Source of the DNA: Lachnospiraceae bacterium
GTDB taxonomy: Bacteria > Bacillota > Clostridia > Lachnospirales > Lachnospiraceae
Assembly (NCBI GenBank): GCA_022787145.1
Contig: JALFVM010000032.1
Coordinates: forward strand, 1-50,042
DNA length: 50,042 nt
Direction: 5' to 3'
The first letter of the stretch is position 1; each line of letters begins with the position of its first letter. Made by a program: the position numbers and the translations under genes. The notes beneath the pieces were generated by a model, which worked only from the letters and a program-made list of their open reading frames with translations, made no database searches and was not told the DNA's origin. Shown here piece after piece: positions 1-50,042 of the stretch.

Positions 1-14
1 TTTTCGAGCATAGC

Positions 15-70
15 GATTGCTCGCGACGCACTGTTTGAGCACTGCGTGCGAGTTTGCGTCAAGAGCAATC
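15..70. repeat. Long imperfect hairpin at the left edge
   Basis: Two nested inverted repeats are visible: GATTGCTC (15-22) pairs with GAGCAATC (63-70), and GACGCA (25-30) pairs with TGCGTC (55-60). The intervening bases are GC-rich and can pair further. No gene covers this stretch convincingly. It may be an intergenic palindromic repeat, or a terminator of a gene left of the window, although no T-run follows. Its extent to the left is unknown. Confidence 0.4.
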
Positions 71-142
71 TATAAGCGGCGCAGAAAAAGCAAGAAAATC
101 GACATGCCTGCGCTGGGATATCCCTCTCGGATGAAAGGCGGG

Positions 143-223
143 CATGAAAAAACTCCGGAAGTAATCCCCCAACCTCTGCCGGTGGAAAGTGCTCCGTTGA
201 CCAGGAAAGTGGTGCACATACGA
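143..223. repeat. Interspersed repeat of about 80 bp, copy 1
   Basis: This 81-bp stretch matches 22784-22862 closely. Both begin CATGAAAAAACTCCGGAAG and end in GTTGACCAGGAAAGTGGTGC followed by ACATACGA; the differences cluster in the middle. Outside these limits the two loci do not match. Here the copy is intergenic, upstream of thiE. In copy 2 the same bases supply the last codons and the stop of a cyclase-family gene. No transposase is nearby. The family is not recognised. Confidence 0.7.
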
Positions 224-268
224 GGATGCGTGAAATAAAAAATAAGGGCAGAAAAATATTTGAGAATA

Positions 269-297
269 TTGTAACCAAACAGCAGACGTAGTATAAT
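269..297 (+). promoter_or_regulatory. Probable sigma-A promoter of thiE
   Basis: TTGTAA (269-274) and TATAAT (292-297) are separated by 17 bp. Transcription would start near 304, at the foot of the hairpin at 301-327. No TPP (THI-box) riboswitch was found between this promoter and thiE. Confidence 0.6.
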
Positions 298-300
298 GTC

Positions 301-330
301 AGCGGGTATGCTTTGGGCATATCCGCTTTT
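301..330 (+). other. Hairpin with short T-run in the thiE leader
   Basis: AGCGGGTATGC (301-311) pairs over 11 bp, with one G-U pair, with GCATATCCGCT (317-327) around a 5-nt loop, and a T-run of four follows. It lies at the predicted transcription start, so it is more likely a 5' stabilising or attenuating structure for thiE than the terminator of an upstream gene. Both readings are inferences. Confidence 0.4.
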
Positions 331-354
331 GTAATGTGGAAAAAGGAGAAGCTT

Positions 355-996
355 ATGAACTGTAAGAAAGAAGATATGCTGCTGTATGCAGTGACAGATA
401 GAAGCTGGCTGAATGGGGAATCTCTGTACAGTCAGGTGGAGAATGCTTTGAAGGGCGGAGTGACGTTTGTTCAGCTTCGTGAGAAGAATCTCGATCAGGA
501 ACATTTTCTGGAAGAGGCAAAAGAAATCAAAGAGCTTTGCAGAAAGTATCACGTTCCGTTTGTAATCAATGACAACGTGGAGATTGCCGCTGCGATTGAT
601 GCGGATGGCGTTCATGTGGGACAAAGTGACATGGAAGCTGGGGATGTGCGTGCAAAGCTCGGCAAAAATAAAATCATCGGTGTGACGGCAAAGACGGTAG
701 AGCAGGCACTGCTGGCAGAGAAAAGAGGCGCAGATTATCTTGGCGTGGGAGCTGTTTTTCACACAGGTTCCAAGGCAGATGCGAAAGAAATCAGCCATGA
801 GACGTTCAAAGAAATCTGTGCAGCAGTCAAGATCCCTGTGGTGGCAATCGGGGGAATCAGCAAAGACAATGTGATGCAGCTTGCGGGCTATGGAATGGAC
901 GGAATTGCTGTCATCAGCGGCATTTTTGCACAGCCGGATATAGAGGAGGCTGCACGAAACCTTAAAAAGCTGACAATCGAAATGCTATCTTATTAG
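355..996 (+). CDS. thiE: Thiamine-phosphate synthase ThiE
   Basis: The 213-residue protein joins hydroxymethylpyrimidine diphosphate to thiazole phosphate to form thiamine phosphate in the cytosol. It shows the family TIM-barrel motifs: QLREKN near residue 40, INDN, DGVHVGQSD, the GADYLGVGAVF segment and the phosphate-binding AIGGI. The ATG at 355 is preferred over the upstream in-frame ATG at 313 because AAGGAG lies just before it and because the upstream extension falls inside the leader hairpin. Length matches the family. It opens a thiE-thiD-cytX group whose products salvage pyrimidine precursor and build thiamine. Hairpins lie between thiE and thiD, so linkage of the two is likely but not certain. 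Confidence 0.93.
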   Translation: MNCKKEDMLLYAVTDRSWLNGESLYSQVENALKGGVTFVQLREKNLDQEHFLEEAKEIKELCRKYHVPFVINDNVEIAAAIDADGVHVGQSDMEAGDVRAKLGKNKIIGVTAKTVEQALLAEKRGADYLGVGAVFHTGSKADAKEISHETFKEICAAVKIPVVAIGGISKDNVMQLAGYGMDGIAVISGIFAQPDIEEAARNLKKLTIEMLSY

Positions 997-1010
997 GACA
1001 CTGGGAAAAT

Positions 1011-1079
1011 AATCTTTTTGATTTTTATCTGATAAAAGATTTTTTCAGCGGCAGATTGGGGGCACCACCTTCGGCCGCT
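1011..1079 (+). other. Hairpins between thiE and thiD
   Basis: The 116-bp gap holds an AT-only stem, AATCTTTT (1011-1018) with AAAAGATT (1034-1041), followed by five more T. A GC stem follows, AGCGGC (1047-1052) with GCCGCT (1074-1079), then TTT. Either could be a weak terminator or processing site that lowers thiD expression relative to thiE. Neither is a textbook terminator. Confidence 0.3.
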
Positions 1080-1112
1080 TTAGAAAATTAATGCGAAAGC
1101 GAGGAAAAAGAA

Positions 1113-1919
1113 ATGAAAACAGCATTAACAATCGCTGGAAGTGACTCCAGCGGAGGCGCCGGCATCCAGGCAGATATCAAGACAATGATCACAAATGGCG
1201 TGTATGCCATGAGCGCAATCACTGCATTGACTGCACAGAACACAACCGGCGTAACAGGAATCATGGAGGTAACTCCAGAATTTTTAGGAGAACAGTTGGA
1301 TGATATTTTTACCGATATCTATCCGGATGCAGTCAAAATTGGTATGGTAGCGTCCAGCCCATTGATTGAAAAAATTGCAGAAAAGCTGAAACAGTATGAG
1401 GCAAAAAACATCGTAGTAGACCCTGTGATGGTGGCAACGAGCGGATCGAAGCTCATCAGTGATGAGGCGATTGCGACTTTGAAGGAGCATCTGTTTCCAC
1501 TGGCGTGTGTGCTGACACCGAATATTCCGGAGGCAGAGGTTTTGTCCGGCATGTCTGTCAAATCCGAGGAAGATATGATTGCAGCGGCGAAAGCCATCGG
1601 TGATGCGTACCACTGTGCCGTTTTGTGTAAAGGGGGACATCAGTTAAACGATGCGAACGACCTTCTCTATCGTGACGGAGAAATCAAATGGTTCCGTGGA
1701 ACGAGAATTGACAATCCAAACACACATGGAACCGGCTGTACACTCTCGAGTGCGATTGCTTCCAATCTGGCAAAAGGCTTTTCTCTGGATACTTCTGTGG
1801 AGAGAGCGAAAGCATACATATCCGGTGCACTGGCTGCGATGCTTGATCTTGGCAGGGGAAGCGGGCCGATGAATCATGGATTTGACATCAGCGGCGAGTA
1901 CGCAAAGGAGGTACAGTGA
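1113..1919 (+). CDS. thiD: Hydroxymethylpyrimidine (phosphate) kinase ThiD
   Basis: The 268-residue ribokinase-fold enzyme phosphorylates HMP and HMP-phosphate with ATP to give HMP diphosphate, the ThiE substrate. The N-terminal TIAGSDSSGGAGIQADIK is the family signature. VVDPVMVATSG and TPNIPEA sit mid-protein, and the anion-hole and catalytic-Asp motif NTHGTGCTLSSAIASN is near residue 203. AGCGAGGAAAAAG precedes the ATG. The stop codon overlaps the start of the CytX-like permease gene, which implies translational coupling. Fused or PdxK-type versions are excluded by the length. Confidence 0.95.
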   Translation: MKTALTIAGSDSSGGAGIQADIKTMITNGVYAMSAITALTAQNTTGVTGIMEVTPEFLGEQLDDIFTDIYPDAVKIGMVASSPLIEKIAEKLKQYEAKNIVVDPVMVATSGSKLISDEAIATLKEHLFPLACVLTPNIPEAEVLSGMSVKSEEDMIAAAKAIGDAYHCAVLCKGGHQLNDANDLLYRDGEIKWFRGTRIDNPNTHGTGCTLSSAIASNLAKGFSLDTSVERAKAYISGALAAMLDLGRGSGPMNHGFDISGEYAKEVQ

Positions 1920-3109
1920 TGGAGACGAAACGTACCTCTATTTTTGAGAATGGGCTGATCTGGTTCGGTGCCGGTGTCTCGATTGCAGAGATTCTGACGG
2001 GAACATATCTGGCGCCGCTCGGTTTTTCCAAAGGCCTTATGGCGATTATTCTGGGACATATCATCGGCTGTCTGATGCTCTTTCTGGCAGGTGTGATTGG
2101 CGGAAAAGCACGAAGAAGTGCTATGGAAACGGTAAAAATGAGTTTTGGACAGAAAGGAAGCCTTCTCTTTTCTGTGTTGAATGTACTGCAGCTGGTAGGG
2201 TGGACAGCCATTATGATTTATGATGGCGCCCTGGCAGCCGACGGTGTCGTGACAGCGGGAAGATGGATCTGGTGTCTTGTGATTGGCGCTTTGATTATTC
2301 TGTGGATTATGATTGGCATTACGAATCTGGGAAAAGTCAATGTGTTTGCGATGACAGCGCTGTTTATTCTGACGCTGATTTTGTGCAAAGTCATTTTCTT
2401 CAACGGCGGAGTTGTCGGCATGGCGGCAGATGACAGCATGACGTTTGGCGCAGCAGTCGAGTTGTCCGTTGCGATGCCACTGTCCTGGCTGCCACTGATC
2501 AGTGATTACACAAGAGAGGCAAAAGAGCCTGTGAAAGCAACCGCAGCCAGTGCCATTGTTTATGGCGTGGTCAGCTCCTGGATGTACGTCATCGGTATGG
2601 GTGCTGCGATTTATACAGGCGAGTATGACATTGCTCAGATTATGCTCAAAGCAGGTCTTGGTATCGTGGGTCTTCTGATTATCATTTTCTCTACGGTTAC
2701 GACAACGTTTCTGGATGCCTGGTCTGCCGGTATTTCCAGTGAGTCTATTGTGGCAAAACTCAAAGGAAAACATGTGGCCGTGGCAGTGACTGTGATTGGT
2801 ACGATTGCAGCGATTATATATCCGATGGATAACATTACGGATTTCCTGTATCTGATCGGTTCGGTGTTTGCACCGATGATCGCGATTCAGATTGCAGACT
2901 TCTTTATCCTGAAGAAGGATACAAGTGAGCGTGAGGTAAATGTTGCAAATCTAGTTGTCTGGGTGGTTGGATTTGTGGCGTATCGCTATCTGATGAACGT
3001 GGATATTCCGATTGGAAATACGCTTCCTGATATGGTGATTACCATCGTATTGTGCATCATCGTTTCCACACTGACAGGGAAAAATCCTGCTGAGAAAACA
3101 AAGAAATAA
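1919..3109 (+). CDS. cytX: CytX-type hydroxymethylpyrimidine permease (NCS1 family)
   Basis: The 396-residue hydrophobic protein has about ten to twelve membrane segments and belongs to the cytosine/purine/thiamine (NCS1) permeases. The N-terminal motif ENGLIWFGAGVSIAEILTGT resembles CytX, the putative HMP importer usually found in thi operons. The ATG at 1919 overlaps the thiD TGA and has AAGGAGG (1905-1911) seven bases upstream. A GTG at 1916 is too close to that site. The context next to thiE and thiD supports HMP uptake rather than cytosine uptake, but specificity is inferred. A strong terminator follows at 3119-3160. Confidence 0.88.
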   Translation: METKRTSIFENGLIWFGAGVSIAEILTGTYLAPLGFSKGLMAIILGHIIGCLMLFLAGVIGGKARRSAMETVKMSFGQKGSLLFSVLNVLQLVGWTAIMIYDGALAADGVVTAGRWIWCLVIGALIILWIMIGITNLGKVNVFAMTALFILTLILCKVIFFNGGVVGMAADDSMTFGAAVELSVAMPLSWLPLISDYTREAKEPVKATAASAIVYGVVSSWMYVIGMGAAIYTGEYDIAQIMLKAGLGIVGLLIIIFSTVTTTFLDAWSAGISSESIVAKLKGKHVAVAVTVIGTIAAIIYPMDNITDFLYLIGSVFAPMIAIQIADFFILKKDTSEREVNVANLVVWVVGFVAYRYLMNVDIPIGNTLPDMVITIVLCIIVSTLTGKNPAEKTKK

Positions 3110-3118
3110 TGCAAAGAT

Positions 3119-3160
3119 AACAGAGAATACTGTGAAAAATGACGTATTCTCTGTTTTTTT
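3119..3160 (+). terminator. Rho-independent terminator after cytX
   Basis: AACAGAGAATAC (3119-3130) pairs perfectly over 12 bp with GTATTCTCTGTT (3144-3155), followed by more T. It closes the thi operon. Confidence 0.92.
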
Positions 3161-3198
3161 ATGCGAAAAAAATTGTGAAAAAATGAACGAAAAAAAAC

Positions 3199-3227
3199 TT
3201 GAATCTTTAAAATGAAAGGACTATGAT
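3199..3227 (+). promoter_or_regulatory. Probable promoter of the atp operon
   Basis: TTGAAT (3199-3204) and TATGAT (3222-3227) are 17 bp apart in an A-rich stretch upstream of atpB. A small hairpin (CGATGT with ACATCG, about 3242-3271) lies in the resulting leader. Confidence 0.6.
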
Positions 3228-3334
3228 AATAAACAAAAAAACGATGTGTATTTTATACAAAAAACATCGCTTCTATTTGTCTATTTCTAACAAATCCTAT
3301 GATTTGCCGGAATGAGAGGAAAGGAGGTAGAACT

Positions 3335-4027
3335 ATGGAGAATCTGTCACAAGAACTGCTGGAAGGATTGAATTGTGAAACTGTATTTACAATTCCTGTT
3401 TTTGGTGGAATTCCTGTTTCGGAATCTGTAGTAGTCACCTGGATTATCATGGCTGTTATGACCATACTTTCCATCTGTCTGATACAGAACCTGAAAGTGG
3501 AGAATCCCGGAAAAAAGCAGCTGGTTCTTGAGTCAGCACTTGCTACGGTCAACCATTTCTTTGAAGATATTCTCGGAGAAAACGGAAAGCAGTATATTCC
3601 GTATCTGGTGAGCACGGCAATCTATATCGCCATATCAAATCTAATTGGTTATTTTGGATTGAAGCCCCCCACAAAAGATCTGAATGTAACGGCTGCACTG
3701 GCTTTGATGAGTATCTTTTTGATTGAGTACAGTGGATTCCATCAGAAAGGATGCAAAAAATGGCTGAAAAGCTTTGCAGAACCGGCGCCGATTATGGTAC
3801 CGATGAACATACTGGAAATTGCCATTCGTCCATTGTCGCTTTGCATGCGACTGTTTGGTAACGTCCTTGGATCTTATGTAGTCATGAAATTAATCGAAAT
3901 CATCTGTCCGCTGATTATTCCACTTCCGTTCAGTTTGTATTTCGATTTGTTTGATGGTTTGATTCAGACCTTTGTATTTGTATTTTTGACTGCCTTGTTT
4001 ATCAAGGAATCAGTCGAAACAGAGTAA
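3335..4027 (+). CDS. atpB: ATP synthase subunit a (AtpB)
   Basis: The 230-residue membrane protein is the Fo stator subunit that provides the two ion half-channels against the c-ring. Five or six hydrophobic segments are present. The essential arginine sits in SLCMRLFGNVLGS near residue 170, and the C-terminal helix FDGLIQTFVFVFLTALFI is typical. The ATG at 3335 follows AAAGGAGG with good spacing; an in-frame ATG at 3299 has none. It is the first gene of an otherwise standard operon; no atpI was seen upstream. Unusually, a 185-bp MITE separates it from atpE. Confidence 0.95.
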   Translation: MENLSQELLEGLNCETVFTIPVFGGIPVSESVVVTWIIMAVMTILSICLIQNLKVENPGKKQLVLESALATVNHFFEDILGENGKQYIPYLVSTAIYIAISNLIGYFGLKPPTKDLNVTAALALMSIFLIEYSGFHQKGCKKWLKSFAEPAPIMVPMNILEIAIRPLSLCMRLFGNVLGSYVVMKLIEIICPLIIPLPFSLYFDLFDGLIQTFVFVFLTALFIKESVETE

Positions 4028-4041
4028 CACAAAAAATTATT

Positions 4042-4226
4042 ATGATTACAGTGTCAAAAGGTATTCTCCACGTCATGCTTGCATGTAAGTGGAGGTATAC
4101 CTTATTGACCCGCCCCACATGAGCAAGAAGTGGGGCGGGGGCCCCATGGATTGCGAATGCGGGGCAGGATTGTGGAAGTGCGTAGCACGAAACAATCCGT
4201 AATCAAGGTTTTGACACCTAAATCAT
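4042..4226. mobile_element. 185-bp MITE, copy 1, between atpB and atpE
   Basis: The element is flanked by the direct 4-bp repeat TATT (4038-4041 and 4227-4230). Its ends are inverted repeats of the form ATGATT-N3-GTGTCAAAA. An identical-length copy at 17799-17983 differs at only three positions. Inside are three hairpins: a TCTCCAC/GTGGAGG stem, a CGCCCCAC/GTGGGGCG stem, and a GGATTGT...GTGC/GCAC...ACAATCC stem. There is no room for a transposase, so it must have been moved in trans. It lies inside the atp transcript 36 bp upstream of atpE and could affect RNA processing or the a:c ratio. Confidence 0.9.
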
Positions 4227-4262
4227 TATTATGAAAAGATGAAAAAACAGGAGGAAAACATT

Positions 4263-4487
4263 ATGACAACACTTATCGCAATTGGAGCAGGTATCGCAGT
4301 ATTGACAGGTATCGGAGCAGGTATCGGAATCGGTATAGCAACGGGAAAAGCAACGGATGCAATCGCAAGACAGCCGGAGGCAGAGAGCAAGATTTCCAAA
4401 TCCTTACTTCTCGGATGTGCGCTGGCAGAGGCAACCGCGATTTATGGTTTCGTTATTGCGCTGCTGATCATCATTATGTTGAAATAA
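4263..4487 (+). CDS. atpE: ATP synthase subunit c (AtpE)
   Basis: The 74-residue proteolipid forms the rotor ring. It has two hydrophobic helices joined by the conserved polar loop ARQPEA, with a glycine-rich first helix (GIGAGIGIGIATGK) and the ion-binding glutamate in ALAEATAIYGF in the second. The Gln seen in the first helix of Na+-binding rings is Ile here and the Ser after the Glu is Ala, so proton coupling seems more likely than sodium; this is inference. AGGAGG (4249-4254) sets the start at 4263 rather than the ATG at 4239. The MITE ends 36 bp upstream, so the ribosome binding site is intact. Confidence 0.95.
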   Translation: MTTLIAIGAGIAVLTGIGAGIGIGIATGKATDAIARQPEAESKISKSLLLGCALAEATAIYGFVIALLIIIMLK

Positions 4488-4517
4488 AAAAATAAGCAGG
4501 AAAGGCAGGTAACCGAA

Positions 4518-5018
4518 ATGGTAAGTATTGACATCAATCTTGTCTTCACGATTATTAACCTGATTGTTTTCTATCTTCTTATGAAAAAATTCCTGATTGC
4601 TCCGATTAACGGGATTATGGAAAAAAGAGAGCATATGATTGAGCAGCAGATGGAGCAGGCGCGTCAGACACAGGCGGATGCCGCTTCGTTAAAAGAAGAA
4701 TATAAGGAGGCGCTCAGAGGCGCACAGGCAGAGAGTGCCCAGATGATAGAAAATGCCAGGGAAAATGCCAAAAAGGAATACGATCGTATTTTGGAGGATG
4801 CCAGCAAAAAATCTGCCAAAATGCTGGAGGATTCCAGAAAAACAATAGAAAGAGAACGCGAGCAGACCTTGCAGGATATGCAGTCTCAGATTGCACAGCT
4901 TGCTATCGCTGCTGTCGGGAAAGTGCTTCCGGGAGAAATCACCCAGGAGGACAACAACCGATATTACGAACGTTTTCTGAAGGAAGCAGGTGAGACTGGT
5001 GAAGCAGGCAGCCATTAA
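4518..5018 (+). CDS. atpF: ATP synthase subunit b (AtpF)
   Basis: The 166-residue peripheral-stalk subunit has one N-terminal membrane helix (residues about 5-22, INLVFTIINLIVFYLLMKKF). A long charged coiled coil rich in Glu, Lys, Ala and Gln follows and binds delta and F1. A single b gene is present, so the stalk should be a homodimer. AGGAAAGGCAGG precedes the ATG. Its 3' end overlaps the atpH start by 29 bp, consistent with coupled translation. Confidence 0.93.
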   Translation: MVSIDINLVFTIINLIVFYLLMKKFLIAPINGIMEKREHMIEQQMEQARQTQADAASLKEEYKEALRGAQAESAQMIENARENAKKEYDRILEDASKKSAKMLEDSRKTIEREREQTLQDMQSQIAQLAIAAVGKVLPGEITQEDNNRYYERFLKEAGETGEAGSH

Positions 5019-5496
5019 TTATGCAAAGGCTTTGTTTGAAACGGGAATTGCACAGAGTATTGTAAAACAGGCAGAAGAGATTTACAGTCAGTCCCCGCAG
5101 CTTCCGATGATACTAGAAAGTCCTGTCGTGGATTATGAAAAAAAAGCAAGGACAATTGAGCGGATCTTTCCCGCAGAAATATGGAATTTTTTAAAACTGG
5201 TTTGTTATAACAGAAAAGCAGCTTATCTGAAAGAGATGTTTCAGGCGTATGACAGCCTGAAAAAGGAAGAGCAGTCCATTTTGACAGCGACACTTTTTTA
5301 TGTGACAAAGCCGGAAGATACTTATATAGAACAGATGAAAGAATTTTTGCGCAGAAAATACCAGCGGGACAAGGTGGAGCTTTTGCTGGTGCAGGATACC
5401 AGTCTGATGGGTGGTTTTTTGCTGCAGGCAGGAAATCAGCAGTATGACAACAGTGTCCGCGGTGCATTGCAGCAGCTGCAGCAGAAATTCATGTGA
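4990..5496 (+). CDS. atpH: ATP synthase subunit delta (AtpH)
   Basis: The 168-residue subunit ties the b stalk to the top of F1. The N-terminal YAKALFETG segment and the C-terminal pattern with [13 protein letters not shown] and the final helix [12 protein letters not shown] are typical of the OSCP/delta family. The GTG at 4990 with AGGAAG just upstream is the most likely start; a second GTG at 4999 cannot be excluded. The gene overlaps atpF and abuts atpA. Confidence 0.9.
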
Positions 5497-5519
5497 AAAA
5501 CGTATGCGGAGGTGAGAAA

Positions 5520-7025
5520 GTGAGTGTGATTAGTTCGGATGAAATTATATCCATTTTAAAAGAAGAAATCGATAATTTTGATATGGTAACCAAAGAACAG
5601 GAGACAGGAACGGTCATTTCCGTTGGAGACGGCATTGCGACTGTTTATGGAATTGACCATGCCATGTACGGAGAAATTGTGATATTTGAGAATGGTGTTA
5701 AGGGAATGGTGCAGGATATCCGCAAAAATGAGATTGGATGTATCGTATTCGGAAAAGACACAGGAATCCATGAAGGCACAAAAGTAACACGTACAAAACG
5801 GCAGGCTGGTATTTCTGTCAGTGAGGCCTGTCTTGGAAGAGTTCTGGACTCTCTCGGAGCACCGATTGACGGAAAAGGTTCGATTCCGGAAGGAGAGTAT
5901 CGGCCGATTGAAAATCCGGCACCGAGTATTGTGGAAAGAAAGTCTGTCAGCGTCCCGTTGGAGACTGGAATTCTTGCAATTGATTCCATGTTTCCGATTG
6001 GACGTGGACAGCGAGAATTGATCATCGGTGACAGACAGACCGGTAAGACATCGATTGCCACAGACACGATTTTGAATCAGAAAGGCAAAGATGTGATCTG
6101 TGTATACGTTGCCATCGGTCAGAAAGCCTCTACCGTGGCAAGAATCGTATCCACATTTACGAAAAATGATGCCATGGATTACACGGTTGTGATTGCTTCT
6201 ATGGCGAGTGATCCGGCTTCTTTGCAGTATGTGGCTCCTTATGCGGGAACTGCGATTGCAGAATACTTTATGAGCAAAGGAAAAGACGTACTGATTGTTT
6301 ACGATGATTTGTCAAAGCATGCAGTTGCCTATCGTGCACTGTCTCTGCTTCTGGAGCGTTCACCAGGACGAGAGGCATACCCTGGAGATGTCTTTTATCT
6401 GCATTCCAGACTGCTGGAGCGTTCCAGTCGTTTGAACGAGGCTGCAGGCGGCGGTTCCATCACTGCACTCCCGATCATTGAGACACAGGATGGAGATGTG
6501 TCAGCCTACATTCCAACCAATGTCATTTCTATTACAGATGGTCAGATTTTCCTGGAAAGTGATTTGTTTTTCTCTGGTATGCGTCCGGCGGTAAATGTGG
6601 GTCTGTCGGTATCGCGTGTCGGTGGTGCGGCACAGACCAAGGCGATGAAAAAAGCAGCAGGAAGCATTCGTATTGATCTGGCGCAGTATCGTGAGATGGA
6701 AGTATTTACCCAGTTCAGTTCCGATTTGGATGATACGACAAAAGAGCAGCTTGCATATGGAAAAGGATTGATGGAACTTTTAAAGCAGCCTCTCGGACAT
6801 CCGCTCAGTCTGAGCGAGCAAGTCCTGACGCTGGTGCTTGCGACGAACAAGGTTATGCTGGACGTAGAAGTGAAGAAAATCAAACAGTTCCAGAAAGGAA
6901 TTCTGGAGTTCTTCCAGACAGAACATACAGAAATCGTCAAGGAGATTGAAGAGACGAAACAGTTATCCGATGAGCTGAAGGAGAAGATTCTGAAGGCTGC
7001 TGAAGAGTACAAGAGCAGGTGTTAA
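5520..7025 (+). CDS. atpA: ATP synthase subunit alpha (AtpA)
   Basis: The 501-residue F1 subunit binds nucleotide at the non-catalytic sites. The P-loop GDRQTGKT, the [12 protein letters not shown] region and the signature segment [22 protein letters not shown] followed by ITDGQIFLE are all present, and the length is normal. The GTG at 5520 is chosen because GGAGG lies seven bases upstream. An in-frame GTG at 5493 would overlap the atpH stop and has no ribosome binding site. It is transcribed with its neighbours. Confidence 0.96.
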
Positions 7026-7028
7026 CGT

Positions 7029-7949
7029 ATGGAAAATATGAAGGAAATCCAAAACCGAATCAGAAGTGTAAAGGACACCATGAAAATTACAAATGCCATG
7101 TACATGATTTCCAGCACAAAACTGCAGAAGGCTAAAAAGACATTACAGGATGCAGAGCCGTATTTTTATACGTTGCAAAATACGATTCAGAGAATTTTGC
7201 GCCATGTTCCTGATTTGGAAAACCCGTATTTTGATGTGCGAACCCATATCAAAAAAGGAATGCGCCAGGTTGGCTTTCTGGTAATCACCGGTGATAAAGG
7301 ACTGGCAGGTGCCTACAATCAGAATGTATTTAAGCTGGCCGAAGAAGAGATGGATAAACGTGTTTACACGAGACTGTATGTAGTCGGACAGCAGGGAATG
7401 CACTATTTTCCGAAGAAAGGACTGTTCATCGAAGAAAGCTTTCATTATACGGCACAAAATCCGACGATTGACAGAGCCAGAAAAATCGGAATGACTTTAT
7501 TTGAGCAGTTTATCAATGGTGAGCTGGATGAAGTGTATGTCATTTATACCAGAATGATTAATTCCATGCAGATGGTGGCTGAGAAAAAACAGCTGCTTCC
7601 TCTGCACAGAGAAAATTTTATGGAAGATTCTGCGATGAGTGAGGAAATGCGTAAATACATCCGTGAACATCAGTCCAAGCCATTTCCAATGTTTCCGTCA
7701 CCGGAGGCAGTGATGAATACGGTCATTCCCAATTATTTGATTGGATTCATTTATGGTGCACTCGTGGAGTCTTTTGCATCGGAGCAGAATTCCAGAGTTA
7801 TGGCGATGGACACTGCGACAAGAAGTGCGAAGGATCTGATTCATGATTTGAATATCAAATACAACCGAGCGCGTCAGGCAAGCATTACCCAGGAAATTAC
7901 AGAGATTGTGGGCGGTGCCAGAGCGCAGAAGGGAAAAGGTGAAAAATAG
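7029..7949 (+). CDS. atpG: ATP synthase subunit gamma (AtpG)
   Basis: The 306-residue central rotor shaft has the N-terminal signature EIQNRIRSVKDTMKITNAM and the C-terminal helix NRARQASITQEITEIVGGA, which together form the coiled coil turning inside alpha3beta3. GDKGLAGAYNQNVF marks the conserved globular part. It is about 15-20 residues longer than the commonest forms. It starts 3 bp after atpA and ends directly before atpD. Confidence 0.96.
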   Translation: MENMKEIQNRIRSVKDTMKITNAMYMISSTKLQKAKKTLQDAEPYFYTLQNTIQRILRHVPDLENPYFDVRTHIKKGMRQVGFLVITGDKGLAGAYNQNVFKLAEEEMDKRVYTRLYVVGQQGMHYFPKKGLFIEESFHYTAQNPTIDRARKIGMTLFEQFINGELDEVYVIYTRMINSMQMVAEKKQLLPLHRENFMEDSAMSEEMRKYIREHQSKPFPMFPSPEAVMNTVIPNYLIGFIYGALVESFASEQNSRVMAMDTATRSAKDLIHDLNIKYNRARQASITQEITEIVGGARAQKGKGEK

Positions 7950-9359
<1,410 letters not shown>

Positions 9360-9364
9360 TGTAG

Positions 9365-9775
9365 ATGGGTAGTTTTTTTCTGGATGTACTTGCCAGTGAC
9401 CGGAAATTTTTCCGTGGAAAAGTAAGTGCACTGGTGATTCCCTGTGAGGATGGTGAAAAAGAAATCCTGGCTCATCACGAGGATATGCTGATCGCAGTCA
9501 CAAGCGGTGAGATGCGTGCACAGCTTGAGGATGGTCAGTGGACAAGGGCAATCTGCGGACCAGGTTTTGCACAGGTGGCAAACAACCGTGTAACCCTTCT
9601 CGTAGAAACAGCGCTTCGGCCGGAAGAGGTTGATATACAGAGAGCCAAGCGTGCAAAAGAAGAAGCGCAGGAACAGCTTCGCCAGAAGCAGAGTATTCAG
9701 GAGTACAATGCTTCTCAGGCTGCGTTGGCAAGAGCGTTAAGCAGGCTGAAGTATGGCGAAAAAAAATATCGGTAG
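9365..9775 (+). CDS. atpC: ATP synthase subunit epsilon (AtpC)
   Basis: The 136-residue subunit has the N-terminal beta-sandwich (LDVLASDRKFFRGKV, HEDMLIAVTSGEMR) and a C-terminal helical hairpin rich in Ala, Glu and Lys. That hairpin can inhibit ATP hydrolysis. AAAGGAG precedes the start. It is the last atp gene and is followed by a terminator. Confidence 0.94.
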   Translation: MGSFFLDVLASDRKFFRGKVSALVIPCEDGEKEILAHHEDMLIAVTSGEMRAQLEDGQWTRAICGPGFAQVANNRVTLLVETALRPEEVDIQRAKRAKEEAQEQLRQKQSIQEYNASQAALARALSRLKYGEKKYR

Positions 9776-9804
9776 TTTGTTTTATCATAATGATATAGAG
9801 AAAA

Positions 9805-9851
9805 AAGTCATTTGGCAGTCGGGGAAATCCGCCTGCTGAGTGGCTTTTTAT
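9805..9851 (+). terminator. Terminator of the atp operon
   Basis: A 14-bp stem with several G-U pairs forms between 9805-9818 (AAGTCATTTGGCAG) and 9833-9846 (CTGCTGAGTGGCTT), with TTTT immediately downstream. A-rich sequence on the 5' side would also let it act on the opposite strand. Confidence 0.8.
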
Positions 9852-9892
9852 TATGTGGTTTTGTTGAAATAAAAAATACAGAGTGTTATAGT

Positions 9893-9904
9893 ATGATTAC
9901 AGTG
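9893..9904. repeat. Possible remnant of a MITE end
   Basis: The 12 bases ATGATTACAGTG equal the left terminus of the 185-bp MITE. They lie where a MATE gene loses its 5' part. A chance 12-mer match is unlikely in 50 kb, but these bases also read in frame with the gene fragment, so coincidence is possible. Confidence 0.35.
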
Positions 9905-10881
9905 CCATTACGGCCCAGGGCGTACAATATTTGCGGGTGATTCGCTTTACCTATCTGTTTTTTGCGATCACGCAGATTCTGCTGGCAACACTTCGGACAG
10001 TCGAGGTGGTCAAGATTGCATTCGTGCTTTCAGTCATGACGTTCTTTGTAAACTGCGGTATCAATTATGTGCTGATTTTCGGGAATTTTGGTGCACCGCG
10101 GCTGGGAACTACAGGTGCGGCTATTGGAACACTGACGGCGAGAATTCTGGAGTGTGTCGTATTGATTTTCTATATTTCCAGAAAAGAAAAAAATCTGAAT
10201 TTGAGCGATTACCTGCATTTTGACAGGATGCTGGCAAAAGATTATTTTAAACTGACCACACCAATGCTGTTTGTGCAGGGGCTTTGGGGCGTCAACACAG
10301 CATTGCAGACCGTGATTCTCGGACATATGACAACGGCAGCGATTGCGGCAAACAGTGCGGCATCCACGCTGTTTTTGATGGTCAAATCCACGGCTGTGGG
10401 AGCATCATCGACTGCTTCGGTTATCATCGGAAAGGCGGTCGGCGAGGGAGATATGGCAAAGGTAAAACGTTATTCCAACCGACTTCAGAAGATGTTTCTT
10501 GTGATTGGAATATGCTCCGATATTTTCCTGTTTTTCCTGAGAATTCCGGTGTTGAGCCTTTATAATCTGGAGCCGGAAACCATGAAAATGGCCAATACAT
10601 TTCTGATTATTCTGAGTATTGTGGATGTGGGAATGTCTTATCAGATGCCAACAAACAGCGGGATTATCCGTGGGGGCGGAAATGCCATGTTTGTGGTGAA
10701 AATGGACCTGATCAGCATTTATCTGATTGTATTGCCCTTGTCTTTTTTTATGGCCTTTGTGGTGAAGGCATCTCCGGCAGTTGTGGTATGCTGCCTGAAT
10801 GCAGATCAGATTTTCAAATGCGTACCTGCATTTTTGGAGTCGCATTACGGCAACTGGGTACGTAAACTGACGAGAGAGTAA
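9901..10881 (+). pseudogene. 5'-truncated MATE family efflux protein
   Basis: The reading frame encodes about 326 residues matching the C-terminal two thirds of a NorM-like MATE transporter. It starts at SAITAQGVQYLRV, the position of DPAIIAEGVKYL in the intact homologue at 46119, where about 125 residues precede it. The frame is closed by TAG at 9889-9891 and no ATG with a ribosome binding site is present; only a TTG at 9931 could start a 316-residue product. About the first four membrane helices are therefore missing, and activity is unlikely. The atp terminator lies just upstream. The rest of the frame is intact, which suggests a recent deletion or rearrangement. A promoterless but expressed fragment cannot be excluded. 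Confidence 0.8.
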
Positions 10882-10929
10882 GAGGAGATCCAAGAGAGTG
10901 GGGATTGAAAAAAGAAAGGGGAATGTAAC

Positions 10930-12300
10930 TTGAAAAAAACAACACAAAAAGAAGCAAATTTGGGTCAGGATCCGGTAGGAAGTCTGCTGTTTCGACTCGC
11001 ACTTCCATCGATTCTGGCACAGCTGATCAATGTTCTTTACAACATGGTCGACCGTATGTATATCGGGCACATCCCGGAGGTTGGCGCCAATGCGCTGACG
11101 GGTGTTGGTGTCTGTATGCCGGTCATCATGTGTATTTCTGCATTTGCGGCTCTGGTCAGTATGGGAGGAGCGCCGAGGGCTTCCATCATGATGGGAAAAG
11201 GCGATCAGGAACAGGCTGAAAAAATCATGGGAAACTGTGCAGCGATGCTGTGCGGAATCGCCGTGATTTTGACCGTTCTGTTTCTGCTTTTCGGGCGGGA
11301 TGTCCTGCTGATGTTTGGTGCCAGCGATGCTACGATTTCTTATGCATGGGCATATATGCAGATTTACAGCTGCGGAACTATCTTCGTGCAGTTGGCGCTT
11401 GGACTGAATGCGTTTATCAACACGCAGGGATTTTCAAAGATTGGAATGATGACGGTAACCATCGGTGCAGTCTGCAACATCATTCTGGATCCGATTTTTA
11501 TTTTTGGCCTGCATATGGGCGTGCGCGGTGCGGCTCTTGCAACGATTCTTTCACAGGGAGTTTCCTGTGTATGGATTCTGAAATTCCTTCTTGGAAAGAA
11601 AACGATTCTCAGACTGAAGAGAAGCAACATGAAACTGCAAAAAGAGATTGTGCTGCCCTGTGTGGCACTTGGAATCGCACCTTTTATTATGCAGTTCACG
11701 GAGAGTGTGCTGAATGTCTGTTTCAATACAAGCCTGCTGAAATATGGCGGAGATGTGGCAGTCGGAGCGATGACGATTCTGACCAGCGTGATGCAGTTTT
11801 CGATGCTTCCGCTGCAGGGACTGTCTCAGGGAGCACAGCCGATCATCAGCTTTAATTACGGTGCCGGTAACATCGACCGTGTAAAGAAAGCCTTTCGTCT
11901 GCTGCTGAAATGCTCCATGATCTTTACCAGCGTGATGTGGCTGTCTTGCATGTTGTTTCCGCAGATGTATGTGGGAATGTTTACGGCTGATCCACAGCTT
12001 GCACAGTTTACGAGATGGGCGCTGCGTATTTATATGGCAGTATCCTTACTGTTTGGTATTCAGATTGCCTGTCAGCAGACGTTTATCGCGCTGGGAAATG
12101 CGAAAGTGTCTGTGTTTTTGGCACTGCTTCGCAAGGTGCTACTTTTGATACCACTGATTTATATTCTGCCGCATTTTATCCGCAATCAGACGATGGCAGT
12201 ATTTCTGGCAGAGCCGTTAGCGGATGCAATCGCGGTCAGCACGACGGGCACACTGTTTTTCCGGGAATACCGAAAGCTTGACAAAACATGGAACGATTAA
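10930..12300 (+). CDS. MATE family multidrug/Na+ efflux transporter (MepA-like)
   Basis: The 456-residue membrane protein has twelve predicted hydrophobic helices in two similar halves. It carries typical MATE sequences: SILAQLINVLYNMVDRMYIG in helix 1, the ASIMMGKGD loop, and the second-half QGLSQGAQPIISFNYGAGN, which is characteristic of the MepA/DinF branch. MATE pumps exchange drugs or metabolites for Na+ or H+. The start is TTG at 10930 with GAAAGGGG upstream. It lies 48 bp after the truncated MATE gene, so two adjacent MATE genes existed here. It ends convergently, overlapping the tetR gene by four bases. The substrate cannot be predicted. Confidence 0.88.
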   Translation: MKKTTQKEANLGQDPVGSLLFRLALPSILAQLINVLYNMVDRMYIGHIPEVGANALTGVGVCMPVIMCISAFAALVSMGGAPRASIMMGKGDQEQAEKIMGNCAAMLCGIAVILTVLFLLFGRDVLLMFGASDATISYAWAYMQIYSCGTIFVQLALGLNAFINTQGFSKIGMMTVTIGAVCNIILDPIFIFGLHMGVRGAALATILSQGVSCVWILKFLLGKKTILRLKRSNMKLQKEIVLPCVALGIAPFIMQFTESVLNVCFNTSLLKYGGDVAVGAMTILTSVMQFSMLPLQGLSQGAQPIISFNYGAGNIDRVKKAFRLLLKCSMIFTSVMWLSCMLFPQMYVGMFTADPQLAQFTRWALRIYMAVSLLFGIQIACQQTFIALGNAKVSVFLALLRKVLLLIPLIYILPHFIRNQTMAVFLAEPLADAIAVSTTGTLFFREYRKLDKTWND

Positions 12301-12890
12301 TTAGTTTTGAATGATTGATTGAGGTACAAGTGAGCCGTATTGGCAATGAACTGATACGTTAGTTCCGCCATATGCTGCGGTGAGTCACTGTGCTGGTCAT
12401 TGAGCCATGATTTGATCATGCCTACACATCCTGTGAGGCAGAAGGTATAAGCATATTCTACATCGCGTATATTTTTGGGAAAAATATTGCCAAGACGGTC
12501 CAGTACTGTTTTGGCAATAATTTTTTCAATTCTGTTTACAAACGCGATGTCCCCGTTGGGTCCCAGAAGAGCACAGCAGATGTCTCTGTTTTCTTCGAGA
12601 ATCATAAAAATCTGGGTGATAAACAGATAAGAGCCATCTTTGCCCATTGGATCAGGAGGATAGGTACGCATGGTCTCTGAGATTTCGTCCATCAATTCCT
12701 GCTCAATGCTTTCCAGCATCTGATAGATATCTGTATAGTGGAGATAAAAAGTAGAGCGGTTGATATCCACTTCTTCTACCAACTCTTTTACCGTAATTTC
12801 TTTTATACTTTTTTTTTGTAAGAGTCTTGCCAGTCCTGCACGAAGCTGGGCACGGGTTTTTCGAACGCGACGATCCACTTTATTCGACAT
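12297..12890 (-). CDS. TetR/AcrR family transcriptional regulator
   Basis: The 197-residue protein has a TetR helix-turn-helix in residues about 10-57 (RAGLARLLQKKSIKEITVKE followed by VDINRSTFYLHYTDIYQML) and an alpha-helical ligand or dimerisation domain. That domain resembles the group with a conserved C-terminal region common in Firmicutes. It is divergent from the YhgE-type gene, and the gap contains three TCTATTAAYAGA palindromes, which are its likely operators. It probably represses both itself and the membrane protein gene. It is also convergent with the MATE gene at 10930, which it may or may not control. The ligand is unknown. Confidence 0.88.
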   Translation of the reverse strand: MSNKVDRRVRKTRAQLRAGLARLLQKKSIKEITVKELVEEVDINRSTFYLHYTDIYQMLESIEQELMDEISETMRTYPPDPMGKDGSYLFITQIFMILEENRDICCALLGPNGDIAFVNRIEKIIAKTVLDRLGNIFPKNIRDVEYAYTFCLTGCVGMIKSWLNDQHSDSPQHMAELTYQFIANTAHLYLNQSFKTN

Positions 12891-12946
12891 TACAATCCAC
12901 CTTTCTTATGAATATTTTTTAATACAAATGGACAAAAAACAACATA

Positions 12947-12964
12947 ATATCTATTAATAGATAT
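12947..12964. promoter_or_regulatory. Operator palindrome O1 in the tetR-yhgE gap
   Basis: ATATCTATTAATAGATAT is a perfect 18-bp palindrome. Its core TCTATTAATAGA recurs at 13041 and, with one change, at 13060. It sits about 57 bp upstream of the tetR start, on the tetR side of the gap, so it fits autoregulation by the TetR protein. Confidence 0.7.
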
Positions 12965-12983
12965 AAAGTTGAATTGTTGTCGG

Positions 12984-13012
12984 TTGCCTATTTCTTCTGT
13001 TTTTACTATAAT
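12984..13012 (+). promoter_or_regulatory. Promoter of the YhgE-type gene
   Basis: TTGCCT (12984-12989) and TATAAT (13007-13012) are separated by 17 bp. Transcription would start near 13019, upstream of operators O2 and O3, so a bound repressor would act as a roadblock or block promoter clearance. Confidence 0.65.
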
Positions 13013-13040
13013 TCCATTTAAGAAAAAAATCAACACAATA

Positions 13041-13071
13041 TCTATTAATAGAATATAAATCTATTAACAGA
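13041..13071. promoter_or_regulatory. Operator pair O2/O3 in the yhgE leader
   Basis: TCTATTAATAGA (13041-13052) is a perfect 12-bp palindrome and TCTATTAACAGA (13060-13071) differs by one base. They are 19 bp apart, on nearly the same face of the helix. Together with O1 they form a three-site array for the divergent TetR protein. Confidence 0.7.
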
Positions 13072-13112
13072 TAGTAAATCCATGAAAGATTTGAAAAAAG
13101 AAGGGACAATGT

Positions 13113-16100
13113 ATGGTAAAACAAGAATGGAAGGAATTACTGAAAAATAAGATTTTGCTCCTGGTGGTCATTGCAATTATTGCGATTCCATTTATTTATG
13201 CAGGACTATTTTTGAAATCCATGTGGGATCCTTATGGAAGTGTGGACAATCTTCCGGTTGCAGTTGTCAATGAGGATCAGACAGTTATGTACGAGGGAAA
13301 GACTCTGCAAGTCGGAGAAAATATGGTGGATGAATTGAAAGATAATGATTCTTTGGCTTTTAATTTTGTGGACAGCGAGACTGCAGAAACGGGGTTGAAG
13401 AATGGAACGTTTTATATGGTCATTACGATTCCGGAAGATTTCTCGGCGAATGCGGCTACCCTTATGGATGATAAACCGAAGAAAATGGAGTTGAAATATG
13501 CAACAAATCCGGGAACCAACTATATTGCCTCCAAGATGAGTGAGACAGCTCTGGCAAAAATCAGGAGTAGTGTGGCGGAGGAAGTGATAAAAACTTATAC
13601 ACAGACAGTGTTTGATCAGATTGCAGAAGTGGGAGATGGAATGCAGGAAGCAGCGGATGGTTCCGGTGAATTGCAGGATGGAATCTTAGATGCTTCCAAA
13701 GGAAACCAGACGATTACTACAAATCTGAAAAAACTTGCAGATAGCACTCTGACGTTTCGGAATGGAGCTGATACACTGACAACAGGATTGAAGGAATATA
13801 CGGACGGAGTTGGACAAGTCAATGACGGTGCTTTGCAGTTGAAAAATGGCGTTGGAACTCTGAGTGCAAAGGTTCCGGAATTGACATCGGGTACGGATAC
13901 GCTGAATCAGGGTGTGAAAGAGTACACAGCGGGCGTTGCAAAGCTGAATCAAAATTCTACAGCTTTGGTGAAGGGAACAAAATCTCTGGAAAATGGTTCT
14001 GTGGAACTGAAAAAAGGAGCGGACACACTGGAACAGGGAATAAAACAGTATGTACAGGGTGCCAACTCTCTGGCAGATGGAGCGATAGCTTATGTACGGG
14101 GTGCAAAACAACTGGCAACAGGTGCAAAACAGCTGGAACCTTTGGAAAATCTGGGGCAGGTATCAGACGGAATTGCGCAGCTGAATACCGCTGTTACAAA
14201 AGGAAGCGAAAAGACGATTTCTCTGAAATCAGGAGCAGCACAGCTGGAAGCCGGATTGAAACAGGCGGCACAGCAGGTCAATGCTTTGAAAGATACGACA
14301 AGTGCAGCGGGACTGGCAACGCTGGCACAGGGACTCAATACCGCAAAAGATGGCATGAGCAATGCAAGCAACGGAATGAATGCAGCAGCAGAAGGCATGA
14401 ATGGTGCAGCGGATGGTATGAATACGGCGGCGCAGGGAATGACCGATGCGAGTACAGGAATGACCACGGCCTCTGGTATCTGTGCACAGGCATCGGATGC
14501 ATTGAATCAGGTAGTGCAGGCGCTGTCCGGTTTAAATATCGATGAGATTACAGATCCGGAGACGGCTGCGGCACAGGCAGCAGTCATAAATGCGCAGCTC
14601 AGTGCTGTGGCCGGACAGCTGCAACAGGCATCCGGGGGACTTGGTACGATTGCCGGAAGTCTGAATGATGGAGCAACAACTATGAGTGAGGGTGCTGTTT
14701 CGATGACGCAGGGTGCACAGCTGATGGCGGGAGCAGCGCAGCAGATGTCCGATGGAGCGCAGACAATGGAAGCGGGTGCGCAGCAGATTCCATCCGGAAT
14801 TTCCAATCAACCGGTGGAGGAACTTGCGTCGGGATTGAATCAGCTTTATGCGGGTTCTGTATCGGTGAATAACGGAGTCAGTCAGGTATCAGCGGGGCTT
14901 CAGACTTTGGAAGAAAATACGACAAGCTTTCCGCAGGCAGCCGCTGGTGTGAAGGCATTGAACGCTGGTTTTGATACATTAACAGCAAATAATGAGACAC
15001 TAACAAGCGGAGCTTCCAGCCTGAAAGAAGCCGGTAACAGTGTTACAGGCGGAGTAGAACAAATTTCCTCTGGAGCGTCACAGCTTGCGTCCGGAGCCAA
15101 AAGTTTAAACAGTGGCGTGAAAGAGTATACGGATGGCGTCGCAAAATTAAATAGCAACAACAAAAAACTGACAGATGGAACACAGGCACTGGCAGATGGA
15201 GCGCAGACATTAGCTTCCGGTGCAACTCAGCTTTCAGGCGGAACCAGTACATTGTACAGTGGAACCAGCAAGCTGGTAGCGAATAATTCCACTTTGAATA
15301 ATGGTGCGGCTCAGCTGGCAGATGGAGCCTCTCAGATTCAGGACGGCTCATCACAGCTGTATGATGGTTCCAGAAAACTGGGAGACGGCATGCAGAAGCT
15401 TCAGGACGGCTCGAAGACATTGGCTTCCAGTCTTGGAGACGGTGCGGAGCGAGTGAAGGAAGTAAAAACAAATGACGATACGGTAAGCATGTTTGCAGAT
15501 CCGATTGAAGACGAAGAGACGAAGATTACGGAAGTCCCAAACAATGGTCATGCAATGGCGCCTTATATGATGTCAGTTGGATTATGGGTTGGATGTCTGG
15601 CATTCTGTCTGATGTATCCTCTGACAAAATATCAGGGAAAATTAAAATCTGGTCTGGCATGGTGGGCGAGCAAAGCCTCTGTGTTATATCCGGTCGCAAT
15701 TTTACAGGGAATCTTTTTGATTGTGCTGCTTCATCTGGTTGATGGATTTACACCGGTGCAGATGGGAAAGACAATAGCATTTGCCTGTCTAACTGCGGTA
15801 GCGTTTACTTCGATTATGTATTTCTTTAACATTACACTGGGAAAAGTGGGAAGTTTCTTGATGCTGATATTTATGGTGATTCAGCTTGCCGGTTCTGCAG
15901 GAACTTATCCGGTAGAGCTTTCACCTCCCTTTGTAGCTAAGATTCATAATTTCCTGCCGTTTACCTACACGGTGGATGCATTCCGAAGTGTTATCTGCGG
16001 AGGCGAGAGTATACAAACATCAGTCTGCTTCCTGATTGTTTTGATTGTGATCTTTACGGGACTGACGATTGCAGAGTTTTGTTTGAAAGCGCAAGTGAAA

Positions 16101-16154
16101 GAAAAAGGAAAAACAGGAGTCTATGACTGGCTTGAAGAAAAAGGATTAGCATAA
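13113..16154 (+). CDS. YhgE/Pip family large membrane protein
   Basis: The 1013-residue protein has the YhgE/Pip (phage infection protein) plan. There is one N-terminal membrane helix (residues about 12-33), an extracytoplasmic domain beginning LPVAVVNEDQ, and about 600 residues of degenerate LxxGxxxLxxG / GAxxMxxGA repeats. From residue about 810 a C-terminal ABC-2-like membrane block of about five helices follows (GHAMAPYMMSVGLWVGCLAF and onward). It has no ATPase domain. AAGAAGGG precedes the ATG. The divergent TetR gene and the three operators suggest induction by an unknown ligand. Relatives are implicated in phage entry and in export linked to type VII-like systems; the role here is unknown. 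Confidence 0.85.
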   Translation: MVKQEWKELLKNKILLLVVIAIIAIPFIYAGLFLKSMWDPYGSVDNLPVAVVNEDQTVMYEGKTLQVGENMVDELKDNDSLAFNFVDSETAETGLKNGTFYMVITIPEDFSANAATLMDDKPKKMELKYATNPGTNYIASKMSETALAKIRSSVAEEVIKTYTQTVFDQIAEVGDGMQEAADGSGELQDGILDASKGNQTITTNLKKLADSTLTFRNGADTLTTGLKEYTDGVGQVNDGALQLKNGVGTLSAKVPELTSGTDTLNQGVKEYTAGVAKLNQNSTALVKGTKSLENGSVELKKGADTLEQGIKQYVQGANSLADGAIAYVRGAKQLATGAKQLEPLENLGQVSDGIAQLNTAVTKGSEKTISLKSGAAQLEAGLKQAAQQVNALKDTTSAAGLATLAQGLNTAKDGMSNASNGMNAAAEGMNGAADGMNTAAQGMTDASTGMTTASGICAQASDALNQVVQALSGLNIDEITDPETAAAQAAVINAQLSAVAGQLQQASGGLGTIAGSLNDGATTMSEGAVSMTQGAQLMAGAAQQMSDGAQTMEAGAQQIPSGISNQPVEELASGLNQLYAGSVSVNNGVSQVSAGLQTLEENTTSFPQAAAGVKALNAGFDTLTANNETLTSGASSLKEAGNSVTGGVEQISSGASQLASGAKSLNSGVKEYTDGVAKLNSNNKKLTDGTQALADGAQTLASGATQLSGGTSTLYSGTSKLVANNSTLNNGAAQLADGASQIQDGSSQLYDGSRKLGDGMQKLQDGSKTLASSLGDGAERVKEVKTNDDTVSMFADPIEDEETKITEVPNNGHAMAPYMMSVGLWVGCLAFCLMYPLTKYQGKLKSGLAWWASKASVLYPVAILQGIFLIVLLHLVDGFTPVQMGKTIAFACLTAVAFTSIMYFFNITLGKVGSFLMLIFMVIQLAGSAGTYPVELSPPFVAKIHNFLPFTYTVDAFRSVICGGESIQTSVCFLIVLIVIFTGLTIAEFCLKAQVKEKGKTGVYDWLEEKGLA

Positions 16155-16162
16155 ATCCCCTC

Positions 16163-16191
16163 TTTACGTGCTTTCTTTTCTGTGGCATAAT
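16163..16191 (+). promoter_or_regulatory. Possible promoter of hisC
   Basis: TTTACG (16163-16168) and CATAAT (16186-16191) are 17 bp apart, 32 bp upstream of the hisC start. No clear terminator separates the YhgE-type gene from hisC, so read-through is also possible. Confidence 0.45.
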
Positions 16192-16222
16192 GAAGAGAAA
16201 GTGCGAATGGAGATGATTTATT

Positions 16223-17281
16223 ATGAAGAAATGGGAAAATAATATTAGAAAAGTAGTTCCATATACACCGGGCGAGCAGCCAAATCAGCCGGATATGATT
16301 AAGTTAAATACGAATGAGAATCCGTATCCGCCGTCACCGCAGGTGACCAAAGTGTTAGCGCAGATGGACACAGAAAAATTCCGTCTGTATCCTGACCCGG
16401 CAGTGACCGATCTGGTTCATGCCATTGCAAAAAAGTATGAGCTGAGAGATGACCAGGTATTTGTGGGCGTTGGCTCTGACGATGTGCTGGCTATGGCGTT
16501 TATGACATTTTTTAATTCAGAAAAACCGATTCTGTTTCCGGATATTACATATTCCTTCTATGATGTGTGGGCAGATCTTCTGAGAATTCCGTATGAGCGT
16601 CCGGCTCTGGATGAAAAATTCCATATTAAAAAAGAAGATTATTACCGGGAAAACGGAGGTATCGTCTTCCCGAATCCGAACGCCCCTACCGGTGTTGCGA
16701 TGCCTCTCGATGAGATTGAAGATATTCTTTCTCACAATCCCAATGTCATTGTGATTGTAGATGAGGCGTATGTAGATTTTGGAACTAAGTCAGCGTTGCC
16801 TCTGATTGAGAAGTATGACAATCTTCTGGTTGTGCAGACATTTTCCAAGTCACGTTCTATGGCTGGCATGCGTATCGGCTATGCAATGGGCAATCCGGTG
16901 CTGATCAAATACTTAAACGATGTGAAATATTCCTTTAACTCTTATACAATGAACCGTCCTGCCATTGAACTTGGTGTGGCGGCGATTGAGGATGAAGAAT
17001 ATTTCCAGAAGACGCTGCATAAAATTGTGGATACGAGAGAGTGGACAAAAGCACAGCTTCGTGATCTTGGGTTTACCTTTGAGGATTCTATGGCAAACTT
17101 TATCTTTGCTTCCCATAAGGAAGTGCAGGCAAAGGAACTGTTTCGGGCTCTTCGGGAAAAACACATTTATGTGCGTTATTTTGATAAACCGCGCATCAAC
17201 AATCACTTGCGCATTACCATCGGTACACAGGATGAGATGGAGACTTTCATTGGTTTCCTGAAAGAATATCTGAGCAAATAG
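16223..17281 (+). CDS. hisC: Histidinol-phosphate aminotransferase HisC
   Basis: The 352-residue fold-type I PLP enzyme transfers an amino group from glutamate to imidazole-acetol phosphate in histidine synthesis; some family members also use aromatic keto acids. It shows KLNTNENPYPPSP at the N-terminus, FPNPNAPTG, VDEAYVDF, and the PLP-binding Lys209 in TFSKSRSMAGMRIGYAMG. It stands apart from any other his gene in this window, so a broader aminotransferase role, for example for aromatic amino acids, cannot be excluded. The ribosome binding site (GGAGATG) is moderate. Confidence 0.88.
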   Translation: MKKWENNIRKVVPYTPGEQPNQPDMIKLNTNENPYPPSPQVTKVLAQMDTEKFRLYPDPAVTDLVHAIAKKYELRDDQVFVGVGSDDVLAMAFMTFFNSEKPILFPDITYSFYDVWADLLRIPYERPALDEKFHIKKEDYYRENGGIVFPNPNAPTGVAMPLDEIEDILSHNPNVIVIVDEAYVDFGTKSALPLIEKYDNLLVVQTFSKSRSMAGMRIGYAMGNPVLIKYLNDVKYSFNSYTMNRPAIELGVAAIEDEEYFQKTLHKIVDTREWTKAQLRDLGFTFEDSMANFIFASHKEVQAKELFRALREKHIYVRYFDKPRINNHLRITIGTQDEMETFIGFLKEYLSK

Positions 17282-17296
17282 AGCAAAGGAGAGTTT

Positions 17297-17797
17297 ATGG
17301 AAGTATTAATTCAATGGTTTACCTCCACCCTGGGACAGTACATATCGCCCGAGGCGATTATCTTTCTGATCTCGATGCTGCCGATTCTGGAACTGCGTGG
17401 AGGATTGATCGCGGCAACGCTTCTGGGAATTCCTCAGGCACAGGCAATTCCAATCTGTGTAATTGCCAATATTATTCCGATTCCGTTTATCCTCTTATTT
17501 ATTAAAAAGATTTTCGAGTGGCTGCGTCCGACAAAGCTTTTGGGGCCGTTGATTCAGAAACTGGAGTCCAAAACGATGAATAAGAGTGATGCGCTCGAAA
17601 AGGGAGAATTTATCGGACTGATGCTGTTTGTTGGCATTCCGCTTCCGGGAACAGGTGCATGGACAGGAGCTCTTTTGGCATCTTTGCTTGGCGTGGATAT
17701 TAAGAAATCTTCGATTGCGATTTTGTGCGGACTTGTGATTGCCACCATTATTATGACTGTTTTTTCTTACGGAATACTTGGACAATTAATTCATTAA
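17297..17797 (+). CDS. Small multidrug export family protein (COG2426-like)
   Basis: The 166-residue membrane protein has about four helices and matches the 'putative small multidrug export protein' family. The segments LPILELRGGLIAATLLGIP and GIPLPGTGAWTGALLASLLG are the two paired re-entrant-like motifs seen in this DedA-related group. The name is historical and transport has not been generally shown. AAAGGAG precedes the ATG. It starts 15 bp after hisC and is probably co-transcribed. Its TAA stop forms part of the 4-bp target duplication of the MITE that follows. Confidence 0.75.
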   Translation: MEVLIQWFTSTLGQYISPEAIIFLISMLPILELRGGLIAATLLGIPQAQAIPICVIANIIPIPFILLFIKKIFEWLRPTKLLGPLIQKLESKTMNKSDALEKGEFIGLMLFVGIPLPGTGAWTGALLASLLGVDIKKSSIAILCGLVIATIIMTVFSYGILGQLIH

Positions 17798-17798
17798 T

Positions 17799-17983
17799 AT
17801 GATTACAGTGTCAAAAGGTGTTCTCCACGTCATGCTTGCATGTAAGTGGAGGTATACCTTATTGACACGCCCCACATGAGCAAGAAGTGGGGTGGGGGCC
17901 CCATGGATTGCGAATGCGGGGCAGGATTGTGGAAGTGCGTAGCACGAAACAATCCGTAATCAAGGTTTTGACACCTAAATCAT
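17799..17983. mobile_element. 185-bp MITE, copy 2
   Basis: The same 185-bp element as 4042-4226, in the same orientation, differs at three positions, one of which turns a G-C into a G-U pair within a hairpin stem. It is flanked by the direct repeat TAAT (17795-17798 and 17984-17987). The left repeat includes the stop codon of the preceding gene. The terminal inverted repeats ATGATT-N3-GTGTCAAAA are intact. Confidence 0.9.
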
Positions 17984-18002
17984 TAATATACGAAATTGTA
18001 AT

Positions 18003-18041
18003 TCCCTGGTTGTATCGCATGGTATGGCCGGGGATTTTTTT
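18003..18041 (+). terminator. Terminator downstream of the MITE
   Basis: TCCCTGG (18003-18009) pairs with CCGGGGA (18028-18034), including one G-U pair, and TTTTTTT follows. It would end the hisC-export gene transcript after the MITE, so the MITE is transcribed with these genes. Confidence 0.7.
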
Positions 18042-18050
18042 GTGCCAGCC

Positions 18051-18079
18051 TTTACAAAGAGACAAGCAACCCTTAAAAT
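18051..18079 (+). promoter_or_regulatory. Probable promoter of the YitT-type gene
   Basis: TTTACA (18051-18056) and TAAAAT (18074-18079) are 17 bp apart. The leader would be short, about 15 nt, with AGGAG at 18087-18091 before the ATG at 18100. Confidence 0.55.
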
Positions 18080-18099
18080 ATAGAAAAGGAGCGTGAATC

Positions 18100-18957
18100 A
18101 TGCGGAATATAAATTACAAAACAATGGCAGTTGATTTTGGGGCGGATGTGGCAGGCGGCATTCTCATTGCGGCGGGAACCTATAATTTTGCGGCAAATGC
18201 AGATTTTCCGATGGTGGGAGTCAATGGAATCGCGTTGATTTTTTATCATCTATTTGGAACTCCCATCGGTCTGGTGGCATTTCTCCTAAATATTCCGATT
18301 GCAATTTGTTGTTTTCGGATTCTGGGGCGAACGTTTTTTGTGCATTCGGTGCGAACAATCGTTGTCACCTCTCTGATTATGGATTATGTGGCACCCTTAT
18401 TTCCCGTGTATGAGGGAGAGAGGCTTCTGGCTGCACTTTGTACCGGTGTGTTGGCAGGACTGGGATTTGCGCTGATCTATATGCGCGGTTCCTCTACTGG
18501 CGGAGTGGATTTTATTATTTTGTCTATCAAGGCAAAACGTCCTCACATATCCATTGGAAAGATTACGTTTGCGATTGATCTGGCCGTGGTGCTGCTTGGA
18601 ACCATTTTAATCTCAGCAGATATCGATGGTCTGATTTATGGAGTAATCGTATCGTTTCTGATTTCGATTATGGTGGACAAAGTCATGTATGGAATTGATG
18701 CAGGAAAGATGGCATTGATCGTGACCGATCATCCAAAACAGGTGGCAGATGCCATCGTCAAGATTGCGGGGAGAGGTTCTACGTTTCTGCGAGGGCAGGG
18801 AAGCTATACCGGCGAAGAAAAGACGGTTGTCATGTGCGCTTGCAACAACAAGCAGATGTATCCGATTCGCAATGCGGTAAAAGAGATTGACGCCGGCGCA
18901 TTTGTGATTATAATGGAATCAAACGAGGTAATCGGAGAAGGATTCAAACCATATTAA
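18100..18957 (+). CDS. YitT family membrane protein
   Basis: The 285-residue protein has about five membrane helices (the YitT/DUF161 part, residues about 10-200, with GGVNGIA-like and GSSTGGVDFI motifs). A C-terminal cytosolic DUF2179 domain of about 80 residues follows (MALIVTDHPKQVADAIVKIA to EVIGEGF). Such proteins are common in Firmicutes but have no settled function. AAAAGGAG precedes the ATG. rfbF follows after 25 bp, so the two may share a transcript although they are functionally unrelated. Confidence 0.85.
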   Translation: MRNINYKTMAVDFGADVAGGILIAAGTYNFAANADFPMVGVNGIALIFYHLFGTPIGLVAFLLNIPIAICCFRILGRTFFVHSVRTIVVTSLIMDYVAPLFPVYEGERLLAALCTGVLAGLGFALIYMRGSSTGGVDFIILSIKAKRPHISIGKITFAIDLAVVLLGTILISADIDGLIYGVIVSFLISIMVDKVMYGIDAGKMALIVTDHPKQVADAIVKIAGRGSTFLRGQGSYTGEEKTVVMCACNNKQMYPIRNAVKEIDAGAFVIIMESNEVIGEGFKPY

Positions 18958-18982
18958 AAGAGGAGATACAGGAGAAAAAAGA

Positions 18983-19756
18983 ATGAAAGTTGTGATCTTA
19001 GCGGGCGGGTTCGGAACTCGTATCAGTGAGGAAAGTCACTTAAAACCAAAGCCAATGATTGAAATCGGGGAAAAACCGATTCTCTGGCACATTATGAAGA
19101 TGTATTCCCATTACGGGTTCAATGAATTTGTTATCTGCTGCGGCTACAAGCAGCATGTCATCAAAGAGTGGTTCGCAGACTACTACCTGCACAACAGTGA
19201 TATCACCTTTGATTTCACACAGGAAAATAAAATGATTGTCCACAATACCTTTCTCGATCCGTGGAAAGTAACACTTGTGGATACAGGGCTAAACACCATG
19301 ACTGGCGGCCGCATCAAGCGCGTGCGTGAATATCTGGAAGACGATACATTTATGCTGACTTACGGTGACGGGGTGGCAGATATTGATATTCCAAAGCTTC
19401 TGGAATACCATAAAGCGCATGGGAAAATGGCAACCATCACTGCGGCGCAGCCCGGCGGCCGTTTCGGAATCCTGGATATTCTGGAAGACGGAACGATCAC
19501 AAACTTCAAGGAAAAGAAGAAAGAAGATGGAGGGTGGATCAATGCCGGATTTATGGTGTTGGAGCAGTCTATCATGGATCTGATTGACGGCGATGATACC
19601 GTATTTGAACAGTATCCGCTGGCTGAGGCAGCCCGCAGAGGCGAGCTGAATGCCTACAAACATAAGGGATTCTGGCAGTGCATGGATACGCTGCGTGAGA
19701 AAAACATGCTGGAGAGCATGTGGCAGTCCGGCAAGGCACCGTGGAAAATCTGGTAA
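18983..19756 (+). CDS. rfbF: Glucose-1-phosphate cytidylyltransferase RfbF
   Basis: The 257-residue nucleotidyltransferase makes CDP-glucose from CTP and glucose-1-phosphate, the first step toward CDP-3,6-dideoxyhexoses. It has the N-terminal LAGGFGTRISEES and KPKPMIEIGEKPI motifs that bind the triphosphate, the VICCGYKQHVIKEWF segment, and YGDGVADID. The close of the protein (GFWQCMDTLREK, WKIW) is typical of RfbF/AscA. AGGAGATACAGGAG precedes the ATG. Its partners rfbG and rfbH lie 3.2 kb downstream, beyond groESL and a cyclase-family gene, which is an unusual separation. Confidence 0.95.
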   Translation: MKVVILAGGFGTRISEESHLKPKPMIEIGEKPILWHIMKMYSHYGFNEFVICCGYKQHVIKEWFADYYLHNSDITFDFTQENKMIVHNTFLDPWKVTLVDTGLNTMTGGRIKRVREYLEDDTFMLTYGDGVADIDIPKLLEYHKAHGKMATITAAQPGGRFGILDILEDGTITNFKEKKKEDGGWINAGFMVLEQSIMDLIDGDDTVFEQYPLAEAARRGELNAYKHKGFWQCMDTLREKNMLESMWQSGKAPWKIW

Positions 19757-19804
19757 GTGGGACAGGGGGTGGGATAGGGGACACAAACCTGTCCCCTGTC
19801 CCAC
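19757..19804. repeat. GC-rich palindrome directly after rfbF
   Basis: GTGGGACAGGGG (19757-19768) pairs perfectly with CCCCTGTCCCAC (19793-19804). A competing inner stem GGGGACA/TGTCCCC is also possible. No T-run follows, and a separate terminator lies at 19846. The GGGACAG/CTGTCCC theme recurs at 36361-36388. It resembles REP-like palindromes moved by TnpA-type proteins in other bacteria, but this is inference. Confidence 0.6.
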
Positions 19805-19845
19805 CAATAAAAAAGGAAATCAAAAGAAAACAAATTTATGCCGAT

Positions 19846-19891
19846 ACAGCCATACAGAGAGTTACTGCCATGCTCTTTGTATGGCTGTTTT
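19846..19891 (+). terminator. Terminator between rfbF and groES
   Basis: ACAGCCATACAGAGA (19846-19860) pairs over 15 bp, with one G-U pair, with TCTTTGTATGGCTGT (19874-19888), followed by TTT. It isolates groESL from rfbF transcription. Confidence 0.85.
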
Positions 19892-19955
19892 GTGCGGGTG
19901 GACTGTGGGGAGATTTCAGGTACTGTTTATCCGAAAAATTTTTTTGAAAAACCTA

Positions 19956-19983
19956 TTGACATCACAGAATAAAGTGTTATAAT
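19956..19983 (+). promoter_or_regulatory. Promoter of groES-groEL
   Basis: A consensus TTGACA (19956-19961) and TATAAT (19978-19983) with 16 bp spacing lie about 70 bp upstream of the CIRCE element. Confidence 0.8.
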
Positions 19984-20053
19984 ACTTTAAAAATAAATGG
20001 TTTAAAATTAAAATAATTACTTCGAAAGAAGTAACTATTTTTTGAAAATCAAT

Positions 20054-20080
20054 CTGGCACTCAATAATAAAGAGTGCTAG
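20054..20080. promoter_or_regulatory. CIRCE operator (HrcA binding site)
   Basis: The left arm CTGGCACTC (20054-20062) and right arm GAGTGCTAG (20072-20080) are separated by nine bases. This is close to the consensus TTAGCACTC-N9-GAGTGCTAA. It lies between promoter and groES, so HrcA should repress the operon and heat or protein damage should relieve it. Confidence 0.93.
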
Positions 20081-20105
20081 CAAAAAAGAAAGGCAGGTTA
20101 CAATT

Positions 20106-22021
<1,916 letters not shown>

Positions 22022-22077
22022 TGAGAATTATGAATGAAAGCTATAAATTAACTCTATAAGTTAAGAGGAAAAGAAGG

Positions 22078-22129
22078 GAGCTTCTATTCTGACAGAGGAA
22101 TCATCTGTTGGAATAGAGGCTCTATTTTT
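22078..22129 (+). terminator. Terminator of groESL
   Basis: GAGCTTCTATTC (22078-22089) pairs with GAATAGAGGCTC (22111-22122) around a loop that itself can pair. A T-rich tail follows to 22129. Confidence 0.85.
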
Positions 22130-22202
22130 GTGTCAGAAAGATGGTATTTCGTAGTATAATAAGAAGAGTAACACGCCAACGAATGAGATATGGAGAAAAA
22201 GT

Positions 22203-22805
22203 ATGAAGATTTATGATATTTCGCAGGAGATTTTTGGATGTGAGGTATATCCGGGGGATCCTGCACCTGAAAAAGAAGAATTATTAAAAATTTCAGATGG
22301 AGCTGTATGCAATCTGACAGCGTTTCACATGTGTGCGCACAATGGGACACATGTCGACGCACCGTATCATTTTTATGAAAATGGCAAGACCATCAGCGAA
22401 CTGGATCTGGAATGTTTTATTGGAATGGCTTATGTGGCAGAGCATGACGGCGTTGTCACAGCCCAGGATGCACGCTCTATCCTGGAAAGAGCGGCAGAGG
22501 CAGATGAGCAAGCAGCGAAGAGAATTTTGATAAAAGGAAAAGCAGTGGTATCTGTTGAGGCGGCGCAAATATTTGCAGAAGCAAAATTGTTGCTGATTGG
22601 AAACGAATCCCAGACTTTTGGAACGGAGGACGCACCGATGGAGGTCCATTTAAAACTTCTTAGTGCGCCGATGGTGCTTCTGGAGGGAATTCGTCTCGGA
22701 GAAGTTTCTGAAGGCGTATATTTCCTGAATGCAGCCCCAATTCATCTTGGAAATGGGGATGGCGCACCGTGCAGAGCCGTCCTCATGAAAAAACTCCGGA
22801 AGTAA
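22203..22805 (+). CDS. Cyclase family protein (kynurenine formamidase-like metal hydrolase)
   Basis: The 200-residue protein belongs to the 'putative cyclase' family of metal-dependent amide or ester hydrolases. The signature HNGTHVDAPYHF (residues about 46-57) supplies the metal ligands, and PGDPAPE and the C-terminal HLGNGDGAPCRAVL are typical. The substrate is unknown; there are no tryptophan-degradation genes nearby. A TATAAT at 22155-22160 without a good -35 may drive it. Its last codons (MKKLRK and the stop) lie within the 80-bp repeat at 22784-22862, which also occurs outside any gene at 143-223, so the C-terminal tail may have been contributed by the repeat. Confidence 0.82.
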   Translation: MKIYDISQEIFGCEVYPGDPAPEKEELLKISDGAVCNLTAFHMCAHNGTHVDAPYHFYENGKTISELDLECFIGMAYVAEHDGVVTAQDARSILERAAEADEQAAKRILIKGKAVVSVEAAQIFAEAKLLLIGNESQTFGTEDAPMEVHLKLLSAPMVLLEGIRLGEVSEGVYFLNAAPIHLGNGDGAPCRAVLMKKLRK

Positions 22806-22862
22806 TCACCACCCCTGTCGGTTGAAAGTGTTTCGTTGACCAGGAAAGTGGTGCACATACGA
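22784..22862. repeat. Interspersed repeat of about 80 bp, copy 2
   Basis: This copy matches 143-223 from CATGAAAAAACTCCGGAAG to ACATACGA with scattered differences and a two-base length change. It begins inside the end of the cyclase-family gene and reaches into the intergenic region before rfbG. Confidence 0.7.
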
Positions 22863-22910
22863 ATACAAACAGGAATTTAAGGTGCAGTTTGTATTTCAGG
22901 TTCCTTTTTT
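22862..22910 (+). terminator. Possible terminator before rfbG
   Basis: AATACAAAC (22862-22870) pairs with GTTTGTATT (22887-22895). Six T follow at 22905-22910, a little further from the stem than usual. An alternative GGAATTT/GGTTCC stem ends right at the T-run. Confidence 0.6.
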
Positions 22911-22973
22911 GTCTGTTTTGTATTACAATAACTATATCTATGCAATGAATTTTACAAGAATAAAAGGAGCAAT

Positions 22974-24044
22974 ATGAATCAGTTAGATTTTTATAGAGGG
23001 AAAAAAGTTCTGGTGACGGGACATACCGGTTTTAAGGGAACCTGGCTTTGTAAGATGCTTGTGATGGCAGGGGCTGAGGTGACTGGTTATTCTTTGAATC
23101 CGCCGACCAGTCCGAGCCTGTTTGCCTTGAGTCATATGGAAGAGCAGATGCATTCAATGATTGGCGACGTGCGTGACCTGGCGCATTTGAAACAGGTGAT
23201 GGAACAGACGCAGCCGGAAATCGTGCTGCATCTGGCAGCGCAGCCGATCGTGCGGGATTCTTATAAGGATCCTGTTTATACATATGAAACGAATGTGATG
23301 GGAACTGTGAACATTCTGGAGTGCATTCGCCAGACAAACTGTGTTCGTTCGTTTTTGAATGTCACGACGGATAAAGTATATCACAACAATGAGTGGGAGT
23401 GGGGCTATCGGGAGACGGATCCGCTGGACGGATACGACCCTTATTCCAACAGCAAATCCTGCTCTGAGCTTGTGACACACAGCTATAAGAACTCGTTTTT
23501 TGCGGACGGTTCAGTGGCAATCTCCACGGCACGTGCCGGAAATGTGATCGGCGGAGGCGATTTTGCCAACGACCGTATCATTCCGGACTGCATCCGTGCG
23601 GCCAGCGAGAAAAAAAGCATTGGCGTGCGAAATCCGCATTCCACACGTCCGTTCCAGCATGTACTGGAGCCGCTCTGTGCTTACCTGATGATTGCGCAGA
23701 AGCAGTATGAGGATGGCAGCTATGCCGGTTATTACAATGTGGGACCGGACGACAAAGACTGTGTGACGACTGGAGAACTGGTGGAACTCTTCTGCCAGTC
23801 ATGGGGAGAAGGGCAGACCTGGGAAAATCATTTTGTGGGAGGACCTCACGAGGCGAATTTTCTGAAACTGGATTGCTCGAAAATCAAGCATACCTTTGGA
23901 TGGAAACCGGTCTGGGGTGTGAAGGAAGCCATCGAAAAGACGGTAGAGTGGTCAAAAGCCTGGCTTGCAGGTGCGGATATCAATGATGTTATGCAGCAGC
24001 AGATTCTTGATTTTGTAAATGGATGTTGTGGTTGTAAAGGATAG
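22974..24044 (+). CDS. rfbG: CDP-glucose 4,6-dehydratase RfbG
   Basis: The 356-residue extended short-chain dehydrogenase converts CDP-glucose to CDP-4-keto-6-deoxyglucose using bound NAD. The Rossmann motif VTGHTGFKGTWL is at residues about 14-25. The catalytic YxxxK is Y-S-N-S-K within DPYSNSKSCSE, and TTDKVYHN supplies the catalytic Thr-Asp-Lys region. RNPHSTRPFQHVLEPL is diagnostic of the CDP-glucose branch. AAAGGAG precedes the ATG. It acts after RfbF and before RfbH. A weak promoter (TTGTCT near 22909 and TATATC about 18 bp later) may start the sugar operon here. Confidence 0.95.
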   Translation: MNQLDFYRGKKVLVTGHTGFKGTWLCKMLVMAGAEVTGYSLNPPTSPSLFALSHMEEQMHSMIGDVRDLAHLKQVMEQTQPEIVLHLAAQPIVRDSYKDPVYTYETNVMGTVNILECIRQTNCVRSFLNVTTDKVYHNNEWEWGYRETDPLDGYDPYSNSKSCSELVTHSYKNSFFADGSVAISTARAGNVIGGGDFANDRIIPDCIRAASEKKSIGVRNPHSTRPFQHVLEPLCAYLMIAQKQYEDGSYAGYYNVGPDDKDCVTTGELVELFCQSWGEGQTWENHFVGGPHEANFLKLDCSKIKHTFGWKPVWGVKEAIEKTVEWSKAWLAGADINDVMQQQILDFVNGCCGCKG

Positions 24045-24086
24045 AAAAAGGAAAAATAGAAAGAGAAAAGATAGAAAGGGAAAATT

Positions 24087-25427
24087 ATGTTTGAAAATAT
24101 GACAGAGGATCAGGCAAAAAAGCAGATCCTGGATATGGTAGAGGAATATTGCGGCAGATTTCACAATCAGTCGAAGGAATTTCATGAGGGGGACCGCATT
24201 CCATATGCATCCCGCGTGTACGATTCAGAGGAAATGGTAAATCTCGTAGACAGCGCGCTGGAGTTCTGGCTCACGGCCGGAAGATATGCCGATCAGTTTG
24301 AGAAGGAGTTTGCAAAATACCTGCAGGTGCGTTTCTGTTCTCTGGTAAACTCCGGTTCTTCTGCAAATCTTCTCGCGTTCATGGCACTGACTTCCCCGCT
24401 TCTTGGTGAGCGTCAGATTCTGCCGGGAGACGAAGTGATTACGGTGGCAGCAGGATTCCCGACAACGGTATCTCCGATGATTCAGTATGGAGCAGTCCCG
24501 GTGTTTGTGGATGTGGCAATTCCGCAGTACAACATTGATCCGACAAAGCTGGAGGAAGCCGTTTCTCCAAAGACAAAAGCGGTGATGCTGGCACATACGC
24601 TTGGAAATCCGTTTGATCTGAAAGCTCTGAAGGATTTCTGTGAAAAATATAACCTCTGGCTCATCGAGGACAACTGCGATGCACTCGGCTCCAGATATAC
24701 GATTGACGGGGAGGACAAGCTGACTGGAACCGTCGGAGACATCGGTACTTCCAGTTTTTATCCGCCGCATCATATGACAATGGGAGAGGGTGGTGCTGTC
24801 TACACGAACAATCCGTTGCTGCACAAGATTGTACGCTCCTTCCGTGATTGGGGACGCGACTGTGTATGTCCTTCCGGATGCGACAACCTGTGCGGTCATC
24901 GTTTCGACAAACAGTATGGAGAACTGCCGCTTGGCTATGACCACAAATATGTGTACTCTCATTTTGGATACAACCTCAAGGCAACAGAAATGCAGGCAGC
25001 TATTGGCTGTGCACAGCTGAAAAAATTCCCGGGATTTATTGAGCGCAGACGCCACAATTTTGACCGTCTGATGGCAGGGCTTCGGGGAACCGAGGATCAG
25101 TTTATCCTTCCGGTGCCGTGTGAGAATTCCACGCCAAGCTGGTTTGGATTCTTGATTACCTGTAAGGAAGGTGTGGACCGAAATAAGGTGGTTCAGTATG
25201 TGGAGAGCAAAGGCGTGCAGACACGTATGCTGTTTGCCGGAAATCTCACCAAACATCCATGTTTTGACCAGATGCGTGAAAAAGGTGAAGGTTACCGCAT
25301 CGTTGGAACACTGGAAAATACAGACCGCATCATGACAGATACCTTCTGGGTTGGTCTGTATCCGGGCATGACAGATGAAAAAATTGACTATATGGCAAAA
25401 GTCATCAAAGAAGCTGCAAATATGTAA
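24087..25427 (+). CDS. rfbH: CDP-4-keto-6-deoxyglucose 3-dehydrase (E1, RfbH)
   Basis: The 446-residue enzyme uses PMP and a [2Fe-2S] cluster to remove the C3 hydroxyl. It has the aminotransferase fold, but the usual PLP lysine is replaced by His in FYPPHHMTMGEGG (His228/His229), as in E1. The cluster cysteines are visible in DCVCPSGCDNLC (Cys259, 261, 265 and 269), and NSGSSANLLAF and GYNLKATEMQAAIG are conserved. E1 normally needs an E3 flavin/iron-sulfur reductase; no E3 gene is in this window. The product would be CDP-3,6-dideoxy-4-keto-D-glucose. It is 42 bp after rfbG. Confidence 0.95.
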   Translation: MFENMTEDQAKKQILDMVEEYCGRFHNQSKEFHEGDRIPYASRVYDSEEMVNLVDSALEFWLTAGRYADQFEKEFAKYLQVRFCSLVNSGSSANLLAFMALTSPLLGERQILPGDEVITVAAGFPTTVSPMIQYGAVPVFVDVAIPQYNIDPTKLEEAVSPKTKAVMLAHTLGNPFDLKALKDFCEKYNLWLIEDNCDALGSRYTIDGEDKLTGTVGDIGTSSFYPPHHMTMGEGGAVYTNNPLLHKIVRSFRDWGRDCVCPSGCDNLCGHRFDKQYGELPLGYDHKYVYSHFGYNLKATEMQAAIGCAQLKKFPGFIERRRHNFDRLMAGLRGTEDQFILPVPCENSTPSWFGFLITCKEGVDRNKVVQYVESKGVQTRMLFAGNLTKHPCFDQMREKGEGYRIVGTLENTDRIMTDTFWVGLYPGMTDEKIDYMAKVIKEAANM

Positions 25428-25430
25428 GGC

Positions 25431-25527
25431 AGTATAAAGTCTGTAAAAAAACAGAGTTAAAAAATGGCTCCATAGAGTAGTGTAAAGTCGCCTATAAAAG
25501 AATGAAGCTAAAAAATGGCTCCATAGC
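25431..25527 (+). repeat. Two tandem copies of a 45-48-bp repeat before the first CapK gene
   Basis: Copy A (25431-25476) and copy B (25478-25526) both end in AAAAAATGGCTCCATAG, and B begins TAGTGTAAAGTCGCCTAT. A third copy lies at 38964-39013, again just upstream of a ribosome binding site. The pattern could be a solo terminal repeat of an insertion sequence or a regulatory element; no transposase is near. The rfbH gene ends at 25427 and the next gene starts 15 bp after copy B. Confidence 0.65.
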
Positions 25528-25541
25528 CAGGAGGATAAGAG

Positions 25542-26855
25542 ATGATAATAGACGAAAAATTGCGCTGGTTCGGATTCTGGACGCTGGACAGGCTGCGCGG
25601 CGGACAGGTGCGCAAATATTACAATCAGATCCGGGAGGGTTACCAGAAGGGAACGTCCATCGAAGAAAATAACAAAAAGATCCAGAAGCTGATTGCCCAC
25701 GCGGTGAGAACGACAGAGTTTTATAAAGAGTACCGTGAAGATACGCCGTTGGAGCAGCTGCCGGTGGTGAACAAGGATACGTTCCGCAACAATTACGATG
25801 CGTTTCTTTCGGATGTGTATAAGCAGGCGTCAGACAACCGGATTATGTGCACAAGCGGCTCCACGGGAACGCCGCTTTCGATGGTACAGAACAAAGATAA
25901 GATCAATCACAACACAGCGGGCGGTATTTTTCTCGGTGCTGTGGGAGGTTATTACATTGGCATGAAAGAAGCTTTTATCCGTGTGTGGGTGAATAATGTA
26001 AGAAAAAGCAAATTTCAGCTTCTGGCAGAAAACATGATTATGATGGACAGCTCTGCTATGGATGATGAGGCTCTTGAGAAAATGCTTGGCGTCATTGAGA
26101 AGAAAAAAGTCAAATGTCTGGTCGGCTATTCCTCGGCACTCGGAGAAATCAGTCGTTATATCAAGGAACATCAGGTGGATACTTCAAAGTTTTGTGTGCG
26201 TTCTATCATTCCAATTTCCGAGAGTATGCCAGTTGGCGTGCGTCAGGATCTGAAGAAACAGTTTGGTTGTCCGGTGCGTGCCTGGTATTCCAATGAGGAA
26301 AATGGAATTATGGGAATCCAGCGTCTCGAGGATGAGAGCTATCATATCGATACGGAGAGCTATTACTATGAAATCTTGAAGCTGGATTCGGATGAGCCGG
26401 CCGAGCCGGGGGAATTGGGACGAATTGTCATCACCGATTTGTACAATTACGCGTTTCCAATTCTTCGCTATGACAACGGAGACCTTGCAATTGCAGAGAA
26501 AAAGGTGAAAAACGGCCGTTACCAGTTATTTCTGAAAGAACTTTACGGACGAAGAAGTGATATGATTTATGACTGTAACGGAAAAGCCGTGACGCCTTAT
26601 ATCATCACCAACAATATGTGGGATGTCAAAGGTGTGAAGCAGTTCCGCTTTATTCAGGAGACAGAGACTTCTTATACATTGTGGCTCAACGGAGACAGAG
26701 AAAAGATGAATGTGGAGGATATTCTCTCACGCATTCAGCCGTATCTGGGAGAAGAAGCACAGATTAAGATTGATTATGTGGATGAGATTCCTGTGCTCAA
26801 TTCCGGAAAGCGCAAGTATATTGAAAACCGCTGTGAAAAATATAAAGGTAAGTAA
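25542..26855 (+). CDS. CapK/PaaK-like adenylate-forming ligase, copy 1
   Basis: The 437-residue protein resembles phenylacetate-CoA ligase and the capsule protein CapK. The ATP-binding loop CTSGSTGTPLS lies near residue 107, YSNEENGIMGIQ and the GELGRIVITDLYNYAFPILRY strand mark the adenylation core, and GDREKMN/NSGKRKYIENRC mark the C-terminal lid. Such enzymes activate a carboxylate as AMP ester. In surface-sugar clusters the acceptor is unknown, possibly an acyl or amino acid decoration. AGGAGG precedes the ATG. A paralogue at 28104 lies beyond the flippase gene. Function beyond the fold is not known. Confidence 0.8.
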   Translation: MIIDEKLRWFGFWTLDRLRGGQVRKYYNQIREGYQKGTSIEENNKKIQKLIAHAVRTTEFYKEYREDTPLEQLPVVNKDTFRNNYDAFLSDVYKQASDNRIMCTSGSTGTPLSMVQNKDKINHNTAGGIFLGAVGGYYIGMKEAFIRVWVNNVRKSKFQLLAENMIMMDSSAMDDEALEKMLGVIEKKKVKCLVGYSSALGEISRYIKEHQVDTSKFCVRSIIPISESMPVGVRQDLKKQFGCPVRAWYSNEENGIMGIQRLEDESYHIDTESYYYEILKLDSDEPAEPGELGRIVITDLYNYAFPILRYDNGDLAIAEKKVKNGRYQLFLKELYGRRSDMIYDCNGKAVTPYIITNNMWDVKGVKQFRFIQETETSYTLWLNGDREKMNVEDILSRIQPYLGEEAQIKIDYVDEIPVLNSGKRKYIENRCEKYKGK

Positions 26856-26858
26856 AAA

Positions 26859-28073
26859 TTGAAAGAAAAAGAACAAGGAAAGAAAATTATAGGAAATACA
26901 GCATATACCATGGGTGGTGCCCTTTTGATGAACGGTATTCTGCAGCTGATGATTTATCCGCTGCTGAACCGGTTCATGGGGAGTGATCAGCTTGGTGTGC
27001 TGCTGTATATGATGGGGCTGGTGGCAATTCTCTGTCCTTCTGTGGGACAGGCGTTAAATACCAGCCGTCTTGTTGTGCGCAGAACGTATGATGTGGCAAA
27101 TGGGGACTATACCAGTCTGCTGTTTTTGTTTGGAGGAATCGGTACGGCTGTGGCTCTTGCCATTGCCGGAAAATCTCTGCACACACCGTGGGAGGCTGTT
27201 TTGACAGCTCTTTTGTTTATGACAACGATTTTTCGTTATTACGGAGACGTGGCATACAGACTGAACCTGAATTATAAAAAATACTTCTATTATTATGTGG
27301 TCTTGTCTGTTGGATATGTCATCGGTTTTGGACTGTATTTGCTGACGGATAACTGGTTTTTGATTTTCCTGACAGGTGAGGCCTTATCACTGGTGTATCT
27401 GGCTGTGACAGGAACGATATTTCATCAGTTCCTCAAGACGGGGAAATACTGGAACGTGGCATTTCAGCGTGGCGGATTTCTCGTATTTTCTTATCTCATT
27501 ACGAACCTGACGCTGAATATGGATCGTCTGGTGCTCAAAGAACTGATCGGTGATCTGGCTGTGACGCAGTATTATGTGACTTCCCTGATTGGAAAAACCA
27601 TGGTACTTTTGATTGCGCCGGTTAACACGATTATTATTTCCTATCTCACTAAGAGAAAAGAAAATCTGAACAAAAAGCAGTTTCTTCTGTTTGTGGGAAT
27701 TGGAGCAGGTGTGACACTTGTATTTTTCCTGTTTGCACAGATTGGAACGCCGCTGTTTGTCTGGCTGTTTTACAGAGATTTGTATGAATCTGTGAAGCAT
27801 ATGGTGACGATTGTGAATCTTACACAAGTACTAGGACTGTTTTCTGCGTATCTGTTTATTGTAGTTTTGACGTTTACGGAAGAAAAATGGCAGTTGATTT
27901 TGCAGATTGCCCACCTGGTGATTATGATAGGGCTTGTGTTGCTTTCTGCGGGAAATCATGGCATAATGGGATTTGCCAAAGCAGTGCTGATTGCCAATGC
28001 CATCCGTGTTCTTGCAGTAATTGTGCTGGGGCTTTTGAAGGTAGAGAAAGAGCAGCAACCGGAGGATAATTAG
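26859..28073 (+). CDS. Wzx-like oligosaccharide flippase
   Basis: The 404-residue membrane protein has about twelve hydrophobic helices of the polysaccharide transport (MOP superfamily) type, starting KIIGNTAYTMGGALLMNGIL with the N-terminal half containing YPLLNRFMG. It would turn undecaprenyl-linked sugar units to the outer face of the membrane. The start is TTG at 26859 behind AAAGGTAAG, 3 bp after the first CapK gene. Position between two CapK-like ligases and beside CDP-sugar genes supports a surface-glycan role. It is shorter and more divergent than classical Wzx, so the substrate cannot be told. Confidence 0.75.
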   Translation: MKEKEQGKKIIGNTAYTMGGALLMNGILQLMIYPLLNRFMGSDQLGVLLYMMGLVAILCPSVGQALNTSRLVVRRTYDVANGDYTSLLFLFGGIGTAVALAIAGKSLHTPWEAVLTALLFMTTIFRYYGDVAYRLNLNYKKYFYYYVVLSVGYVIGFGLYLLTDNWFLIFLTGEALSLVYLAVTGTIFHQFLKTGKYWNVAFQRGGFLVFSYLITNLTLNMDRLVLKELIGDLAVTQYYVTSLIGKTMVLLIAPVNTIIISYLTKRKENLNKKQFLLFVGIGAGVTLVFFLFAQIGTPLFVWLFYRDLYESVKHMVTIVNLTQVLGLFSAYLFIVVLTFTEEKWQLILQIAHLVIMIGLVLLSAGNHGIMGFAKAVLIANAIRVLAVIVLGLLKVEKEQQPEDN

Positions 28074-28103
28074 CAGGAAGCTTTGACAGAAATGGAGGTT
28101 ATG

Positions 28104-29423
28104 ATGCAGGCAGGAGAAGTTTTGCGAAGAACCGCTTTTGAAATGCTCGATAAGGCCAAAGGCGGAAAATTAGAAACCTTAAAAAAAGTAAATAAAAGAG
28201 AAATCGTAGAGGGAGTGACACCGGAGTATACGCAGCGCAGAATTCAGGCGATTCTGGCGTATGCCAAAAAGTATTCTCCTTTCTATCAGAAATATGAAAA
28301 TGCACAAAGTCTGCAGGATTTTCCTGTGATGTGCAAGATGGATTATAACGAAAACAAAGATGAGATTCTGAGTGACGAGTATCGAGATCAGAAGAATAGT
28401 CTGTTTAAACTCAGCACCAGCGGTTCGACCGGTGCACCGTTTACCGTATTGTGTGACGGTGACAAGATGAACCGCGTGAACATGAATTTCATCTCTGTGA
28501 TGGAGCTGAATGGTTTTCGACTTGGCATGAAGCGCGGGGAATTTCGTGTGTGGATTCCGGGGAAGAACACGATCACCAAATGGAAATCGTTTAAGAACAA
28601 TCTGATTATGATCGACATTTCCAACATGGGAGATGAGGCGCTGGCGGGAATCTGTGAAAAAATCCGCAAGGAAAAGATTCAGGTTCTGGTGGCATATTCG
28701 AGTGCGCTGACAGCACTGACTGGATACATAAAGAGAAATCAGATTGACATCAGCAAGTGGTCTGTGGAGATGGTCTTTTCCATGGGAGAGGCGCTTCCGC
28801 AGCAGACGTACGATGCGGTCAAGGAAATCTGGGGCTTTGCACCGGTGCGCTCTTATGGAAATAATGAGAATGGATTTATTGCCATTCAGTTAAATGAGGA
28901 AGACCGCTATACAACAGACCTTTACAATTTTCACATCGAGATGCTGAAGCTGGATTCCGACGAACCAGTTGAGCAGGGAGAGCTTGGACGAATTGTTGTG
29001 ACGGATTATTACAACCGGGCATTTCCGATGATTCGCTACGATACGGGAGATACCGGCATTTATGAGGAAGTGGTCGATGAAAACGGCCGTGTGCATGGGT
29101 ATTTTACAGAGATTTACGGAAGACGCGGCTCTTTGATGTATAACTGCAAGGGAGAGCCGTTGTCGATTCATGTGTTTATGAATGTACTGATTAATCTGGA
29201 GGGCATTGTGCATCAGGCAAAATGTATCCAGTGGGAAAAGACTCGCTATGAGCTTCTGTTGAATGCAGACCGTGAGAAAATCAATGAGCAGGAAGTGGTC
29301 GATTCCTATCGTCATTATCTTGGTGAGGAAGCGCAGATTGATGTTACTTATGTGGATGAAATTCCGATACAGGCATCCGGAAAACGAATGGTCTGTGAAA
29401 ACCGGTGCCCTAATTATCAGTAA
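28104..29423 (+). CDS. CapK/PaaK-like adenylate-forming ligase, copy 2
   Basis: The protein, about 439 residues from this start, is a paralogue of the one at 25542. It has STSGSTGAPFTV near residue 107, SYGNNENGFIAIQ, GELGRIVVTDYYNRAFPMIRYDTGD, and the lid segment with YVDEIPIQASGKR. GGAGG (28094-28098) favours ATG 28104; 28101 and a TTG at 28083 are alternatives. It activates an unknown carboxylate as an adenylate. Two non-identical copies in one cluster suggest two different substrates or a heteromer. It is followed after 15 bp by the ThDP enzyme. Confidence 0.8.
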   Translation: MQAGEVLRRTAFEMLDKAKGGKLETLKKVNKREIVEGVTPEYTQRRIQAILAYAKKYSPFYQKYENAQSLQDFPVMCKMDYNENKDEILSDEYRDQKNSLFKLSTSGSTGAPFTVLCDGDKMNRVNMNFISVMELNGFRLGMKRGEFRVWIPGKNTITKWKSFKNNLIMIDISNMGDEALAGICEKIRKEKIQVLVAYSSALTALTGYIKRNQIDISKWSVEMVFSMGEALPQQTYDAVKEIWGFAPVRSYGNNENGFIAIQLNEEDRYTTDLYNFHIEMLKLDSDEPVEQGELGRIVVTDYYNRAFPMIRYDTGDTGIYEEVVDENGRVHGYFTEIYGRRGSLMYNCKGEPLSIHVFMNVLINLEGIVHQAKCIQWEKTRYELLLNADREKINEQEVVDSYRHYLGEEAQIDVTYVDEIPIQASGKRMVCENRCPNYQ

Positions 29424-29438
29424 AATTGGAGAAAAAAG

Positions 29439-31280
29439 ATGAGACAAAAAGTTGCAGATTATATTGCGGATTATATTGCCAAGTGGGGAATCCGTCAGGT
29501 GTTCACGGTGACAGGCGGCGGTGCCATGCATATGAACGATGCATTCGGACACCACAGTCGTCTGCACTGTACGTATCAGCATCATGAGCAGGCATGTGCG
29601 ATGGCGGCGGAAGCTTATGCGCGTCTGGACAATGAGATGGCGGCTGTCTGTGTGACGACAGGTCCCGGGGCGACGAACGCAGTGACGGGGATTCTCGGTG
29701 CATGGATGGATTCGATTCCCATGCTGGTATTTTCCGGTCAGGCACGCTACGCGACAACGGTGCGAAGCACGGGGTTACCGCTTCGGAGCATGGGCGTGCA
29801 GGAATGTGATATTGTTCCTGTGGTGGCGCCACTGACGAAGTATGCTGTAATGGTGACAAGTGCGAAGGAGATTCGTTATCATCTGGAAAAAGCATTGTAT
29901 CTGGCTGTCCACGGCCGTCCGGGTCCTGTGTGGCTCGATATTCCGCTCGATGTGCAGGGCGCGTTTGTGGAGACAGAGGAATTAAAAGCGTATGATCCCA
30001 CGGAAAATCCCGAAGAAATTCCACCGGAGATTTCACAGGAAATTATTAATCAGGTGCTTGACCGGATTGCAGAGAGCAGTCGTCCGGTGCTGTTTCCGGG
30101 AAACGGTGTGCGCCTGGCGGGAGCATCCGAGGCTTTTCGCGAGCTGGCAGAAGTGCTTGGCGTGCCGGTCGTGACCGGCATGAGCAGCATTGATGCAATC
30201 GAATCTAATCATCCGCTTTATGTGGGAAGAAACGGCGGGACGGGAAACCGAGCCGGAAATTTTGCATTGCAAAACAGCGATGTTTTGCTTTCTATCGGAA
30301 GTCGTCAGGGATTTTTCCAGACCGGTTTTCAGTGTGAAAGCTGGGCGAGAGCTGCCTATACGATTTTAAATGATATTGACGAGAATGAATTGAAAAAGCC
30401 AAGTCTTCATGTAAGCCTTCCTGTTGTCGGGGATGCGAAAGAATTGATTCAGAAGCTGTTGACTGAAGCAAAAAGACGCGGCGCTTCTGCAAGGAATCCA
30501 TTGTTCGATAAAGAGGAATGGAAACAACAGTGTCATACCTGGAAACAAAAATATCCGGTTGTGACGCAGGAGCATTACAAGACAATCGAGGAAAACTGTA
30601 CCAATATTTACGCATTTTATGAGGAATTATCAAAGGCTATGAAGGAAAATGACTTTCTCGTGGTCAGTGTGGGAACTTCCCGTGTGGCTGGAAGTCAGGC
30701 GTTTCAGGTGAAACGCGGCCAGCGTTTTATCACGAATGCGAACACGGCTTCGATGGGATTTTGCCTTCCGGCGGCAATCGGAGTCTGTATCGCGTCCGGC
30801 AATCGGCCGGTTGTGTGCGTGACGGGAGAGGGAAGTCTGCAGATGAACATTCAGGAACTGCAGACAATTTACCAGAATCGACTGCCGGTGAAATTGTTTG
30901 TCATCAATAACCAGGGGTATCATTCCATCCGCCAGACCCAGCAGAGTTATTTTGGAGAAGTGCTTGTCGGTGTCGGCGCAGAGAGTGGTGATCTGAGTTT
31001 TCCGGATTTATCGAAACTCGGACCGGCGTATGGCTTTCCATATCTTTGCTGTCACGATTCCGGATATCTTGAAGAGACAATCCGTCAGGTACTTGAAATG
31101 CCGGGGGCTGTCATCTGTGAGATTTTTGTGACGAAATATCAAAAGACAGAACCGAAATTGGCTTCGAGAAAGCTCGAAGACGGAAGAATGGTGTCCGCTT
31201 CTTTGGAGGATATGTATCCGTTCCTGCCCAGAGAAGAACTGAAAGAAAATATGTATATTCCTCTGTATGAAAAGGGGTGA
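29439..31280 (+). CDS. ThDP-dependent enzyme, acetolactate synthase-like (YerE-like candidate)
   Basis: The 613-residue protein has the three-domain ThDP fold: an N-terminal Pyr domain with cofactor-activating Glu50 in YQHHEQACAMAAEAYAR and GPGATNAVTGI, a central domain, and a C-terminal PP domain with the ThDP motif from GEGSLQMNIQ (Glu464) to INNQGYHS. It sits in a CDP-3,6-dideoxyhexose cluster directly before an SDR reductase. That is the arrangement known for YerE/YerF of Yersinia yersiniose A synthesis, where YerE adds a two-carbon unit from pyruvate to CDP-3,6-dideoxy-4-ketoglucose. Ordinary acetolactate synthase is less likely, because no ilv genes or small subunit are near. Substrate assignment is inference. 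Confidence 0.82.
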   Translation: MRQKVADYIADYIAKWGIRQVFTVTGGGAMHMNDAFGHHSRLHCTYQHHEQACAMAAEAYARLDNEMAAVCVTTGPGATNAVTGILGAWMDSIPMLVFSGQARYATTVRSTGLPLRSMGVQECDIVPVVAPLTKYAVMVTSAKEIRYHLEKALYLAVHGRPGPVWLDIPLDVQGAFVETEELKAYDPTENPEEIPPEISQEIINQVLDRIAESSRPVLFPGNGVRLAGASEAFRELAEVLGVPVVTGMSSIDAIESNHPLYVGRNGGTGNRAGNFALQNSDVLLSIGSRQGFFQTGFQCESWARAAYTILNDIDENELKKPSLHVSLPVVGDAKELIQKLLTEAKRRGASARNPLFDKEEWKQQCHTWKQKYPVVTQEHYKTIEENCTNIYAFYEELSKAMKENDFLVVSVGTSRVAGSQAFQVKRGQRFITNANTASMGFCLPAAIGVCIASGNRPVVCVTGEGSLQMNIQELQTIYQNRLPVKLFVINNQGYHSIRQTQQSYFGEVLVGVGAESGDLSFPDLSKLGPAYGFPYLCCHDSGYLEETIRQVLEMPGAVICEIFVTKYQKTEPKLASRKLEDGRMVSASLEDMYPFLPREELKENMYIPLYEKG

Positions 31281-31283
31281 CTT

Positions 31284-32219
31284 ATGAAACGTATTGTAAT
31301 CACAGGCGCGACCAGTATGATTGGTGCGGCGCTGGTGGAAAAATGTCTGGAGCAGGATGTTGAGATGTATTGTGTGGTCAGAAAGGATTCTCCCAAACTG
31401 GGAAGGATTCCTGCTTCTTCTAATGTTCATCTGATTGACTGTGATCTGGAGCATATAAAGGACCTGCCGTCGTTAATTCAGGAAACATGTGATACGTTTT
31501 ATCATATCGCCTGGGGAAACACCGGCGAGAACCGAAACAAAAGTACGCAGTTGCAAAGCGACAACATTACGTATACGCTCGAAGCGGTGAAAGCTGCGCA
31601 CAAACTGGGGTGTCGTCGTTTTATCGGTGCAGGTTCTCAGGCAGAGTATGGACCTTTGAATCTGGAAAAAATCGGTCCCGACACGCCGGCCAATCCGACA
31701 ACGCCGTACGGCGCAGCCAAGCTGGCAGCAGGACTGCTCTCAAAAATGCTTTGCAAAGAGCTTGGCATGGAGTGGATTTGGCCGAGAATTTTCAGTGTTT
31801 ATGGGATTTATGAAAAAGAGACAACGATGGTTGCCTCTGGTCTTCGCAAAATGCTGCAAGGAGAGCCGACAGAGTTTACACCGGCACAGCAAAGATGGGA
31901 TTATCTGTACAGCAAAGATGCCGGACTTGCTTATTATCTGATTGGAGAAAAGGGGAAAGATGGTTCCGTCTACTGTGTGGGAAGCGGACAGGCACGACCT
32001 CTTTTGGCTTATATTGAAGATATGGCACGGCTGACCGGTGCAAAAGAAACAGGAATCGGCAAACGACCATACCCGCCAAATCCTGTCATGAATCTTTGTG
32101 CCGATACTAAAAATCTCTGTGTTGATACGGGGTATGAGCCAAAATATACGTTTGAGCGGGGAATTCAGGAGACAATCGAGTGGATAAAAACTCTTAGAAA
32201 GACAGATGGGAGGAAATAA
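31284..32219 (+). CDS. NAD(P)-dependent epimerase/dehydratase family reductase (YerF-like candidate)
   Basis: The 311-residue extended SDR has the Rossmann motif TGATSMIGAAL at residues about 6-16, a conserved AEYGP region and the catalytic YxxxK in TPYGAAKLAAG. The C-terminal RIFSVYGIYEKE and RWDYLYSKDAG are typical of sugar-nucleotide SDRs. Placed directly after the ThDP enzyme, it could reduce the keto group of a two-carbon branch as YerF does, or serve as a 4-ketoreductase. It starts 4 bp after the ThDP gene and its stop overlaps the next start by one base. Confidence 0.82.
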   Translation: MKRIVITGATSMIGAALVEKCLEQDVEMYCVVRKDSPKLGRIPASSNVHLIDCDLEHIKDLPSLIQETCDTFYHIAWGNTGENRNKSTQLQSDNITYTLEAVKAAHKLGCRRFIGAGSQAEYGPLNLEKIGPDTPANPTTPYGAAKLAAGLLSKMLCKELGMEWIWPRIFSVYGIYEKETTMVASGLRKMLQGEPTEFTPAQQRWDYLYSKDAGLAYYLIGEKGKDGSVYCVGSGQARPLLAYIEDMARLTGAKETGIGKRPYPPNPVMNLCADTKNLCVDTGYEPKYTFERGIQETIEWIKTLRKTDGRK

Positions 32220-33178
32220 TGAAGAAAAAAAAGATATCGGTGGTCATTCCCACCTATAACGAAGAAGCAAATGTCGTTCCGCTGTCTCAGGCTGTCATAG
32301 AAGTGATGGAGCGGGATTTGCCCGAATATGATTATGAGATTTTGTTTATTGACAATCACTCCAAGGACAATACACAGGGACTTCTTCGCAGCCTTTGCAG
32401 GGAAAATAAGAAAATCAAGGCAATTTTCAATGCCAAAAACTTCGGACAGGCACGCTCTCCGGTGTACGGCATGAAGCAGGCATATGGAGACTGTGTCATC
32501 CGCATGTGCGCAGACTTTCAGGATCCGGTCGATATGATTGTGAAATTTGTGCGCGAGTGGGAACAGGGGCATAAAATTGTAATCGGAGTCAAGAGTGCCA
32601 GCAAGGAGCGGAAACTGATGTACTGGGTTCGTTCCTGCTATTATAAGTTAATCAACAAGATTACAGACATCGATCACATTGAGCAGTTTACTGGTTTTGG
32701 TCTGTATGATAAAAAATTTGTGGATGTTGTGCGTGACCTTCACGATCCGCTTCCGTACCTTCGCGGTATTATTGCAGAGCTTGGCTTTGACTATAAGACG
32801 ATTGAGTACACACAGCCGAAACGCCGCGCAGGAAAAAGCAAAAACAATTTTTACAGCCTGTACGACTATGCGATGATTGGAATTACTTCTTATTCAAAAG
32901 TCGTGATGCGTCTGGCAACGTTTGTAGGATTTTTTGTGGCAGGCTGCAGCTTTCTGGCCGGTCTTGTCTATCTGGTTCTCAAGTTGCTTTACTGGGATCG
33001 TTTTTCGGCAGGTGTCGCACCGATGCTGATCGGTGTCTTTTTCCTGGGAGCACTGCAGCTGTTCTTTATCGGATTTCTCGGTGAGTATGTGCTGAGTATC
33101 AATACACGAGTGCTTGACCGCCCTCTTGTGGTAGAAGAGGAGCGTTTGAATTTCGAGGAGAGTGAAGATGAAAAATAA
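32219..33178 (+). CDS. Family 2 glycosyltransferase, GtrB/CsbB type
   Basis: The 319-residue protein has a GT-A domain (VVIPTYNEEANV at residues about 8-19, a DxD-like pair in ADFQDPVD, and QPKRRAGKSKNNFYSL). Two C-terminal membrane helices follow (residues about 228-260 and 270-295). This plan fits polyprenyl-phosphate glycosyltransferases such as GtrB, DPM1-like and CsbB. It would load a hexose onto undecaprenyl phosphate. It overlaps the next gene, a YfhO family protein, a pairing seen for CsbB-YfhO in Bacillus. The sugar donor is unknown. Confidence 0.88.
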   Translation: MKKKKISVVIPTYNEEANVVPLSQAVIEVMERDLPEYDYEILFIDNHSKDNTQGLLRSLCRENKKIKAIFNAKNFGQARSPVYGMKQAYGDCVIRMCADFQDPVDMIVKFVREWEQGHKIVIGVKSASKERKLMYWVRSCYYKLINKITDIDHIEQFTGFGLYDKKFVDVVRDLHDPLPYLRGIIAELGFDYKTIEYTQPKRRAGKSKNNFYSLYDYAMIGITSYSKVVMRLATFVGFFVAGCSFLAGLVYLVLKLLYWDRFSAGVAPMLIGVFFLGALQLFFIGFLGEYVLSINTRVLDRPLVVEEERLNFEESEDEK

Positions 33179-35909
33179 GGCAAAACAGTTTTTTGCGAAT
33201 CCGTTTCTCTGGCTGTTTCTTGTCACAAGCGGGATGTTCGGGCTTTTGTTTATCCGCTTTATTTTTGGTGAGTATGCATACTTTTACACAGATATGGGAG
33301 CGGATACGTTTGATATCAATTATCCGCTGTACTGCCTGTTTTCGCAGGTGTTTCATGGAAATGGATATGAGGATTATTTCCTGAATGTAGGACTGGGCAT
33401 GGATATGTCCTCCTATCTGTTTCAGTATCTGAATCCAATCAATCTTCTGGTGGTTATGTTGCCGGAGCATTTGATTCCATGGTCTGTGTTGCTGGCAACG
33501 TACATCAAACTGCTTGTGATCAGCACCGTTGGCTACAAGCTGTTTTACCGGTGGATCCACCACAAATGGGGCGCTTTTACGGCTGCACTTTTGTGGACGT
33601 TTTCCAGCTATGTGATGCTGTGGGGACAGCACTATGGATTTTGTACGTCGATGATGATGTTTACGGTGTTTCTGTATCTGGTGCATCTGTTTGTGGACGA
33701 TGAGGAAAAGTCCGGAAACTGGCTGTTGATTTTGTGGATTACTCTGATGCTGTTTACGAATTACTATTTCCTGTATATGAGCGGTATTCTCGGCGCGGTG
33801 TATGTTGTGATCTGGCTTTGTTTTCAGCACCGATGGAAGAGAATTCCGGTGAAAATAGCGGGTCTGGCCGGAATGGGGATTCTTGGAATTTGTATCGGTG
33901 GCGTTTGTCTGATTCCGACCTGGAATATTTTCCAGTCAAGTACAAGAGCAGCAGCCGTCAACATGAATAATCCGGAGTATCTGTTTCATCCGGTGAGTGC
34001 AAAATGGCTGTTTGGTTTTCTGGCGAGAATGTTCTCCAATAACACGATGGGCATTGCTGACAACTATTCCGGTGCGGGGAATTATTACGAGATGGCGATG
34101 CTGTTTACCAGCAGCCTGTTCTTCCTGGCATTGCCGTATCTTCTGATGAAGAAAAAAATGCGATTGAAAACGCTGTTTCTGACAGCGCTTTCTGTCATTG
34201 CTCTTATTCTGCCCGCCACAGGAAAACTGTTTACCATGAATGCGGCAGTACAGAGATGGAGCTTTATCCTGTGTATGCTTGAGGCTCTGGCAGTTGGAAT
34301 GTTCATCCGATTTCTGTTTACAGAGAAAAATCGGGAGCGTGTTCGTTTGGCAGTGGCGATAGGATTGGCTTTGATGGCATTTTCCTATGCATTGCTGTTT
34401 TACGGACAAAAGGAAGGATATTTTGAACTGGAAATCGAATATCTGCTGACTTTTGCAATGTTTTTATTTGTATTTTCGATTTTGGCGATGGCGAAAGGCA
34501 AATATGCCGGACTGGATTGTGTGATTCCAGTGTTGCTTACCGTTGTGCTTTGTGGGGAACTTCTGATTGCAAATTATCCATGCATCAATTTCCGTGAGAA
34601 TCCGACAAGAGAGCAGGTTGTGACGCAGTATTACCAGGACGGAACAAGACAAGTGTATGAAGCCTTAAAAGAACAGGATTCTTCTCTTTACCGCGTGGCA
34701 AAGACCTACGAGTCTGCTTCGGAGAACGATTCTCTGGCGCAGGGATATCCTGGGCTGTCCTGCTATCTGACAACTAATCCGAAGGAATTGGTGGAAATCA
34801 AGGAAATGTTCGGCGCAGAAGGAATCAGTGACAACTTTGTATCGTTTGACAATGACAATTTTATCCTGAATTCTCTTCTTGGCATGAAATATTTGCTTGC
34901 AAATCCGGAGAATACGGTATCGGCGCAAAATTATAAAAAAATCGGTATGGCTGACCGAAACGGAACTGCCGTATGGAGCGAAGATGCAGCACTAGATGGC
35001 AAGGTCATCTATGAAAACAACCATGCCCTTCCATTTGGCTATCTCTATGAGAATGTATGGAGTCAGAGCGAACTGGAGAAGATGTCTGAGACGGATAAAA
35101 CACTGGCATTGCTGCATGGATTCTATTTTACAGATGAACGAAGTGAGTCGGTGTACCATCGAACTTCCAGAGAAGAAGGCACAGAGCGCTCACTTTTGAA
35201 GAAAAAAGTACAGGCATCTGACTGCAAGATTAAGAGAACTTCTGATGGAATTACGATATCAGATATGGAAAGTGATCCTTTTATCACGATGGACAACGTG
35301 CAGTCGGCATTCAAAGAAGGTGCCGTACACACGATTACAGTCGAGATGGACGTCGATGAGAAGGTCGATATGGCGCTTTACTATCAGACGGAAGGCGATA
35401 CACAGTTTAGCCAGGATAAAATCTATATTTTCAAGGTCAGCCCGAAAAAAACTTCCTGGACCTATCTTGTGCCCGGTGACATTACCAGTCTCCGGTTGGA
35501 TGTCAGCACAGAGACTGATCATGTGACGGTGAAGGACATCCGTGTGAACAATTGCGAGTCTGACAATGCGGCCTACGAAAAACTCAAAAACAGTGAAGTG
35601 ACGAAGATTGCTTATGAAGGAAATACATACACGGCAAATGTCAGCAATTCGTCTGGTCGTTGGCAGATGCTTTGCGTGCCGCTGCTGTACAGTGAGGGAT
35701 GGACAGCAGTCATGGACGGCAAAGAGACTGATTTGTATAGCATCAATAGCGGTTTATGTGGCATTGAGATTCCATCGGGCTCGCATCAGGTAAGCCTTAG
35801 CTATGAGGTGCCGCACAGAGCTGCCGGAATTGCCTTGTCCGGCGTGGGAGTGGTTATTTATCTGATTCTGTTGATTTATTGGACGATGCAGCGAAGAAAG
35901 AACAGATAA
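33168..35909 (+). CDS. YfhO family GT-C-like membrane protein
   Basis: The 913-residue protein has about twelve to fourteen membrane helices in residues 1-500, an extracytoplasmic region of about 380 residues, and a final helix near the C-terminus (AGIALSGVGVVIYLILLIYW). The DMGADTFDINYPLY and LLWTFSSYVMLWGQHYGF segments are typical of YfhO. In Bacillus and Listeria such proteins transfer a sugar from an undecaprenyl carrier to teichoic acid or another envelope polymer. The ATG at 33168 is preferred over GTG 33162 because GAGGAG lies seven bases upstream. It overlaps the GT2 gene by 11 bp, implying a joint glycosylation module. Confidence 0.85.
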   Translation: MKNKAKQFFANPFLWLFLVTSGMFGLLFIRFIFGEYAYFYTDMGADTFDINYPLYCLFSQVFHGNGYEDYFLNVGLGMDMSSYLFQYLNPINLLVVMLPEHLIPWSVLLATYIKLLVISTVGYKLFYRWIHHKWGAFTAALLWTFSSYVMLWGQHYGFCTSMMMFTVFLYLVHLFVDDEEKSGNWLLILWITLMLFTNYYFLYMSGILGAVYVVIWLCFQHRWKRIPVKIAGLAGMGILGICIGGVCLIPTWNIFQSSTRAAAVNMNNPEYLFHPVSAKWLFGFLARMFSNNTMGIADNYSGAGNYYEMAMLFTSSLFFLALPYLLMKKKMRLKTLFLTALSVIALILPATGKLFTMNAAVQRWSFILCMLEALAVGMFIRFLFTEKNRERVRLAVAIGLALMAFSYALLFYGQKEGYFELEIEYLLTFAMFLFVFSILAMAKGKYAGLDCVIPVLLTVVLCGELLIANYPCINFRENPTREQVVTQYYQDGTRQVYEALKEQDSSLYRVAKTYESASENDSLAQGYPGLSCYLTTNPKELVEIKEMFGAEGISDNFVSFDNDNFILNSLLGMKYLLANPENTVSAQNYKKIGMADRNGTAVWSEDAALDGKVIYENNHALPFGYLYENVWSQSELEKMSETDKTLALLHGFYFTDERSESVYHRTSREEGTERSLLKKKVQASDCKIKRTSDGITISDMESDPFITMDNVQSAFKEGAVHTITVEMDVDEKVDMALYYQTEGDTQFSQDKIYIFKVSPKKTSWTYLVPGDITSLRLDVSTETDHVTVKDIRVNNCESDNAAYEKLKNSEVTKIAYEGNTYTANVSNSSGRWQMLCVPLLYSEGWTAVMDGKETDLYSINSGLCGIEIPSGSHQVSLSYEVPHRAAGIALSGVGVVIYLILLIYWTMQRRKNR

Positions 35910-35928
35910 AGAAAAAGGAGTTTTTGCG

Positions 35929-36342
35929 ATGAATATTTTATTTTTTATTACACCGAAAAGAGATGTAGCATATCTTTTCTCTGATGATACCATTCGCCAG
36001 GCGATGGAAAAAATGGAACACCACAGATATTCCTGTGTTCCCATCATTGATAAAGAGGGAACTTACCGTGGAACCATCACTGAGGGCGATGTGCTGTGGG
36101 GACTGAAGAATCTGAAGTTGGAAAATCTCAAAGAGACAGAAAAGGTCAGTATCCGAAGTCTGAAACGCCGCAGCGATTACAAGCCAGTCTATGTCGAGAC
36201 GAATATGGAAGAGCTGATTAACCGTGCGATGAACCAGAACTTTGTGCCGGTGGTCGATGACCAGGATAAGTTTATTGGAATTATCACAAGAAAAGACATC
36301 ATTCAGTATTTCTACAATAAACTGAATGAGAAGGAAAAATAA
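35929..36342 (+). CDS. CBS domain pair protein
   Basis: The 137-residue protein consists of two CBS motifs. The first ends HRYSCVPIIDKEGTYRGTIT with EGDVLWGL, and the second ends NQNFVPVVDDQDKFIGIITRKDIIQYF. CBS pairs usually bind adenosine nucleotides and act as sensors. No enzymatic domain is attached. AAAAAGGAG precedes the ATG and it follows the YfhO gene by 19 bp, so it is probably the last gene of this transcript. Whether it regulates the glycan module is unknown. Confidence 0.88.
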   Translation: MNILFFITPKRDVAYLFSDDTIRQAMEKMEHHRYSCVPIIDKEGTYRGTITEGDVLWGLKNLKLENLKETEKVSIRSLKRRSDYKPVYVETNMEELINRAMNQNFVPVVDDQDKFIGIITRKDIIQYFYNKLNEKEK

Positions 36343-36360
36343 GAAAAGAGCTTATGCTGA

Positions 36361-36388
36361 GGGACAGAACAATCCCCTGTTCTGCCCC
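36361..36388. repeat. GGGACAG-type palindrome
   Basis: CAGAACA (36365-36371) pairs with TGTTCTG (36378-36384), flanked by GGG and CCC. It resembles the palindrome at 19757-19804 in its GGGACAG start and CC-rich end. It lies between the CBS gene and the HEPN remnant, where the remnant's homology begins. Confidence 0.5.
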
Positions 36389-36391
36389 TGA

Positions 36392-36577
36392 TTTAATAAG
36401 GACTATGTTAAAACAGAGATTTTTCCAAGAGAAATAGGAAGAAAAATCGGTGAAGCTGAAGAAATACGTCATGCCAGTGATTATGATGATTTTTATATTG
36501 CAAGTCGAGAAGAATCTGAAAGGCAGGCAGTTGCAGAAGTAGAAAAAATACTTCAAACTCTGGAAGGTGTTGGATGA
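36392..36577 (+). pseudogene. C-terminal remnant of a HEPN domain protein (COG1895-like)
   Basis: A 61-codon open stretch without a start encodes FNKDYVKTEIFPREIGRKI, then EAEEIRHASDYDDFYIAS and REESERQAVAEVEKIL, ending at TGA 36575-36577. This is the C-terminal half of small HEPN proteins, which normally pair with a MNT-type nucleotidyltransferase. The N-terminal half is absent; the palindrome at 36361-36388 lies at the break. No MNT partner is seen. It is most likely a decayed toxin-antitoxin relic. Confidence 0.7.
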
Positions 36578-36601
36578 ATCTGCCAGAAAAATAATTTTTG
36601 C

Positions 36602-36629
36602 TTGTATTTCAGAGGAAAAATGATACAAT
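36602..36629 (+). promoter_or_regulatory. Promoter of the amino acid ABC operon
   Basis: TTGTAT (36602-36607) and TACAAT (36624-36629) are separated by 16 bp, 44 bp upstream of the solute-binding protein start. Confidence 0.6.
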
Positions 36630-36673
36630 ATATGAAACGCAATGTATAATTATTCACGATGGAGGAAGAGAGA

Positions 36674-37429
36674 ATGAAAAAATTAGTTAGTTTGATGTTA
36701 ATCGGTGCTATGGCTGTTTCTTTGGTTGGCTGTGGCGGCAGCAAAAAAGGTGAGACTGTTCAGGAAGGTAAGCTGATCATGGCGACGAATGCAGAGTTCC
36801 CGCCGTATGAGTTTTATGAGGGTGACAAAGTTGTAGGTATCGATGCAGAGATTTCTGCTGCAATTGCTGAAAAATTAGGTCTGGAGCTTCAGATCGAGGA
36901 TATGGCATTTGATGCGATCGTTACTTCTGTAACATCCGGAAAGGCAGATATCGGTGCAGCCGGTATGACAGTAACGGAAGATCGTAAGAAAAACGTAGCG
37001 TTCACAGATACGTATGCAACTGCTTCTCAGGTTGTTATTGTAAAAGAGGGAAGTGATATTAAGACTCCGGATGATCTGACAGGCAAGACCATCGGTGTAC
37101 AGCTTGGTACAACTGGTGATATTTACTGTGGTGACATCGAAGGTGCAACCATCGAGCGTTACAACAAAGGATTTGAGGCAGTACAGTCTCTGCAGACAGA
37201 TAAGGTGGAGGCTGTTGTTATTGATGAGCAGCCTGCAAAAGTATTCGTAGAGCAGAACGAAGGTCTTCAGATTCTTCCTGACAAGTTTACAGAAGAAGAA
37301 TACGCAATTGCGGTAAACAAAGAAAATACAGCTTTAGTAGAGAAGATTAATACAGCTCTCGCTGAACTCAAAGAATCCGGTGAACTGGATAAGATTGTAG
37401 ACAAATATATTTCCGCTGACGCAGAATAG
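36674..37429 (+). CDS. Polar amino acid ABC transporter, substrate-binding lipoprotein
   Basis: The 251-residue lipoprotein has a signal peptide with lipobox LVGC (Cys20), so it is anchored outside the membrane. The SBP family 3 fold is shown by TNAEFPPYEFYEGDKVVGID and the MTVTEDRKKNVAFTDTY segment. GKTIGVQLGTTGD and VIDEQPAKVF complete the ligand cleft. GGAGG (36661-36665) selects ATG 36674 over 36659. It feeds the permease and ATPase that follow. Specificity (glutamine, arginine, cystine or other) cannot be read safely. Confidence 0.92.
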   Translation: MKKLVSLMLIGAMAVSLVGCGGSKKGETVQEGKLIMATNAEFPPYEFYEGDKVVGIDAEISAAIAEKLGLELQIEDMAFDAIVTSVTSGKADIGAAGMTVTEDRKKNVAFTDTYATASQVVIVKEGSDIKTPDDLTGKTIGVQLGTTGDIYCGDIEGATIERYNKGFEAVQSLQTDKVEAVVIDEQPAKVFVEQNEGLQILPDKFTEEEYAIAVNKENTALVEKINTALAELKESGELDKIVDKYISADAE

Positions 37430-37444
37430 GGAGTTTAAACAAGA

Positions 37445-38125
37445 ATGAAAGATGCGATTTATCAAAATCTGATTGCGGGGGACCGCTGGAAATATATTGC
37501 AAACGGACTGGGAGTCACACTCCGGATCACGTTGTTTGCAGTGCTGATCGGAATTGTTCTCGGTTTCCTGGTGGCAGTGGTTCGTTCCACATACGAAAAG
37601 ACACATAAGCTGAAGCTTTTGAATTTGCTCTGTCAGGTTTATCTGACGGTGATTCGCGGAACACCGATGGTCGTACAGCTTTTGATTATGTACTATATTG
37701 TGTTTGTTTCTGTGACAAGCAAGATCATGGTAGCTTCGCTTGCATTTGGAATCAACTCCGGTGCTTATGTTGCTGAGATTATCCGAGGCGGTATCCAGTC
37801 TATTGATAATGGACAGTTTGAGGCAGGAAGAAGTCTGGGATTTAATTATCCGCAGACGATGATTTACATTATTTTGCCGCAGGTATTTAAAAACGTACTT
37901 CCGGCTCTTGCAAATGAGTTTATCGTACTTTTGAAAGAGACTTCCGTGTGCGGTTACATCGCACTGCAGGATCTGACAAAGGGCGGCGATATCATCCGAA
38001 GCCAGACCTATAACGCATATGTGCCGCTGTTTACGGTGGCGCTGATTTATCTGGTTATGGTTATGATCTTTACACAGCTTGTAAAAATACTGGAGAGGAG
38101 GCTGAGGAGCAGTGAGCGCAGATAA
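37445..38125 (+). CDS. Polar amino acid ABC transporter, permease
   Basis: The 226-residue permease has about five helices and belongs to the HisM/GlnP family. The ATPase-docking EAA loop reads [20 protein letters not shown] followed by LPQ near residue 130, preceded by the conserved [11 protein letters not shown] single permease gene suggests a homodimeric channel. The 3' end overlaps the ATPase gene by 14 bp. Confidence 0.93.
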
Positions 38126-38852
38126 ACCTTTAATCCAGGTGCAGAACCTGACGAAAAGCTTCGGTGAATTCAAAGCTCTGAAGAATATTTCACAGAATAT
38201 TTATCCGGGAGAAGTGGTATTTGTGGTTGGACCTTCCGGTTCCGGAAAAAGTACCTTCCTGCGCTGTCTGAACCGATTAGAAGAGCCCACAGAGGGACAT
38301 ATCTTCTTTGACGGAGCAGACATCCTGGACAAGAAAACAAACATTGACAAGCATCGTCAGAAGATGGGAATGGTATTTCAGCATTTCAATCTGTTTCCAC
38401 ATCTGACAATCAAGAAAAATATTACACTTGCTCCTGTGAAACTGAAAATTATGTCACAGGAGGAGGCTGACAAAAAAGCAATGGAACTTCTCGAGAGAGT
38501 TGGTCTTCCGGATAAGGCAGATTCCTATCCGGCCATGCTTTCCGGAGGACAGAAGCAGCGAGTTGCCATTGCACGTGCACTTGCCATGAATCCGGAGGTG
38601 ATGCTGTTTGACGAGCCGACGTCCGCGCTTGATCCGGAGATGGTAGGCGAGGTACTGGAAATCATGGGAGAACTTGCAAAAGCAGGCATGACTATGGTGG
38701 TGGTAACGCATGAGATGGGATTTGCAAAAGAGGTTGCAACGCGCATTCTCTTTATGGCAGATGGGGAAATCAAAGAGGAAAACAATCCGAAAGATTTCTT
38801 TGAAAATCCGCAGCATCCGAGACTGCAGGATTTCCTTTCCAAGGTATTATAA
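38112..38852 (+). CDS. Polar amino acid ABC transporter, ATPase
   Basis: The 246-residue ATPase is GlnQ/HisP-like. Walker A is GPSGSGKST near residue 40, the Q-loop is [13 protein letters not shown], the signature is [15 protein letters not shown], Walker B is [12 protein letters not shown], and the switch is [10 protein letters not shown]. The start is GTG 38112 behind GAGGAG. Translational coupling with the permease is likely. A terminator follows. Confidence 0.94.
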
Positions 38853-38867
38853 GGAAGTGTATGAAAA

Positions 38868-38910
38868 TTCCCTTTGGGCTGTGAAAATGGCCTGAAGGGA
38901 AAATTTTTTA
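38868..38910 (+). terminator. Terminator of the ABC operon
   Basis: TTCCCTT (38868-38874) pairs with AAGGGAA (38895-38901) and the stem extends toward GGGC/GCC inside. AAATTTTTT follows. Confidence 0.75.
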
Positions 38911-38963
38911 AAAAAATTCAGAAAAAACTGTTATGTTTTCCATTTTCATCCGTATTATTTAGG

Positions 38964-39013
38964 TAGTGTAAAGTAGCCTATGAAAAAGTGGAACTGAAAG
39001 AAATGGCTCCATA
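38964..39013 (+). repeat. Third copy of the GTGTAAAGT...ATGGCTCCATA repeat
   Basis: The 50-bp copy begins TAGTGTAAAGTAGCCTATG and ends AAATGGCTCCATA, matching 25478-25525 with two extra bases. As there, a ribosome binding site and start codon follow within about 16 bp, here for the XRE-type regulator. Confidence 0.6.
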
Positions 39014-39028
39014 TAAGGGGGAATAAAA

Positions 39029-39253
39029 ATGGATAAAAAAGTAACAGTAGTTGGAAAAAATCTGAAAAAACACAGAAAAGAAAAAAATCTGACGCAGGAG
39101 CGTCTTGCATCTCGTTCCGGTTACCATCGAACCTACATATCTGCATTGGAAAGGGGAAGAGCAAATCCTACTGTGAACACTCTTGCAAATCTTTCGCAGC
39201 AGTTGGGAATTCAGATTCATGATTTATTTGATGATACAAAACGCAACGGATGA
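39029..39253 (+). CDS. Small XRE-family DNA-binding protein
   Basis: The 74-residue protein is a single Cro/CI helix-turn-helix domain: NLKKHRKEKNLTQERLASRS is helices 1-2, and GYHRTYISALERGRANPTV holds the recognition helix and the typical ERG turn. There is no other domain. AAGGGGG precedes the ATG. It lies between the ABC operon and glnA; a 17-bp inverted repeat at 39304-39342 downstream could be its operator, which is only a guess. Targets are unknown. Confidence 0.85.
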   Translation: MDKKVTVVGKNLKKHRKEKNLTQERLASRSGYHRTYISALERGRANPTVNTLANLSQQLGIQIHDLFDDTKRNG

Positions 39254-39303
39254 ATGAATAATCATGCATGAAAACAAACGGGAGCTGCTGCAAACAGCAA
39301 CAA

Positions 39304-39342
39304 AATGGGATTTCTGTGAAATGAATTCACAGAAATCCCATT
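39304..39342. other. Perfect 17-bp inverted repeat before the glnA promoter
   Basis: AATGGGATTTCTGTGAA (39304-39320) is followed by a 5-nt spacer and its exact complement (39326-39342). The right arm overlaps the first two bases of the glnA -35 box. There is no T-run on either strand, so it is either a poor terminator of the XRE gene or a protein-binding site controlling glnA. Confidence 0.6.
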
Positions 39343-39369
39343 GACAAAAAAAATAGGTACTGGTATTAT
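39341..39369 (+). promoter_or_regulatory. Promoter of glnA
   Basis: A consensus TTGACA (39341-39346) and TATTAT (39364-39369) with 17 bp spacing place the start near 39376, at the first base of the leader hairpin. Confidence 0.8.
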
Positions 39370-39375
39370 TTTTTT

Positions 39376-39477
39376 AAGGACAAGGGCGTTCTTTTGGATC
39401 ATATTAGAAAATTGCCTTTTATGTGAAAAGTGAAAAGCAATTTTCTAATATGATTTAAGAAGAAAAATGCCCTTTTT
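39376..39477 (+). promoter_or_regulatory. glnA leader: candidate ANTAR-type dual hexaloop with terminator
   Basis: Hairpin P1 pairs AAGGAC (39376-39381) with GTTCTT (39388-39393) around the six-base loop AAGGGC, with A at loop position 1 and G at 4. A weaker P2 can form with loop ATTGCC (39411-39416), also A1/G4. The competing structure is a perfect 18-bp inverted repeat (39398-39415 with 39437-39454). At its base the P1 loop AAGGGC (39382-39387) pairs with GCCCTT (39469-39474), followed by more T, which makes a terminator. The two folds exclude each other. An ANTAR protein is encoded just after glnA. Folding was done by hand. Confidence 0.7.
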
Positions 39478-39519
39478 CTATTTAGAAATATCAACGTACT
39501 GTGATAAGGAGAAATGGGT

Positions 39520-40851
39520 ATGTCAAAATATACAAAGGCAGATATTTTACAATTGATGGAAGAAGAGGATGTGGAATTTGTTCGTCTTCAGTTTACTGAC
39601 ATGTTCGGAATGTTTAAAAACGTGGCAATCACTGCAAGTCAGATGGAAAAGGCATTGAACAATCAGTGCATGTTTGACGGTTCTTCCGTGGATGGTTTTG
39701 TGCGAATTGAGGAGTCCGATATGTTTTTGCATCCGGATTTGGATACCTTTGCAATCTTTCCGTGGAGACCGCAGCAGGGACGTGTGGCAAGACTGATCTG
39801 TGATGTCTACAGATCGAACGGAGAGCCGTTTGAGGGAGATTCCCGCTATATACTGAAACAGCAGGTGGAAAAGGCACGGAAGATGGGATATGAATTCAAT
39901 GTAGGACCAGAGTGCGAATTTTTCCTTTATCACACCGATGATGATGGACTCCCGACAACTTTGACCCATGAAAAGGCCGGCTATTTTGATATGGGGCCGA
40001 TTGACCTTGGAGAAAATGCGCGCCGTGATATGATTCTGACGCTGGAGGATATGGGATTTGAGATTGAGGCATCTCATCATGAGATGGCACCGGCGCAGCA
40101 TGAGATTGATTTTAAATACGAGGATGCAGTGAAGACAGCAGATAACATTATGACATTCAAGCTGGCTGTTAAGACAATCGCGAAGAGACATGGTCTTCAT
40201 GCGACCTTTATGCCAAAGCCAAAGGTGGGAGTATGTGGTTCTGGTATGCACATCAACATGTCTCTGTCCAAAGATGGAAAGAATGCTTTTTATGATGCAA
40301 GCGATGAGCTGGGACTGAGCAGGGAAGCGTATTATTTTATCGGTGGTATTATGAAGCATATGAAAGGTATGACTGCGATTACCAATCAGCTTGTAAATTC
40401 TTATAAACGTTTTGTGCCGGGCTATGAAGCACCGGTATATATTGCATGGTCTGCGAAAAACCGCAGTCCGCTGATTCGTATTCCGGCGGTCAAAGGAGAG
40501 GGAACGAGGATAGAACTGAGAAGTCCGGATCCGGCAGCAAATCCTTATCTGACACTGGCGGTATGTCTGGCAGCAGGTCTGGATGGAATTGAAAACGAGA
40601 TTATGCCTCCGAAGAGTGTGGATCAGAATATCTTTGAGATGTCAAAGGTTGAGAAAAAGGCAGCTAAGATTGAGGCGCTTCCATGCAATCTTCTGGATGC
40701 AGTCCGTGAGCTGGAAAAAGATGAGTTTATCAAGGATGTTCTGGGCGAGCATATGACAGATTTGTATGTGCGTGCGAAGAAGGCAGAGTGGAATGATTAT
40801 ACGATGCAAGTGACAAGCTGGGAAGTAGACCAGTATCTCTACAAATTCTGA
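39520..40851 (+). CDS. glnA: Glutamine synthetase, type I-alpha (GlnA)
   Basis: The 443-residue enzyme joins ammonia to glutamate with ATP to make glutamine. The grasp domain (residues 1-100) includes MFDGSSVDGFVRIEESDM. The catalytic barrel has GPECEFFLY, HHEMAPAQHEIDF, GSGMHINMSL, and NRSPLIRIPA. Length and lack of the adenylylation-site loop place it in the short GSI-alpha class controlled by feedback rather than adenylylation. The ATG at 39520, eight bases after AGGAG, is preferred over 39514. Expression is probably set by the terminator-type leader and the ANTAR protein. Confidence 0.96.
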   Translation: MSKYTKADILQLMEEEDVEFVRLQFTDMFGMFKNVAITASQMEKALNNQCMFDGSSVDGFVRIEESDMFLHPDLDTFAIFPWRPQQGRVARLICDVYRSNGEPFEGDSRYILKQQVEKARKMGYEFNVGPECEFFLYHTDDDGLPTTLTHEKAGYFDMGPIDLGENARRDMILTLEDMGFEIEASHHEMAPAQHEIDFKYEDAVKTADNIMTFKLAVKTIAKRHGLHATFMPKPKVGVCGSGMHINMSLSKDGKNAFYDASDELGLSREAYYFIGGIMKHMKGMTAITNQLVNSYKRFVPGYEAPVYIAWSAKNRSPLIRIPAVKGEGTRIELRSPDPAANPYLTLAVCLAAGLDGIENEIMPPKSVDQNIFEMSKVEKKAAKIEALPCNLLDAVRELEKDEFIKDVLGEHMTDLYVRAKKAEWNDYTMQVTSWEVDQYLYKF

Positions 40852-40897
40852 TGGAAGCCAAAGCAATGAGACTCAGCAGAATAAGGGGAGATGTTGG

Positions 40898-41446
40898 ATG
40901 AGTGGAATTATAGTAGTATTTCCAAAAATTGAAGATGCGAAGAGTATTCGCAATCTCCTGGTGCGTCATGGGTTTGAGGTGACAGCTGTCTGTACGACGG
41001 GAGCGCAGGCACTGTATCAGGCAGATGATATGGGCAGTGGCATTGTTGTATGTGGGTATCGATTCAGTGATATGTTTTATTCACAGCTTCGCCAGTGCCT
41101 TCCAGCGGGGGTTTCCATGCTTCTTCTCGCTTCACAGCGCATACTGGCACAGAAAGAACCAGATGATGTCATGAGCGTGGCAATGCCCTTGAAAGTTCAT
41201 GAATTACTTGATACAATCAATATGATTCAATATTCTGTGGCGCGCAAGCGGAAGAAGAAAAAAGAAAAGCCGAAAGAGCGTGATCCGAGAGAAAAGAAGA
41301 TTATTGATGAAGCAAAAAAACTGCTCATGGAGCGTAATCATATGACAGAAGAAGAGGCTCACCGTTACGTGCAGAAATGCAGCATGGACAGCGGAAACAA
41401 TATGGTGGAGACAGCAGAAATGATTATGAGCATCATGAATCTGTAA
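40898..41446 (+). CDS. ANTAR domain RNA-binding antiterminator (NitR-like)
   Basis: The 182-residue protein has an N-terminal receiver-like domain (residues 1-115), a Lys/Arg-rich linker ([19 protein letters not shown]) and a C-terminal ANTAR domain. The ANTAR domain shows the pattern [20 protein letters not shown] and the following [19 protein letters not shown]. The receiver strand that usually holds the phosphorylated Asp reads [12 protein letters not shown], so the acceptor appears lost. ANTAR proteins bind paired hexaloop hairpins and prevent termination. ANTAR genes beside glnA are known in clostridia, and the leader at 39376 is the likely target. What signals nitrogen status to it is unknown. 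Confidence 0.88.
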
Positions 41447-41486
41447 AAGAGATGTAAGCTATGAGGTGCAGAAGGAGGATAACATC

Positions 41487-42326
41487 ATGAAGTTTACGAA
41501 AATGCATGGCATAGGCAATGATTATGTATATGTGAATTGCTTTGAAGAAAAGGTAGAAGACCCAAATCAAACAGCCAGATTTGTCAGTGACCGTCACTTT
41601 GGTATTGGTTCCGATGGCCTGATTCTGATTAAGCCTTCGGATGTGGCTGATTTTGAGATGGATATGTACAATTCCGATGGTTCCCAGGGTGCGATGTGTG
41701 GCAATGGAATCCGCTGTGTTGCAAAATATGTATACGATTATGGGCTGACAGATAAAACACAGATCAGTATCAATACCAAAAGTGGCATCAAATATCTGGA
41801 TTTGACTGTGGAAGATGGAAAAGTGACTCTTGTGAAGGTAAATATGGGAGCACCGGATACGATTGCCAAACACATTCCGATCGTATCGGAAAAGGAACAG
41901 GTCATTGATGAGCCGATTGTGGTAGATGGAAAGGAATATCGCATGACGGGGGTTTCTATGGGAAATCCGCATGCCGTTGTTTATATTGATGACGTAAAAG
42001 GTCTTGATATTGAGAAAATCGGACCGAAATTTGAAAATCATGAAGTATTCCCGGATCGTGTGAATACAGAATTCTGTAAAGTGTTAGACGATCACACCGT
42101 GGAAATGCGCGTGTGGGAGCGCGGAGCCGGGGAGACATTGGCCTGCGGAACAGGCGCCTGCGCCGTGGCTGTTGCTTCTATCTTAAATGGTTATACAAAA
42201 GATGAGGTGACAATCAAGCTGCTTGGCGGTGATTTGAAAATTTTCTGGGATCGCAAAGAGAATCTTGTCTATATGACAGGCCCGGCAACCGTTGTGTTTG
42301 ACGGCGAGATTGAAATTTCGGAATAA
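41487..42326 (+). CDS. dapF: Diaminopimelate epimerase DapF
   Basis: The 279-residue PLP-independent epimerase converts LL- to meso-diaminopimelate for lysine and peptidoglycan. The two catalytic cysteines are in [14 protein letters not shown] (near residue 72) and [15 protein letters not shown] (near residue 217), and [12 protein letters not shown] is the N-terminal signature. AAGGAGG places the start at ATG 41487. No terminator separates it from the ANTAR gene, so it may be read from the glnA promoter. A terminator follows at 42344. Confidence 0.95.
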
Positions 42327-42343
42327 AAAAGAATTAGAAAGGG

Positions 42344-42384
42344 AATGGGTCAGGATGCGAAAAGGCACTGATTCATTCTTTTTT
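42344..42384 (+). terminator. Terminator after dapF
   Basis: AATGGGTCAG (42344-42353) pairs with CTGATTCATT (42368-42377), including two G-U pairs, and CTTTTTT follows. Confidence 0.8.
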
Positions 42385-42424
42385 GATGTGGCGGCTGCAC
42401 AAATCGACAAACTGAAAAAAGGCG

Positions 42425-42453
42425 TTCCCAACGGGGAGGATAGATGTTATAAT
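42425..42453 (+). promoter_or_regulatory. Promoter of the zinc-ribbon gene and gatCAB
   Basis: A weak TTCCCA (42425-42430) and a consensus TATAAT (42448-42453) are 17 bp apart, 42 bp before the next start codon. Confidence 0.5.
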
Positions 42454-42494
42454 GGACAAGATAACATGCGGTGACTCTGGGAAGGGGGAGAAAA

Positions 42495-42890
42495 ATGGCA
42501 AAATGTCAGTTGTGTGGTGGAAAAATTCGTAATGGACGTTGTTCTTTGTGTGGATGGATTAATCAGGATAAGAAGGAATACCTGCTGAATAAGAGCAGCT
42601 GTGATGATAAGCCGTTGACACATGTGCATCAGGAAGAGAATTTTGGTTCTTTTCAGAAAACAGAAAAGAAAACAAAGACAGCAAAGACATCCTCTGTTCA
42701 GAAAAAAACTGCATCCTATAATCAGAGAAAGACACCAAAAACATCCGGCAGGCAGAAGGCTTCTAAGCAAAAGAAAAAAACGCCTGTGTGGCTGAAAATG
42801 ATTTTTATCATCATTGGTATCAGTGTGTTCAGCGATCTGCTTGCAGCGGTGATTCGGTGGATAGAAGAAATAGTATCCCTGTTTCTGTAA
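42495..42890 (+). CDS. Zinc-ribbon single-pass membrane protein of unknown function
   Basis: The 131-residue protein starts with a CxxC-x8-CxxC zinc ribbon ([18 protein letters not shown]). A Lys/Thr/Ser-rich, probably disordered linker of about 70 residues follows, then one C-terminal membrane helix (residues about 102-123, [20 protein letters not shown]). GGGGGAG precedes the ATG. The protein is not recognised as a named family. The arrangement suggests a cytosolic, membrane-tethered zinc-ribbon protein. It lies 31 bp before gatC and is probably co-transcribed. Confidence 0.75.
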
Positions 42891-42921
42891 AATAGATCAC
42901 GATTTGGAAAGGAGAAACATC

Positions 42922-43221
42922 ATGGCAAATATCATCAGCGATGAGACAATTGAATATGTAGGGATTTTGGCAAAACTGGAATTATCTGACGAAGAAAAAG
43001 AAGCTGCCAAAAAAGATATGGGAAGAATGCTGGACTATATTGATAAGCTTAATGAACTGGATACCAGCAGTGTGGAGCCGATGTCCCATGTATTTCCGGT
43101 ACACAACGTATTCCGTGAGGATGTTGTTGTAAACGGAGATGACAGAGAAAATATGCTGGCGAATGCACCGGAACAAAAAGACGGACAGTATGAAGTTCCG
43201 ATGACCACGGTAGAAGAATAG
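42922..43221 (+). CDS. gatC: Asp/Glu-tRNA amidotransferase subunit C (GatC)
   Basis: The 99-residue stabilising subunit of GatCAB has the family pattern [15 protein letters not shown] near the N-terminus, [14 protein letters not shown] in the middle and VPMTTVEE at the end. GGAGAAACATC before ATG 42922 defines the start. It binds GatA and GatB, which are encoded next in the usual C-A-B order. Confidence 0.95.
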
Positions 43222-43231
43222 GAGGAAAATC

Positions 43232-44677
43232 ATGGGATTATTAGACCTGACAGCCGTAGAGCTGGGCAAGAAGATCAAGGCCGGTGAGGTATCCGTTTTG
43301 GAAGCAACAAAAGCTGCTCTTGATCAGATTAAAGAAAAAGACGACCTGTACAACTGCTATGTAACAGTGGACGAGGAAGGTGCGTTGAAACAGGCAGAAG
43401 AAGTACAGAAAAAAATAGATGCAGGAGAATTGACCGGACCTCTGGCAGGTGTTCCTGTGGCAATCAAAGACAACATGTGCACCAGGGGACTGCTTACCAC
43501 TTGCAGCTCTAAAATTTTGGGAAATTTTGTACCTACCTATACGGCAGAAGCAGTTCTCAATCTGGAGAAGGCAGGGGCTGTCATTCTTGGAAAAACAAAT
43601 ATGGATGAGTTTGCGATGGGAAGTACCACAGAGACTTCTTACTATGGTGTGACAAGAAACCCGCACAATCCGGATCATGTACCTGGCGGTTCTTCCGGTG
43701 GTTCCTGCGCTGCAGTTGCTGCAAATGAGTGTTTCTACGCACTGGGATCTGATACGGGTGGTTCAATCCGTCAGCCAAGTTCTTTTTGCGGTGTGACGGG
43801 AATCAAACCTACTTATGGTACCGTATCCCGTTATGGCCTGATTGCATATGGTTCTTCTCTCGATCAGATTGGACCTGTGGCAAAAGACGTGACAGACTGT
43901 GCAGTGATTCTTGAGACGATTGCTTCTCACGATAAGAAAGACAGCACTTCTGTAGCGAGAGAAGATTTGGATTTTACTTCTGCACTGGTGGACGATGTAA
44001 AGGGCATGCGCATTGGTATTCCGAGAGATTATCTCGGAGAAGGACTGGACAGCGAAGTAAAGGCTGCTGTTTTGGATGCTGCAAAGAAGCTGGAAGCAAA
44101 AGGGGCGATTGTAGAAGAATTTGACTTGAGCCTGGTAGAGTATGCGATTCCGGCTTATTATGTCATTGCTTCCGCGGAGGCAAGCTCCAATCTGTCCCGT
44201 TTTGACGGTGTCAAATACGGATATCGTGCGAAAGAATATGATGGACTGCACAGCATGTACAAAAAATCTCGTTCAGAGGGATTTGGCGCAGAAGTAAAAC
44301 GCCGTATTATGCTTGGTTCCTTCGTACTGAGCTCTGGCTATTATGATGCTTACTATCTGAAAGCTCTGCGCACAAAAGCACTGATTAAGCAGGCGTTTGA
44401 CAGAGCCTTTGAAAAATACGATGTCATTCTCGGACCGGCAGCGCCGACCACTGCACCGAAACTCGGAGAATCCTTGAGTGATCCGCTGAAAATGTACCTG
44501 GGTGATATTTATACGATTTCTGTAAATCTTGCCGGACTTCCTGGAATGTCTGTTCCGGCTGGAGAAGACAGCAAAGGTCTGCCGATTGGTGTACAGTTTA
44601 TCGGCGATTGCTTCAAGGAGAAAAACATCATCCGCGCAGGATATGCCTTTGAGTGCAGCAGAAAGGAGACAGAATAA
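43232..44677 (+). CDS. gatA: Asp/Glu-tRNA amidotransferase subunit A (GatA)
   Basis: The 481-residue amidase releases ammonia from glutamine for transamidation of Glu-tRNA(Gln) and Asp-tRNA(Asn). The Ser-Ser-Lys triad is visible: Lys in VAIKDNMC, Ser in GSDTGGSIRQP, and the Gly/Ser-rich VPGGSSGGSCAAVAA. GGAGGAAAATC precedes the ATG, 10 bp after gatC. Confidence 0.97.
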   Translation: MGLLDLTAVELGKKIKAGEVSVLEATKAALDQIKEKDDLYNCYVTVDEEGALKQAEEVQKKIDAGELTGPLAGVPVAIKDNMCTRGLLTTCSSKILGNFVPTYTAEAVLNLEKAGAVILGKTNMDEFAMGSTTETSYYGVTRNPHNPDHVPGGSSGGSCAAVAANECFYALGSDTGGSIRQPSSFCGVTGIKPTYGTVSRYGLIAYGSSLDQIGPVAKDVTDCAVILETIASHDKKDSTSVAREDLDFTSALVDDVKGMRIGIPRDYLGEGLDSEVKAAVLDAAKKLEAKGAIVEEFDLSLVEYAIPAYYVIASAEASSNLSRFDGVKYGYRAKEYDGLHSMYKKSRSEGFGAEVKRRIMLGSFVLSSGYYDAYYLKALRTKALIKQAFDRAFEKYDVILGPAAPTTAPKLGESLSDPLKMYLGDIYTISVNLAGLPGMSVPAGEDSKGLPIGVQFIGDCFKEKNIIRAGYAFECSRKETE

Positions 44678-44679
44678 TT

Positions 44680-46116
44680 ATGGCAAAGCAATACGAAACC
44701 GTCATTGGACTGGAAGTCCACGTAGAATTGGCAACAAAGACAAAGATTTTCTGCTCCTGTTCCACAGAATTCGGAGGAGCACCAAATACACATACCTGTC
44801 CGGTATGTACCGGAATGCCGGGCTCTCTGCCTGTACTCAATAAGCAGGTGGTAGAATATGCACTGGCAGTTGGCCTGGCTACAAACTGCCAGATTCATCA
44901 GAACTGTAAATTTGACCGTAAGAACTATTTCTATCCGGATAACCCGCAGAACTACCAGATTTCTCAGTTGTATCTTCCGATCTGTCACGATGGATGGGTG
45001 GAGATTGAGACCGAGAACGGAACGAAAAAAGTGGGTATCCATGAGATTCATATGGAAGAGGATGCCGGAAAGCTGGTACACGATGAGTGGGAAGGCTGTT
45101 CTCTCGTAGATTATAACCGAAGCGGTGTGCCGCTGATTGAGATTGTATCTGAGCCGGATATGAGAAGTGCTGACGAGGTCATTGCATATCTGGAAAAATT
45201 GAGACTTTTAATCCAATATCTTGGCGCTTCTGACTGCAAGCTGCAGGAAGGTTCCATGAGAGCGGACGTCAACCTGTCTGTCCGTGAAGTGGGAGCAAAA
45301 GAATTTGGAACAAGAACAGAGATGAAGAACCTGAACTCCTTTAAGGCAATTGCAAGAGCCATCGAGGGCGAGACGGCCCGTCAGATTGACCTGATTGAGT
45401 CCGGCGAGGGTGTTGTGCAGGAGACTAGAAGATGGGATGATACAAAAGAGCGTTCCTATGCGATGCGTTCCAAAGAGGATGCACAGGATTACCGTTATTT
45501 TCCGGATCCGGACCTTGTTCCTGTTATCATCAGTGACGAGTGGATCGAGGAAATCCGAAGCAGACAGCCGGAATTCCGCACCGAGAAGCTGGAGCGTTAC
45601 AAAGAAGAATTTGATATTCCACAGTACGATGCAGAGATTTTGACAAACTCCAAGAAGCTGGCAGATATTTTTGAACAGACAACAGCAATCTGCAAAAAAC
45701 CGAAAAAGGTTTCCAACTGGTTGATGGTAGAGACGCTTCGACTTCTCAAAGACAACAACCAGGAGCCGGAGGATTTGAAATTTGCACCGGAAAATCTGGC
45801 AAAACTGATTGATCTTGTAGATGAAGGCACAATCAACAACAAGACTGCCAAAGAAGTATTTGAAGTTATCTTCAAAGAAGATGTAGATCCACAGGCGTAT
45901 GTAGAGGAGCACGGATTGAAATCTGTCAACGATGAAGGTGCGTTGCGTGCGGTAATCGAGGAGATTGTTGCTGCAAATCCGCAGTCTGTATCAGATTACA
46001 AGGGCGGAAAGCAGAAGGCAATGGGCTTTTTGGTTGGCCAGACAATGAGAGCCATGAAGGGAAAAGCAGATCCGGGATCTGTCAATAAAATCTTGAAGGA
46101 AATTTTGGAACGATAA
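44680..46116 (+). CDS. gatB: Asp/Glu-tRNA amidotransferase subunit B (GatB)
   Basis: The 478-residue subunit binds the misacylated tRNA, phosphorylates its side chain and receives ammonia from GatA. It has ETVIGLEVHVEL at the start and CPVCTGMPGSLPVLN with zinc-site cysteines (CSC, CPVC). DYNRSGVPLIEIVSEPD and the C-terminal tail with GQTMRAMKGKADPG, which binds the tRNA elbow, are also present. AAAGGAG selects ATG 44680; an upstream in-frame start at 44653 lies inside gatA. The MATE gene begins 3 bp later. Confidence 0.97.
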   Translation: MAKQYETVIGLEVHVELATKTKIFCSCSTEFGGAPNTHTCPVCTGMPGSLPVLNKQVVEYALAVGLATNCQIHQNCKFDRKNYFYPDNPQNYQISQLYLPICHDGWVEIETENGTKKVGIHEIHMEEDAGKLVHDEWEGCSLVDYNRSGVPLIEIVSEPDMRSADEVIAYLEKLRLLIQYLGASDCKLQEGSMRADVNLSVREVGAKEFGTRTEMKNLNSFKAIARAIEGETARQIDLIESGEGVVQETRRWDDTKERSYAMRSKEDAQDYRYFPDPDLVPVIISDEWIEEIRSRQPEFRTEKLERYKEEFDIPQYDAEILTNSKKLADIFEQTTAICKKPKKVSNWLMVETLRLLKDNNQEPEDLKFAPENLAKLIDLVDEGTINNKTAKEVFEVIFKEDVDPQAYVEEHGLKSVNDEGALRAVIEEIVAANPQSVSDYKGGKQKAMGFLVGQTMRAMKGKADPGSVNKILKEILER

Positions 46117-46118
46117 AG

Positions 46119-47456
46119 ATGGAAAAAAAGCAATTTTACAAAACGGTGACGGCACTGGTGCTGCCGATGGCTTTGCAGAATTTGATCAATGTAGGTGTCA
46201 GCTCCGCCGATGTAATCATGCTTGGAAAAGTAGGGGAGACGGTTTTATCCGCCTCCTCTTTAGCGGGGCAGATTTATTTTATCATGACACTGATCTTTTT
46301 TGGACTGACGTCCGGAGCGGCTGTGCTGACTGCTCAGTACTGGGGCAAACAAGACACCAGAACGATTGAGAAAATTCTTGGATTGACGCTTCGCATGGGC
46401 ATATTGGTGTCGGTCGTATTTACGCTGGCAGCATGGATCATTCCGACTTCTTTGATGAAAATTTTTACTTCGGATCCGGCGATTATTGCGGAAGGTGTCA
46501 AATATCTGAAAATTATTTCTCTCTCTTACACCATTTCAGGTATCACAATGGTGTATTTTAATGTGATGCGAAGTGTGGAGCGGGTGATTGCGGCAACGGC
46601 TACCTATGCCTGCTCGCTGGTGATTAATGTGGTGTGCAATGCCATTTTTATTTTTGGCTTTTTGGGCCTTCCTGCCATGGGAATCCGCGGCGCTGCACTT
46701 GGTACGCTGATCGCAAGGATCTTTGAAGTGACGGTGGTTTGCGTATATGCATCAAAAAATACAACCATTCGCTTTCACTTGCGGGATATGGTAAGCAGAG
46801 ACAAACTGCTGATTCAGGATTTTTATCGGTATGCGATTCCTGTTATGATCAATGAGCTGGCGTGGGGTGCGGGAATGGCGATGATTTCTGCCATCATCGG
46901 ACATCTGGGAAGTGCTGCGGTTGCTGCGCACTCGGTTACGCAGGTGAGCCGTCAGCTTGCGATGGTGGTCAGCCATGGAGTTGCATCGGCAGCAGGCATT
47001 CTCTGCGGAAAGGCAATCGGCGAAAACAAAGAAGAAATGGCGAAAGTGTATGCATCACGACTCGTCAAATTGTCGCTGGTACTTGGAATTGCAGGAGGAA
47101 TACTGATTTTGGGAATCTCGCCGATTGCGAGAACCTTTTTGAACCTGACACCACAGGCAAAATCGTATCTAAGCTTTATGATGTTTGTGATGGCGTATTT
47201 TGTGGTGGCGCAGTCGGTAAACTGTACTTGGATTGTAGGAATTTTCCGTTCCGGTGGAGATACAAAATTTGGATTGTATATGGATGCCGGATGTATGTGG
47301 GGCGGTTCGATTGTACTCTCGTTGATTTGCGGATTTGTACTTCATATGCCGATGCCGTACCTGTATATCATTCTCTGCAGTGATGAATTTTTGAAACTTC
47401 CGTTCATCTGGAAGCGCTACAAGTCTTATAAATGGCTGAAAAATGTAACCAGATAA
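46119..47456 (+). CDS. MATE family efflux transporter (NorM-like)
   Basis: The 445-residue membrane protein has twelve hydrophobic helices. Helix 1 is VLPMALQNLINVGVSSADVIMLG. SGAAVLTAQYWGKQD and the second-half VASAAGILCGKAIGENK are the paired MATE motifs. It is the full-length relative of the fragment at 9901-10881. No strong ribosome binding site is seen in the 3-bp gap after gatB, so translation probably depends on termination of gatB. The substrate is unknown. Confidence 0.88.
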   Translation: MEKKQFYKTVTALVLPMALQNLINVGVSSADVIMLGKVGETVLSASSLAGQIYFIMTLIFFGLTSGAAVLTAQYWGKQDTRTIEKILGLTLRMGILVSVVFTLAAWIIPTSLMKIFTSDPAIIAEGVKYLKIISLSYTISGITMVYFNVMRSVERVIAATATYACSLVINVVCNAIFIFGFLGLPAMGIRGAALGTLIARIFEVTVVCVYASKNTTIRFHLRDMVSRDKLLIQDFYRYAIPVMINELAWGAGMAMISAIIGHLGSAAVAAHSVTQVSRQLAMVVSHGVASAAGILCGKAIGENKEEMAKVYASRLVKLSLVLGIAGGILILGISPIARTFLNLTPQAKSYLSFMMFVMAYFVVAQSVNCTWIVGIFRSGGDTKFGLYMDAGCMWGGSIVLSLICGFVLHMPMPYLYIILCSDEFLKLPFIWKRYKSYKWLKNVTR

Positions 47457-47486
47457 TTTTTGTCCAAAATAAAAATAAATTACCTC

Positions 47487-47515
47487 TTCACAAGATGTTG
47501 TGTTTGTGGTATACT
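47487..47515 (+). promoter_or_regulatory. Promoter of nrdD
   Basis: TTCACA (47487-47492) and TATACT (47510-47515) are 17 bp apart. The first NrdR-type box overlaps the -35 and spacer, and the second lies at the start site. Confidence 0.7.
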
Positions 47516-47536
47516 CTGTTCTACAAGATGTTGTGT
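47489..47536. promoter_or_regulatory. Two NrdR-type boxes upstream of nrdD
   Basis: ACAAGATGTTGTGT occurs at 47490-47503 and again at 47523-47536. Each holds the palindrome ACAA-GATG-TTGT, close to the known NrdR box (ACA..ATAT..TGT type). The 33-bp spacing is about three helical turns, as expected for cooperative NrdR binding. Repression at high dATP is inferred. Confidence 0.8.
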
Positions 47537-47640
47537 TGTTTGAGCGCGGCATTGAAAAATAGGAGTAGCTGTTTCCGCGGCAGAATCTGGGGATATATGG
47601 AGCAGCTACAAATATGAGAGGACATCAGGAGTGAGAAGTT

Positions 47641-49776
47641 ATGATCTATGTAATAAAGAAAGATGGTACAAAAGAAGAGTTTAATGCGGAGAAGATTGTA
47701 GAGGCAGTCAACAAATCCGCGGCAAGAATTTTATATACATTTTCTGAGGAGGAGAAACAGTTTATCATTCAGTTTGCTACAGAGCATGCGCAGTCACTGA
47801 ATAAGACAGAGATTCCGATTCAGGATATGCACAACATTGTGGAAGGCGCTTTGGAGAAAGTGAATCCGGCAGTCGCAAAGAGCTATCGCGATTACCGCAA
47901 CTATAAACAGGATTTCATTCATATGATGGATGATGTTTACACAAAGAGCCAGGCGATTCGCTATATCGGAGACAAGAGCAATGCCAATACGGACAGTGCT
48001 CTGGTAGCGACGAAGCGAAGCCTGATTTTTAACGAACTGAACAAAGAGCTTTACCGTAAATTTTTCATGAACCGCAATGAGCTGCAGGCATGCAAGGATG
48101 GATATATTTACATTCACGACCAGTCTGCCAGACTCGATACGATGAACTGCTGTCTGTTTGACGTGGCCACCGTATTAAAGGACGGTTTTGAGATGGGAAA
48201 TGTATGGTACAACGAGCCAAAGACGCTGGATACCGCGTTTGATGTTATGGGTGATATCATCCTGAGCACAGCAGCACAGCAGTATGGTGGTTTCACAGTT
48301 CCTGAGGTGGATAAAATTCTCGGACCATACGCACAGAAAAGCTATGATAAATATGTCAGTGAATTTTTGAAATATTCGGATCCAAGCTGGGCAGGAAGAG
48401 AAGAAAAAGCGATTGAGTATGCGATGGATAAGGTTCGCAGAGATTTTGACCAGGGTTGGCAGGGAATCGAATACAAGCTGAACACGGTTGGTTCTTCCCG
48501 CGGCGATTATCCGTTTGTAACCGTGACACTGGGTCTTGGAACAGAGCCGTTTGAGAAAATGTGCAGCATCTCTCTTCTGAATGTTCATATGGGCGGACAG
48601 GGAAAAGAGGGACATAAAAAACCGGTGCTTTTTCCGAAGATTGTATTTTTGTATGACGAAAACCTTCATGGTTCTGGAAAACCATGTGAGGACGTGTTTG
48701 AGATTGGTGTGGAGTGTTCTTCCAAGACTATGTATCCTGATTGGCTGTCCCTGACAGGAAAGGGATATGTGCCGAGTATGTACAAGCAGTATGGAAGAGT
48801 GGTAAGCCCGATGGGATGTCGTGCTTTCTTAAGTCCTTGGTACGAGAGAGGCGGCATGTATCCGGCAGATAAAGATGACAAACCGGTATTTGTCGGTCGT
48901 TTTAATATTGGAGCTGTCAGCCTTCATCTTCCGATGATTCTTGCAAAGGCACGCTCAGAGAGCCGCGATTTCTATGAGGTGCTGGATTTTTATCTGGAGA
49001 TGATTCGTGATCTGCACAAACGCACATATGAATATCTGGGACAGATGCGTGCTTCCACCAACCCGCTTGCTTACTGCGAGGGTGGATTCTACGGCGGACA
49101 TCTGAAGCCAAATGAGAAGATTGGAAAAATTCTCAAACCAATGACCGCTTCTTTTGGAATCACGGCACTGAATGAGCTGCAGGAGCTTTACAATGGAAAA
49201 TCAATTGTGGAAGACGGACAGTTTGCACTGGATACTTTAAAGTATATCAACCAGAAGGTAAATGATTATAAGGAAGAAGACGGATATCTGTATGCGATTT
49301 ACGGAACACCGGCAGAGAGTCTGTGTGGTCTGCAGGTAGAGCAGTTCCGCAAAATGTATGGATTGGTGGAAGGCGTTTCCGACAGACCGTACGTGAGCAA
49401 CAGCTTCCACTGCCATGTGACAGAGGAAATCACTCCGATTGAGAAGCAGGATCTGGAGGGACGTTTCTGGGAGTTCTGCAACGGCGGAAAGATTCAGTAT
49501 GTGCGTTACCCGATCGGCTATAATAAAGAAGCTATCCGCACGCTGATTCGCCGTGCGATGGACCTTGGCTACTATGAAGGTGTCAACCTTTCGCTTGCTT
49601 ACTGCGATGACTGTGGTCATGAGGAACTTGAGATGGATGTATGTCCGGTATGCGGCTCCAGAAACCTGACGAAGATCGACCGTATGAACGGATATCTTTC
49701 GTATAGCCGTGTTCATGGAGATACTAGACTGAACGATGCCAAAATGGCAGAGATCGCAGAGAGAAAGTCCATGTAA
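47641..49776 (+). CDS. nrdD: Anaerobic (class III) ribonucleoside-triphosphate reductase NrdD
   Basis: The 711-residue glycyl radical enzyme reduces ribonucleoside triphosphates without oxygen. An ATP-cone allosteric domain occupies residues about 1-95 (YVIKKDGTKEEFNAEKIVEA). The barrel holds the active-site cysteines. Near the C-terminus a zinc site (CDDCGH and CPVCGS) precedes the glycyl radical loop RMNGYLSYSRVHG, with Gly684 as the likely radical residue. CAGGAGTGAGAAG precedes the ATG. The activating enzyme gene nrdG is not directly downstream, which is less usual. Regulation by NrdR is suggested by the paired boxes. Confidence 0.95.
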   Translation: MIYVIKKDGTKEEFNAEKIVEAVNKSAARILYTFSEEEKQFIIQFATEHAQSLNKTEIPIQDMHNIVEGALEKVNPAVAKSYRDYRNYKQDFIHMMDDVYTKSQAIRYIGDKSNANTDSALVATKRSLIFNELNKELYRKFFMNRNELQACKDGYIYIHDQSARLDTMNCCLFDVATVLKDGFEMGNVWYNEPKTLDTAFDVMGDIILSTAAQQYGGFTVPEVDKILGPYAQKSYDKYVSEFLKYSDPSWAGREEKAIEYAMDKVRRDFDQGWQGIEYKLNTVGSSRGDYPFVTVTLGLGTEPFEKMCSISLLNVHMGGQGKEGHKKPVLFPKIVFLYDENLHGSGKPCEDVFEIGVECSSKTMYPDWLSLTGKGYVPSMYKQYGRVVSPMGCRAFLSPWYERGGMYPADKDDKPVFVGRFNIGAVSLHLPMILAKARSESRDFYEVLDFYLEMIRDLHKRTYEYLGQMRASTNPLAYCEGGFYGGHLKPNEKIGKILKPMTASFGITALNELQELYNGKSIVEDGQFALDTLKYINQKVNDYKEEDGYLYAIYGTPAESLCGLQVEQFRKMYGLVEGVSDRPYVSNSFHCHVTEEITPIEKQDLEGRFWEFCNGGKIQYVRYPIGYNKEAIRTLIRRAMDLGYYEGVNLSLAYCDDCGHEELEMDVCPVCGSRNLTKIDRMNGYLSYSRVHGDTRLNDAKMAEIAERKSM

Positions 49777-49798
49777 GTATCATTTATAGTGAAACATA

Positions 49799-49845
49799 AA
49801 CAGGATTTTGTCATATACTTTGGATGTGGCAAAATCCTGTTTTTT
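49799..49845 (+). terminator. Terminator after nrdD
   Basis: AACAGGATTTTG (49799-49810) pairs perfectly with CAAAATCCTGTT (49830-49841), followed by TTTT. Confidence 0.92.
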
Positions 49846-49918
49846 GTAATTTCAGTTTGTCTGGGCGATTGTATGTTTAGGCAGAAAGAGAGTCGTTCAG
49901 AACAGGACAAATTGAGCC

Positions 49919-49947
49919 TTTCCAACAAACGTGGAGTCTGATATAAT
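49919..49947 (+). promoter_or_regulatory. Possible promoter of the last gene
   Basis: TTTCCA (49919-49924) and TATAAT (49942-49947) are 17 bp apart. The rest of the gap from 49846 to 50005 shows no other feature. Confidence 0.45.
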
Positions 49948-50005
49948 AAAAATAGAAAAAAACAAACTAATATATTGCATGGTGCGGCAGATTTGAGGTG
50001 AGAGG

Positions 50006-50042
50006 ATGAAAAAGAAACTTCCGATTGGAATTGAAGATTTTG
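50006..50042 (+). CDS. Start of an AAA-ATPase-like protein (partial)
   Basis: Only twelve codons are in the window: MKKKLPIGIEDF. GAGGTGAGAGG precedes the ATG. The phrase LPIGIEDF is the usual opening of the AAA-ATPase-like/PD-(D/E)XK family that is abundant in Lachnospiraceae, often in many copies per genome. The identification rests on this short match alone. Confidence 0.5.
   Translation, partial: MKKKLPIGIEDF

Follow-up and report, generated by a model that had tools for sequence, protein, structure and literature searches.

A putative single-hexaloop ANTAR attenuator in the glnA leader of Lachnospiraceae

Several ANTAR proteins that act on leader RNAs have been described. For EutV, both hexaloops of the target are reported in PMC3369931 to be needed in vivo, and PMC8934654 describes how a EutV-RNA structure from 2022 led to a new definition of the minimal binding motif, namely one hexaloop. 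NitR of Clostridium saccharobutylicum (Stutz et al. 2007) is cited in PMC6316151 for antitermination of GS/GOGAT genes under nitrogen limitation. A covariance search from 2012, as outlined in PMC3369931, predicted ANTAR targets before glutamine, glutamate, ammonium-transport and PII genes. Elements with one hexaloop would tend to be missed by this published search because it demanded two hairpins. Among the matches listed in our search of open-licence papers, no paper on a one-hexaloop ANTAR leader was found. Here, we analyzed the glnA leader of a Lachnospiraceae bacterium, located in a stretch of 50,042 nucleotides (the window, meaning the whole DNA that was analyzed).

The glnA leader and its surroundings

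The gene order in the window is an amino-acid ABC transporter (36659-38852), glnA and a gene for an ANTAR protein (Table 1). As the initial annotation had stated, the ANTAR gene lies directly downstream of glnA, and its product matched PF03861 with 58.3 bits, well above the cut-off of 27.3. It was the sole ANTAR match found in this genome. The promoter of glnA is near-consensus, which makes the predicted transcription start at about position 39376 plausible. A 17-pair hairpin at 39304-39342, terminator-like on the minus strand, overlaps the -35 box of this promoter.

Table 1. Positions of predicted features of the glnA locus in the window
Feature	Position	Strand	Details
glnA promoter, sigma-70-type	39341..39369	+	TTGACA 39341-39346, 17 nt spacing, TATTAT 39364-39369; 11/12 matches
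P1 hairpin, predicted ANTAR-binding site	39376..39393	+	39376-39381 pairs with 39388-39393; hexaloop AAGGGC 39382-39387 (A1, G4)
Shared strand (P1 loop and P1 3' arm, equal to the 5' base of the terminator)	39382..39393	+	covaries with both partners
Perfect 18-bp inverted repeat in the apical part of the terminator	39398..39454	+	39398-39415/39437-39454; read from the sequence
P2 candidate, judged not functional	39407..39420	+	39407-39410 with 39417-39420; loop ATTGCC 39411-39416
Terminator 3' base and U-run	39467..39477	+	from folds, pairing conserved; GCCCTT 39469-39474 pairs with the P1 loop
glnA, type I glutamine synthetase	39514..40851	+	TIGR00653 558.5 bits; PF00120 and PF03951
ANTAR gene, predicted regulator	40898..41446	+	pseudo-receiver, long helix, ANTAR domain; Gly53 codon 41054-41056 in place of the phospho-acceptor Asp

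A hairpin (P1) with the A1/G4 hexaloop AAGGGC had been noted at the 5' end of the leader and can be read there from the sequence. Its six pairs gave a folding energy of -3.6 kcal/mol. The loop had further been proposed to pair with GCCCTT in front of a T-run (TTTTT, 39473-39477, into which GCCCTT continues) and thereby to complete a terminator, and both the fold of the window leader and the conserved pairing in relatives agree with this. The best fold of positions 39376-39485 was the terminator form with -46.6 kcal/mol (z = -9.2 against 200 shuffled sequences, none of which was equally stable); with P1 enforced, the best fold reached -36.3 kcal/mol. Folding of the growing chain suggested that P1 forms first. 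When the chain ended at about 39421-39439, a transient fold without P1 appeared, in which the P1 loop paired further downstream. P1 then re-formed together with the hairpin of the 18-bp inverted repeat, which does not oppose it, and the two coexisted until GCCCTT was transcribed and the terminator took over the P1 loop and the P1 3' arm.

The inverted repeat itself is perfect over 18 bp, as originally described. The idea that it is a mobile repeat was rejected, as the genome contained no second copy; the only other match was its own opposite strand. No Rfam family reached its gathering score at the window leader; the only such hits in the window were two Clostridiales-1 RNAs elsewhere (RF01699; 4043-4205 and 17800-17962, 127.0 and 126.7 bits).

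Conservation and covariation in related leaders

A search with the ANTAR protein gave matches in 125 of 150 genomes of the family, 106 of them at full length (hand count), and 100 of 107 full-length places were retrieved as loci. In 99 of these 100 loci glnA is located directly upstream of the ANTAR gene, and in the remaining one the contig ends first. The glnA-ANTAR gene pair is thus conserved. We added 80 loci from named genomes, mostly with Lachnospiraceae titles or genera (such as Lactonifactor, Lacrimispora, Hungatella and Blautia), and another 40 from genomes of the class that belong to different families. Usable leaders, 140 nt or longer, came from 97/100 family, 77/80 named and 38/40 outside loci (n = 212; dropped were L058, L049 and L050, L202, L209 and L211, and L237 and L238, respectively). 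Several glnA genes lie behind another reading frame and have no leader of their own. By eye, this frame is hisA-like in L063, L069, L076, L090, L095 and L109 and gltD-like in L104, L107, L113, L123, L130 and L131; a motif scan detected no separate element in these loci except in L104. At positions 193-356 of locus L067, a TwoAYGGAY RNA (RF01731) was found with 80.9 bits.

The motif C[AANGGN]G with at least three stem pairs occurred in 46/99 family leaders and 51/77 named leaders, and a terminator was called automatically in 36 of the 46. Lachnoclostridium phytofermentans (L205) is one cultured relative whose leader has the element. An early strict scan detected 35/96 leaders versus 66/1920 shuffles and missed cases visible by eye. 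A composition-blind test, whose criterion was a hexaloop stem with a loop able to pair again at the base of a terminator, picked 90/212 leaders as compared with 116/2120 shuffled sequences. Among the 85 distinct hits of this test, loop positions 1, 2 and 4 were largely A (70), A (76) and G (74), and 68 hexaloops carried both A1 and G4, while position 3 was mixed (A 39, G 30, T 11, C 5).

For an analysis of pairing, leaders were selected by promoter and loop letters only, which makes the selection pairing-free and yielded 145/212 glnA leaders, 127 of them distinct. In this set, none of 500 arm swaps formed P1 pairs 2-4 as often as the real leaders, and the mean over pairs 2-5 was 0.780 versus 0.652 (sd 0.014) in the swaps; pair 1 follows from the selection itself, and for pair 6 the leaders did no better than the swaps (411/500). 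A six-base loop was closed with at least four pairs in 91/127 distinct leaders. When the loop was set to 3, 4, 5, 7, 8 or 9 bases, only 0-1 of the 127 leaders did so. The closing pairs of the 91 leaders were mainly AC/GU (68) and GC/GU (19); closing pairs are described as sequence-specific for EutV on eutP (PMC3369931). These data show a loop of exactly six bases with conserved A1, A2 and G4. A terminator register was found in 106/127 leaders. Because loop positions 4-6 and arm position +1 set this register, pairing at these positions is given. Loop position 3, paired as A-T in 41 and as G-C in 32 leaders, and arm positions +2 to +6 beat all 1000 swaps, whereas loop position 2 was reached by 21/1000 swaps and loop position 1 by all of them.

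Covariation was assessed with 51 leaders of glnA, glnN, gltB, amtB and asnB chosen for a clear element. Double-changed cells numbered 37 in P1 (17.0 in shuffles) and 84 in the terminator helix (25.9 in shuffles), and none of 500 shuffles reached either value. Covariation scores of P1 were likewise above the shuffles, but the counts of doubly changed P1 pairs (241/500) and of P1 pair types (126/500) were not. The 5' arm of P1 lies outside the terminator and yet covaries with the shared strand. The covariation check proposed for related glnA leaders was hence passed by P1 as well as by the pairing of its loop with GCCCTT, and the suggestion that P1 and the terminator exclude each other, the P1 loop being the terminator base, gained support from the folds and from covariation of both helices. 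The alignments thus show one shared strand with two alternative pairings, P1 and the terminator helix, both of which covary and are kept by selection.

The same data bear on the possibility that the leader contains an ordinary terminator or a different attenuator, governed by another RNA-binding protein, a riboswitch or a DNA-binding regulator on the palindrome, and that the hexaloop is incidental. Plain terminators likewise need an A-tract, a G-C stem and a U-run, and such ordinary needs could partly account for A1/A2 and the G-C pairs. A long palindrome can also be an operator. Covariation of the P1 5' arm outside the terminator and the restriction to a six-base loop speak against an incidental hexaloop, and the palindrome is missing from the leader L033 of the same genus. 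Apart from the lack of a family at gathering score on the window leader, the leaders of ten loci gave no Rfam match up to an E-value of 1 except miRNA models on the window palindrome, which scored far below their gathering thresholds. We regard this explanation as quite improbable.

The element varied among the leaders, and 67/212 escaped even the selection by promoter and loop letters. By eye, leaders of the Hungatella/Lacrimispora group possess promoter and terminator with a G-rich loop region, and no A1/G4 hexaloop was recognized by eye in L041, L042, L142, L144, L154, L155, L160, L191, L201 and L210. The Hungatella-type glnN leaders L278 and L279 display the loop GATGGC. A scan for a loop position 1 other than A returned 11/212 leaders, eight with G1 and three that look spurious. 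The G1/G4 loops (L047, L077, L128, L162, L184, L216, L226 and L236) may point to altered recognition. The window leader scored weakly with the family model (24.3 bits, E = 0.33) because of its insert.

The question of a second hexaloop

The initial annotation had regarded the leader as a dual-hexaloop switch with a second, weaker hairpin (P2, loop ATTGCC). This part of the proposal was not supported. The P2 stem consists of three A-U pairs and one G-U pair and amounts to +2.3 kcal/mol alone. Enforcing P1 and P2 together resulted in -17.1 kcal/mol, about 29 kcal/mol above the best fold. P2 is embedded in the repeat-containing insert that L033 lacks, and 13 nt separate it from P1; linkers of the Enterococcus faecalis eut leaders are given as 5-12 nt, and 14 nt drastically cut induction there (PMC3369931). 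P2 was rejected as a working hairpin because it is unstable and not conserved. Relatives offered no upstream substitute either: A1/G4 hexaloops with at least four pairs were found upstream of P1 in 4/91 leaders, with 6.2 expected and therefore no excess, and P1 starts 4-12 nt past the -10 box in 41/45 scored leaders.

Downstream of P1 the picture was different. Within 60 nt, a second A1/G4 hexaloop was present in 22/90 leaders versus 9.3 expected (15 versus 3.9 with at least five pairs), and another scan counted 8/46 versus 2.3. In the stretch before the terminator base, which has a median of 18 nt among relatives and 75 nt in the window, the numbers were 9/106 versus 3.6. This enrichment would fit a version with two loops: in a classical dual-hexaloop leader, P1 would recruit the protein and a second hexaloop, either ATTGCC or of the AAAG[AGCGCC]CTTT type, would be the true antiterminator, in keeping with the need of EutV for both loops in vivo (PMC3369931). 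Much of the excess, however, was due to hairpins like AAAG[AGCGCC]CTTT, built from the 3' arm of the terminator and the U-run. They arise by themselves because this arm is the complement of the conserved P1 arm. Their loop positions 1 and 4 do not seem to be guarded, since at position 4, where either base would pair, A outnumbers G by 6 to 3, and position 1 is unpaired with the 5' arm in 9/51 leaders. Moreover, such a hairpin requires the U-run and therefore would form only after the termination decision. In view of these points, the instability and linker length of the ATTGCC hairpin, and the absence of an upstream excess with P1 so close to the promoter, we judge a dual-hexaloop leader to be rather unlikely. 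In our judgement, the downstream excess is a by-product of the terminator arm; it is also the main loose end of the single-hexaloop reading.

Regulator, regulon and relation to known systems

PF03861 was matched in 36/36 relatives of the ANTAR protein, and Pfam Response_reg gave weak matches in three of the 36 at E-values up to 0.01. The protein exhibits a receiver fold that resembles EutV over 180 residues; the other fold matches are general receivers, and AmiR and Rv1626 were absent among the 50 matches listed. Position 53, which aligns with the Asp of Rv1626, is Gly in 84, Ser in 8, Ala in 5, Pro in 2 and Thr in 1 of 100 relatives. The phospho-acceptor Asp of two-component response regulators was found in 0/100. 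Rather than phosphorylation, a partner or a ligand of the pseudo-receiver would provide the signal input. NCBIfam provided no name for the ANTAR protein, nor for a 150-residue GSIII piece.

To look for further targets, genomes of the family were searched with the pattern ACAARGGYGTYY-N(9-38)-RCCYTTTT, which occurred in 84/200 of them. The matches listed numbered 104 versus 22 for the reversed pattern (hand counts). Fourteen of the 104 were glnA leaders already sampled, and 40 of the other 90 were inspected. A GSIII (glnN)-type frame of about 700 residues followed 19 of 20 non-glnA matches, which are no random sample because they were picked by eye for alike stems; the exception (L264) is followed by an unrelated frame. 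GSIII_N scored at one of these glnN places and was found at six more. In a second batch of 20 non-glnA matches, 19 were readable and 15 stood ahead of nitrogen-assimilation genes, namely asnB (1), glnK-amtB (3), amtB (5), gltB (4) and glnN (2), named by Pfam for examples and by likeness for the remainder. The other four preceded a Rel-like protein, a peptide-binding protein, a short frame resembling an ATP-grasp start and an aminotransferase. Starting from GSIII genes, an A1/G4 loop in register was detected in 18/29 loci by a scan without shuffles and with looser thresholds than the composition-blind test, and one of the 18 (L276) looks spurious. Ten of these 18 loci carry the stem AAGC/GCTT instead of GAAC/GTTC around the loop. 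Comparative sequence analysis hence shows that the element recurs before glnN, gltB, amtB/glnK and asnB in relatives, a recurrence that the initial annotation did not cover.

No GSIII match was present in the genome of the window. The family model, whose E-values are rough and several of whose matches in relatives look like junk, pointed to a second site in this genome (contig C133, E = 0.0015) in front of a circularly permuted ATP-grasp gene. By eye, two tandem loop-in-terminator elements with the loops AAAGGC and AAAGAT are apparent there (L324, 1384-1555), the first with a weak P1. A third site on contig C113 (E = 0.27) contained no convincing element. In another genome, an element-like match (L355, near 1500; E = 0.017) lies ahead of the gene for CTP synthase, a glutamine user.

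The pattern was commoner in genomes with the regulator. It was found in 55/106 genomes with a full-length relative of the ANTAR protein versus 3/25 without a match (P = 0.00025), hand-read values whose contrast could be inflated by incomplete genomes; among genomes whose ANTAR matches were all weak or partial, 5/19 contained it. The element is probably run by a NitR-like pseudo-receiver.

We consider it probable that the glnA leader is an ANTAR-controlled attenuator with a single hexaloop, belonging to a nitrogen-assimilation regulon. The neighboring ANTAR protein, as the presumed ligand of P1, would hold the hexaloop at the predicted RNA start and allow transcription to continue, and one hexaloop would suffice. 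Without the protein, the P1 loop and 3' arm would pair with the downstream GCCCTT and close the terminator. By analogy with NitR, binding would lead to read-through and higher expression when nitrogen is scarce. As the direction of control here rests on this analogy, an opposite or different effect has to be weighed, whereby binding would promote termination or affect RNA stability or translation; other ANTAR targets have been proposed to act on translation (PMC8164766). Bound P1, however, would hide the loop and arm needed by the terminator, and NitR is described as inducing GS/GOGAT genes by antitermination under nitrogen limitation (PMC6316151), which renders an opposite or different effect highly improbable. 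Extending the single-hexaloop attenuator to the family, we tentatively put forward that one hexaloop near +1 may be the master switch for GSI, GSIII, GOGAT, Amt/PII and AsnB in Lachnospiraceae and other Clostridia. It might be worked by a kinase-independent, glnA-linked pseudo-receiver ANTAR protein for which one hexaloop suffices, with a sensor outside two-component signaling, perhaps glutamine synthetase itself. If true, a large bacterial family would control its nitrogen regulon at the RNA level, by means of a protein that lacks a phosphorylation site. Nature has apparently offered the one-loop version many times, and since such versions seem so frequent, the sufficiency of one hexaloop is directly testable.

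The EutV/eut system of E. faecalis shares with the glnA locus the short stem, the A1/G4 hexaloop and closing pairs of the AC/GU type, an antiterminator that excludes an intrinsic terminator, and the receiver-like fold aligning over 180 residues. Unlike the glnA leader, eut leaders are described as having two hexaloops, both needed, and a P1 without terminator overlap (PMC3369931, PMC8934654). In the glnA leader, a single conserved hexaloop close to the predicted start doubles as the base of the terminator, and the protein lacks the phospho-acceptor Asp. AmiR of the AmiR-AmiC system of Pseudomonas aeruginosa is likewise an ANTAR protein with a non-phosphorylated pseudo-receiver, controlled in that case by a partner (PMC3369936); it differs in serving amide catabolism and in the dual hexaloops reported for its leader (PMC3369936). 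The ANTAR regulons predicted in 2012 comprise the same kinds of nitrogen target genes, whereas the underlying model, as given in PMC3369931, requires two A1/G4 hairpins, the terminator overlapping the second. NitR is similar as a clostridial ANTAR protein tied to GS/GOGAT control, a likeness drawn from its description in PMC6316151 only. ANTAR control of clostridial GS/GOGAT (NitR) and two-hairpin ANTAR targets before glutamine and glutamate synthase genes are thus already reported in these sources. As far as the open-licence literature shows, the following features are new: an architecture with a single loop that serves as terminator base, the covariation of this architecture, its recurrence before several nitrogen genes in the family, and a phospho-acceptor that the whole glnA-linked group has lost.
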